A stretch of 64,000 bases of DNA. It comes from Hirudinaria manillensis (Eukaryota; Annelida; Clitellata; Hirudinida; Hirudinidae). The stretch lies in assembly GCA_034509925.1 (NCBI GenBank), contig CM067538.1, forward strand, positions 62,001-126,000, given 5' to 3'. Made by a program: the position numbers and the translations under genes. Of this stretch, positions 1 to 64,000 are shown piece after piece (the stretch's first letter is position 1; every line of letters starts with the position of its first letter). The notes under the pieces are model-generated. The model was not told where the DNA came from. It saw only the letters and a program-made list of their open reading frames with translations, and ran no database searches.

Positions 1-743
1 TAAATTTTCATGATATATATTTTCGTTTTGAAATGATTAAAAATCATTGCCAATTTTAAATTTGACTAGCGACTGAGTGAGAAATCATTTTAACTGTTCT
101 TTTGAATTTGTGATCATCTTGAAGAAAATTCCCAATTTTTTAATAAAACTCACCTTAACATTCATTTGATACAAACACACATTTGCATTTCTATTTATAT
201 AAATTTTGAAACTTTACAAAGCATTGGTGAGACCAGAACTAGAAGTAATGCTTGTAAGTACGCGATAAATACTTGAAGAAGATGTGGCAAACATAGCAAC
301 TGGGTCAACAACGGGTTTGGAAAAGTTAAAATATGGAGATCGATTAAGAAAATGTCAACTAACGGGTCTAACAAATTAGTCATAAATTTTCAATAATATT
401 CTGCCTCCCTCTCAAACGTATTGGTTGTAACTAATCGCAAAAGTCATCCCATAAGACTATAGTGCTAGAAGAATTACGACAGTCTACATTTGATGTGATA
501 AATTTAGTTTAAAAGAGCATTTAAAGTTTAAATTAAAGAGGCATGCATCACATCCTTCAATGAAGAACATTTTTTTTAGTTTTGATCAAAATTTTGGAGA
601 ATATTTAAATAAGGCGACCGCAAGTAATCTAAGCAACTGACTGAAATGAAACGGAGCAGAAATTAGTTGAAATTTTAAATTAATTACATGTTATATTATT
701 AAATTTATTAACATGCCATATTTTAATAATTAAACATGTTCAG
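1..743. other. AT-rich region with no supported gene
   Basis: Only short spurious reading frames are present. I see no conserved protein, RNA gene or clear repeat. It may hold introns or 5' sequence of the decayed gene that follows. Confidence 0.5.
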
Positions 744-1343
744 GTCTTGAACAGCTACAACGTCCTTGAAGTTCTGCCTCCAATACCAGGGAAGTATTAA
801 GAAGCCTACAAGGATTATCCTGAAATGAAATCAGTGGACATAGTGGTCTGCAGCTATCCGGCTTCCATCTGTGAGATTTACATACCACTCAACAAAAGCG
901 TCCTTGTTTTATCCACTACGAGCTATTCGAACAATATAATAATCTATTATCAAACTTGCTAATTGAATGTTTATAATTACAAATTATGGCTTTCTAAAAT
1001 CGCCTAATGTAAGTTAAATGATACGCAAATTCACGGAGTTACAACTAATGACAGATACGACATAGGAAGATATACTGTTGAAAGGTGGAACAAATTGAAC
1101 GAAAACCTGAGGATTGTGGCTCAAAAACCTTGGAATGTCTTTGGAGGTAACAACCTTTACGATGCCAAATATCTCCAATATTACACTGGCATCGGGGTCC
1201 AACATCTACCCAGCGTATGCGACTACATCGAAGCCGAATACACCAACGAAATCAATGAGTTTCTAGTTGTTAGAAGGAGAGACAACGGATTCGAAACGAT
1301 ATTTCTTGATGAATTTCAAGGGTACTGTTGTGAAGTTAGTTGA
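744..1343 (+). pseudogene. Fragment of an unidentified conserved gene, two probable exons, one with a stop
   Basis: Two stretches look like exons of one protein. The first (744 to about 930) follows a CAG acceptor and reads VLNSYNVLEVLPPIPGKY, then an in-frame TAA at 798-800, then resumes in the same frame with DIVVCSYPASICEIYIPL. The second (1014-1343) follows an AG acceptor and contains YTVERWNKLNENL, GGNNLYDAKYLQYYTG and LPSVCDYIE. A possible donor lies near 1320 and a possible third exon near 1437-1490 (MAIYYDMLWMRYE). The composition and motif density look protein-coding rather than random. The pattern CSYPASxCE followed by NNLYDxxYLxYxTG reminds me of uncharacterised glycosyltransferase-like proteins, but I cannot name the family. 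The TAA makes this copy probably dead unless it lies in an unrecognised intron. Confidence 0.4.
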
Positions 1344-1781
1344 TTGGATCGAACTAATCATTTACATTTAAAACTCTTTAGCGGATAACGTAATTATAAT
1401 GTATTTTAAAATGTTTGCTTCCATATAATTATTTCAGAATGGCCATTTACTATGATATGCTGTGGATGAGATATGAAAGCAACTCTAATCAGTTTATTTT
1501 CTTAATTTAATTTATGTCCTGTTTATGAGAAAGAGATACTCAGTTATATAGACAAGCTGATATAGAAATCCATTCATCAAGCCTGCCTCATCGAAACGAT
1601 ACTTTGAATTAACTTTGCCTTATAATTCAATAGCTCCATTGGGTGATTTTTAAAATAGGTTGAAAGTTTAGAATTACTATGCTTATAGCAAAAGAAGGCT
1701 ATGAATGTTAAAACAAATTGCGATAATACATAACCAATTATATTATGCAATGATTTAATATAAATAATACAATTATTTCCA
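1344..1781. other. AT-rich spacer, no gene seen
   Basis: No supported coding or RNA feature. Apart from the weak third exon candidate near 1437-1490, this is spacer before the truncated non-LTR element. Confidence 0.4.
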
Positions 1782-2784
1782 AAGAAGTTCCGAGCGCAGA
1801 AAGAAATCGACGAGTCAGTAAATGTACTGATGTTCGAAGAAGTAAGAGGTCCTATCCAGACAGACCGTCACGCAGTGGGATGGAACCACTTCCAAAAATG
1901 GTCCCAGGCCAGCTCATCGACTAGAGGTGCGATGATTGGCCAGGAGAGGAGGCAGAAAGAGGAACAAGATCGAGTCACAAAGGCCGTACAGTTAGCACAA
2001 CAGGGTAAGTGGACAACTTGGGAGGATGTGATCCAACGATCCCTTACCTGGAGGTAAGCCTTTGCTGGCTGGCCTTTGCGGTAAGATCGATTTATGATCA
2101 GTTGCCTTCCAAGGAAAATTTAAGGAGGTGGGGGTTAGTAGAAGACGCCAAATGTGGACTCTGTGACGGAACCGAGACATTGCATCATGTGCTCAGCAAC
2201 TGCACATACGCCCTTGCCCATGGTCGGTATACGTGGCGACACAATCAGGTCCTTCGAGAAGTGTGTGAGGCCACCAAAGCAGCAGTAACCAGAGCAAACT
2301 CGCGCGCAATCTCCAAGCAGCGGAAGATTTACTTCCTGCGCGAGGGCTGCGCACACCTCTGCAGAAAGCGATGTAAAACGCCAAGAAAGGACATCCTTAC
2401 AGAGGCAAACGATTGGACAGTCGCATCCGACTTAGAAGGAATGAAGCACTATCCCCAGGTGCTGATTGAGAGTGGCAAGAGGCCAGATATGGTGTTGATG
2501 TCACCGTCGTCAGATGCCATCATTTTGGTGGAGTTGACGGTCCCATGGGAGGACAGAATGCAATTTAGCAATGCGCTGAAAGCGGAAAAGTATACAGATC
2601 TGGCGGTGGACCTGGAAGCGAAAGGGTTCAGATTTGACCTCTTCCCAATAGCCGAGAAAGAACGAAGACGATGACAAAGATGTCTGAAGCGGCGGAGGCA
2701 GCTTCGTTCTGGATCTGGCAAATGAGAGGCAAGGAAACATCTTCGGATGCCACAGCGAAAGGACCGGAGAAAGCTGCCGATCTC
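1782..2784 (+). pseudogene. C-terminal endonuclease region of RLE-type retrotransposon ORF, frameshifted
   Basis: Three overlapping frames form one decayed protein. Frame one (1782-2057) starts KKFRAQKEIDESV and ends around QQGKWTTWEDVIQRSLTW. Frame two (about 2050-2674) carries SIYDQLPSKENLRRWG, the zinc-type motif CGLCDGTETLHHVLSNC, GRYTWRHNQVL, then the nuclease-like segment RPDMVLM ... VELTVPWEDRM. Frame three (2671-2784) carries MSEAAEAASFWIW. This order matches the C-termini of RLE non-LTR elements: CCHC, then a PD-(D/E)xK nuclease with RPD and D residues. About 30 residues expected between the second and third segments seem to be missing. At least two frameshifts and the loss of the reverse transcriptase make it non-functional. 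Confidence 0.75.
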
Positions 2785-2959
2785 TGTTGTGGGATTATAC
2801 GTATCTTTGGTTTTGTGCACCTCGTGCGACGAGGCACGCTTGTTTTCCGTTTTAATTGCGCTCGTGTTCGTATCGTACTGTGTCGTGTTGTGTCGAGTTG
2901 TGTCGTATTGCGTTGATCCTAATAAACCGTGTTGATCTCGATATTCTGAAGTTATAACA
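2785..2959 (+). repeat. 5' LTR of Gypsy element 1
   Basis: 175 bp, starting TGTTGTGGG and ending TTATAACA. It is repeated at 5892-6066 with no mismatch found by reading. AATAAA lies near its end. Confidence 0.92.
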
Positions 2960-2962
2960 TAT

Positions 2963-3262
2963 TTGGCGACGAGGATGGCTACTGAGGATAAATTTTTGAC
3001 CATGATGACGATGTTCATGGAAGAAAATCGACGTCGCGACGATGAACGCCGCGAAGAAGAGACTCGCCGTCGCGAGGAAGAAATTCGTCGTCGTGAGGAG
3101 GAAGAAATTCGCCGTCGCGAAGAAGAAACTCGCCGTCGTGAGGAGGAGGAAACTCGCCGTCGCGAGGAAGAAATTCGCCGTCGTGAGAAAGATCTCCGCC
3201 GAGACGAGGAGAACCGTCGATGGGAAGAAGCTTTGCTGCAAGTCCCTGAAACCTCAGTATAA
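2963..3262 (+). CDS. Gag N-terminus with charged Arg-Glu repeats (Gypsy element 1)
   Basis: The likely start is ATG at 2974 (MATEDKFLTMM); an open frame extends back to 2963. Residues from about 20 onward are a run of RRREEE-type units (RRREEEIRRREEEE and variants), predicted to form a long charged helix or coiled coil. The frame stops at 3260-3262. The remainder of Gag continues in another frame from about 3236, so a frameshift separates this piece from the zinc-knuckle part. The repeats come from a degenerate 15-18 bp DNA unit (CGCCGTCGCGAGGAAGAAA), which could change in length easily. Confidence 0.6.
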   Translation: MATRMATEDKFLTMMTMFMEENRRRDDERREEETRRREEEIRRREEEEIRRREEETRRREEEETRRREEEIRRREKDLRRDEENRRWEEALLQVPETSV

Positions 3263-4706
3263 AGAAGCCATAGCGACAGACAGAAAATCAGATCTACCCC
3301 CGGAGGTCATGGGACAGGTAACTCAATCCAGTTATGATCCTGAGTCCGGGGCGCCCCCATCAAAGTGGATGGGACGGTTTGAAGCAGGAGATCACGCAAT
3401 GCAGTTGTCGGATGCAGACAAGGCAGACGCACTCGTGTCGAAGCTGGAGAAGCAGGAAGGATGCACTCTAGAAGACATGGTAAAAGAGTGTGAGAACCTT
3501 GTCAATCTGGGGAAGGACACCGACATGGTAGACGGCATGCAGGCTGTGAATGCAGTACGAAGAGGTTACCATAGGAAGAAGACTCGACGTATTTTCCCTA
3601 GCGAAGAAAATCCTCGAGAATCGTCCAAGGGTGCCTGCTTCATCTGTGGATCCTTGTCACATTTCAAGAAGGATTGCCCACAGAAGGACTGCCACAGAAA
3701 GGAATCGAAATTCAAGGGGCGAGTCAGAAAAATTAACACAGATCTCAGGACCAATCGAAGGTACGCCGAAGTTAGCTTCGGAGAAACCAAGCAGATAGGT
3801 TCGCCATCTCTGGAAGGAACGACGACTTCACTGGGAGCTGCAAATGGAACGCCGATTGAGGTCCTGGGTCAATTTGATGTTAAGTTCACCTGCGGAGGAT
3901 TTTCAGGCCACGGTCGCTGCTATGTGGCTGAAGAATCACCTCTACAGAAAGCCTTCAACGCCATCTGCTGCAAAATTGAGCAGAAGCCAGAAGAAGAAGG
4001 GAGACAACTTGCCAAGAGTTTGGCTGAAAGGTTCCCAGATGTTTTCGAAGAGGAGTTGGGCAAATGCAAGACTCGAGCACAGTTGATTGTGAGGCAGGGA
4101 GTTCGTCCGACCTTTTGCCGACAGAGGAAGATTCCGTTCGCTCGGGAGGAAGCAGTCAACACAGAGCTGGAGCGTCTAGTGCAACAAGGAGTCTTGAAGA
4201 AAGTGGATTATGTGACTATGGAGTGGGAGCTGTCATCTCTCATCGCTTCCCGAACGGCACGGAGAAGGCGATCGCACACGCCAGTAGATCTCTCACCAAG
4301 GCAGAGAAGAACTACGGACAACGGCAGAAGCTCTGATCATAAGCCACTGTTGTCGATCTTCGGATCCAAGGTTGGTATATCAGCTCATTCAGCAAATCGG
4401 CTCCAACGATGGGAACTCGTCTTGCTTGCGTATGATTTTGTCATCGAGTATAGGCGATCCACCCACTTTGGTCAAGCCGATGCGCTGTCCCGTCTCATCG
4501 CTACGAAGAAGCTGCCAGAAGATGAAGACATCGTCATTGCGAAGATCGAAAGGGATGTCAAGGCAGTTCAGAGTGATGTCATCCGAAACTTGCCAGTCAC
4601 AAAGGAGGATATTCAGAGGATGACTGAGGAAGATTCCGAGCTAAAGTTGGTTGTCGAAAGTGTAAGAGGATCGACGCTGCACGCCTCATGGGAACACGAG
4701 CCGTGA
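3236..4706 (+). pseudogene. Gag-Pol remnant: zinc knuckle, RT start, RNase H scraps
   Basis: The frame contains a Gag segment (KWMGRFEAGDHAMQLSDADK), a CCHC knuckle (CFICGSLSHFKKDC, near 3637-3680), a shortened protease-like region, then the start of reverse transcriptase ([18 protein letters not shown] ... LKKVDY). At about 4208 it jumps into RNase H sequence that lies in another frame ([20 protein letters not shown]), so the whole RT core including the catalytic aspartates is missing. A second jump near 4325-4340 returns to DHKPLLSIFGSK and ADALSRL. The frame ends at 4706 with the integrase in a different frame. No active enzyme could be made from this piece. Confidence 0.75.
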
Positions 4707-5881
4707 TCCCATCAGCCCTGCAAGGCCGAATTTTGAAGATGCTGCACGAGGGACATCCTGGGACAAGTAGAATGAAAATGCTAGCTCGACTGCACGTTTA
4801 CTGGCAAGGAATCGACAGGGACATCGAAGACAGAGTAAGACTTTGCAGTTCATGTCAGTTGGCTGCAAAGATGCCTGTCAGGAACGAACTGACGCCATGG
4901 CCGAAACCGGATTGTGCCTGGGAAAGGGTCCATATTGATTTTGCCGGCCCGATTGAAGGAGTGATGTTCTTAATCGTGGTGGACGCCTTCTCCAAGTGGC
5001 CTGAAGTTATTAAGATGAGGACTTCAACATCCACTGCCACAATCAGAGAACTGGGTAGGATTTTTGCGCAGCAGGGATACCCAAAAGTGATAGTTTCGGA
5101 CAATGGGACTCAGTTCACGTCCAAGGAGTTCCAAGAGTTCTGTCAGAGGAATGGAATGCAACACGTCAAGTCACCGCCCTACCAACCTCACTGCAATGGA
5201 CAAGCTGAGCGTTTTGTGGACACATTCAAGCGTACACTACAAAAGCTGCAGGGGGAGGAGGTGATGGAGGATGCGCTCCAGAAATTTCTGCTGACTTACC
5301 GGACAACGCCATGCACGTCTTTGACGGATTTGAAGACGCCGGCAGAGAAACTCCTAGGGAGACTTTTGAGAACTCCCCTGAGTGACCTCCAACTCAAAAG
5401 CCCAGTAAAACATCTCCCAAGAGCGGATCAGGAGATGGAAGAAAGGAAACCTATCCACAGGCGACTGAGAGAGTTCGTCGAGGGAGACGCAGTCTTCGTA
5501 AGAGACTACAAGGATCCAAGTCACCCGAAGTGGATACAGGGATGGATCAGGCGCAGACAGGGACGTCAAGTCTACCTAGTGGAGGCAAGCGGCAAAATGC
5601 TCCATCGCCACGCGAACCAGCTCAGGAAGCGTGCGCAGGATGATTCACTGAAGGTGATGTGTGAGGCATTTGACTTGCCATTCCTGCCACTAAGTGGGAC
5701 ATCCCAGACAACCGCAGAAAACACACACACGCCGGAACTACAGGAAATTCCAGAGTGCGAAGTGGAGCATGTCATTCCACCAGTGCAACCTCGGACACCA
5801 AAGAAAAGATCCGCAAGGAACCGCCGACCTCCGAGAAGGCTGGAGATGGATCCCCAGAGGAAGAAATACCTAATCGTTTAG
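4688..5881 (+). CDS. Integrase region of Gypsy element 1
   Basis: An open frame of 397 codons. It holds the H2C2 zinc-binding segment (HEGHPG ... CSSCQLA) and the DDE catalytic triad, with aspartates in HIDFAGPI and SDNGTQF and the glutamate in NGQAERF. A C-terminal basic region follows (PKKRSARNRRPPRR). The domain inserts the cDNA into host chromosomes. The annotated first Met is probably internal, because the upstream polyprotein continues in another frame. The stop at 5879-5881 abuts the polypurine tract and 3' LTR. The sequence resembles the K02A2.6/Mag-like branch of Ty3/Gypsy, judged by eye. Confidence 0.8.
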   Translation: MGTRAVIPSALQGRILKMLHEGHPGTSRMKMLARLHVYWQGIDRDIEDRVRLCSSCQLAAKMPVRNELTPWPKPDCAWERVHIDFAGPIEGVMFLIVVDAFSKWPEVIKMRTSTSTATIRELGRIFAQQGYPKVIVSDNGTQFTSKEFQEFCQRNGMQHVKSPPYQPHCNGQAERFVDTFKRTLQKLQGEEVMEDALQKFLLTYRTTPCTSLTDLKTPAEKLLGRLLRTPLSDLQLKSPVKHLPRADQEMEERKPIHRRLREFVEGDAVFVRDYKDPSHPKWIQGWIRRRQGRQVYLVEASGKMLHRHANQLRKRAQDDSLKVMCEAFDLPFLPLSGTSQTTAENTHTPELQEIPECEVEHVIPPVQPRTPKKRSARNRRPPRRLEMDPQRKKYLIV

Positions 5882-5891
5882 GGGGGGGAGG

Positions 5892-6066
5892 TGTTGTGGG
5901 ATTATACGTATCTTTGGTTTTGTGCACCTCGTGCGACGAGGCACGCTTGTTTTCCGTTTTAATTGCGCTCGTGTTCGTATCGTACTGTGTCGTGTTGTGT
6001 CGAGTTGTGTCGTATTGCGTTGATCCTAATAAACCGTGTTGATCTCGATATTCTGAAGTTATAACA
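5892..6066 (+). repeat. 3' LTR of Gypsy element 1
   Basis: Same 175-bp sequence as 2785-2959. It is followed by the target duplication ATCTC (6067-6071). Confidence 0.92.
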
Positions 6067-6545
6067 ATCTCCGGTCAGAATAAATCCACCGAAGCAATTC
6101 ATCGCCATAGAGGCGCGGAGCCGGTGACGGAAATGTCTGTTACCGCGCGCTGCTTCTAAGAAAATTTAAAGCCCAAGTCGATACTGTTGGGCGGCAGGGA
6201 TGACGGAAAGAAGGCCACTGAGAGTCGTAGGGGCTAGGTGGCGTCGCTTCAGCGACTGAGTGCAGCGACGAAAGAAGCCAACGAGAGCTTTCAGTAGTCG
6301 CTCCAGTCTGGCACGTGATGGCATAAAGAGGCAAATGAGAGCCTTCCAAAGCCTAAGCTTTTGAGTCTGCACATGGAAACCGACAAGGACATCCGGCTGA
6401 TCACCGGATGCGGCCCACCCCCGGAGAACGTCAGGGGTTTCAAAGGGCCGAAACGTTCGAAGATGGGGGACCTTCTCTGAGGATCCCTGTCGGAAAGCTC
6501 CGAGGAGGAGTTTCCAGCATCAGCATCAATAAAGAGATAAAATTG
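6067..6545 (+). other. 3' UTR of the split RLE-type non-LTR element
   Basis: This GC-richer stretch continues the host element after the Gypsy insertion. It includes GGCCCACCCCCGGAGAACG near 6412 and ends in a run with AATAAAGAGATAAAATTG. Open frames here are not conserved. The right boundary is set by the return to AT-rich DNA and is approximate. Confidence 0.5.
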
Positions 6546-6850
6546 AATGTAAGAAATACCAATTGACACAAAAATATAAGTAGTGAGTAAAGTAATGAAT
6601 GTTAATGTAACAAGGATATGACATCTGATGAACAGGCAAAGGCTCTAAAGCTTTTCTTTACAGATTAATAATTGTATCGAGTGAATGACTCAACTTACAT
6701 ATAAACAATTGGGACTTAAACTTACTAATTATCTCATCGTTTATAGATAAATTGCGGAGTCAAACTGAAAATGTTGGAAGGCATGCCTCATACCTATAAA
6801 GATATTGCCAAATACCGAGGAATCGTTCATGTTCCATACCAAATCTCAAT

Positions 6851-6955
6851 AAAGATAATGATGATTTTTGTGAAATTTTTTTAATTTATATTTTTCATTG
6901 ATTAGGGTTAGCGTTAGGGTTAAGGTTAGGGTTAGGGTTGGATGACTCAACCGAT
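6851..6955 (+). repeat. Flanking repeat with TTAGGG motifs, copy 1 (upstream of U2)
   Basis: It begins AATAAAGATAATGATGATTT, runs through a T-rich part and GTTAGGGTTAGGG-like motifs (6901-6940), and ends GGATGACTCAACCGATGG. A close copy lies just downstream of the U2 gene at 8404-8507. The two bracket the U2 locus, as expected of a relic of a tandem U2 repeat unit or a segmental duplication. Confidence 0.7.
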
Positions 6956-7068
6956 GGTTGTTGCAGACGACCGGTGGGAATAGCAGACGATTTTTTTACA
7001 ACTGTTTTCAATCAACGTAACGCTGAATAAAATAATTGTATAAATGAACGTAAATTCTTGGAAATGGC

Positions 7069-7106
7069 ATCGCTTCTCGGCCTTTCGGCTAAGATCAAAT
7101 GTGTAG
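7069..7106 (+). pseudogene. U2 snRNA gene, 5' part (interrupted)
   Basis: The sequence ATCGCTTCTCGGCCTTTCGG followed by CTAAGATCAAATGTGTAG matches the universally conserved 5' end of U2 snRNA: stem-loop I and the start of the branch-point recognition region. U2 pairs with the intron branch site in the spliceosome. Identity stops at about 7106, inside or next to the GUAGUA branch-recognition element, where a retrotransposon begins. The rest of U2 resumes at about 8230. This copy cannot give a functional U2. Intact copies presumably exist elsewhere. Confidence 0.93.
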
Positions 7107-8107
7107 CTCCGCAAAAGCATAAACTTTCAGTGGATCGCGGAGAACAACGGCATTCCGTACCTCAAAATGGAAGGCAATCACGCGGAGAGCAGACTGAAGA
7201 ATTCCTTCAGAAGAAAGTACCAGAAGGATCTGCTCTCCAAAAAGGACCAGGGGAAAGTGTACGCCTCGACGACCCAGTCGGCGTACTCCAACCACTTCTT
7301 GCGAGACTCCACCAGGTTCACGGACTGGAGATTTATCTTCAGGGCCCGCTTGAACCTGCTCCCTCTCAACGGCGCCAAGAAGTGGAAAGACGGGGCCAGG
7401 AACTGCCGCCTATGTGGTTACCCTGACGAAACGCTACCCCACGTCATTAACCACTGCAAGCCGAGGATGTACCTGGTCACAGAGCGCCACGACCGAATCC
7501 TCCAGCGCCTGTACAAAGCCCTTCTCGAAGCCTCCAGGGCGAAGGCCTGTCTCAACCAAGTCGTCCCGCAATCCGTGCTGCAAGTTCGTCCGGACCTCGT
7601 CATCATCGATGAGGAGGAAAGGACATCATGGTGGACGTGACGGTCACGTTTGACAACGGTCCCGATGCCCTGGAAAAAGCCAGAGTAGGGAAGATCGCCA
7701 AATACAGGGAGCTGGAGGAAGAGCTGACAGTCAAGGTCGTCAATGAGGCCTTCGTGCTTGGCTCTCTCGGATCGTTCCCTCTGCATAACCTGGTAGTGAC
7801 CAAGATACTTGGCATAAACCAGAATTATGCGAGGACAATGGCCAAGTACATGGTCTCGGATACGATCCGCTGGTACCGAGACATATACACGGCGCACGTG
7901 ACCGGCGTCATCCAACGGAAGCCGAGATGCATGATGGCCTCGGTAGCGCCAGCAAGGCAGTCCTCAGACCGGGCGACGCAGGATGCGGTCGCTGGCCCGG
8001 TCTGGGAAGAGGAAGAGCCCTTGGATGAAGAAGTGGGACTGCCGGAAGAAGACACGGCCGCCCTGGAAGAGGAAATGGAGGAGGGAGAGGAAGAGGCAGC
8101 CGCTTAA
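7107..8107 (+). pseudogene. C-terminal CCHC and RLE endonuclease of the U2-inserted element
   Basis: The frame is open from 7107 (LRKSINFQWIAENNG) to 7640 and then continues in the next frame from about 7628 to the stop at 8105-8107. The first part carries FRARLNLLPLNGAKKW, the zinc motif CRLCGYPDETLPHVINHC and the nuclease segment RPDLVIIDEEER. The second continues with VDVTVTFDNGPDALEKA and AKYRELEEEL, so the PD, D and K residues of a PD-(D/E)xK nuclease are all visible but split by a one-base frameshift near 7625. The tail is acidic (EEEMEEGEEEAA). The reverse transcriptase is absent by 5' truncation. This is a dead copy, though decay looks slight. Confidence 0.85.
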
Positions 8108-8229
8108 GGCAGCCAAAGTACCCCAAGGACATAAAGAAGAGCTGTATAAAAATCACTGAACCATAAACCCAGCCAACAATTATGATTGAAATAGTCCAAA
8201 ACATAAAAACATTTTTTAAATAAAAACGT
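7107..8229 (+). mobile_element. Utopia-like RLE non-LTR retrotransposon inserted in U2 snRNA gene
   Basis: A 1.1-kb insert lies precisely inside the U2 gene, in the same orientation. It encodes the C-terminal part of an RLE-type retrotransposon protein and a short 3' UTR ending near TTTTTAAATAAAAACGTAAT. The 5' end is truncated: the open frame runs directly from the junction. U2 sequence resumes with TCTGTTCTTATCA plus a small duplicated TCTTATTAGC. RLE elements targeting U2 genes are known as the Utopia lineage; the Keno lineage also targets U2 but carries an APE-type nuclease. The nuclease type and the target together support a Utopia-like assignment. The 3' boundary is uncertain by a few bases. 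Confidence 0.85.
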
Positions 8230-8393
8230 AATTCTGTTCTTATCATCTTATTAGCTTAATATCTGATATGTCTTCCATCGGAGGACGTCGATATTAAACT
8301 ATTTTGTGGAAACCTGTGGTAGACTTCGGCTTGCCGAGCCTATCCCACGGGCTGGCCCATTATTGCAGTTCTTCTGGGATCGGCCTCCATCTA
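8230..8393 (+). pseudogene. U2 snRNA gene, 3' part
   Basis: After the insertion U2 resumes with TCTGTTCTTATCA and GCTTAATATCTGATATGTC. Stem-loop II follows (CTTCCATCGGAGGAC), then an Sm-like site (CTATTTTGTGG), stem-loop III (GGCTTGCCGAGCC) and stem-loop IV with the conserved TATTGCAG. The end is near CCTCCATCT. Together with 7069-7106 it makes a complete U2 apart from a couple of bases at the junction. The stems are intact, so the copy seems to have been functional before the insertion. Confidence 0.9.
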
Positions 8394-8403
8394 AAATCTA
8401 TAA

Positions 8404-8507
8404 CAATAAAGATAATGATGATTTTTTTTTAATTTTTTTTATTTCTATTTTTTCATTGATTTGGGTTTGCGTTAGGGTTAGGGTTGGATGACTCAACCGG
8501 TGGTTGA
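8404..8507 (+). repeat. Flanking repeat with TTAGGG motifs, copy 2 (downstream of U2)
   Basis: It matches 6851-6955 in order: AATAAAGATAATGATGATTT, a T-rich run, GTTAGGGTTAGGG, then GGATGACTCAACCG. Confidence 0.7.
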
Positions 8508-8849
8508 GCTCTGTTCTCCTAAAATTCTTTAACGTCAAATACGTTTTAAGTATTTTTTTTCCGAAAATACACGATTTTATATTGCTGCTTCAATACCATA
8601 TCTGCGTGGCATTACTTGGTACTTCAGTTAGCATTATCCTGTCCGAACTTGGCTCTAATTTTATTTGGGATCCCAATATTTTTATTGCCAATCATATAAC
8701 TAGTTTTTGGTAATCATCAAGTGCTGATTTATCATCTCTTGTTGCATTGCTGATTTAGTAATATTTATCGTTTTTGACGATTGCGTGGCATAATTGCTAG
8801 ATAATCTGATAACAAAGAAAGTGGAAGTGCAGTTTTTTTTTTGTTCTCT

Positions 8850-8880
8850 ATCCCTAACCCTAACCCTAACCCTAACCCTA
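8850..8880 (-). repeat. Interstitial telomere-like (CCCTAA)n
   Basis: Five CCCTAA units in a row. Further short tracts lie near 9685-9706, 9740-9777 and 10751-10773. All are internal, between single-copy sequences. Confidence 0.85.
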
Positions 8881-8889
8881 AACTAATGG

Positions 8890-9495
8890 AACTTCGATAG
8901 TATTTTCCATCGCATTGCTACATTAAATGCAAGTAAGACCTCTCGCTAGATGTCGGAGATACTTACCGGCTGCAAGATATAGCATCAGGGTCGTTATAAA
9001 TCAAGATTAATCTAATCCAACATTATACACGGCTACATACAAATGTTATATCTTGCATTCTGGCTCATATTCTTGCTACTGGAATTACAATAGTTTTTTT
9101 TTCCATCGCATAAGAATACCCGCTAGATGTCGCTATATTGATTGCAAGATTTGCATCAAGGTGGTTATAAATCGAGTTTAATCTAATTCCATATTATACA
9201 TGACTCCATGCAAATATCATATCCTAAACCCTAACTTGTATTCTTACTACTGGAATTACAATAGTTTTTTTTTTTTCATCGCAATTAAGAATACCCGCTA
9301 GATGTCGCTATAATAAATGCAAAATCAGCATCAAGCTCGCTGTAAATCGAATTCGAGTTTATACACGGCTTCATGCAAATATGTTATATTTTGCTTCCTA
9401 GCTTATAACCTTACCAATGGAATTACAAGAAAAATTTGTTTCCACCAAATAAAGATACTCGCCAGATGCTGCTGAAATATATCGATTGTCGTGAT
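8890..9495 (+). repeat. Tandem repeat, unit about 170-190 bp, 3.5 copies
   Basis: Units start at about 8890, 9083, 9254 and 9421 (partial). Each begins AATTACAATAG-like with a T run, then CATCGCA, CGCTAGATGTCG, a TGCAAG/GCATCAAG segment, TATAAATCGAG, TACACGGCT and ATGCAAATAT. Copies differ at many positions, so the array is old. Unit 2 contains CCTAAACCCTAAC. Function unknown; satellite-like. Confidence 0.75.
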
Positions 9496-10035
9496 AACGA
9501 CTAATCAACTATTTCCGACAAATTTTATAGCACTCACTCCTTGGTCACCTTCTTCGAACAATATTAGCCGTAAAATTCGACTAATTACTGATCCACTCTA
9601 AGGAACGTAGGTCGTAAAAAGCGCTCACGATTAAAGCAAATGTTTTCTTCTGCGAAAGCGGAACGACATTTATTTCTCCTATCCTTAACCCTAACCCTAA
9701 CCCCAAACCGAAGTGGTTTTTTAATTTCGTTCTCTATCCATAACCCTAACCCTAACCGCTAACCCAAACCCTAACCCTGCCATTTCCTCAAATAATCCAT
9801 GTTTAATTATGGGATTAGTGGGTTCTAATTTTTTCCAGGAATTTTATAAAGCCATAATCAACAACATTCTTTGGCAAGTGTGTATTATAAAAAGATTTTC
9901 TAAGATAAGAGAGAGACATGGTTATAAAAGATGACACAATAATTGTGGCATAGCGAGACATTCACTATGATAAACTACTAGGATATAAGGCTGCATTTAA
10001 GTTTTCAAAATCTTGAACCGCAATCATCGCCCCGA
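9496..10035. other. Spacer with telomere-like tracts before the SHIP gene end
   Basis: It contains (CCCTAA)-type tracts near 9685-9706 and 9740-9777, each preceded by GTTCTCTATCC or a similar word. No coding feature. The 3' UTR of the minus-strand SHIP gene probably lies at its right edge. Confidence 0.5.
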
Positions 10036-13000
10036 TTAGACTCGGAGGTTGGCGATGGCATCGAGCATCATTTTCCTATGCATTTGGATCGTCATGCCGA
10101 TCTTAATGAGTTCCTCGTCATCCAGATGTTTCAAAAATTTTACGTTATCCCAACCGTTAGATATGAGCATCGTGGCATAGCGACTTAGTCCGAGGGCGTC
10201 CAGCCACCCGTAGATGCTCGTCGCATTATCAGGATCGGGCTGCCAAAGCAAATAAAGAATTTATATATAGATGATTTTATTTATGCATGCATTTCCTCAA
10301 CTTTTTCCAGGTCGTACAAGAATGCTTCCAATTAATTACCGTCACTAAACTAACAAATTCATGAAAACATCAAAATACTTGCCATTTTTGCAGGTTTAAG
10401 TACCACAGAATAACACGGAGATCCGTCGTCGATTATCGGCGTCGCCGGAGTCCTCGGGGTTTGGCCTGCGACCGACGGATTGCCCTTGAGAACGTCTTCG
10501 TAAAGTCCTCCGCTTTCCGCCTCGGGCACGTGGAGGTATTCGGCGTCGACGTAAATTAGGTCGACTAGAAACATATTTAACAGTTAATCAACTGAGATTA
10601 AAAAAATTATTATTAGTATATTCTATTAACATATTTTCCCTCAACATTTCAAATTATTGCAGGAAGATGAAATTTGTCAAAATGTTGGTGATTTTAAAAA
10701 ATATCCCAAAAACACATAACTCAATCTATAAAATTAGAGTTGGCATCAGATAGGGTTAGGGTTAGGGTTAGGGTTTTGCCAAGCAAACTTTTTATCTAAA
10801 CTAAAAATATTGAAACAACTGCCAACCACTGGTCTTCCTCTTGGCAAAGTTCCTTGGATCTTCCCCTCTTTTTGTCTTTATTTGCATCTGACATCTACAG
10901 TAAACAATGAAAAAAAAAATGAATATCACAATGAATTATAATCATAATGATTTATAATGGACTTTCAAAGAACCGTCACGCTGCCGACAAAATCGGTATT
11001 ATTCGCACGCGACATAATCATTTGTTAAAAACCGAGTTAACTGAAAAACAAACTGCTGACTTCAAAACACCAGCTTCTTCACCAAGGTGACTTAAAGGGG
11101 ACAAGAACAGTTGGGGTGAGCTGGCAAAACAATGCTTCAGAGCCAGTACGCACTCCCCTGTAATAGCAATTACAATATGGATTTCAATAGAAATTTTGTT
11201 TTCATGTATTTAGCAACAATCCATTTCGATAAACTCGCCATAAGATTCTGCCGTTTCGCAGTTCTGAATGCAAACGAGAATATGCTGCTCTTCCAAATGA
11301 TCTAAATCATCTATGATTGGCTGCATCTGTAAATGATCAAAGTTCAACTTGTGTCTTGTATCAAAAAGTTCAATACTGTAACTTATTAGTATTCCTACTA
11401 ATCAATACATATGGATCAAAATTTTTATCATTTTTTCATTTCACGAATGTACGGATGGACGTAAGGACATAACTTTTCCAATGCCATTGCTATATTTTAG
11501 ATTTCAAGTTGGGGATATTACAGTGATTACATTATTTGCATGTCACCAAAAACACACAATCAAGAAGACAGTTCAATTAACTTGACCTCTAACCTCTGGA
11601 AGAACATTGAATTCCCACCTTGGGCATATGAAACCTTCCTTTAAAATTAGTGTGGTATTAGGCTTGGAATAAGTGCAACCTGCATTGAGAAATTTAAACG
11701 ACAGGAAGCTGTCAGCAACAGAAGTCATCTTAGGTTTGATAAAAAAAAATTAAACTAGAGAGAATTATAACTTACAGATCTAACATGCTCATAATTTAAA
11801 TATCACAATTTCTACAAATTACCATAACAACTTTATTTAGATACTAAGCAAGTTATTGATATGTTGTCCAAGATAAAGATAGTAACATTCCTACTGGATA
11901 AAATTATAAAATATCTATAAAATATAATGAAATTTAATTTAATATTTTACATGATTGGTTCAATACATTTTATAACATAAAAATAAATTGAATCGATTTT
12001 AGTAGAATATTAAACATTTGGAAGATATGGATTCTGATTCTTGATGTTTTTACCAGAGAAACTAAGGTCTTCTAATAATGTTAACATATTGTTGGATCCC
12101 TAATTAGTTTGAGGACCCCGGGTTATTACAATATTGCCATGTTTTTATAATTTTGAACTTTTGAACTCGAAGGGATATTAAAAGTTTTGCCAAAATAAGA
12201 ATAATCATGGCAAATGACTCCCAAATGTGACCAGCATTTTACCTCCGAAGCATTCGGACGAAATCTCCAGTTGGAATGTCGAAAACTCCATCTGATTACT
12301 TTCAATGTTGGCTCTCAGCTGACAAAGAATGTTAACAAAATCAAGTCAGCCCTAGATTTCAATTTCAATATATGAATTTGTAAAATTGTTTTTAAACTTA
12401 TAGGTTCCTGAATTAAAGTTATTTTAATCCACATTATAATGAATTTGTAAAGCACTCTTTCTACTGACTGCATCCTAAAATCATCACAAATCACGTCTTT
12501 AACACTACACTCGTCGTAGTTTCCCGATCTCTGACACGTCGCCGGCTCGAAGAAAGCCATCTTTAAGGCCGTGCCACTTGCTTAAGTCGATAACAATTAA
12601 TTGTTCGTCGTCGTTAGACCTCGACCTCTTACCTCGGCCACGACCTCTTGGAACGCTATGACGAGGCCGACGTTCGGGGAGTCCCCGTGCGACGAGAATT
12701 GACTGTAGATCTGCAACACGATAGGACTGCGATGATGCTACGATAGGACTGCGATGATGCTGCGATAGGACTGCGATGATACTACGATAGGACTGCGATG
12801 ATACTACGATAGGACTGTGACAATGCTACGATATGATGTTACTGGGGGCGACAATGACGAAGATAATTGCAAAGCCAACGATAAATCTGTTTATAACAAA
12901 GATTTCTTTGTTGAATAGGTTGATTTTTCACCTTGACATCAAAGCTCCCAAAAACAGGCTTATGATCACTAGACAAGATATCTTGGCAACAGCCTAAATA

Positions 13001-16000
13001 AAATATTAATCACTATTTAAATTATTTTAAAGCAGGCAATTGCGCTTGCTACGTCGAGTTCATCGATCGATTAATAAGTTCACGGGGATAAACATGCTAA
13101 CTGCATTTGCTTAATTATTTCATAAATTGGATAGAATTAAACTTGATGGCTTTTAACAAAGGAAGGTTAGCATTATTATCAATACTTTGATACTTGCTAC
13201 TCCCAAGCATGTTTGACAAGTGGAATAACATTTCCAAATATATTTTACACGATTCTCGTATGATCGCTCGAATCCCGGATTCGTTACGCGAAAAAATAAC
13301 GCGCGAATTGCCCGTACGCGTCTCTAGAAAATCGTAAAGTAAAATCGACGGACTGCTACGAAGTATCCACGAAATAAATTAGGTGTAGTAATTATTGCTT
13401 AACGACAGGTACTTTAATAAAAACATTAGTAATTAGAGATGATGAATATATACCATAAGAGGTATTGTGGATCCAAGTACTGGGATAGGACTTCCACAAG
13501 ATGCGATCGCACCACGACGGGACGTTGATTCTCACCTATGAAAATATCGTCAAATTGCAGTTACATGCACGGACCGCTCGGGATCCATGATTTTCCAAAA
13601 ACAACCATTGCACTGCCAAACCTTTGTCGGTTTAGGCTTCTCCCAGACGTATATGTCCCGTGAACCTTTCTGAAATCTATAAGTAGGAGGAAAAGAGATG
13701 TCTTCCTCCTCTGCAAACAGAAAATGTAAATATGTAAAATGTAATAAAATGTAAATAAATAAATGTAAATAATAAATATAAATAACAAAACGTAAATAAC
13801 GATCAAAATCCGATCGGGGCCGGGTAAAGAATGGCACGTGCAAGTCCGAACGACGTCGTCGATTTCCGCATTCGATTAACGAGAGGCTTACTGAAACCGG
13901 TGAAAACCTTCCGTTCCTTCTGAACTTTTCTCAGTTGATCGTGCAAGAGGAGACTTTGGAAGTTGCCATTGCAGGTTTTTATCATGTCAATTATCTTCTG
14001 AAAATAATATTCAAAATATTCTATGTTCGGTGCTTGCGTGGTGCAATTAATATATTTAAAGTCAAAATAAATTTCAAAGAAAGCGTCGATTCGATTGTCG
14101 ACGTTCGGTCGATCCGTTCGATCCCTCGCGACGGCAACTTTCGTGCCCGACCGCCTTTGCATCACCTAGGAAGCCTTTTTTAAAGCTTTTTGCACCATGT
14201 ACGTAGATGATTCTATTTTTGCTATGCAAATGCAATCAGCCAACCTAATGTACCAGATGGATTGTAATTCATGGAGTCATTGAGTTGCTTAATAACTCTT
14301 TTAAAAGTCAAATTTACACCTTAAAACATTAAATTACCAAAGATTCGAGGCCATCTATTCTGTAGTTGAGATCTCCAAAAAAGAAGACGTGATGAAATTT
14401 ATTAGTGACGTCCGTCGAACACTTCCTTCCCAGATCCAAAGCTTTCAGAATGTCCTGGAAGTTTTGATTTCGCCTACAATGAAAGTCATTACAAGAACTC
14501 GAAAGAAAATAAAGTTTCAGATGTTTATTACGGTTTAGCACGTAATTTTACGTTACGACGAGTCGATCGTCGCACGTTCCTTACGAACCGAGGTCGTCGG
14601 TCGGGATTTCGAATTCGATCGAGGCATAAAAATTTTTTACAATAAAACGTCGGTCGCTTAAGGTACACGCCGAGGTAAAGTGGCAATTCCCTCTCCACGG
14701 GTAAGCTACTGCATCGTCTTAAGCAAAGCATGGAAACATCAACGAACGACTAACTCGTTGCTTAACTAGTCATTATATTAATTATACATTTACCTTTTCT
14801 AAAATTTTTTAACCTTTTTAGCTTCTCACTTCTTGACGTTAGGTGCGAATTGATGAAGCAAAATCCCGTCCCGGAGAAGTTAAAAGAAACTCCGACGGCA
14901 CCTTTGTTTCCTTTGGAATGCACGAATGCAAAGCTATAGACATTGGCAATAATCATCTCGACCATTTACCTATCTATAACTTAATCATGTTTGATTTATC
15001 CTTTTAAATAGTTCGTTATAATTATATTTAAGTGACACACTTTACATTATTTATGTTTTGTATTTTGGAAACTTATTTAATGACTTAGCTATAATCCTTT
15101 ATTCTTATTTTAATCAGAAAAATAACATCTAATCATGAAATAATAAACATTAATGCTCCTTTTCAATGGAAAAGTCTAACCCAATCTATTTGCAATGCCT
15201 GTCTTGACAGATGATTGCTCAATATTTAAAATTCTGTTTTTATGCTTCAACTTTGCAATGACAACAATCCTAATTGACCAAAGGCTCATAACAGTCACCT
15301 AGAAAATACACAAACAAAAATACACTTCCAGATTACAAATAACAGATTACGAATGACAGATAACAAAGCTAATATCTCTGAAAATAGCAAAGATTATAAG
15401 AAGGCAATGTTTATTTAAATTTCCACCCACAATGTAGAACTCCTCTCCAAAAAACTCCAAAATGGACAGAATCCTATTCGACCACTCCCGGTCGGAGAGG
15501 GAACTTTCTTGCGTTCCGATGACGTAGACGTCGTGAGCTATCATTCCCAGGGTTTGGTTCCTCTTCTTTCCCAGGCCGTTTGATTTCAGCCACGACTGCA
15601 GACAGTGCAAAGGAATCTCGCCTCCTGTTAGCAGCACGATTCTCAAGAATACGTTAAGGTCGATTAGAAACGCAAGACGATTCGAAAAGCATAGCAAGAG
15701 AAACATCCTCCGATTGACATTCAAAGATGTAAGTGTCGGTAACGTGGAACGTGAAAGTTTATTCTACTAATATTGCATTTTATTTCTGCATTTCAATAAT
15801 TTACTTCTAAAAGTATTCATAGTAAATAATTTTATACATTTCAAAAACTTATTTCTAAAAAAAGAACTGTTTTTCCAAATAATGCCATGAAAGGTGGCAA
15901 ATGCAAGATAAAACATTATTTTTTTATAATAACACGAGTGAACAAGATCAAAATCACAGATACATTTCAAAACCTACTCGCGACTGGAATAGCAACACGT

Positions 16001-19000
16001 CGAGATGAAAATATCCTATCAACTCCGGTACGAGGTTCTCCAACACGAATCACGCGACATCCCGATTACGGACCGAATAAAATATAAATCCTTTCTTTCT
16101 CTTCATTTTGATTGAACACCTTATTATGATTATAACAAGACCCTAACCACCTTATTATGGTTATGGTGCTTTAGCTCATCCAAAAAATAAATCATGCACT
16201 GCAAATGCAAATAGAAGCATTTACCTAGTTCTTAATTCTTGATAATCAACATCTATTTCTTGTATGTTGTATTTCTTGTATACAACATTGTTCCACTCCT
16301 TAAACAGCGAAATGTATTTAATAATAAATATTCCACAGACCACGTATAGACTGCTTATTCAAGGGACTGATGTTCGCTTTGGTCGACCTACGAACGACGT
16401 ACTTGAAATTGTGGCTGTTCTTCAATGTCACTGCAACACTTAGTTGCAATGTCACTGCTTAACACTCAACACTTAGTTGCAAACCCAATCCTAACACTTA
16501 CTTATAGAAAGAAATAAAAATAAATAAATAATAGAATGGTTACATACAGAACATAGACAAATTGATTTGTGATTATTGCATTTCATAAACAAAGCTGATA
16601 AACAATTAAAACATTGACAAATTACACAGCTGCAATAATAACATTCTAGAAAATCCTAGGAAATCCAATTTCAAAAATGTTAATCAACCATCAATGCACA
16701 AATACAAGTGTTATCAAACAACTACTATGTAGGTAAACCTCACCCATGTTCCACGTGCCTATGTAGATCGAGATATAGTTCACTTCTGGATTAGGAGAGT
16801 GGGTGTTCTTCAGTTGTTGCACCAACTGACAAAAATTTTCTCTCTGTCGAGCATCCTCAAAAATGAAGCTTTTCTTCTTCATCCCTGATATCTTCAAGTC
16901 TAGTTTTGTGCTGCACACGTTGCTTTTGACCAGCTGTTCGACTGCGAAACGAACCGATTTCTGTCTGTCGTCGCACGATATTTAACGTCGATTGCAAGAT
17001 AACCGCGAGGTTCGAAAAGTTTCGTTCCTCTACGCGACGATGCGAGCGACGGCGGACGTGCACGAACGAACCGCAATTACGTTAGCGTGTCGTGGAGTCG
17101 ATGATATTTTAAATATTTCATTATTTTCATCATTATGCTTCTAAAATGAGTAAAATTATTACTCCCTTACTCCTATCGTGGGTGAAGACATTCTTCTCAT
17201 TAATGGACACATTTGAGGGCTTGATTATGGTCAGTTTGCCATTCATAATGTCTACATTTATGAGGACTTTTGTCATACCACTCATGGAGGCCATTTTCAC
17301 CTGCAGGTGGTAAATGATTATGAAATTGTTAAAATTAATTAATTAATAGGAGGAAAAACAAAAAAAACAGATGAAAAAATGTAAACATTAACCAAGTGAC
17401 TCAAAGTACCTCAAATGAAGCAGATGGTATATCAGGTTTCACGTTAGTTGAAGGGTTCGAGGTCAAAGAATCCCCAACAATCAAGCCTCCCTCTTTCCAC
17501 ATTCTGACCAGTTCTTTATACTTCAGGCTTGCCTGTGATTTTATTGAATTATGATGCATCTTGTAATGAATTATTTTGAACATTCGTTTTATCCTAATTC
17601 TATTTTTAGCATTATAATTATTATCAACAAACTAAATTTTTCCCAAAAGAGCTCTGTGAGTGAAACTCAGAACTCATTTGGGACCACAAATGAGGAAAAA
17701 TAACATATTTTAGGAGATAATATGATATAATTCAAAGTGCTTTTGAAAATTCAAAATTTTATGACATAATAAGATTAAGTTTAATCATAATCTGGAATAG
17801 ACCATTCAAGAATAGAATCAAAGGGCAGAATGAAAAATGACATAGAGGCCAGCACATCAAGTGAAGCAATTAGGAAAACCCATCTTAACAAGATTAGCAC
17901 CACAAAGTCTCACCATTTAAAGATGCATGCTTTCCCTAAAACCACCAAAAATCAGGGGCATTTCAACTAGTAACAAAGACCATAGAATGCATCCTACTGA
18001 TTCTGTCCCATTCATATAATTATGAAATAGGAACTCCATCAAAATGACATTAGTTGCTATAACAAGATAAAGAATTAAGTCAGTAAAACCTTTTTCTCAA
18101 GATTCCCCAAAGCTGATTTGCAAAGATTCATTCGATTAAACAGATCTAATAATGTCTTGGTTTTTTGAATCTGTTAAACAAATATTGAAAAACGAGATAA
18201 TTTCCAAAGGTCGTTTGAACAAAGCAAATGGAGCATGCTCACATCAGGATCGCTGACAAGTGGAGTGGTTGTTATCGGACCAAATAGATGTCTCCACAAG
18301 TCTATCTTTTTCAAGAAAATATCCAAATGCCTTAAGTGAAAATTATTGAAAGCAATTATTTTTGTGCTTACTTTAATTTGTTTCTTATTTGCCTGCTTGT
18401 TAATAATTTGGTTGCTAATAATTGTCATCAACTATATCAAAGAAACATGCCAATCAACATCTGGATCAATGCCAATTTTGTTTGGAAAATTAGGTGAAAT
18501 TACTGACTTCATGAGTTCCACCCCACTCTCCTCTAGATGGGAATGTAGAAGTGTGGCCTTTGGAAGTTCAGAAGCAGAATCATACAAGTGAACATCTCTG
18601 CTTGATCCATTCATCACATACCTCCTCAGCAACTCAAGAAAACTCCCTTCACAGCTTTATATTTAATGCCATTGAAGTATGAGTCAATAAAAATTAAAAA
18701 AAAACAATACAATTATTAAATAAAACAAAATATTATATAAATTTAATATACCATTGTGAAACTACAGATTATCTTAAATCAAAGGCAAAGTCAAGTGTAC
18801 ACTCCATTTAATTAAAAGATTGAAACAAATATTTTTAGCAAAGTAAAAGTACCATCACAATGTAAATTCAACAAGATACAGAATTTAGATAACCAAAATA
18901 ACTCACAACCTTGATAGATCCAACAAGGTGAATCTTTGCAGAAAATAGTTGTGAACAAAAGACTCGAGGCTCCCAACAGGTTGATTATGAGTAGAACTAC

Positions 19001-19669
19001 CGACTTCTTGTGTCGAGCTTACCTCACTCTCCACGACCTCCATTTCATCTTAACATGGAAAGCAATAATACTATCAAAATGACAATGAACACAACTCCAA
19101 CCGATTCTACATTACAATTGATATCTATATCAAATATTTTGTAATTGGCACAAACCAATGTCAGAATCAAGGTCATCGTCAGAAAAGAAATCCGAGGTTT
19201 CGACATAAATTGGATTTAGCAATGCATATGTCAGCCCATTGCGAGAACCCCTTTGAACATAGTCCTGAATCAAGCCCACAAGGTCAGGATATTTTTTGTT
19301 CTTAACACCCTCTTCACTCTGTAAAAAAAAGTACATTGTAAGTAGAATTAAATCCATATCTTATCCTCGGGCCGAAACGTTTAGAAATTACTTCTATTGA
19401 CAGAAAACCTGTACTGTGAGACAAGATTCTGTACTGGTGGACTTTTCCATTGTGTCTGAAACGCTCCAAATGAATCAGTGTGTGGAATATATTTGTATAC
19501 GAAAAAAAAATTCTTACAGAACACAAAGAGTAAAAGCGCCTTCTACTGTTTCACTCTCTCTCACGAGAAAACTGCCATCGACTTTTGCATTTAATAACAT
19601 CTCCTCAGCATGATGTTTAGTGATACCTCTGTGAATACACTGACTGCAGTTTCTGTTTGATGAGGACAT
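10036..19669 (-). CDS. INPPL1: SHIP-type SH2-domain inositol polyphosphate 5-phosphatase
   Basis: It removes the 5-phosphate of PtdIns(3,4,5)P3 at the membrane, downstream of tyrosine-phosphorylated receptors. There are 26 in-frame exons (976 aa): 19669-19518, 19455-19392, 19318-19156, 19048-18910, 18654-18622, 18330-18243, 18170-18090, 17532-17410, 17300-17171, 16941-16744, 15624-15431, 15298-15181, 14910-14814, 14473-14338, 13997-13892, 13710-13622, 13535-13454, 12993-12932, 12710-12633, 12318-12243, 11679-11594, 11326-11239, 11157-11054, 10887-10830, 10564-10383, 10239-10036. Domains: SH2 (about 10-100; DGSFLVRESE), 5-phosphatase (about 385-690; GTWNMG, GNKGAVGVSF, FFGDLNYR, PSWCDRILW, SSDHKPVFGSF), a C2-like region (about 690-850; ESYGECVLAL) and a C-terminal SAM domain (about 909-976). 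The usual SH2 Trp is replaced (CIHRGIT). Two introns use GC donors. The small exon at 18622-18654 could instead start at 18642. SHIP1 versus SHIP2 is not decided; the SAM domain favours SHIP2. Confidence 0.92.
12716..12836. repeat. 22-bp minisatellite in a SHIP intron
   Basis: Five to six copies of a unit like CTACGATAGGACTGCGATGA plus two bases, in the intron between exons 12932-12993 and 12633-12710. It has no effect on the reading frame. Confidence 0.85.
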
Positions 19670-20208
19670 AACAAGTCCAAGTAAAGGAAGCTTGGCAAAA
19701 CAATTTAGGAAGTATCTTCTTGCTTCCTCTGGTTAATATCCGGGTACTGGCCCAAGTGCCCAATAGTAAAGATAAACATAGTTGTAGGTTTATTTCTTAA
19801 ACTGACAAAGTTGTTATCCAATTTATCAATATCTCAAACATTAATGAGAAACTTCGAGAAAAGACGCTATTGTGGTTTTACAAAAACTGCAGACGATTTA
19901 AGTTAAAGATGATTTGTATCTTAGTAAAACATAAAATTGTAAAAAAAAAATAGGATTTGCATTTTTAATTAAATGCTTAATAAACACTTGTCGAATTCAT
20001 AATTCATATTTTAATATTACTACTGTCCAATAAATTTTTTAATATTTTTAAAATAAATTTTACAATTTTTAATTTAAATGTTATTCAGTAATTTCATTAA
20101 TTTATTCAATTACTCTTCCAGCCCTTCTATAAACTAGTTGTCATTTTCATTTCTCTAGCGATTAGTTGGTCACCTGACTGCTTGCCGAAAATCGGTTATT
20201 GTTGAAAG
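19670..20208. promoter_or_regulatory. Shared divergent promoter region of SHIP and V-ATPase c
   Basis: 539 bp separate the two start codons (19669 minus, 20209 plus). The region is very AT-rich. I see no convincing TATA or CpG-type motif and infer promoter function from position only. Confidence 0.5.
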
Positions 20209-20918
20209 ATGGGGGATTATAATGTGTACGAAAACTTGGATTTAATGCTTATGGATGGAGAACCTGTTTATGCTCCATTTTTTGGAATACTTGGAGCTTC
20301 TTTTGCCATGATATTTTCAGGTACCTAACATTTGTGTTTGCTTATCAGCAATAACTTGCTGCTTTGGACACCCTTTCACATTTCTATATAACAGTTGCAT
20401 TTTACTATTTAGTGAGTAGTAATGAAAATTTTTAGCTATGGGTGCTGCCTATGGAACAGCTAAATCTGGAACTGGAATATCTTCAATGGCAGTTGCAAGA
20501 CCAGATTTAATAATGAAATCAATCATTCCAGTGGTTATGGCAGGTATTGTTGCCATCTATGGACTTGTAGTTGCTGCCCTTTTGGCTAATCAGGCGGCAC
20601 CGGTTAGTGCTACTGGTGAAGCAGGATATACAGCTCACAGGTAAAATCAACTTACAGAATCTTTGCTCTAATATCTTCATTGTATCGTTATCAAATCTTA
20701 TTTCTTTTTTTAGGAGTTTTCTTCATTTGGGAGCTGGACTTAGTGTCGGGCTCTGTGGTGCAGCAGCGGGTTATGCCATTGGGATTGTTGGAGACTCAGG
20801 AGTGAGAGGATTTGCTCAACAGCCACGACTTTTTGTTGGGATGATACTGGTGCTGATTTTTGCAGAGGTCCTTGGATTATATGGTCTCATTGTTGCTTTG
20901 ATTTTGTCTTCTAAATAG
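20209..20918 (+). CDS. ATP6V0C: V-type proton ATPase 16 kDa proteolipid subunit c
   Basis: This is a subunit of the rotating c-ring in the V0 sector, which carries protons across lysosomal, endosomal and vesicle membranes. Exons 20209-20320, 20436-20640 and 20714-20918 join in frame to 173 aa. Four membrane helices are visible: [20 protein letters not shown], the helix with [20 protein letters not shown], the helix with [19 protein letters not shown], and the last with [19 protein letters not shown], whose Glu is the proton carrier. Family members are about 155-165 aa; the extra length is at the N-terminus. The start [10 protein letters not shown] follows an in-frame upstream region with no better Met. 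A polyadenylation signal AATAAA lies at 20936-20941. It is divergent from the SHIP gene and convergent with the GH3 gene. Confidence 0.97.
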
Positions 20919-20935
20919 TTGGATTCATAATTATG

Positions 20936-20941
20936 AATAAA
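20936..20941 (+). terminator. Polyadenylation signal AATAAA (V-ATPase c)
   Basis: AATAAA 18 bp after the stop codon. Confidence 0.8.
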
Positions 20942-21525
20942 ATTTATGTGAATAACTATCACTTCTAATTTATTAAATAACTCGTTTGTGTCATACAAAT
21001 TAATGAGTGAACACTGAATGAAAAACTGATTCAATAAATTTAGAAATAAATTATTGTTTCAGAATAAATGGTTTGAAGTTTATTTATTTCACGAATTTTG
21101 TGAGTGCTTAACAACTCTTAATAGGATATGGTGGCACCATAATAAAAAAATCAAGCCTGCATTGACAAACAAATGATTAATAGAACAGGAGCAAAAAATA
21201 ACATGCATCATTGTTATCCGAATTTCAACGCGTCGTGATAATGAAACGGGTCGAGACTGGATTTTTCGCTTATGGCTGGCTCGAACAGCAAAGGCATGAT
21301 AGGTTTGTTTGTTGGCGCATGAGACAGGTGAGGCATAGAAATAGTTAACGTTAAATTGCACCCAATATAGTTCGACAAATCTCGAAGGCACGTAAACGAC
21401 CTGGAAGTAAAATACAGACGAGCTGCCGCTTATAGTGTGTATAATGTCTGTATAAAAATACGAGTGCGCTAACAAAGGTTGTGAGGTAGTAACCGTATGA
21501 GTCATACGTTAAAGGCACGAGTTGG

Positions 21526-24518
21526 CTACCATGGTGTGAGTGAATGAATAAGCAGTTCTTGTATTTTGACGGGATCTCTGATGACTCTAGGCAGCTTCCT
21601 CTGAGGCGATGAAGAAGAGATGCGGAGGGAATCGAAGGCGTCCTCACTCAACTGGATCACTTGCATGGCGTCAATGCTGCAGGCCCTTCGAAGGCTTGAG
21701 TATAATTCGAAGATTTCGCTGAGCGTCTCGTCGAACTGAAAACAAAGTAGAGAATGTCAACTTAAAGGGGTATTGAAAAACTTCAATGTCCACTCCAAAA
21801 ACTGGAACATGAAATAAAATTGATATATTTCAGAAGGAATGATATATATTACTTTTTTCGTTTCGTTATCGTCCAATACGACTTGTCTGTCACCCTTTCT
21901 GATCCCCACAAAAAGAACGTAATGTTTCCTCACGTGTTTCTTTCCTGCGATTAAGAACAAAAATATCTGAAGCTACTTTTGAAAAGTCTGTCAAGAAAAT
22001 TATTCACAATGAACACACTATATGATTCTGGCATGTGAAGGTCTTCCGTAGCAACAAAATCAAACAAAAGCAATCCGTCAAGTTTTGCCACACACAACTC
22101 TACGGCGGCATTCAGCACGTATTCTGGGGTCTTTTCCCAGAAGAGATTCAAAACCTGGCCGGTTCTGAAAATGTAAATAAACAAATGCTTACCATAACAT
22201 TATTCATATGTATTGATATATCTTTGTGCAATATCTTGATATGTCTCGGTGAATTTCCTTGATTACCTGTAGAGAAATTCATAGGTTGGACAGTTATTAT
22301 AAAATCCAGTGATCTTTATTATGTCGCCAGTTCGATAGCGATATAATCCTGTCTGAGAGGTGTAAACCACTTCGTAATTCTTTCCAATTTGGACCTGCAA
22401 AAAATGTGAACCTTATCTAACTCTAAAATAAGCATTATAAATCGGTAATATTGACGACGCTTTACTTCCTCTATGAAAAGAGACTTCTGATATTTGTCGT
22501 AAATGTTGCTTTCGTTGATGAACTCGAAAAATCCAAACTCTGGCTGTAAAACGTAGCATGCACGGGTTCGCCAATCCATGTTTGTGGCAAGATTGAGGCC
22601 AAAGAAGCCTTTAAAATATCATCAATGAATTAATATTTTCTGTTCATACAGCTGCTAAGAAACAAATCAAATGTGCAGGAAACATGTGTTGCTTCTTTTC
22701 AATGCTCCTTCCTTTCAAGACACGCGTACTTTTATTAATGACTCTAAATCTCCATTTAGACATATTTTCCAAATCTGCCTCCTGTCATTTTCTGAAAATG
22801 ATCCTCGATTTCCGGATATATTTATTTATCCTGAGCACTAAAATTTTTTGCCGAAAAGCAAGAGAAAATGAATTATGGCGGACAGACTCAGGTCCTGGTA
22901 CGAAGTAATCTTATTCTTCCTTATGGCCTAGAAAACAAGCCGCCCAGGTACTTTTTAGATGGATCTACTTACCGTTCATCATTAATCATCAGACGTCGGT
23001 CGTTAATCTACGGTAAAAGTCAACAAAACGTGGCCGATAAGCTAACCTTCACTGGCCGCATGGAGAAGCGAAAGTTGTAGCACTCCTTTGAGCTGGATTC
23101 TACCCAGATAAAATGCGTGAGGTGCGAACCCACCGGTATTAATCATTCGAACATATTTTAAACCGGGCCAGATCTTTAACGCAATTCCTTCAAATCCGGA
23201 TAAAAATTGCTTCCTCAAAAAAGAAGCTCTCGAAGGATTCGCTCTGAGACGGCTTCTAAGTCGAGCTTCTAAATCGCGGCTGATATAGCGGTTTAAAACG
23301 CTTTGTGAATCTTCACTGATCGATGCAAAGCATTTCTGTTGAACAGGATTTTCTAGAGACGTTCCACCTCCAAAACTGGTTGCATTTGATTTGACATCAG
23401 GAAATTCCAAGCACCCAGTTTCTATGATGACGCAGATGAGGGGCCAGAAATGTTCAATATGTCTCCAGAAACTATATATGAGTGTCGAAAACAGAGATTC
23501 TATTTGACAGATCTCAGCCTCGGCCAGAGCATAAACAGCAAGTAGATGAAGTACTAGAGTTTCATTATGTATATCATAGACTTCCCTGGGCACAACAAGA
23601 TATGGATAGCTCTTGCTTATGTGCGAACTCACCGGACCCTTGTATAAGCCAGATCGGCAAAGTACTTTTTCTGCACGGTATGAGACCACTAAAATCCTGC
23701 CCATGTGAAAACCGCCGAGAGTTGTGGAGACGCTGACCATTACGGGATTTATGCTCAGAGCGGCATTCCGCTTGGTGAACGATGTCAACGGCAGAGTTTT
23801 GTTCTTACCGGTAGTCCCGGAAGATGTAGCCAGATAAATTATGGAGTCCGTTGTCATTATGTTCTGGCGCAGAGAGCCACCATCTGATTCCGCCAGCTGT
23901 TCGAAATATATTCTGTAATCAGAATAGACGCTCATAGGAACTTTCGAGCGATAATCTTCCCTGCTCTTTATGCCTAAGGATAGAATTAAAAAGTGTTTAA
24001 CAAATGAGTTTATTTAAAACAAGTAATGTAAAATAAGATTTGGCCCAACTCTCAAAGCTGTGACTTTTTCCAAATTCAGTGCGAACATTTTTTTTAAGAA
24101 TTAACTCGATCAATAAATGTTCCTGTCCACAATCTGAGTGCCTTGTTACTCTATCCAATCTTCTGAGAACTACGCAACCCAAAAGTTGTAAAAGTCTTGT
24201 GAAAAAATATTGCATCAAGAGGGTACTCAGGGAGTGTGAGTTAGCCGGACTTCGCAAGGCAATGTCCGCGAATATGAGACTCCACATCGCGAAAAAAAGA
24301 AAAATAATTGCTGAATAGTTTGAAAAATTAAATTTGTCAATATTTTCCAGTTTAAATTTTCCGACATTCACGAACCTGCCCACAAAGGTGATGAGGTAGT
24401 GAAATCGAATGCAGTCATCACGACGACCGACAATCCAATAGATGCAGCCAAAAAGGATAGACACAGGCACCGAAACACCATCTTCAGAGCCATCATCGAT
24501 ATCGAAAGAGCAAGTCAT
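21526..24518 (-). CDS. GHDC: GH3 domain-containing protein
   Basis: Animal homologue of the plant GH3 acyl-adenylate/amido-synthetase fold; its animal role is unknown. Exons, all in frame: 24518-24050, 23973-23047, 22608-22466, 22394-22267, 22164-22019, 21944-21853, 21735-21526. The nucleotide-binding signature YLATSSGTTGKNK lies in the second exon. Other family blocks are MSVYSDYRIYF, NTGGFAPHAFYLG, GFFGLNLATNM, YVLQPEFGFFEF, VVYTSQTGLYRYRTGD, RTGQVLNLFWEKT and HYVLFVG. The first exon has hydrophobic stretches (IIFLFFAMWSLIFADIA), so a membrane anchor or signal sequence is likely. Two start codons are possible: 24518 (704 aa) or 24287 (627 aa), the latter closer to family length. The donor of exon 22019-22164 was chosen because it keeps the frame. 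It is unlikely to be another family. Confidence 0.88.
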
Positions 24519-24820
24519 CTCCAACGATCATTCCGTCTTATGTTCTCCTGATGCACGCACGCACCGATAGTACCGCCGCATGCACCAATACGACCATCTC
24601 GTCCCTTCCAGTACGCTTAGCGCGACGCCAGGTCAAATAAGAAAACGTCAAGTTAGCAACATTTATTATCGTCACGATCAATGCGCCATCCACAATATGA
24701 ACGAAACATTATTAAAGTGTTGCTAGTTTTATTGTTTTTCAATTTTTTTATAAGTTTCTAGCTTTTAGTTTTCTTGATCCATGTTCCACATCTGCCTGTC
24801 TGGCCTGCTAACGCCAGTCT

Positions 24821-28085
<3,265 letters not shown>

Positions 28086-29826
28086 ATGCTGCACCCGATG
28101 CCTTTGCGAAGCGATTTAAAATATTCTTGGTCGGAAAGGGTATTTGAACCAGTTATATCAATTAGGTGTCGAAGAATCAGTGCCGAGTTGGACAAACAAA
28201 AATTCGGATCGGGTTGGTTTGGTTAATTAACCACATTGTTAAGAACTAGAATTTTTTAAAATGTGTAAGTGGAGTTTTGGTTGCGTCCGGCCCAAATTTG
28301 TTTGGCAGTCTTCACATTCCTGTGAAACGGATTAATTTAGGGGGATTCATGATCGAGTTAATGTATTATCCACATCATAATATATCTGTGTATATGATTG
28401 ATGCATTGATTAAGCACTTTACATATGTAATTGTATTTATTTCATTTGTGGATATATCTTCCCTGATGAATATATCTGTAATTGAAAGGGTCAAGAGGTA
28501 AATGTATCAGATATAAGGATGAATGGCTGACTCCAACTGAATTTGAAACTCAGTGTGGTCTTATGGGAAGTAAAGACTGGAAAAGAAGTTTGCATTGCGA
28601 AGGAAGGAAGTTACAATGCCTTATCGAGGATGGTATTTTGAGGCCTCATTCTAAAGCGTGCTTGTGCTCACTTTGTTGTAATGATAAATCTTTGGTAAGT
28701 AGTTATCACTTTGGTAATGATTGAGATTAATTAAAAATAAAATTTAAAAAATCTTTAGGACCAGCCAGTAAAGTATTTCATTCAACCAAAGAGAAAGGTT
28801 CAGAAGATGCAGCCTTATGTCAAGAGATTAAAGGCAAAAGCAAGCACAATCTCAGCAGGAACAAAGGATGTAATTAACCCATCACAAACCAACCAAGATT
28901 TTCCTCAGGATTCGAATGAGAATCTCATGCCTTGGAAGCAACAATCCCTCGAATCATTCATCGAGGTACCATGCTCGTAATGAATTATTGTTGATGTAAA
29001 ACTCAGGAGACATTTATAGTAATCTTATCTTCACAATGTTTTTTTTATAGTTGAAATTTATATGACCCACAGTGCTTTGATGGCATAATGTTAAAGATTG
29101 AAGAATTGAAAAATGTTGTGAGAGATGTGAAGGTGGAATTCAGCAAAAAGTTGATTGACAGTAGGCAAGAAATGGAAAAGGAAAAACAGAAGGTGCAGTA
29201 ATTATTCACTCTTTACGATCAATGCCCATTCAAAATGGTGATTTTGTTATATTTGTTACATATTATACCTAATAATTAAAGTATTCACACAATCAATGTT
29301 TGTTAAACTCAGTTTATCATTAGAATATATTACAATGTTTTAACAGATTTGAGGGACCACTTTCCATAAATTGGAAACCCCAGAATATTTGTCATATATT
29401 ATAATGGGTAGATTTACCATAGATATTAATAAACTACTTGTTTCCAAATATAGCCCAAAAAATCAGGGGATTGTATTTGTTGGAGTGTTCCATGCATGCA
29501 CTGAAATGCAATAGTTTTGAGTTTTGATTAAGTTTTTTAAGGTAATGAGAGCCTTAGGTTTAGATCCTTGGCACCCCTGTTACTATGATGGGAATGACAT
29601 GTGCATGAACCATTATGAGTTATTATTAATCATTACTAGTCAACTTCTGTCAAAATAACTTGTACCTTCATATTTTAATAAGGAAATAGAGGCAATTCAA
29701 ATAAAGGCAAAACTGATGACAGATAAAAGGGTGGCAGAGGAGAAGCAGTTGATGGACATTCAACTCCAAGAAGCTCTTGCTCAGATCAGACAGGAACTCA
29801 TGGAACAGTTCAGCAAATCTAAATGA
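28086..29826 (+). CDS. SAND-domain protein, DEAF1-like, with C-terminal coiled coil
   Basis: A probable DNA-binding nuclear regulator. Exons 28086-28212, 28489-28694, 28759-28965, 29073-29192 and 29683-29826 join in frame to 267 aa. The SAND domain covers residues about 27-105. It begins PVISIRCRRISAELDKQKFG at the end of exon 1 and continues GSRGKCIRYKDEWLTP, SKDWKRSLHCEGRKLQCLIE and DGILRPHS, which includes the KDWK DNA-contact motif. It is closer to DEAF1 (KDWKRSIRYxGRxLQCLIxDGILNPH) than to GMEB. A basic stretch follows (QPKRKVQKMQPYVKRLKAK), resembling a nuclear localisation signal. The C-terminus is a long Glu/Lys/Gln helix (FDGIMLKIEELK ... QLQEALAQIRQEL). The MYND zinc finger of DEAF1 is absent. 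It is convergent with CFAP206, with stops 117 bp apart. Confidence 0.85.
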
Positions 29827-29835
29827 TTTATTTGT

Positions 29836-29841
29836 AATAAA
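29836..29841 (+). terminator. Polyadenylation signal AATAAA (SAND gene)
   Basis: AATAAA 10 bp after the stop, in the short gap before the convergent CFAP206 end. Confidence 0.75.
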
Positions 29842-29943
29842 ATCTCAATTCTTATTGGAATTTTAGAATGACATAAAAAAACACGACCAATGTTCATAAT
29901 GTATTAGATTTAAAGCCGGCATTTTATCATCTGGTGGTTTCTG

Positions 29944-32900
29944 TTAATCATCTTCATGAATCGTCAGATCAACTTTTCTATATTGGGTAGGATTAGTGCC
30001 CCTGAGGCCAGCTAAAAACACCTGGGGCCTTGGGACATTCGATCTGGCGTCAATCTTTGTCTGAGTTTCAGTACTCCTGCAAGAATGACTAATTTAGAAA
30101 TCAAGTTGACCATTCAGAAAATTTCTTGTAAATTACTTTTCATCATAAGCCTGAGTTGAAATGTCTCTTCTCATGCTGCTCATTTTTGTTTGGGTCGAAC
30201 TTGTCTTTTTCTTTCTCAAATTTGCCTGAGAGGAATTGTAGCATATTAATATTGAAGAAATAAATGTTGTGTTTGTCCCTCACCAAGCTTATAGCCATCT
30301 TTCTCATCTGCCATTCATTCCATTCATATGATCTGACGATGTTTGACTCCACGAAATGTGTTTCGGTTTGAGATCCAAAATCTGCTTTTAATATGGGTTT
30401 TTCTGATGTGCTGAGTTCTTCAGGACTTTTCTGGATTGTGTACATTGTCACAAAAATGTTTAATCACATGATGTAGTACAGAATTCCCTTGATGATGCAT
30501 AGTAAATGATAAATATTATGTGGTGAATATCTGCCTGGGAATCTTCAAAGTTCTGGATACAGATGCCAAATTAATTGCAATTTGAGCAATAATGTTTTGG
30601 TGCTTCATGTGGACTAAGTGAATTAGGTTGGAATGATGATCACATTGTTAAAGTCTCAAAATTGTGGAAATTGGTGCTGAACCTGCATCAAAGGCTCCAA
30701 TGATGAGAACAAATTGTATAACTCCAATAACTGTACTAGTTCCAGGTTCTGCTTTGCTGAAGTACCGACGGCATTCAGATACCTGCATTGATGAGTCTGA
30801 GAGAATTTATGCCTAAAAAACATTTTAAGAAGAGTTCCAACTGACCATTCTGGATCGCTTATGAAATCTTGGGCTGCGATGTTTGACGTGAAAGAATAAC
30901 AGAGGCCTTTGTAACAAATAATGCCAAGATTGATATTGCCCTGTACCAGCAATCTATCTCTCATAACCATAGTCCAACAGCAGTAGCCCTTCAAATGTTG
31001 AGAATTAATAATCCAACTAAGAAATATTAAAAATTTGTTTTGAATGCCAAAGGTGTTTTCATCAATTTAGTTTTAAAAATACTAATCGTATGACTGAACA
31101 AGTAACGATTCCCACCCTGAACTGCAGTGGCATCCTGGAATAGTTGCTCGTATTTTCTGGATGTAGCACCAATAGATCAGGTTTGCTGGTTGGCTGGATC
31201 TTTGTGTTGTGAGGCTCCAACATTTTTGGAATCTCTGCTTTTGCTAATGTATCCTCGACAGCAAGTTGTTCATATTTTTTGAATTCTTCTCCATCCATTA
31301 TGCTTTTCCTCATCTGTGAATGATCCAAATCAACTATAAAATTATTTTAATAATACCATTTTTATTTATGGTTACAAGAGCAGCCGACATAGCACAGATC
31401 TTTTCGGGGTTATTCCGCGTCCGACCTTCAAAGTTTATAATCTGAGGTAGCTCGGCTCCTTTTTAGCATGGTCAGCTTCCACTAAGTTGATAACATGAAC
31501 TCCTGTTTTTTCGGTCCAGGATGGGGCACGATACTAGGATGATACTTGTGATACACATTATATTTATCATTTGGATCCTTGAGTTATTAACTGATAAAAT
31601 ACAAGGCCTTAATTCAATCATTGATATACAGTCAAATGCCACTCGGCTACTATGCCACCCTCGCTATTATGCCACTTTTGCTTGGTCCCGACAAAATTCA
31701 ATACAAGATAAATTTACTATGCCACCAGGGTCCTGACTGTTTATCTAACCATGAAGTTAAGGATATATTTACAGTGGGGTGAAATAATTATGATAAATTA
31801 ACTTGTATTTTTAAGATTTGATCAGTTTAATACTTTCCCAGGACTTGGTGAAGAATGATTAAGGAAAGTGATGGAATATTCCATGGAATTTGATTGGTGG
31901 AATGGGCGAAGTCGACTGGGAGTGTAAATAGGAATGAGAGTGAATGTCTAGATTTTATGTGAGAATTGCGAGTTGGAGTGAAGATTAGCAAATGTCAACT
32001 TAGATATGCAAGCGAATGGTTGGCTGGACAATTTTAAGAAGTGCCACGACATCACGTTCAAGACAGTGCAAGGTGAAGCTGAAGTGGTGGTTGCAAGTCT
32101 GGTGTGATGCAAGCGATTGGCAGGACAACGAGATCTGCCAAAAGGAGATGCGGTAGCCACCGATTTGGAGAGCTTTAGACTGAGCTGATGGGTAAATTGT
32201 GGAAATAAAGCCGTTTTTATTTGATAAAATAAGGCCATTTTTACAAACCCCCATTACTATGCCACTTTTGCTCGGTCCTGACGGATGTAGTAGCGAGACT
32301 TAACTGTATATGGAATATTTTGCTCAAGCACTGATCTTGGAACAAACTTTGCTCCATATTTGTTTCAATAGTTATTGTTACAATTATTCCAGGTATAAAA
32401 TTGATTAGTTCTCTGTGACTCCCTACTTGTTAAAACATTGGCTCTGAAATGCTAAGGATGAATGATAAGTATGACTAGTTAGTCTTTTGTCTGAATCAGT
32501 CAGTTGAGCTTATAATATTTGTTTCAACTCTTAGTAGGCAAGTCTCAATTGATAAAAACTCAAGCTTCTTCACTGATTGCATGATATGGGGACTATGAAT
32601 TTCAACAGAAAGCCTGTTGTTTATACTGGATTTGATGAAATTGTTTCATCACATCATGAAATATTAGTAGACAATAATGGATAATTTTTCAAAAATCTTC
32701 TTTAAAGTCAATATTCTGTACCACAATAGTTTTTATATTTATACCAAATGATCACATTTATTTAATAAATGCTTTTAAAAGTGTTTTATAAAAATAAATA
32801 AATCAGTTTAGTTTATGCAGCAATGGGTCTTAGAAGATATTAAGCAATTTGTCATAAATCAGTAATGCAAGTGAACTTATGTTTATCTTAACTTTAAACT

Positions 32901-35767
32901 AACTTTAGCAAAGTCTTCCAGCATATCCAATAAGATGCTAAGGAGTTCCAGGTAGCTTTTTTCTCTTTGCAATCTCATCCAGATGTCTGCTAGGCAGGCA
33001 AACTGAGGCTAGAAACAAGGACTAGGATTAACAAGTAGTTAAGTTTCAACAGTTCTTGTTAATTGAAGTGTCAACCGACTCACAAAAACTTGAGCGTTAG
33101 GCACTGCCGATCGATTCGAGATGGTGAGATGGAGATGATCGGTTCGGGCCGAAAGTTGTTCCACGTTTTGTTTGATGCTCTTGGATGACTTTATGATGCC
33201 ATTCTGCAATTTTCATTCATTATCAATTATTTCACGTAAGTGAATGCGCCGAGTATGTTGACTAAATTCTTAATGCAAAGACGACTCTGAGAATATTATT
33301 AAAACGGAGGAATGATTCGGTTCAAAACAGTGCTTTCTTGCCTTTATCACTTTCAGGTAAAGCAAATATTGGCAGCAATTGATTACTGACTGCTTGAGTT
33401 GTTCATCCAACTTAGAGGGCAAATCCCTTTTGGTCCTCCTAAAATGGTCAAGGACATCTGTGAAGGGAATAATTTTTGTGAGTAATTAATTTAACAAAGA
33501 ATTGACAACTCAATCAGCTTATAAAAATTTGAAACAATTGGATGACAAAAATGGTTTTCCAATCTATATAAATAAAAATGCAATGTGTGTTTGTATCATG
33601 TAAATGTTCTCTGAAAGTACTTAAGCAATTGCTTTGAAATTTTGACACAACATAGTGCTCGATTAGAGGAGTGTTTGTATATAGCTTTAATATATATGCC
33701 ACAACCACAGCATGTAAAAATACGCTTTTTCGAAAATCCTGCCATCTTGCCACGACGACGTCACTGCCTAATCTATATAAATAAACTCTAGCGAGACATT
33801 AAAAAGCTTAAACTATCGTAACCCTCAAGCAAATTTGTGAAATTATAAAAATAAACATATTTGAAAATTTCTTTCTTATAAAATTAATAATCAGATTGAC
33901 CCACAGCAACGCGTGGCTGGGCACCACTATATCATGTAAAAATATGCTTTTTTCAAAAATGCTGCCATCTTGTCATGATAAAGTCACTTCCTCATGATAA
34001 ATAAACTTAGGGAGACATTAGTCGGTTAAAGCGCCTGCCTAGTCGTAAATATATTTGTGAACAATAGCACTAAAATTTTACAGAAAAGAAACAAATCTAG
34101 ATTTTGGTAATTTTTAGCAATGCTGCTAAAATGAATGTCTTTATTCAAATGAGTGAAGGTAATGGCAATAGTGGCAAGATGCTTTCAAAGCCTGTATGTT
34201 GCATGCACCCTTGGAGTATAAATGGTTATAAATGATTTTGTGATAATGATGGGTTGTTAAACTTCACAAGCAAAATGTACAATGTATATGACATTTAATG
34301 TAATAATTGTGATCATTTCTATTAAGATTAAAATGTAAGTTTTAAGCATCCATGTTGGGGGCAGATGGACATGATTCAGCCATGTGCGACATGAAATTTC
34401 AATCAATTAATTCAAGGTTTGAAAAATTATTTCCAAATTATACAAACCCAACAAAGTATCCAGGCTTTTTTCAGTAATTGATAGGCTTATGCTTATGTTG
34501 GAGAAAATTGTTGCAACCAATTCACCGAGCAGGTTAGGTACTAGATGCAACATTTACAAAGGTTCCAATTAAATAATACAGACATAATACAAACAATGTA
34601 ATAATATATAATACAGACAGTCTTCAATCCCTTCGCCTCCTCTGTCACATTCCTTATTGTATAGTCTTATTCCAGAGGTGATCATCGTCAGTTCTTGGAG
34701 ATGTCTCTCTTTGTCGGATTTCGAGAGCCGGGAAAAACTTTCTAAGTCCGAAGCAGTATAAATGCTTTTTGTGGCAGCTGGAAATGTTTAGATTAAATGA
34801 TTTAGTTTTACTCAATTCATCACAAAGTATTTGTGGCAAGACACTAAAATATATTAAAAATTAAGATGAATATTTGAAAAATAAATTTCTATTGGTGCAT
34901 TAATTTATTGTTCAATTGTGAATAATTCTTAGAATGTGTCTATTAGTCCATCAATAAGTGAAGCTTAAAAATTAATAATTTTTTAAAATTCAGTGGATGT
35001 AATTTGAACTGCAAAAAAAAATCGCTTTTGACATTCACCAACTGTTTCTCTGACAGCTCCATCATTTCTGATGCCACCCATGCCAGATTTATATATGATG
35101 CAGGCAATAATCTTGTGAAATAGACACTCTTGCTCCTTGCAAGAAACCACCTTTGTTTCAGTTATGCTCTTGACCAACTGTCTCACTTTGTTTTCCATGT
35201 GTTTTTTGTAGTATTTCTCAAATGTTTCTTTAAAGTTCGATCAAAATTTCTTGCATATTTATTTTATCATTAAAACTTATAGTTAGAGTAACATAATCAT
35301 TTATTAATAATTTTAACAGGGAGAGTATTATAGACCAAGGCAAACCTCTATCCATGTAATTTTCATCGAAACAAATTTGCATTTTAATCGTGTCAAGAGA
35401 TGGCGATGTGTCTTCTGTCAGTTTATCAACACACATCTAAAGAAGCCATAAATTTTGATTAAGGATCATCACTTAAAGCATTAAAGCGCTTGCCTCTATG
35501 AGACTGTTCACGTCGCCTTTTGTTATGCTTTGATTGACATCAAAATAGTTATCCGGATGAATTACGACAGCTTTTACCTTAAAAATGTTAAACTGCCAGT
35601 CATTTCTCATTTGTTAAGCTCCTTTGCAGTTACCTTTATTCCAGAATAGAATTTCTTACCACGTATGCCGCTAATGAGTTTGCGACAGTGACCCCCTTCA
35701 AAAGACACCTCTGACCAATTTCTTTTAAAACATTCCTAACAATGCTCGGCTCGGTAACATCCGTCAT
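29944..35767 (-). CDS. CFAP206: Cilia- and flagella-associated protein 206
   Basis: An axonemal protein of motile cilia, linked in other species to radial spoke and microtubule inner-core assembly. Fifteen exons: 35767-35660, 35577-35494, 35436-35346, 35227-35033, 34777-34619, 34540-34448, 33457-33342, 33203-33084, 33002-32904, 31313-31116, 30988-30846, 30782-30683, 30430-30284, 30225-30137, 30076-29944. They join in frame to 624 aa, about the vertebrate length. Conserved blocks: VKAVVIHPDNYFDVN, SPSLDTIKMQICFDENYMDR, LSKSDKERHLQELTMI, SAVPNAQVF, IVRSYEWNEW and VPRPQVFLAGLRG. The start MTDVTEPSIVRNVLKEIGQ aligns with the family start. The junction 35033/34777 is the least certain; an alternative is 35026/34764 with a GC donor. 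Two introns, after exons 35494-35577 and 33342-33457, use GC donors that homology supports. An X-box-like site lies upstream. Confidence 0.95.
31629..32306 (+). mobile_element. Pogo/Tigger-like DNA transposon remnant
   Basis: 678 bp flanked by TA (31627-31628 and 32307-32308). The ends form imperfect terminal inverted repeats: left CAGTCAAATGCCACTCGGCT, right (reverse complement) CAGTTAAGTCTCGCTACTAC. Next to each end are subterminal CTATGCCACTTTTGCTTGGT-type words (GGTCCCGAC at left, GTCAGGACCGAG in the right reverse complement), typical of Tigger elements. Inside, a plus-strand frame carries a CENP-B-type helix-turn-helix scrap (ANGWLDNFKKCHDITFKT), broken by stops. The DDE transposase is deleted. 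It sits in the intron between CFAP206 exons 31116-31313 and 32904-33002. Confidence 0.8.
33562..34061 (-). repeat. Helitron-like non-autonomous repeat with an internal duplication
   Basis: Starts TCTATATAAATAAAAATG and has a GTGTTTGTAT and TTGAAATTTTGACACA segment. It contains GACCCACAGCAACGCGTGG near 33898-33916, words common at Helitron-like element ends. A segment of about 130 bp (33711-33842) is repeated at about 70 percent identity at 33933-34061 (CATGTAAAAATATGC ... GCTGCCATCTTG). Strand and exact ends are uncertain. Lies in a CFAP206 intron. Confidence 0.45.
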
Positions 35768-36040
35768 GTTGCAAGTTGCAAATCTATCGGTTGCAACGAC
35801 TGTTTCGTTTGGCATAGCAACGGCAAAGATCTCTGTAGTATTATAAAGACATGTAAGGCTTATATGTCGATAGATTGCAATTAAGATATTTCAACAAAAT
35901 CATTCTAATTTCGTAAAATTCATTCGTAAATGAATGTAAAAAGAAATGTTTTCTGCATTGTAATGAAAGATGACCTAACAATTTAAATTTATCAAAAGGG
36001 ATACCAAACAAAGAATCAAGTGGAAGAAGTAAAATAAAAC
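35768..36040. promoter_or_regulatory. Shared divergent promoter region of CFAP206 and CNNM
   Basis: 273 bp between the two start codons. It includes the X-box-like site at 35807-35821. No other motif was recognised. Confidence 0.5.
35807..35821 (-). promoter_or_regulatory. X-box-like RFX site upstream of CFAP206
   Basis: The minus-strand sequence GTTGCTATGCCAAAC is close to the RFX X-box consensus GTNRCC-N-RGYAAC, with one extra A. It lies 40 bp upstream of the CFAP206 start codon, where X-boxes sit in many ciliary genes. Confidence 0.55.
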
Positions 36041-41667
<5,627 letters not shown>

Positions 41668-43285
41668 GGGTAATCTACAACACTCACTGAATAGATTCAA
41701 TTGTCTTTTAATATTTATCTTCGTTATCGGTACCTCTGCGAAGCGCAAAGCAGTTCATTTTTATTAATCATTTATAATTTTCTTATTTTCGTTCATCATT
41801 TTCAATCAAAGCCAAGCCGTATCGAATGTTCTCGATGCTCTGGCAATTCTCTAAATCGCTCCAGTTGCTTTAAGCCAAACTCTGCAAACAAATTTTTATC
41901 GTTTATTAATTTCAACTTAATTATACAGGACGATTTTGAGCAATTTCAATATTAATCGAGACAAACAAATTTATCTTAAATAATTTGTAATGTAAATATT
42001 TTCGAGTTAGATCAATATATTTCAGACGTACATATTTTCCTTTATTTTATGCTTTGGAGAGTAGAGATTACTACAGTACTTTTGTGTTTGATAAGGCAAA
42101 ATTTATAATTATTTGTTTCTTTGTCGATAGGTTTATAATTAAAATACACAAATTATGACAATATCTAAACTATAACAATATCTAAATATCTAAAATGTTC
42201 CTAAATACTTTTTAAGGTAGGTAGTCTATCCGCTTCATTCTTCGATCTTCTACTCCACCATACTGTTTTGTTTGTTACTAAAAGTTACTAACGAAAATTA
42301 ACAGGATAACAGGCATAAACCCACTGTTTCTCTTTTCGTATTCCGTATTTTGGATATTCGATGCTTTTGAGTTAAAATTCTTGACGTCTAAAATTTGGAA
42401 CGGAATACAAATGGTCAAAATGAAATGCGTGGAAGACCTCTCTTGCTCAAGAAGGAATTAATTACTAATAATTAATTAATCCGATACCTAACCCAATACT
42501 TAATTCAATACTTATCGATGCAGATGAAGGAATCAAACGAACCAAAAACCTACCTCCTGCCACCTGGACGAACAAAAGAAGGAATATCAATGTTTTGCAC
42601 ATGTCTAAGTCAATGCTTCTGGTTCCTCGAATTGTTTTCCAGCACCACCTTTTAAAGGATTCAAACGGAATCTGCTTAACTGACATGCATGCATGGATCC
42701 AATTAAAACACGCTTCTAGGCATTATTAAAAAAACATGAACTCTGAAAAACCCAACCGATATTAAAAAACAAATTAGATTCTAATTTCGTTGCAAGGAAT
42801 TTTTCAAATATTTATTTTTAAAATGTACAAGAAAACTTGGACTTGCAAACGACGACCATTATGCTAACACATCCTAAGCTTCATAAAATTCATTGCCGGT
42901 AGATTATAAGTAACCTCGAACCCCAAATGCTCTTCTTTCTTGGGTTATAATTAAATTATAATTAAAACTATTTTAAATAAAAGACTACTCCCCCCCCTGT
43001 TATTCACTAAGTCATTAATTATCCGAGTATCACTCGACAAAGTACATATGTATTAAGCATAATGAAGTAAAGTCTGCTGGAAAAGTTATTCCAATGAAAG
43101 CCAACGTTTAGTCCAGATAATTTTTAAATTTTCCAAGCTCTGCCGTTTAAAGAAAAATTGTTAATATCTAATTTAGAAATGCACCGTGCAACCACCATTC
43201 ATTCACCTACTCAAGCAGGATTAATGGATGATTTATTACTTTTCACATTAAAATAAAAAAGAATTTGGAATGCATCACTCGCTAG
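41668..43285. other. Gap between convergent CNNM and RGS genes
   Basis: AT-rich. It holds the 3' UTRs and one weak minus-strand candidate exon (see 42548-42690). Nothing else supported. Confidence 0.4.
42548..42690 (-). CDS. Weak candidate first exon encoding a signal-peptide-like segment
   Basis: A minus-strand frame includes MCKTLIFLLLFVQVAGG (ATG at 42602), which looks like a secretion signal, followed at once by a GT donor (AGGAG then GTAGGT). An upstream in-frame extension reads IPFESFKRWCWKTIRGT. No downstream exon was found in the space before CNNM, so this may be chance. Confidence 0.2.
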
Positions 43286-45299
43286 TTAATTTAGCAACAA
43301 CGAAGGTCGCGCCAGTCTTTTAAAGGTAACAGAATTAAGAAATCTTGGGTAGGAATCCCTCTGCATGAGCGTGTAGATCTGAATCTGAGCTTCATCAAAG
43401 GTCTCCCTCGAAGGTTCGAGCATTTTTTTGTTGATTATTTCCCGAACCTGAGCGTCGAGGCTAACCTAAAGAAAAGACGAAGTAATTTGAATAAAATTAA
43501 AACAATTAAAAGTTTCGATTTCGTAGTTTCAAAAATATCCACGAACGAATGGCAGTCCATTCAGTTACCATTACTTCTGTTTTGCGTCTACTCGTTTGGA
43601 TCACCGTAACTCTTTAAGGCACGTAAACTTTATTTAATCAACGCCTCCGAAATAAAATCGCTAAATTCGCCTTCCTCGATCTGAGTTCCAATACTGACTG
43701 CCTACAAAGCGTGCTGATGACGCACCAGTGGTGCAAACCATCAGATTCGTCCCATTTCAAAGTACTCCATTACATCTAATGCTAGGATGAGCCTATAGAA
43801 CCGACGTCGGTGGCAATCGTCTCTGAAGCATTGCAAGAATCAACAGGAAGCACATTTTAAACCGGAGTTCATTCATGACAGTCGAACGTGAATGGATAAC
43901 CAAGGGGCCTCTCACGCTATATTTAAGGTGTCTCGCGGAAGAAATGTTTTTTATTAATTTTTGTTCTTATTTGCTAGTACTTATTAAGATAAAATTATTA
44001 CTTAATATATATTATATAAATTCATTAAGATAAATTCTATTCATTTATGGTCTTTCAAATGATTCCATTATAACTGTTGGTTTATTTTGCCACAATAAAA
44101 TTTAGCAATTTTAGCAGTTTATGACTTAAAGTAGGATCTATATTGGTATAAATAAAATTTAATGCACGTCCTTTTTATGAAAAAATAATTAAAAATAATA
44201 TCCATAATTTTTTAAAATTCAGATGGTTGTAGCTATTAAATATCATTTGAAGGAATGAGTTAAAAGGAACCTCTTTTGGAGATAAAATTGAGATGTAATC
44301 GTCGTATATGAGCCTTGCCTTTTCTTCTACGGTGTCCGGATGCACCTCTTTCTTGAGTTCTTCACAGGCCATCCAGAAGAGCATGTTTTCTTCGCTGTAC
44401 TCGGATCTCAGAAATTCCTTGAAGACTCGTCTACCAACTAAGTAAAGAAATGGTGATCAAACATTGCAAATATTTTGAAAATATATTAGAGCGTATAATT
44501 TAGGTATTTTCAAATGAATTCAAAATATGATTTGTTGTTTAGATGCATATTTTTTATTAAGGTTAAACGGACTCCGTCTAACAATAAACACAAAAATAAT
44601 TTGAATAAAGAAGTACTTTTAATACAATAATAATATGACTAGACAACAAATAACCTTTGTTATTCATGAGCTTGTCGAAAGATGTCGTCCATTCGCAGAT
44701 TTCGCCATGAGAAGGCCTTAAAATGACGAAAAATACTCTTAAATTTTGAAATATTGACAACAAGATAATATGTTATAATAAGGATATAAAACGTATTAAA
44801 TGCTGCATCCACCCAAACTTGAGACTCAGATGAAAATATATAAACAGTGGTGCAGTAAGAGATAATCGAATTTCAGAATTTCTTTAAAATTTCTTTAACG
44901 TAGATGACGATTTAAAGCTAGAGAAATACTACTTTTTATGCCCGAAATGATTATAACGGCATATTTGTGAGTCGATTTTTCATTCGGAGATAAATATGTA
45001 TAAATAACAAATTTCTGGCCTAATTCGAAGCTTTGAAAAATTTAGAAACAAAAAAATATAAATAATTATATTAATAATCACTCTACTTGGTATCGATTGG
45101 GTTATTGTCCAATGTTTGCTTATTTAAAAATAGGACTAACAATTTCAAATTTTTAAATACTAATTCCATAACAATGGTAAACAAATCTTTTTAATCACTC
45201 GAAATAACAAGAATTTCTTTCAACCAACATTTCAGATTCGTCGAGAGAAGGTCGTTTGGATTTTGAAACAATTCCTGAGTGAGCTGATTCGTCAACAGT
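43286..45299 (-). CDS. RGS protein, RZ-subfamily type, 5' end not found
   Basis: A GTPase-activating protein for Gi/Gz-type alpha subunits, acting at membranes. Exons 45299-45229 (tentative), 44716-44655, 44437-44271 and 43465-43286 join in frame. The RGS domain spans most of the last three exons: CEWTTSFDKLMNNK, VGRRVFKEFLRSEYSEE, NMLFWMACEELKKE, VEEKARLIYDDYISILSPKE, VSLDAQVREIINKKMLEP, IQIYTLMQRDSYPRFLNS. These match RGS17/19/20 (RZ) better than other subfamilies. The C-terminus is short after the domain (RLARPSLLLN). The cysteine-string N-terminus expected of RZ proteins was not located; its exon must lie beyond 45299. The tentative exon reads SIKTVDESAHSGIVSKSKRP and keeps the frame. Confidence 0.88.
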
Positions 45300-47196
45300 C
45301 TTTATGGATAAACTACAACAAAAGGACAATTTCAAACATTTAAAATCTCAATAATAATAATTGTTAAAATAGTTTGAATTATTATATTAATGGTTTTAGG
45401 TTCCACTCTCTATTGTTTTCGCTTTTTCTTCCTGTAAATAAAGATGGTCTGTTGTGGTTGGACTTTGATTTCGATATATTCGAGGTTTATTTCAACAATA
45501 GTTTCAACAATATTTCAACAAAACAATTTAGTGATTTTAGCAAATTCGCCCCTCGAGATCATTTTAAGTGACCTTTACCCCAGATGTTAAAGTCAATTGA
45601 CGAGCAGCGAAAAAGAAGATGCAACAGGTCAGGCGGTCTAATTGCTGAAAAAGTTAAAATGACTCCAGGGTAAAATTCTGCAACTTTTGCGGACGTTTGC
45701 AGCAAATATTCGAATTAATTGAATTACATTTCGTAAGACATTACGATTCAGTCATTCACTTTTATCACTTTCAATTGTTTTCTTATAGGAAAAACACATT
45801 CAAAACAATAATAACCACGACAACATGTTCGATGTTTTCTGAATCGGACTGGACCATTTTTCGGGTGTCGATCCAACGACTTTTTGTCTCAACGACTTTT
45901 TGTTGGACATTCCAAGAGATGGCGACTATTCCACGATTAAAACCCTTTCGTGTCAAAAGTTAACAATCCCTGACAGATTACGTTTCAGTAATGTTCAAAT
46001 GGTTTCGTTTTTTAAACGAACGAGGATTCATTTTTGTCGTAATAAGACGAAATAAGACGAAATTCATTTACTCAGGTGTCGTCGATGAAAGAGAGGATTA
46101 GCTTAATTAATAATACTCATTAAATATTGGAATACAAACTCGATGGTCAAATGCGATTTCATTTGTAAAACATTCTATTTGTATTCCATTCCGTGTATGT
46201 TGATGTTGTCGTCTGAATGACTCGTTGATACGTCACAAGAATGCTTCCTTACCTCCATGACAAGCAGCGCAGCATATAGCTTGTGTTGCAATCTCCTTGC
46301 TTTCTCCATCATTCCATCAATCCTTCCGTTTATTTTCTAACGATATTTCAGTACTTTTTACTAGTCAACGAATTAATAAACGAGTTAATATTTATTGCTT
46401 TTGTCACATATTGAATTCTAGAATATGTTAATTTAAGCGATCGAGATGACCTTGACATACAGGAGTGGACGAGTATTTTATGAATGAACGAGTCCGGCAC
46501 AACCTTGTGAGCAAGCAGTGCTCGTACACCACGTGATTTCCTAAGCCACACCCACTTCCAACCAGAATCGATGGGTAGCTTCGAGCAGCTTCGCTTGTAT
46601 TCACAACAAGATGGAAGCTCTTGCAACCATTATTGTTGTTATTTTTTTTTTCAAATTTTATCGAGCCAGATTACATCAGAAAAAAACCCAGCGCACGTTA
46701 AAAATATCCCAACAATATCCCCTTTGGGGAAAACCCAAAGACTACATACCATTACATTGTATTAACATTATACATTAAACTAGAATTTGCGAAATGAATT
46801 GAATGAATTATTGTCATCCTTTTCATTCTTTATCTCTACTCATTATTCTGAAGACCTTTCTAATTTTGAGTGGGTTTCTGCAGACTTTATTAATATTAAT
46901 AACATTATATTATTATTATTATTATTATTCCATTCCGTATGTATAATAATAATAATGTAAAATTATAATAAAATTATATTGTAAATTAAAAGAATTTATT
47001 ATTATAATATTTATTGTCAAAATGTCTTAAATCATCTCCGTCGAAGCGTCCTTCCCGAATTCCATATTTTATTTAAAATAATATATATAACATATATATA
47101 TTATAATATATTAATATATATAACATATATATATTATAATTTATTAATATATATAACATATATATATATTATAATGCAATCACTCGTTTATTGTAT
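45300..47196. other. AT-rich intergenic region
   Basis: The upstream region of the RGS gene. It contains a TAT/TA-rich simple-sequence tract at about 46895-47172 next to the Gypsy insertion. Several reading frames here lack any recognisable motif. Confidence 0.4.
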
Positions 47197-47426
47197 TGTT
47201 GTAACCCGGGGTCTGATGAATTAATTAACGTAAGGATATCTTTATTGGATTTAACTAATGGCAAATACGGCAAATACGGCTGGACGATTTGGTCGATTGC
47301 TTGTCCCGACGGAACTGCCTAATGACTCGAATCGCTAGATACGACTTCGAAATAAAAGATTCTGAATATTAACTAAACTTAATTAATTAATTATTTAATT
47401 AATTAATTAATGTCAGGGATCCAACA
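47197..47426 (-). repeat. 3' LTR of Gypsy element 2
   Basis: 230 bp, same sequence as 52444-52673. Confidence 0.95.
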
Positions 47427-47437
47427 TTACCCCCTCC

Positions 47438-50400
47438 TTAAATCTGTTCGTCCCGAACAGGCTGTTCTGTTTCTCCGTGATATTTTGCTAATCGATTGCT
47501 GTGGACCACTTTCATTCTAGTCCTTGCTGACTTCTGTATGCGGTATACCACGTCGTTTATTTTCTTTATGATTCGGTATGGTCCTTCCCAATCTTTTTGT
47601 AACTTTGGCGACTTCCCTTTTCTTCGTTGGGGGTTGTATAGCCAGACTAGTTCATCTTCTTTAAAACTTACATCATTGGCTTGCCTATCGTATCTCGCTT
47701 TGGCTTGATCGCTATTAACACTTATATTTTTCCGGGCAACCTGATGTGTGTCGGCAAGTGTATTTCTTAGGCTTGAAACGTAGTCACATGCCGACTTAGG
47801 TTCTTCTGCTCTTCCGTACATCATATCGGCAGGAAGACGAATCTCCCTCCCGAATGTCATTTTCGATGGACTGATTCCTGTCGTTTTATGCACGGCTGTC
47901 CGGTAGGCCATAAGGAAAAGTGGTAGGTATCTGTCCCAGTCATCTTGCTGTTCACTTACCATTTTTGACAAATACTGTTCCATGGTCCTATTAAATCTCT
48001 CGACCATACCGTCCGATTGCGGATGTAATGCAGTGGTTCTTGTCTTATGGATTCCAAGGTTTTCGCATAGCTCTTGAAATATTTTTGACTCGAAATTCCT
48101 TCCTTGGTCCGAATGTAACTCTAATGGCACCCCGAATCGACTAATCCAATTATTTACGAGAGCATCAGCTACATTTTCCGCCTCCTGATTTGGCAGTGCA
48201 AACGCTTCAGTCCATTTGGTGAAGTAATCGCTGATCACTAAAATGTACCGATTTCCCTTCTTTGATGCAGGGAATGGTCCGGCAATATCCAAAGCTATTC
48301 TTTCAAAAGGTACTCCCACATTATAAGGTTGCATTAGACCTTTAGTCTTCTTTTGAGGTCCTTTACTGGTTGCGCAATTATTGCAATTCCTACACCACTC
48401 CTCAACGTCTTGTTTGTAGTGCAACCAGTAAAACCTCTCCCTCACCTTCCTGATGGTTTTATTCACTCCCAGGTGTCCACCTGAGGTTCCGTTATGGAAT
48501 TCTTGTAACACCTCAGAGACGCAAGATCTCGGAAGTACTATTTGAAGGTGATAGTCGGTGCCATCCTCTGTTTCCCACTTCCTATGTAGGAGTCCATTAC
48601 TAATTCTCAAGGAATCCCACTGTGCCCAATAGGACTTAGTAACTTCTCCGTGCTCCGCTATCTGTTGCCAATCTGGTTTCACCCCAGCCTCCATCCACTG
48701 TAGTATGGGTGCAAGTGCTTCGTCTCTTAATTGTAGATCTCGTAACCCGCTTTCCGTCCAGGGTTCGGGAGCCGTGATACGAATTTGTCGACATTCTTCG
48801 GTTTCCTGTTTTTTCTCTGCGTTGTTGCAGTGTCTGCAGTTAAGTGGACAAGGACGTCGTGATAGCGCATCAGCGTTGTTGTGTATTTGACCTCTCCTGT
48901 GTTCAATATTGAACTGAAAACCCTGTAGTTTTTCAATCCACCTCGCCATCTGACCTTCTGGGTTTTTAAAGTTTAGCAGCCACCTCAGGGAGGCGTGATC
49001 CGTTCTTAGCAAAAACGGCTGGCCCAAAAGATATTTCTGGAAATGTTTCATGGATTCTACTGCTGCTAATAATTCTCTCCGGGTCACGCAATAGTTCCTT
49101 TCCGCTTTAGACAGTGAGCGGCTATAAAATGCTAGAACTTTTTCTTTATTTTCAACTTGCTGGGAAAGAACTGCTCCGATTCCACAGTTACTGGCATCTG
49201 TATCGAGGATAAAAGGTAATCCGGGAATAGGATATGCCAGGATCGGTGCCGTTGTCATAGCTTCTTTCAGATTATCAAATGCTTTTTCACAGCTGTCGTT
49301 CCAGATAAATGGTTTGCCTTTTACAGTAAGCTCATGAAGGCTTTTTGCGATGTTTGAAAAGTTGGCAATAAATCGTCTGTAATAGGTACAAAGTCCTAAG
49401 AAGCTTTGAAGTTCCTGGATATTTTTGGGTACAGGCCAATTTTTTACTACCTCGACTTTATCTGGATCTGTACTAACACCTTCAGAAGACACGATATGGC
49501 CAAGGTATTTGACTTCTTTTTTAAAGAGTGAGCATTTCTTTGGACTCAGTTTCATGCCTGCCTCTCTAATCCTACTAAATACTTCTCGGAGGTTGTCTAA
49601 ATGTTCTCCAAATGTTTTTCCGACAACAATTATGTCATCCAAATATACTAGGCATACTTTCCAATTGAGTCCCCTTAGTATATGTACCATTAATCTTTCA
49701 AACGTCGCTGGGGCATTGCATAGCCCGAACGGCATGACAGTGAATTGCCATAGTCCTTCACCTGTCGAGAAAGCCGTTTTTTCTTTATCGTCAGGATGTA
49801 ACTCAACTTGCCAGTAACCACTTTTGAGATCTAATGTGGAAAAAATTTTTGATCCCGAGAGAGTGTCTAAAGTGTCATCGATTCTAGGTAAGGGGTAGCT
49901 GTCCTTAAGTGTCATTTCGTTCAGCTTTCTATAGTCGACACAAAAACGAAGTGATCCGTCTTTCTTCTTAACGAGTACCACCGGTGAGCTCCAGGGGCTA
50001 TTTGACGGTTCAATAACCCCTTGGTCTTGCATTTCTTTTATCATTTCCTTGGCGTTTGCTCTTGTAGCTAAAGGAAGTGGACGGGGGTTTTGTCGAATGG
50101 GTTTAGCACCGGCCGTATTTATTTGATGTTGCACGAGGTTAGTCCTACCCAAAGGGCTGTCTTGTTCAGCCATTATATCCTGAAATTCGCTAAGCAGATT
50201 TTTCGCTTGTTGATAATCTTCTTTTTGTAGAGTTTTGTCTAAATCTTTCAGGAGATTGTCCATTAATGGTTTAGACATAGTATCCCTTTTGATATGCTTA
50301 TTTCCACTTCCATCTAATGTTAATATGCGTTCCACGTTCCTGCAAAGTGCGATAGGTGTTCCTGCTTTGATCTGTTGTTCCTGGTCAGATAGATTCATTA

Positions 50401-52363
50401 CCCTCAGTGGAACTCTGCCGGTGTTCAGCTTGACTAGTGCTCGTCCTATTAGTAGTCCTTGGCCAATGCCCGATTGATCTTCGACTGCTCCTATACCAAA
50501 TTTTGTATAGTCGCCTTCTAGCCTGCCCCAAATTAAGCTTTCCGACTGTGCCGGGATGGTCTCGTTTTGTAATACTTTTACAAACGTGTCTTTGACTTCT
50601 GTACCTCCGTAGTGTAGAGGAATCTCCATTGCTCCTTGTTGAAGGGTGCCGCCCTTCATGTCAATGGAAATTCCATAGCGTCGCATGAAATCCAATCCCA
50701 GTATACATTCGTCTGTTATATTGGCTATCATAAATTCCTGTTCGAATGACTTGCCTCCTAAATCCACTGTAATAGTTGTGGTTCCTTGAACTGGCACTAA
50801 TTCTCCGGTGGCTGTTTTTAGCTTGTAGTTGTTGGTCGTTACTTTACTGTTTCTTGCCAACTTTGGTTGGACAATAGATGTAGATGCCCCTGTGTCTATT
50901 ACAAGATTATATTCTTTCCCTCCAATTTTCCCTTTAACCTCTAGTGATGATCCTTTTCCTAATGCTGTAACGTGAAAGACGAGTGGGGCATTTCGAGTTT
51001 GCTGAAACGATCTTTGCCCCTTAAAATTAGTAGCTTCAGGTTTTTCTGATTTATAGGGCTCTCTCCAGTACTGCCGATTTTTGGAGAAGATCGTTCTACA
51101 TTCTCGGGCTAAATGGCCAGGCTTGTTGCACCTGAAGCACCTTGGTCTTCTATCTACTACCTGGAATCTTAAGTTTCTTTGGGGCTTGCTGAGGTCATTG
51201 ATTTGTCGAGCTATTTTTGTAATCATCTCTCTGTCTTTGTCATTATCTTTATCTTTCTCCTTGCCTCTGTCTTCCTGAGCTTCAATTTTCTTTACATTCA
51301 AGCTTTTTTGGATTGAGGCTCTTGCCGCTTCCATGGAGATTGCAAACGCCAATGCTTCATGGCTGGCCTTTATTCCATGAATTTTTAGTGCCATTTTGGT
51401 TTCCGCATCCCTTATCCCATCAACGAAGGCGTCAGTTATAATGTTTTCAATGAAATCCGTTGACTGTCCTGGATGGGCTAAGTATGCGAGCCTTCTGACG
51501 TCAGCTTCTAATTCTTGGAGTGATTCGCCCTGTTTTTGCGTACGGTTTTTTAATTCGTTTTTATGTACTTCCAGCATGTGGCCATTCCCAAATCTTCTTT
51601 CCATTGCTTCTGCTATTTCTGAATAGGCTTTACAGTGGAGCATTGTTTGCAAAAGCTCGGCTGCCCTTCCTCGCAGTACCATTATCAGTTCTGTTGCTTT
51701 TTCTTCTTCGGTCCACTTGTTACGTTCAGCGGCAGTTTCAAACTGATGTCTGAACACTGCCCATGGCCCTTGTCCGTCGAATAATGGTGGTCTTGTCGTT
51801 TTCTCTCTTCCATATGTCTCTGTTTTCGATTCATTGTATTTTTTAAACTTCTCTATTTCCCTCCTCTGCTCTTCTTTTAGTGCATCTAATTCTGCTTTAA
51901 CCTTTCTCAGGTCGGCCATCTCCTTGGATGATCTGAGGTTGGCTACGTCCGTTTTTACCTCTTCCCGTAGAACATCCACGGATGTCTGGCATTTGGCTAC
52001 GTCTGTCTTTACCTGCTCCCGTAAAACATCCATGGCTACCTGGAAGTTGGTTATATCTGATTTCATATCCGACCGCAGAGTATCAATGTCACATTTCATA
52101 TCTGACCGCAAAGCATTCAAGCCGCAAATCAGGGCATTATTGTCGGCTTTCATAGCAGTCTGAAGGGTTTCCAATTGTTTTTCCCATTGTTTTTCTTTGT
52201 GAACCCCAAATTCATACTCCGACGGATCGTGATTATTTTCCAAAAGCCATTCCTCGAGCCGTCCTTGTAGTTCGGCTTTTAGGCCAGTTGCATCCAGGCC
52301 TCGATTCCTTAGTTCTCGTCTCAAATCGGGAACGCGCAAATCTTCCAGTATCTTAGGTCCCAT
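47438..52363 (-). CDS. Gag-Pol polyprotein of Gypsy element 2, with N-terminal SAP domain
   Basis: 1,641 aa in one frame. Residues about 5-40 form a SAP-type helix-turn-helix (LRVPDLRRELRNRGLDATGL), a DNA/chromatin-binding module rarely noted in Gag. Coiled-coil repeats follow (VLREQVKTDVAK, VLREEVKTDVAN), then a Gag core and one CCHC knuckle (CFRCNKPGHLAREC, about 408). The retropepsin active site is VIDTGASTSIV (about 487). Reverse transcriptase has FCVDYRKLNE and the catalytic YLDD (about 906). RNase H has ILDTDASNCGIGAVLSQ and HNNADALSRRP. Integrase has the H2C2 finger (HLGVNKTIRKV ... CRNCNNC) and the DDE residues in LDIAGPF, HSDQGRNF and MVERFNR (about 1357-1455). The C-terminus resembles the GPY/F module (WEGPYRIIKKINDVVY). 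No env-like frame is present. Intact catalytic residues suggest function. Confidence 0.95.
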   Translation of the reverse strand: MGPKILEDLRVPDLRRELRNRGLDATGLKAELQGRLEEWLLENNHDPSEYEFGVHKEKQWEKQLETLQTAMKADNNALICGLNALRSDMKCDIDTLRSDMKSDITNFQVAMDVLREQVKTDVAKCQTSVDVLREEVKTDVANLRSSKEMADLRKVKAELDALKEEQRREIEKFKKYNESKTETYGREKTTRPPLFDGQGPWAVFRHQFETAAERNKWTEEEKATELIMVLRGRAAELLQTMLHCKAYSEIAEAMERRFGNGHMLEVHKNELKNRTQKQGESLQELEADVRRLAYLAHPGQSTDFIENIITDAFVDGIRDAETKMALKIHGIKASHEALAFAISMEAARASIQKSLNVKKIEAQEDRGKEKDKDNDKDREMITKIARQINDLSKPQRNLRFQVVDRRPRCFRCNKPGHLARECRTIFSKNRQYWREPYKSEKPEATNFKGQRSFQQTRNAPLVFHVTALGKGSSLEVKGKIGGKEYNLVIDTGASTSIVQPKLARNSKVTTNNYKLKTATGELVPVQGTTTITVDLGGKSFEQEFMIANITDECILGLDFMRRYGISIDMKGGTLQQGAMEIPLHYGGTEVKDTFVKVLQNETIPAQSESLIWGRLEGDYTKFGIGAVEDQSGIGQGLLIGRALVKLNTGRVPLRVMNLSDQEQQIKAGTPIALCRNVERILTLDGSGNKHIKRDTMSKPLMDNLLKDLDKTLQKEDYQQAKNLLSEFQDIMAEQDSPLGRTNLVQHQINTAGAKPIRQNPRPLPLATRANAKEMIKEMQDQGVIEPSNSPWSSPVVLVKKKDGSLRFCVDYRKLNEMTLKDSYPLPRIDDTLDTLSGSKIFSTLDLKSGYWQVELHPDDKEKTAFSTGEGLWQFTVMPFGLCNAPATFERLMVHILRGLNWKVCLVYLDDIIVVGKTFGEHLDNLREVFSRIREAGMKLSPKKCSLFKKEVKYLGHIVSSEGVSTDPDKVEVVKNWPVPKNIQELQSFLGLCTYYRRFIANFSNIAKSLHELTVKGKPFIWNDSCEKAFDNLKEAMTTAPILAYPIPGLPFILDTDASNCGIGAVLSQQVENKEKVLAFYSRSLSKAERNYCVTRRELLAAVESMKHFQKYLLGQPFLLRTDHASLRWLLNFKNPEGQMARWIEKLQGFQFNIEHRRGQIHNNADALSRRPCPLNCRHCNNAEKKQETEECRQIRITAPEPWTESGLRDLQLRDEALAPILQWMEAGVKPDWQQIAEHGEVTKSYWAQWDSLRISNGLLHRKWETEDGTDYHLQIVLPRSCVSEVLQEFHNGTSGGHLGVNKTIRKVRERFYWLHYKQDVEEWCRNCNNCATSKGPQKKTKGLMQPYNVGVPFERIALDIAGPFPASKKGNRYILVISDYFTKWTEAFALPNQEAENVADALVNNWISRFGVPLELHSDQGRNFESKIFQELCENLGIHKTRTTALHPQSDGMVERFNRTMEQYLSKMVSEQQDDWDRYLPLFLMAYRTAVHKTTGISPSKMTFGREIRLPADMMYGRAEEPKSACDYVSSLRNTLADTHQVARKNISVNSDQAKARYDRQANDVSFKEDELVWLYNPQRRKGKSPKLQKDWEGPYRIIKKINDVVYRIQKSARTRMKVVHSNRLAKYHGETEQPVRDEQI

Positions 52364-52443
52364 TTCTGTCGTTAAAACTCGCTGTTTTTACCTCTAGTGA
52401 ATCGATATCCCTTTACGACGCTAAATCCCACTCCTGACACCAA

Positions 52444-52673
52444 TGTTGTAACCCGGGGTCTGATGAATTAATTAACGTAAGGATATCTTTATTGGATTTA
52501 ACTAATGGCAAATACGGCAAATACGGCTGGACGATTTGGTCGATTGCTTGTCCCGACGGAACTGCCTAATGACTCGAATCGCTAGATACGACTTCGAAAT
52601 AAAAGATTCTGAATATTAACTAAACTTAATTAATTAATTATTTAATTAATTAATTAATGTCAGGGATCCAACA
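52444..52673 (-). repeat. 5' LTR of Gypsy element 2
   Basis: 230 bp. It contains the promoter of the element. The primer-binding site lies immediately inside it, at 52426-52442. Confidence 0.95.
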
Positions 52674-54886
52674 GTATTGATTTATAGCATTGTATTTATT
52701 GTCACGTGAGGTGTTCACGAAAGAACATTTACGTTACGGCGTTTGCATTTCCCCAACGAATTCCAAAACATTCAAAAGATGGCAGTTTAATAAATAAATA
52801 CCAATAAATTAGATATATTATTTTAAAATCTCCCAGGACGTGTATTTAATAATTACATGTTATTACGACATCTTATAAATCTCATTCACCCTTCTTAAAT
52901 CATTGCAATATCCTACATTTTTCGTCAAATTTCAATAAACGCAACTAAAATAACTTTTTGACCGTAAATTTGTCTTGAATAAATTGTTTATTATTTATTT
53001 ATTTATTATTTATTTATTTATTATTTATTTATTTATTATTTCTTTCTTTTAACGTTTTATTAACCATCAATTAAGCATTAATTTTGTTTCTTTTGAGTTT
53101 CCAGAATTCATTTAATTTTCAGTAATTTTTATAAAAATTCCTTTAAATAAAATATCCCTTTAATGAAATAAATTTATTCAAATGCATTTAAGAGTTATGT
53201 TTAGGTAATGCATCAGAATTGTAGTTTTGTTTCAAGAAGACAAAGGGGAAGTGATTATTACGTGTGGTCTTTCTGACTTGAAACAACTTGCATCATTTGA
53301 CTGATATTTAAAATAATGAAGCAAAGTGTAATTTATAAAAGTGTCATCATCATCGAGTTAACGTCGATTTCCTAGTACCGAGTCAAGCCTGAGAAGAGCA
53401 AGTATTTCGTTGTTCATTTCTTTGTCATCCTTGCTTGGCCTCCTGTAAAAATATTTGGAAGTATTTTTAATGTTAGGAAGCAAAAGTATTTGCCTCTGTC
53501 GTCATTTGATTGCCATCGAGGGCAGAACTATTTCCGCATTCCAAAGCATGAAATCAATCTGAGGAAATTATCATAAATTATCATAAATCGTGTATTTTCT
53601 TACTTTGGTACTCCTTCCATTTATTCTTATTGCCGTTCAATTAGGAGTGATTATCAAATTACATACGATGAATACAATCCCCTGTATCTCATTTAACCGG
53701 TTTTTCTAATATGACGTTGTATCTAAAAATATCGTAATTATTGAAAATGTCATTGTCGAAGCAGCCTTGCATCAATATCAATATCATGGCCTACGTCATC
53801 TCCGTCATTTTCAGCATCGACATCATCATCGTCGTATTACGAAACTTTCACAAGGCTCTTCAGTTCCCATTTTCTCGAGAGGTCGCCATCTTTGTCTTCG
53901 TGTTATCAACTGCAAACATCATTACCATCATCCGTTTGGAACTTATGGCTACGGTTAGGTTGCTGTCAGCTCCTGGATACAAAGAGTCTTCTTCATCGTT
54001 TGCGGAAATTAAGCACTTAAAATGCCGAATTGATTTCGCCCTGATAATCGTTACGAGAAGTCATCTTCCTGTTTACATCAGAGTTCGAGTATAAAGGTCA
54101 AAGTGCTCCACACACCTGAACACCTGATATTCATACCTGCCCACGCGCCATTACTCAGAGAACAATGAATTTCGAAAAATCACGAACAAAAACTAAGAGC
54201 CATAAACAAATGGCAAATATGAAGAAATTAAAAACAGGTTCTATCGAATTCTCCTCGGTACAACTTGAGCATTCAAGAGAAGTTCAACGAAGCGTTTGAC
54301 GCAAGCACTGAAATGAGGAAATTTTTAATTACAAGGAACGTGTCGTCATTCGAAAGACAAGAATTAAAAAGAACCCACGTCACCGTCATCATCACCAAAG
54401 TTACTTTCATCATCGGCGTTGATGCGACCGTCATCTTCACCATCAACGTCACGATATAGTAGCAATTCTAGAGTTTTCCAAGACCGTTAACTCGAGTTGT
54501 TGATAACAGTTCTTTTTATTTCTAGTTTAATCAATAAAATTAGCAATCAATAAAGTAATAATAAAATCAATAGAGTCGCATAAGGTTGTACTAGCATCGC
54601 TGATTCAATTAATCCACGGCTTATCAACAATTAGGTGTGTCCTTTCAGCAGCACAAATTGTACGCCTATATAAGCTCATCAATTCAGTGACAAACAGCTC
54701 TTACTTTGGTTCGTACTCGAAGCAGATAGAATTAGCTTCTCGTATTTGTCAAACGATAACTTTTGCTTAAAGGAAAAGTGTTTGAGTCGAATTCACTTAA
54801 GATCTGTCGTTTATCTGTAAGAAGTTTGTTGGACGTTGTGTTTTATTTTTTTAAGTAATTTGATCGGAGCAATTTTAAAGAAAAAA
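52674..54886. other. Upstream intergenic region of the ETS gene
   Basis: It contains a (TTTA)n tract at about 52986-53040 and CATCATC/CGTC-rich stretches at 53780-53850 and 54380-54450 that create spurious open frames. 5' UTR of the ETS gene probably begins after about 54720. No gene recognised. Confidence 0.45.
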
Positions 54887-56480
54887 ATGGTTGTTCTATC
54901 GTCGGACGACGTGGCGTTATTCTCGGCAATGGCCGATAAGTACAAATCTTTACATCACACGTTCGATGGAGCCAATAGGAACTGGTTGTTTGGCTACCAA
55001 CTGGGACAACAACTCGCTCTATCTCTGGCCAGTCAGAAGCTCTTCGACGCTCCTTTAGATCTCTCCTTGAAGAGTCGACCGGAGCCGAGAGACGTTGCCG
55101 ACGGAGAGGAAAGGGTCGTCCAAAGGAAGAGGAGTCTCGATGAACTCGATGAACAAGAGCTGGGATCTTTCAAGAAGCGGATGATATCGAGATACGAACT
55201 AAGTGAGTGGTGTTGCATCCTGTTTTTCATTAATTGCCCTGAATGTGGTCGATAAGTGGGGACTTTGGAAATTGCACTTAATTGAGGGCTGCTTTTTTTT
55301 CTTCCTGTTAGGTAGAGAGTCGCGTGACTCGCTGCTTTACGATGATTTCGATGCCGGTGTTCGAATCCCGCCGGTGGAAGCGCTCGACGGGGTTTATTAT
55401 CCTTTTCAATCGGTTCCACGGACTGCCTGCGACGACCTCGGTCAATCGGGAAACATCCCCCTACCGGTCTTACAGGCCACCGACCAAATCTTTAGTGCCG
55501 ACGACAGCAGTCTGGAGTTTTACTTGGATTCGTCCAACGGTAACAACAACGTCTGCCACAACAAGGTTACGTCGAGCAACAGAATCGACGATAACAGATG
55601 CGAGGAAGACCTGAAGAGGAGCGAACTCCTGAGCCAACAAGTGTCTGCCCTCCATCAGCAACAACTCCATCGATATCAGCTACACTGTAACGCTGCATCG
55701 GAAAACAGAAACGAGGATTTGGAACCAGACGACAAATCCAATTCTCTATCGCAAGAGTTGTCGATCGTCGACGATCAGCAATCCATTTCTACTGACGACA
55801 GTCGAGGTTTTGGTTAGTGTCAAATTCAAATGATTCTTAAGTGAACACGAGAAACTCTTGTAATGGCATGTTAATTTGTATTAACTTTCGATACTTTATC
55901 CCATTCTCATTCCACCGCTTGCGATTTTGGGAGGGGTTTGTGAAATGGGAATTATGGTATTCCTTTAACCGACCATTATGGGGTTTTCGAGTGGACAAAC
56001 TATTTTCGAAGAGTAATCAAAAATTCTATCGTTAAAGCAAGAAGCTTTGCACTATTATTGTTTCTAAAGCCATGCAAAATTATTTTTCTTAACAAAAATT
56101 TTTCATCGACAGGTCAACCCACAAGACGTAGGCGAGGCACCTCCAACTATCTATGGGAATTCCTATTGGAACTGCTCAATAATCCTCTCTATTCACCGAG
56201 TCTCATTTCTTGGGTGGACCAAAGCCAGGGGATCTTCAGACTAAACAACACGAAAACGGTAGCTGCACTCTGGGGTCGTTGCAAGGGCAAGCCCTCTATG
56301 AACTACGAAACTATGGGGCGTGCCTTGAGATACTACTACACGCGGGGCATTCTCAATAGGGTGCCTGGCCAGAGATTGGTCTACCAATTCGTTCACCTGG
56401 CTGTACCAGAATCGATCACTTTGTCCTCTCCTATCGTTTCGTCCTCTTCACCTCCCTATTCTCCTTGTTCGTCTCCCTGA
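54887..56480 (+). CDS. ETS-domain transcription factor, ELF/E74-like
   Basis: A nuclear DNA-binding factor recognising GGAA/T sites. Exons 54887-55202, 55312-55812 and 56113-56480 join in frame to 394 aa. The ETS domain is in the last exon (about residues 281-365): [40 protein letters not shown], and the recognition helix [20 protein letters not shown] ending LVYQF. The GRALRYYY and GQRLVYQF forms match the ELF1/2/4-E74 group; ESE-type factors have SRALRYYY. A basic segment (PTRRRRG) precedes the domain. The N-terminus has [12 protein letters not shown], similar to a PLDLS co-repressor (CtBP) motif, and the middle is Gln/Asp/Ser-rich. The start [19 protein letters not shown] was chosen as the first ATG in the exon. 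The assignment to ETS is certain, the subgroup likely. Confidence 0.93.
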
Positions 56481-57461
56481 TTTCATTTGTCATCATATTT
56501 TCTCAGACATTGCTATCGCCGTTTCACCTTTTGAAAGTGCCTTTTAACGTCTTGACTAGTTCAATACTCGCGATACTTGAAATGATTGGTAAATGCCTCG
56601 CATGTTAGCGATGATGTCGACATAACTTGAAGTTTTATATCATATGACGTCGTAATAAGTTAAAGGTGTCAACCATTTTTCTATTTTTGTCTTTTTTATA
56701 ACTTTAATTTGAAAGGTTCGCTGTTAAAACATTGTTGTCACTGACGTCACCATAGCAACCGATTAACACGAGTTGTGATCGGTTCGAATCTCAAGGGATT
56801 TTGTACTTCTTTTTATTTTTTATCTTTTTTTCGTTGATCTCATGTTTTGTGATGGTGGTCGTGATGATGATTGTGTTGACGTCGATGACGATATCGGAGA
56901 TGTCGTCTAAGAAATGCATAGTGAAATAATAAAAAGAAAACTTCCTCATGATTCGAGATTATTATTTACTGAGTGGGTGCTCGCAATCGGTGGAGCGTGA
57001 CGAGAAGGTAGGCCGTCCGAGAATATCGAATGTCGGATTCCAGTTTATAACAAACTTATTTTACTTAATAAGAATCGCTGGGAAACATTTGAATGGCATT
57101 AACAAGGACCGGTTGTTAAGTCACCATTTTTATTACTTATCAATCGATTGTCCTCGGGATCATTGTTTATGAAAAGAAGTCTGATATAATAGGTTATATA
57201 ATAGATAAATAGGATATAATGGGTGGCCGCAATAATAATTTATAAACCGCGTGTAAAGTGAACGTAATAATAAATCGATTAATAAATATCTATCTTGGCA
57301 CTCGTTTCGTATAACAAGGTGGTTGTTATACGTAAACTTTAAACAATGGTTCGTATGAAATACAAACTTTCATTCGGACCCACCTTCCGTTGACCGTTAA
57401 TAACTACTTATTAATACTTATATGTACTTATTACTCTCCAATGCTCATTACTAACCCGCAT
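56481..57461. other. ETS 3' region and spacer
   Basis: Includes AATAAT/AATAAA-like words near 56925-56935 that may end the ETS transcript, and an RFX/CRE composite at 56742-56759. No gene seen. Confidence 0.4.
56742..56759. promoter_or_regulatory. CRE overlapping an X-box
   Basis: The palindromic CRE TGACGTCA (56742-56749) overlaps GTCACCATAGCAAC (56746-56759), a good RFX X-box. The X1-X2 arrangement of RFX and CREB sites is known from MHC class II promoters. It lies 262 bp past the ETS stop. Confidence 0.5.
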
Positions 57462-57610
57462 TTAAAAATACCCATCACTTATCAATACCCAGTATTTAAT
57501 GCTACCCATTATTTATCAACACCCATTACTTATCAATACCCATTACTTATCAATACCAATTAATTATCAATACCCATTACCTATCAATACCCATTGCTTA
57601 TCAAGACCCA
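57462..57610. repeat. 17-bp minisatellite
   Basis: About eight degenerate copies of ACCCATTACTTATCAAT. Confidence 0.8.
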
Positions 57611-57829
57611 TAATAATGCCAATAATTATATTACGACTCGTTAATCATTACCATAACCACGCACTCCCATTTATTGAACTTCCCAGAGATGATTAATAAT
57701 GAAAAAGAGACATTTCTTTGAATAGTTACGTCATTGGCTGAATATTCTCAGCCAACAAATGTCGTACCAGCCTAAAAAATTTCCGCGATTCTCGAGAGCG
57801 TAGAGCGTGTTGTTGTTGTTGTCACTAGA

Positions 57830-57915
57830 ATGTTAATTTAATGTTATTGAATGTTAATTAAATGTTATTAAATGTTAATTTAATGTTATCAAATGTTATT
57901 TAATGGTGTTAAATA
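57830..57915. repeat. Short tandem repeat of AATGTTAATTTAATGTTATT type
   Basis: About four degenerate copies of a 19-21 bp unit. Confidence 0.7.
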
Positions 57916-58067
57916 TATTCTTCAATTTTTAATTCTTATTCAGAGTAAAATGTTAACAAAATGTACGCACGGGATTTTCAGAATGAAGGGCGGAGGTAAA
58001 AAAAAAGTAAGCAATTGTCCCTTGACTAAATTATCGACTTGTTATTGAAAAGACTGACGACAAAATG

Positions 58068-58107
<40 letters not shown>

Positions 58108-58150
58108 TTTGTTTGTTTTTTTATTTAGTTTTTTATTTATTTTTTTATTT
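58068..58150. repeat. (ATTT)n microsatellite
   Basis: A run of ATTT/TTTA units with interruptions toward the right. Confidence 0.85.
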
Positions 58151-58271
58151 GTGCCTACGTTTACTTATGTCTTTATATCTCAAAGTTAATGATGTCATGT
58201 TGACAATATGAAATTAATAACATTTTGAAGATAGATTTTATGAGTTAATTGAAGTCGCAAAGCATAATTAA

Positions 58272-58578
<307 letters not shown>

Positions 58579-58599
58579 ACCGTCAAAGATTTTACCGAG

Positions 58600-59739
58600 A
58601 ATCACTGAGTGAATGAATGAATAGATGAACGAATGAATGAATGAGAGACCTATCCTCCCCTCGAGACGATTCTTTGGAAGTTGAACCTGAAATAAGAATT
58701 TTTTTTTTCAAGACACGTGTTCAATTCCTACGAAAAACCACGAACCATGAATCAGCACAATTATTATACCCAATTATCAAACATTAAATAAAACTTAATA
58801 ATTCTTTACAATTTAAGTCAATTAATAACAAATATTTACTTAAATAACCTCTTTTAAATTTATATTTACAACCGAACGTACGTTAACGTTGTTGAAATAT
58901 TTTTTTCTTTTCGAAAGGTGGCAGCAAGAACATAAGGAAGGATATCTTCATAGACATTTGAAATGCAACATCCAAAAGTCATTGAAAGTGCTAAACTGAG
59001 TGACCTTGAAAATCATTCAGCATTCACTATAATAATAATAATATGCTGATGATAGGTTTAGGGCTGTACGTTAGTAATAATAAGTAATAAATTACATTTT
59101 TATTATTATTAACGATGCAGCCAAAGTAATAAACTTATTTTTACAGAATAAGGAATCGGTAAAGAAAACAAATAAAGCATTTTTCGTGTAGAATGAGCAA
59201 TCATAGCTAGCATCACTATCATCACCCTGATCATCACCAACATAATCATCGTCGTCGTCATCATCATCACCATCTTCTTTGTGTCTGGCATCATTTTGAC
59301 ATGCGCACACTCTGGTTCCGATGGGAGGCACTTCGGAAGCAAAGTTTGCTAAATCCTGCGTGAATTGGACTCGTATGACGTGTGTCCTCGTGCGCTTGTG
59401 GTTGACGATGACTTGGTGACTTTTTATAAAAAAAAATTTAAATGCATACATTATAGAATATACGTAAATCCATATTATAGAACGTACGTGTCAAAATGAT
59501 ATTTTTTCCAAATTTATGCAAACATCTTTGATGCTATAAAAGATGATGTTGTTGTGTGAATCATTTCGAATGAAAATAATTCGAAGCAAATTAAGTAATA
59601 ATAATTGATAATTCTTTGTACCTCTAATGACAATGATTAGCGATCAGCTGATTAATGTAACACCATCTACCTGAGAGCACCTTGGAAAGACCAGGTAAAC
59701 AAAATTTGATTAAAAAACCTCGGCAAAGAATAAAATAAC
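58600..59739. other. Intergenic region, weak minus-strand frame
   Basis: A minus-strand frame at 59092-59451 (RVQFTQDLANFASEVPPIG followed by an Asp run) has some coding flavour but no family match. The Asp run comes from a GATGAT-type repeat. Unresolved. Confidence 0.25.
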
Positions 59740-59785
59740 CTTCTCCATCGAGACGCCGATTCATCCAATTAGGCGCCGTTGCCAT
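59740..59785 (-). CDS. Possible small first exon starting inside an X-box
   Basis: Minus-strand ATG at 59785 opens MATAPNWMNRRLDGE, followed by a GT donor (GAGAAG then GTTATT). The ATG lies in the palindromic X-box GTTGCCATGGCAAC. No convincing downstream exon was found; an acceptor near 59422 would give only a short tail. Speculative. Confidence 0.2.
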
Positions 59786-59791
59786 GGCAAC
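59778..59791. promoter_or_regulatory. Palindromic RFX X-box
   Basis: GTTGCCATGGCAAC matches the X-box consensus on both strands. A half-site, CCATGGCAACC, lies at 59882-59892. A weaker match, GTTACTATGACGAC, lies at 59941-59954. A CCAAT word sits at 59765. Confidence 0.6.
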
Positions 59792-60045
59792 TGCGCGCCT
59801 GTATGATTGAATTACACGGCGCTCTACTTCCAGAGCGAAAGGATGTTTGCTTTTTTTGTACGTCCCTTCTGCGCTGAGAGTCCATGGCAACCGATGAAAA
59901 AGATTACAAAGCAACGAAGTGACAGCGATAATGTTTATCGGTTACTATGACGACCAGAACAACTGTGGACCGATTCCAAAAGGAAATTATCTTCTCGGAA
60001 TGATTTGCCATGAAAACCAGTTTTGGCCCCTTTTCTGACGTGCGA

Positions 60046-60275
60046 TGCCCGTTCTTTCGTGGATTAAATAACATGCCCTAACCCTAACCCTGCCGCTCTT
60101 TCGTGGATTAAATAACATGCCCTAACCCTAACCCTGCCCGTTCTTTCGTGGATTAAATAATATGCCCTAACCCTAACCCTGCCCGTTCTTTCGTGGATTA
60201 AATAACATGCCATAACCCTAACCCTGCCCGTTCTTTCGTGGATTAAATAATATGCCCTAACCATAACCACAACCA
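60046..60275. repeat. 44-bp minisatellite carrying telomere-like motifs
   Basis: About five copies of CCCGTTCTTTCGTGGATTAA followed by ATAACATGCCCTAACCCTAA and CCCTG. Each copy includes two CCCTAA units. The last copy is degenerate (CCATAACCACAACC). Confidence 0.9.
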
Positions 60276-61944
60276 TTCCATTCATATTCAGGGTCACCTC
60301 TGTTCAGAGTGGCTAGGAAATACGATTTAAAAGCGGGATTAGATTTTTAGCTAAATTATTAGATCACGTTTTTAATACATTTTGAAACATTTTGAAGGTG
60401 GATATTTTATAGCTAAATGTGGATGAACAATTTTAATGTGAAAATGGTATAAATATCAATTCTCGTGGGCAATATAAATAACTTTAAAAGAGCATTTGTT
60501 GCAAAGATAAGAAATGAAGTACTTTGGTTCGTATTCAAATTCATACTGACATTTATATTCGCAAAGTTATTCATAAACAGGGTTAGGGTTTATGAAATGT
60601 GATGATCTTTGTTGATGTTTATAAAATATTGATCACTAAACTAGTTTCTTCAACTAACATTATTTCGTGGCTTTGACAGATCGTGAGATCAATTATCAGT
60701 TTGAAAAGTAAAAATAAATCTTAATAATTGAGCGAATTTCTTTTCATTGATGATTATATGGTGACGGAGATGTTGAATTCGGAAGTTAAGTGGTGCGTGC
60801 TATTTATGGTAATAAACATAATTTAATGTAATAACAAGTCATGGAATCATTTCGAGATGATAACGATTGCTGGGATCGTCGACGTGATTAAGCAAGCAAG
60901 ATTATTTAATGTAGTGGCATGTTTATAATGGCATCGGAGACTTGGTTTCCAGCTTTTCCGACTTCCATTGAATACTCGAGGTGACTTGTTCTGTACTTCA
61001 TTCTTTCACATTCACTCGATTTACATAATAACAAAATTTGTGCTCACAAAAAGCGGCCGCGTAATCCAATTGCCGACTTCAGCCTTCTTTAATGACGCTG
61101 CATTTAGTATCTTCGGTCAACCACGTTATCTCCCGAGCGGAAGTCGGCTTAATCCCGCGAGACTTCTATATGAGCACGTGTCCTGGTATTTTTTTTCCTT
61201 CCTCTTTTCAGAGAAGGTGAAAGCTCGACCAACTCACCCCGTCTGCGTGGTCCGCTATTGGACCGGTAGAAGACCAATAAAACTTCGTGGCTCCTCATAC
61301 GAGCCAATGAAATGATGGAACGGGAGTTCATCCATCCAACCGCAAATATAACAACTGCAAAGATGAAACCGTTTTTACGCGATTGGTCGAGGAAAAGGGT
61401 GAACACGAATTATCTTGGAAGCGATGGTTGCCCAACCGGAGTCATTCTCGATTCTTTCCTTTCATCCTTCCACTTTCGAGGCACTCACGGATCCACTTGT
61501 GATCGCAGGAGTGGGGGGAGCACGAGATTTGATCAATCGTGGCTCAGTGGAGAAGGATTCAACGAAATACCGGATTAGGACTCATTTTAAAATTATAGTC
61601 TGGGTGATGATGAGGGTGGTGGTGATGATGATGATGACGATGACGGCGACGACGAGGACGCTATGTTGTCAATAATGACTTAAAAACCTAGAAAGTTGAC
61701 ATGGGTTACCGTTTATCGAAATCATCACATTGATGACGTCACAGCCGCCATGACACCTCTCTCGACCACATCCTCGCAACGCGATCCAGAAGCGCAAAAT
61801 TCGACCCTCGACACCTGCAGTTTCAGCAAATTTTCTCACGAAAAGAAAAAAACCTGGAGATCGAGAAATAGCTGAACAGGAAGATCCTTCACTCGACGCA
61901 ACAAAGACGTTATGGATTGTCATCATCATCACCATTGTCGTCGT

Positions 61945-61975
<31 letters not shown>

Positions 61976-63360
61976 GTCATAGGCGTCACTTCCAAATGTC
62001 TTTATCGTGATTGGATGGTAAATCTAGCAGTGATGATGATAATAACGATTGCCAAGATGTCATGCCGTCGCTAATAACACGTTCTGCTTTCCTCATATCG
62101 GTTAATATTAATGCATCTTAAACGATTTTAATGTGCATCCTCAATGCAAGGTTGTGGCCAACAATTCCCCCCATTCAACCCAATCACTCAAACGTTGTTC
62201 AATCCACCAGGCTTTTCATCCAGGCAGAGCAAATGTTTATATCATCGGGCCACGCGCTCAGAGATGACAGGAAGACAAAGAGAACACGTGATCGACCGGA
62301 AATTAAACTCTGCGCATGCACGCGAGCTTTTAACGATGTCGATTCATCGCTCTATGTTTTCATTTCTATGTTTACTTATCTTTGCACTGAGCACCATTGG
62401 CACACCTATTTTCGCCCATTCTTTATCGGCTTCATTTCACTTCCTATTTTCACATTTAATCAGTCATATTGATTATTTTTAGATATATTTCTTACATCTA
62501 TGCAATCAAAAATTATCCGAGTTTGGCAGAAATGTTTCTTACAATCGAAATATTTTCTTTCGCATGTGTTAAGTGTTTTCAGACAACATTTCGTCTGAAA
62601 TATCAATCGATTGTTTCTGAGCTTAAAAGAAATTTAATTTGCGACCTTTTGCGTATAACAAAGAAATCGTGGCAGCACGTGACACGCATCGATCCATATA
62701 TCGCTCACCCCTACAGTGTTAGGCTTTATGTCTATTCCTTTTAGGCACAACGATGTCTATGCTCTTCTTCGCTCTTTGCCTAGGCGCATTGAATTTAATC
62801 GCGTCCCTTTTCAATATCGCCACAGGCTTCTTATTATCGTGCACGCTGAGTCGCTCATTACTCGTCCTATTATCGCTCGCACGCAAAAAATGCGCTCGAG
62901 TAATTTGGAGGACATTTGCGACACCAAACGAATCCTTTCCAAGTCATTATTCCATCGTTGTTTATTAACTTCCGGTTTGTCGGCTGGAAAATATTTGCAA
63001 GGTTTTTAGCTAATTAGAAGCAGGATCGATGGGAACTTTAAAGTTTCAAAAGTGTCTTTCTCCAAAGAAATGTGGCTGACAGATTTATGAAGATGATCTG
63101 TTATCGTCAACGCTCGCCGAACGAGTTGATTTATTAGCATTTATTCGTTAGTCGTTTATTCAATTATTCATTACTGGAGTGGCTCACATCCCTTGTCATC
63201 CGTTCACCCCATCATCTTTACCCTCGACAACACCCAATACGACATAGGCGCGGGCGCACACACAGGCGCTTCAATATACGATGACGCGTGCAAAATTACT
63301 CAGCTCTGAAGGCTTTTGTTAAACTTCTTCATCGTAGCGTATTACTCCGACCGTCTGGTC
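60276..63360. other. Intergenic region without a supported gene
   Basis: It contains short GATGAT/CATCAT runs (61610-61660, 61920-61975), a GGGTTAGGGTT tract near 60579 and an NRF-1-like TGCGCATGC near 62313. Open frames here show no recognisable protein. It may contain undetected exons or regulatory DNA. Confidence 0.4.
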
Positions 63361-63435
63361 GCCATTTTGATTAGTCTCGCTCTTCCGTTTTGCGGGGAGC
63401 GCATGCGCACTCGTCTCGGCCGTTGCCATGAGAAC
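63361..63435 (+). promoter_or_regulatory. Promoter-like cluster: YY1, NRF-1 and X-box motifs
   Basis: GCCATTTT (63361-63368, YY1-type), the palindromic NRF-1 site GCGCATGCGCAC (63399-63410) and the X-box-like GTTGCCATGAGAAC (63422-63435) lie within 75 bp. The stretch is GC-rich compared with its surroundings. Such clusters mark start sites of constitutive animal genes. Confidence 0.55.
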
Positions 63436-63574
63436 GCGTCTGTTGAAATCGGATTTGTCGAGTTCTGTTTCTGCGTTTGATGTCAATAAGGATAAGGGTG
63501 ATTATTTTGGGGAAGGAATCTTGGCCGCTGATGGTATTGCTGATCTTTGCGATTATTCACAGAAGAAGAAGTGA
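63428..63574 (+). CDS. Small hypothetical ORF, 48 aa
   Basis: ATG at 63428 opens MRTRLLKSDLSSSVSAF, continues GDYFGEGILAADGIADLCDY and ends SQKKK at TGA 63572-63574. Codon use looks normal, and it sits directly behind a promoter-like motif cluster with its ATG inside an X-box match. It could be a micro-protein or the first exon of a longer gene running past the window. I do not recognise the family. Nothing supports a function beyond the promoter context. Confidence 0.35.
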   Translation: MRTRLLKSDLSSSVSAFDVNKDKGDYFGEGILAADGIADLCDYSQKKK

Positions 63575-64000
63575 CTGTAAATAACACCAATATAATAATT
63601 ATATTATATAATTATACAGCAATATAATAATTATTTAATTAATTATTTTATTTATAAATATAATTGTCGTAGCATCGGTATTGAACGAAGAAGTGACGTT
63701 CGGTTTAAAAAAAAAGAGTTAATTTATTTATTTTAAAAACCTTAAATCTGCTCGGAATGTGCTGAAACAATTGTTTTTCTTTTATTAACAAATAAGTTGA
63801 AAAGAGATTAGTTTTTATTGGACTGCATGTAGAACAATTGTTGTAAAATCATATCCATTTCTTGCTCTCATTGGCTGATAAGTAAGTCACGTGATTGGAT
63901 GGAGTAGCCAATCAGCAGGTTGCCCTGCAAATGTGCAATCCTTTTCCAAATAAATAAGTGACGATACATGCACTTCTGGCTTCTGAAATGAAATTACTTT
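63575..64000. other. AT-rich right end
   Basis: ATAAT-rich simple sequence at 63590-63665. CCAAT-type words near 63870-63910 (TGATTGG, AGCCAATCAG) could belong to a promoter beyond the window. No gene seen. Confidence 0.35.

Follow-up and report, generated by a model that had tools for sequence, protein, structure and literature searches.

The window analysed here is a 64,000-nucleotide stretch of the genome of the leech Hirudinaria manillensis (C13:62001-126000, on a contig of 8,303,845 bases), and the search for related sequences covered the whole assembly (148.43 Mb, 23 contigs). Positions given without a contig are those of the window. At 7069-8393, a U2 snRNA gene is split near nucleotides 37-40 by an insert of about 1.1 kb, and the locus is composed of the following features, all on the plus strand:

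6845-7068, plus: spacer of a type B/C U2 unit, lying upstream of the gene and containing TTAGGG-like tracts; matches the type-B unit
7069-7106, plus: 5' fragment of the U2 gene, nucleotides 1-37 and one inserted base; 97% identical to the genome's own U2 across 38 letters (E 5.6e-12)
7107-8234, plus: 5'-truncated Utopia-type element (linker, CCHC, endonuclease and 3' UTR, without RT); similar to longer copies
7107-7637, plus: first open frame, with the linker, the CCHC knuckle and the first endonuclease motif; from translation, motifs by eye
7613-8107, plus: second open frame, in another phase, with the remaining endonuclease, an acidic C-terminus and the stop codon; from translation
8108-8234, plus: 3' UTR of the element, ending in AAACGTAA(T) as the array copies do
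8235-8393, plus: remaining, 3' part of U2, carrying 8 extra nt ahead of stem IIa; Rfam RF00004
8394-8510, plus: downstream spacer of this U2 unit, with the shared element AATAAAGAT right after the gene

The insert encodes, within 7107-8106, a linker, a CCHC knuckle (7404-7457) and a PD-D endonuclease, with an RPD motif read off the sequence (PD at 7590-7595); the zinc knuckle scores below the Pfam cut-off (zf-RVT, E 0.015). In tblastn comparison, the full-length element on contig C4 matches the insert at 83% over 178 aa (7107-7625) and at 73% over 146 aa (7625-8050), and the nucleotide identity to longer copies on C2, C4 and C12 is 78-80%. The RT is absent from the insert, which has kept only the C-terminal part of the element, and the two halves of the endonuclease are in different reading frames (open frames 7107-7637 and, before the stop, 7613-8104); because of this phase change inside the endonuclease, the window copy is inactive. 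A sequence-only reading of the locus had described CCHC and RLE endonuclease coding sequence in an insert of about 1.1 kb, which the tblastn matches and the open frames bear out. The same reading had placed a canonical U2 5' end at 7069-7106 and the rest of U2, with all stems, downstream of the insert, and here the outcome is mixed: at the 5' end, 37 of the 38 aligned letters match but an extra base follows GATCAAA, and the 3' part is recognized by the Rfam U2 model (8198-8393, E 3.4e-13, with the true U2 portion starting at about 8235) but is not pristine, given the 8-nt insertion before stem IIa.

The TTAGGG tracts nearby are the spacer of type B/C U2 units, and an internal telomere was accordingly rejected. 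Other transposon-related sequences in the window include a weak tblastn match to the Utopia endonuclease at 2453-2632 (33% over 63 aa, E 1e-4), a Gypsy-type element in pieces at 3009-5881, and another Gypsy-type element at 47438-52387 on the minus strand, with a single 1649-codon open frame and an N-terminal SAP domain.

U2 arrays and the host of the insertion

Three arrays of U2 genes were identified in the assembly:

C2:12.50-12.62 Mb, minus: type A array, units of about 1204 bp
C4 from 13.600 Mb to at least 13.639 Mb (contig end 13.643), plus: type B array, units of 473 bp
C13:0.4-61.2 kb (C13:416-61194), at the contig end, minus: type C array, 135 units of about 450 bp

The type B U2 is 84% identical to that of type A, and the Rfam U2 scores of types A, B and C are 173, 158 and 143 bits, respectively. 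Between types A and B, five base pairs are changed on both sides and are still paired; one type-A pair is lost in B, and of the four positions that do not pair in A, three are paired and one is unpaired in B. At the branch-site recognition element, GUAGUU replaces GUAGUA in 24 type-B and 100 type-C copies among the matches listed, the places concerned being the C4 and C13 arrays and C2:14237452; a type-B unit at C4:13637536 lacks GUAGUU, departs further at the site and carries no insert. Type C has further changes in the normally conserved 5' region of U2. Common to types A, B, C and the window's unit is AATAAAGAT shortly downstream of the gene, which we take to be a 3'-box-like signal.

The type C array ends 8 kb before the interrupted gene of the window. 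The 3' part of this gene is nearer to types B and C than to type A, with identical columns in 146 of 160, 147 of 161 and 117 of 162, respectively, and 8246-8400 is 95.5% identical to the type-B sequence over 155 nt. That this gene is a stray unit, some 8 kb from a 135-unit array with an altered 5' region, raises the possibility that the insertion is hosted by a satellite derived from U2 and not by a genuine U2 gene, as with the U2_sat entered by YURE in Ciona. We consider such a host less likely than a genuine gene, though plausible, given the five doubly compensated base pairs between types A and B, the downstream element shared by all three types and the window, and the 5' end of the window's gene, which is canonical bar one extra base. 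A U2 gene is thus the favored host, and the term is used below for the units of all three arrays.

The assembly also includes a 15,581-base contig (C23) carrying COX1, which is 98% identical to that of Poecilobdella javanica and 96% identical to an H. manillensis record. A full-length COX1 match with nine TGA codons lies inside a chromosome (C9:3026446-3027786) and represents either a nuclear mitochondrial insert or a misassembly.

Recurrence and specificity of the insertions

The search recovered ten U2 genes with an insertion, which lies at the same point in each of them: six of type A, three of type B and the one in the window. The six in array A comprise three identical 122-nt copies, two copies of 4.6 kb (E4.6a and E4.6b) and one of 5.8 kb (E5.8), whereas the three in array B (C4a, in the first unit, C4b and C4c) all belong to the 4.6-kb family and are 99.9-100% identical where compared. 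Some copies have lost their 5' portions, the 122-nt copies retaining the 3' UTR only. The copies within an array have largely been amplified there, so the ten genes correspond to about five distinct insertions at three U2 loci, in which at least two protein families are represented.

The 5' part of U2 ends at nucleotide 34 in the 4.6-kb copies of both arrays, at 36 in the 122-nt copies, and at 37 in the 5.8-kb copy and in the window. The 3' part starts at nucleotides 38-40 in leech numbering, which is one more than the human numbering; in type A, shared letters leave the exact 3' junction uncertain by 1-2 nt, and in type B it lies at nucleotide 40. About 1-5 nt of U2 are lost at these insertions, and there is no target-site duplication at the junctions of the interrupted genes. 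The flanks of the interrupted units follow their host array: the upstream sequence is 100% type A for E4.6b, E5.8 and a 122-nt copy, 100% type B for C4c, and reads as type B for C4b. E4.6a has a small insertion in its upstream flank (0.35 ungapped), and in C4a the type-B match extends no further upstream than a few tens of bases (0.53).

Several further sites on C2 are of note. At C2:12510912-12511123, a U2 unit without any element has a short, imperfect duplication at the Utopia site, possibly the scar of an abortive insertion. At C2:12493093-12493130, a decayed U2 5' fragment reaching nucleotide 37 continues into letters similar to those at the 5' end of the 5.8-kb element and is probably an older same-site insertion of that family. 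The edge of array A (C2:12491000-12504000) contains many decayed Utopia fragments.

Outside U2, the picture is less uniform. The window insert matches 13 loci genome-wide (14 matches), six of them in U2 genes and seven elsewhere; of the latter, four end at the 3' end of the element within other sequence and three have no recognizable 3' end in the sequence read. The exact 16-letter 3' end of the element occurs 14 times, being followed by U2 in eight cases and by other sequence in six. A search allowing one mismatch yielded 100 matches, compared to 140 for the reversed pattern, and most one-mismatch matches are therefore due to chance. Of these 100, the eight in U2 were set aside, 11 from one unrelated repeat (TGTAAATAAACGTAATCGAACACGACA) were dropped, five are off-target copies of the element, and 76 served as controls, including C2:115898 and C6:6088997, which are exact 16-letter matches with an unverified element body. 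The five related copies outside U2 (two on C12 and those at C2:3.75, C2:8.55 and C2:12.49 Mb, the last known from a 64-nt 3' UTR match only) end at words resembling TATCTGTTC or TTTCTGTTC, and their flanks are more U2-like than the 76 chance flanks (Mann-Whitney p = 1.4e-4). Immediately after one off-target copy, at C12:4395642, comes sequence resembling a different RT.

The off-target copies with a recognizable 3' end, the seven of 13 matching loci that are not in U2 and the near identity of the copies within each array would fit a promiscuous RLE element that had landed in U2 by chance and had then been spread by array amplification. This explanation is highly improbable: five distinct insertions from at least two families, at three U2 loci, share one 3' junction and differ at their 5' junctions, and the off-target sites themselves resemble the U2 site. 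Recurrence at the same U2 position in independent copies, which the sequence-only reading had named as the proof of specificity, is what is found, with at least two families inserted at the same point in two other arrays. Copies at random sites, which the same reading had named as a refutation of a site-specific Utopia-type family, are seen in part: the preference for the U2 site is strong, not absolute, because five copies lie outside U2, yet at U2-like words.

Element proteins, their relatives and a proposed mechanism

Two families retain open frames. The 5.8-kb copy E5.8 has a frame of 1768 codons, of which the 1746 aa starting at the first Met were used, and that of C4a has 1459 codons, or 1448 aa counted from the first Met; the two proteins are 41% identical over 960 aa. 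C4b is open across the part read in one piece (1287 codons), and both 4.6-kb copies of array A as well as C4c are frameshifted. E5.8 and C4a share the one-ORF layout of Utopia, with N-terminal zinc fingers, a central RT and a C-terminal CCHC and RLE. The RT was detected over the Pfam cut-off (RVT_1, E 1.4e-26 for E5.8 and 7.5e-32 for C4a), the C2H2-type matches fall below it, and the CCHC and PD-D motifs were seen in both sequences, those of E5.8 also in an alignment with R2 proteins that extends over the RT and the endonuclease, the PD...D stretch included. No Myb family was detected by Pfam in either protein at E <= 0.1, in keeping with the absence of the R2 Myb domain that characterizes Utopia in the portion of PMC13188248 consulted. 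In the same search, neither protein matched an RNase H family, a feature of oomycete Utopia. A third, broken Utopia-like family was found at C2:13818295-13825595, where a tail is followed by the N-terminal part of another copy; there is no U2 match in 6.6 kb of this family (C2:13.818-13.826 Mb).

To place the RTs, a FastTree phylogeny was built from 123 rows: the two leech proteins, three R2 rows and 118 of the best 120 among 660 relatives (E <= 0.001, out of 7987 scored candidates), P0097 and P0114 being too partial to include. E5.8 and C4a group with P0002 and P0006 with a support of 1.00, and an enclosing node (0.88) contains rows from Pelodiscus, other turtles, wasps, Ladona, Plectus and scorpions; the nodes between these two are weak (0.36-0.62). 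Among the hosts of Utopia in Table 1 of PMC4640811, as far as that source was available, are Pelodiscus sinensis and Ladona fulva. Outside the enclosing node are the R2 rows, a spider clade with an R2 annotation, the Ulp1-bearing rows and Caenorhabditis sp. 36. The sequence-only reading had expected a tree of full-length RTs to decide the clade, and the RTs of the full-length relatives indeed fall among the Utopia-host rows and outside R2. The leech RTs thus appear to belong to the Utopia/NeSL side and not to R2, to judge from the species names of the rows, the named Repbase families being outside the tree. The window copy, which has no RT, is placed through these full-length relatives.

Keno, an APE-type element, inserts at this U2 site too, and its 3' flanks are identical (PMC4640811, in the part seen), but the chance that the insert is Keno is negligible, considering that E5.8, C4a and the window insert end in CCHC and a PD-D endonuclease, which in E5.8 aligns with that of R2, and that neither E5.8 nor C4a has an AP endonuclease domain according to Pfam. 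Keno and R2 were both rejected on the grounds of endonuclease type, target and RT position. There is very little doubt, then, that 7069-8393 represents a stray leech U2 gene with an old insertion, 5'-truncated and dead, of a Utopia-type RLE non-LTR retrotransposon.

By analogy with R2, whose biochemistry is the source of the nicking and priming steps, the family most likely would be mobilized by target-primed reverse transcription. The endonuclease is predicted to nick the U2 DNA just before TCTG (human nucleotide 39), the 3' UTR RNA would be copied from the nick, and a second cut, in the top strand and a few nucleotides upstream, would give rise to insertions without target-site duplication. 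The three C4 copies contain a 57-nt tandem repeat that consists of the U2 leader to nucleotide 34 and the first 24 nt of the element, starts exactly at U2 nucleotide 1 and lacks one G in both repeats. This structure is compatible with an element RNA that begins at U2 nucleotide 1, is transcribed from the U2 promoter and underwent a template jump; such co-transcription is suggested by one ancestral event, and the repeat could also be a plain 57-bp tandem duplication. An HDV-type or other ribozyme at the 5' ends of the elements was considered and rejected, the Rfam search of 751 and 701 bases (E <= 1) having returned U2 only.

Insertion load and comparison with known systems

The exact 27-letter target of types A and B is intact in 134 places, 76 in reverse orientation, which are type A on C2, and 58 forward, the 24 of these among the matches listed being all type B. 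With up to three mismatches, 145 U2 5' ends were found: 134 with the target, six of the interrupted genes, one decayed C2 fragment, one type-B unit with a changed site and three forward-strand matches left unclassified. The other four interrupted genes are outside this set, their 5' ends being too altered (one of the three C4 copies scored). About 7% of the A/B genes (10 of 144) are therefore interrupted.

The type C array presents a different pattern, with 135 5' ends and 135 uninterrupted sites on the reverse strand (the matches listed, 100 each, are all on C13, and two forward-strand matches to the type-C 5' end are outside this count), and no insertion was seen among these 135 units. Type C has GATCAATTAAGTAGTTTCTG in the place of the GATCAAAGTGTAGT(A/T)TCTG of A and B, so that the Utopia target AGTGTAG is replaced by TTAAGTAG; the window's unit, related to type C by its flanks, keeps TGTGTAG and carries the element. 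One interpretation is that the genome contains three diverged, separately homogenized U2 classes, that array C, the largest, escaped Utopia by target mutation, and that the window's unit is the relic of an insertion from before the change. Counted by copies, type C differs from A/B (10 interrupted and 134 intact vs 0 and 135, p = 0.0017), but counted by distinct events in the arrays the difference is not significant (4 vs 0, p = 0.12); because of the latter value, the escape of type C is not established, and we regard this scenario as a whole as unlikely. If it is true, type C would offer a natural experiment, of a rare kind, on target-site escape in a gene with a nearly invariant 5' region.

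The leech element belongs to an already known type, Utopia, of the NeSL clade (Kojima and Jurka 2015, PMC4640811, seen in part); what is new is the setting of three arrays, and we do not claim a first annelid case. That paper has no mention of annelids, lophotrochozoans, molluscs or Capitella, and 'leech' appears once, within a reference to a HERO element; the portions available of PMC5678591, PMC13188248, PMC7650587 and PMC5348765 do not mention annelids either. No annelid Utopia emerged from literature searches on Utopia with U2 snRNA, NeSL or non-LTR (titles and abstract beginnings, with Repbase outside the search), and we found no papers joining U2 snRNA, annelids and retrotransposons. The present case extends the hosts of this ancient retrotransposon lineage, whose target is an essential gene, by an annelid; in a chromosome-scale genome, intact units, interrupted units and two open-frame families can be counted, which makes the persistence of Utopia without killing the host directly testable.

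In comparison with Utopia as described in the parts of PMC4640811 available, the leech elements are likewise RLE non-LTR retrotransposons with zinc fingers, RT, CCHC and RLE in one ORF, inserted in U2 with a 3' flank from nucleotide 39 (human numbering) in all ten interrupted genes. As in arthropod Utopia families, there is no target-site duplication, and other shared features are 5'-truncated copies, off-target copies at U2-like words and the coexistence of two or more families within a single U2 array. The differences are that the host is an annelid, a phylum missing from Table 1 of that paper; that intact targets outnumber interrupted genes (134 vs 10), the reverse of Phytophthora and Nasonia, in which disrupted U2 genes outnumber intact ones (Table 3); that there is no RNase H, as opposed to the archaeal-type RNase H before the RT in oomycete families; and that one genome contains three diverged U2 arrays. 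With R2, which is an RLE element specific to 28S rDNA, the leech elements share an alignable RT and endonuclease and, presumably, the type of mobility, but they differ in the target, in RTs that fall outside the three R2 rows and in the lack of a Myb match in E5.8 and C4a. The APE-type Keno shares the U2 insertion site and differs in the endonuclease class. Finally, YURE of Ciona is a related lineage with a U2-like target that, according to the same source in part, occasionally enters a U2-derived satellite, whereas leech arrays A and B have the full U2 structure.
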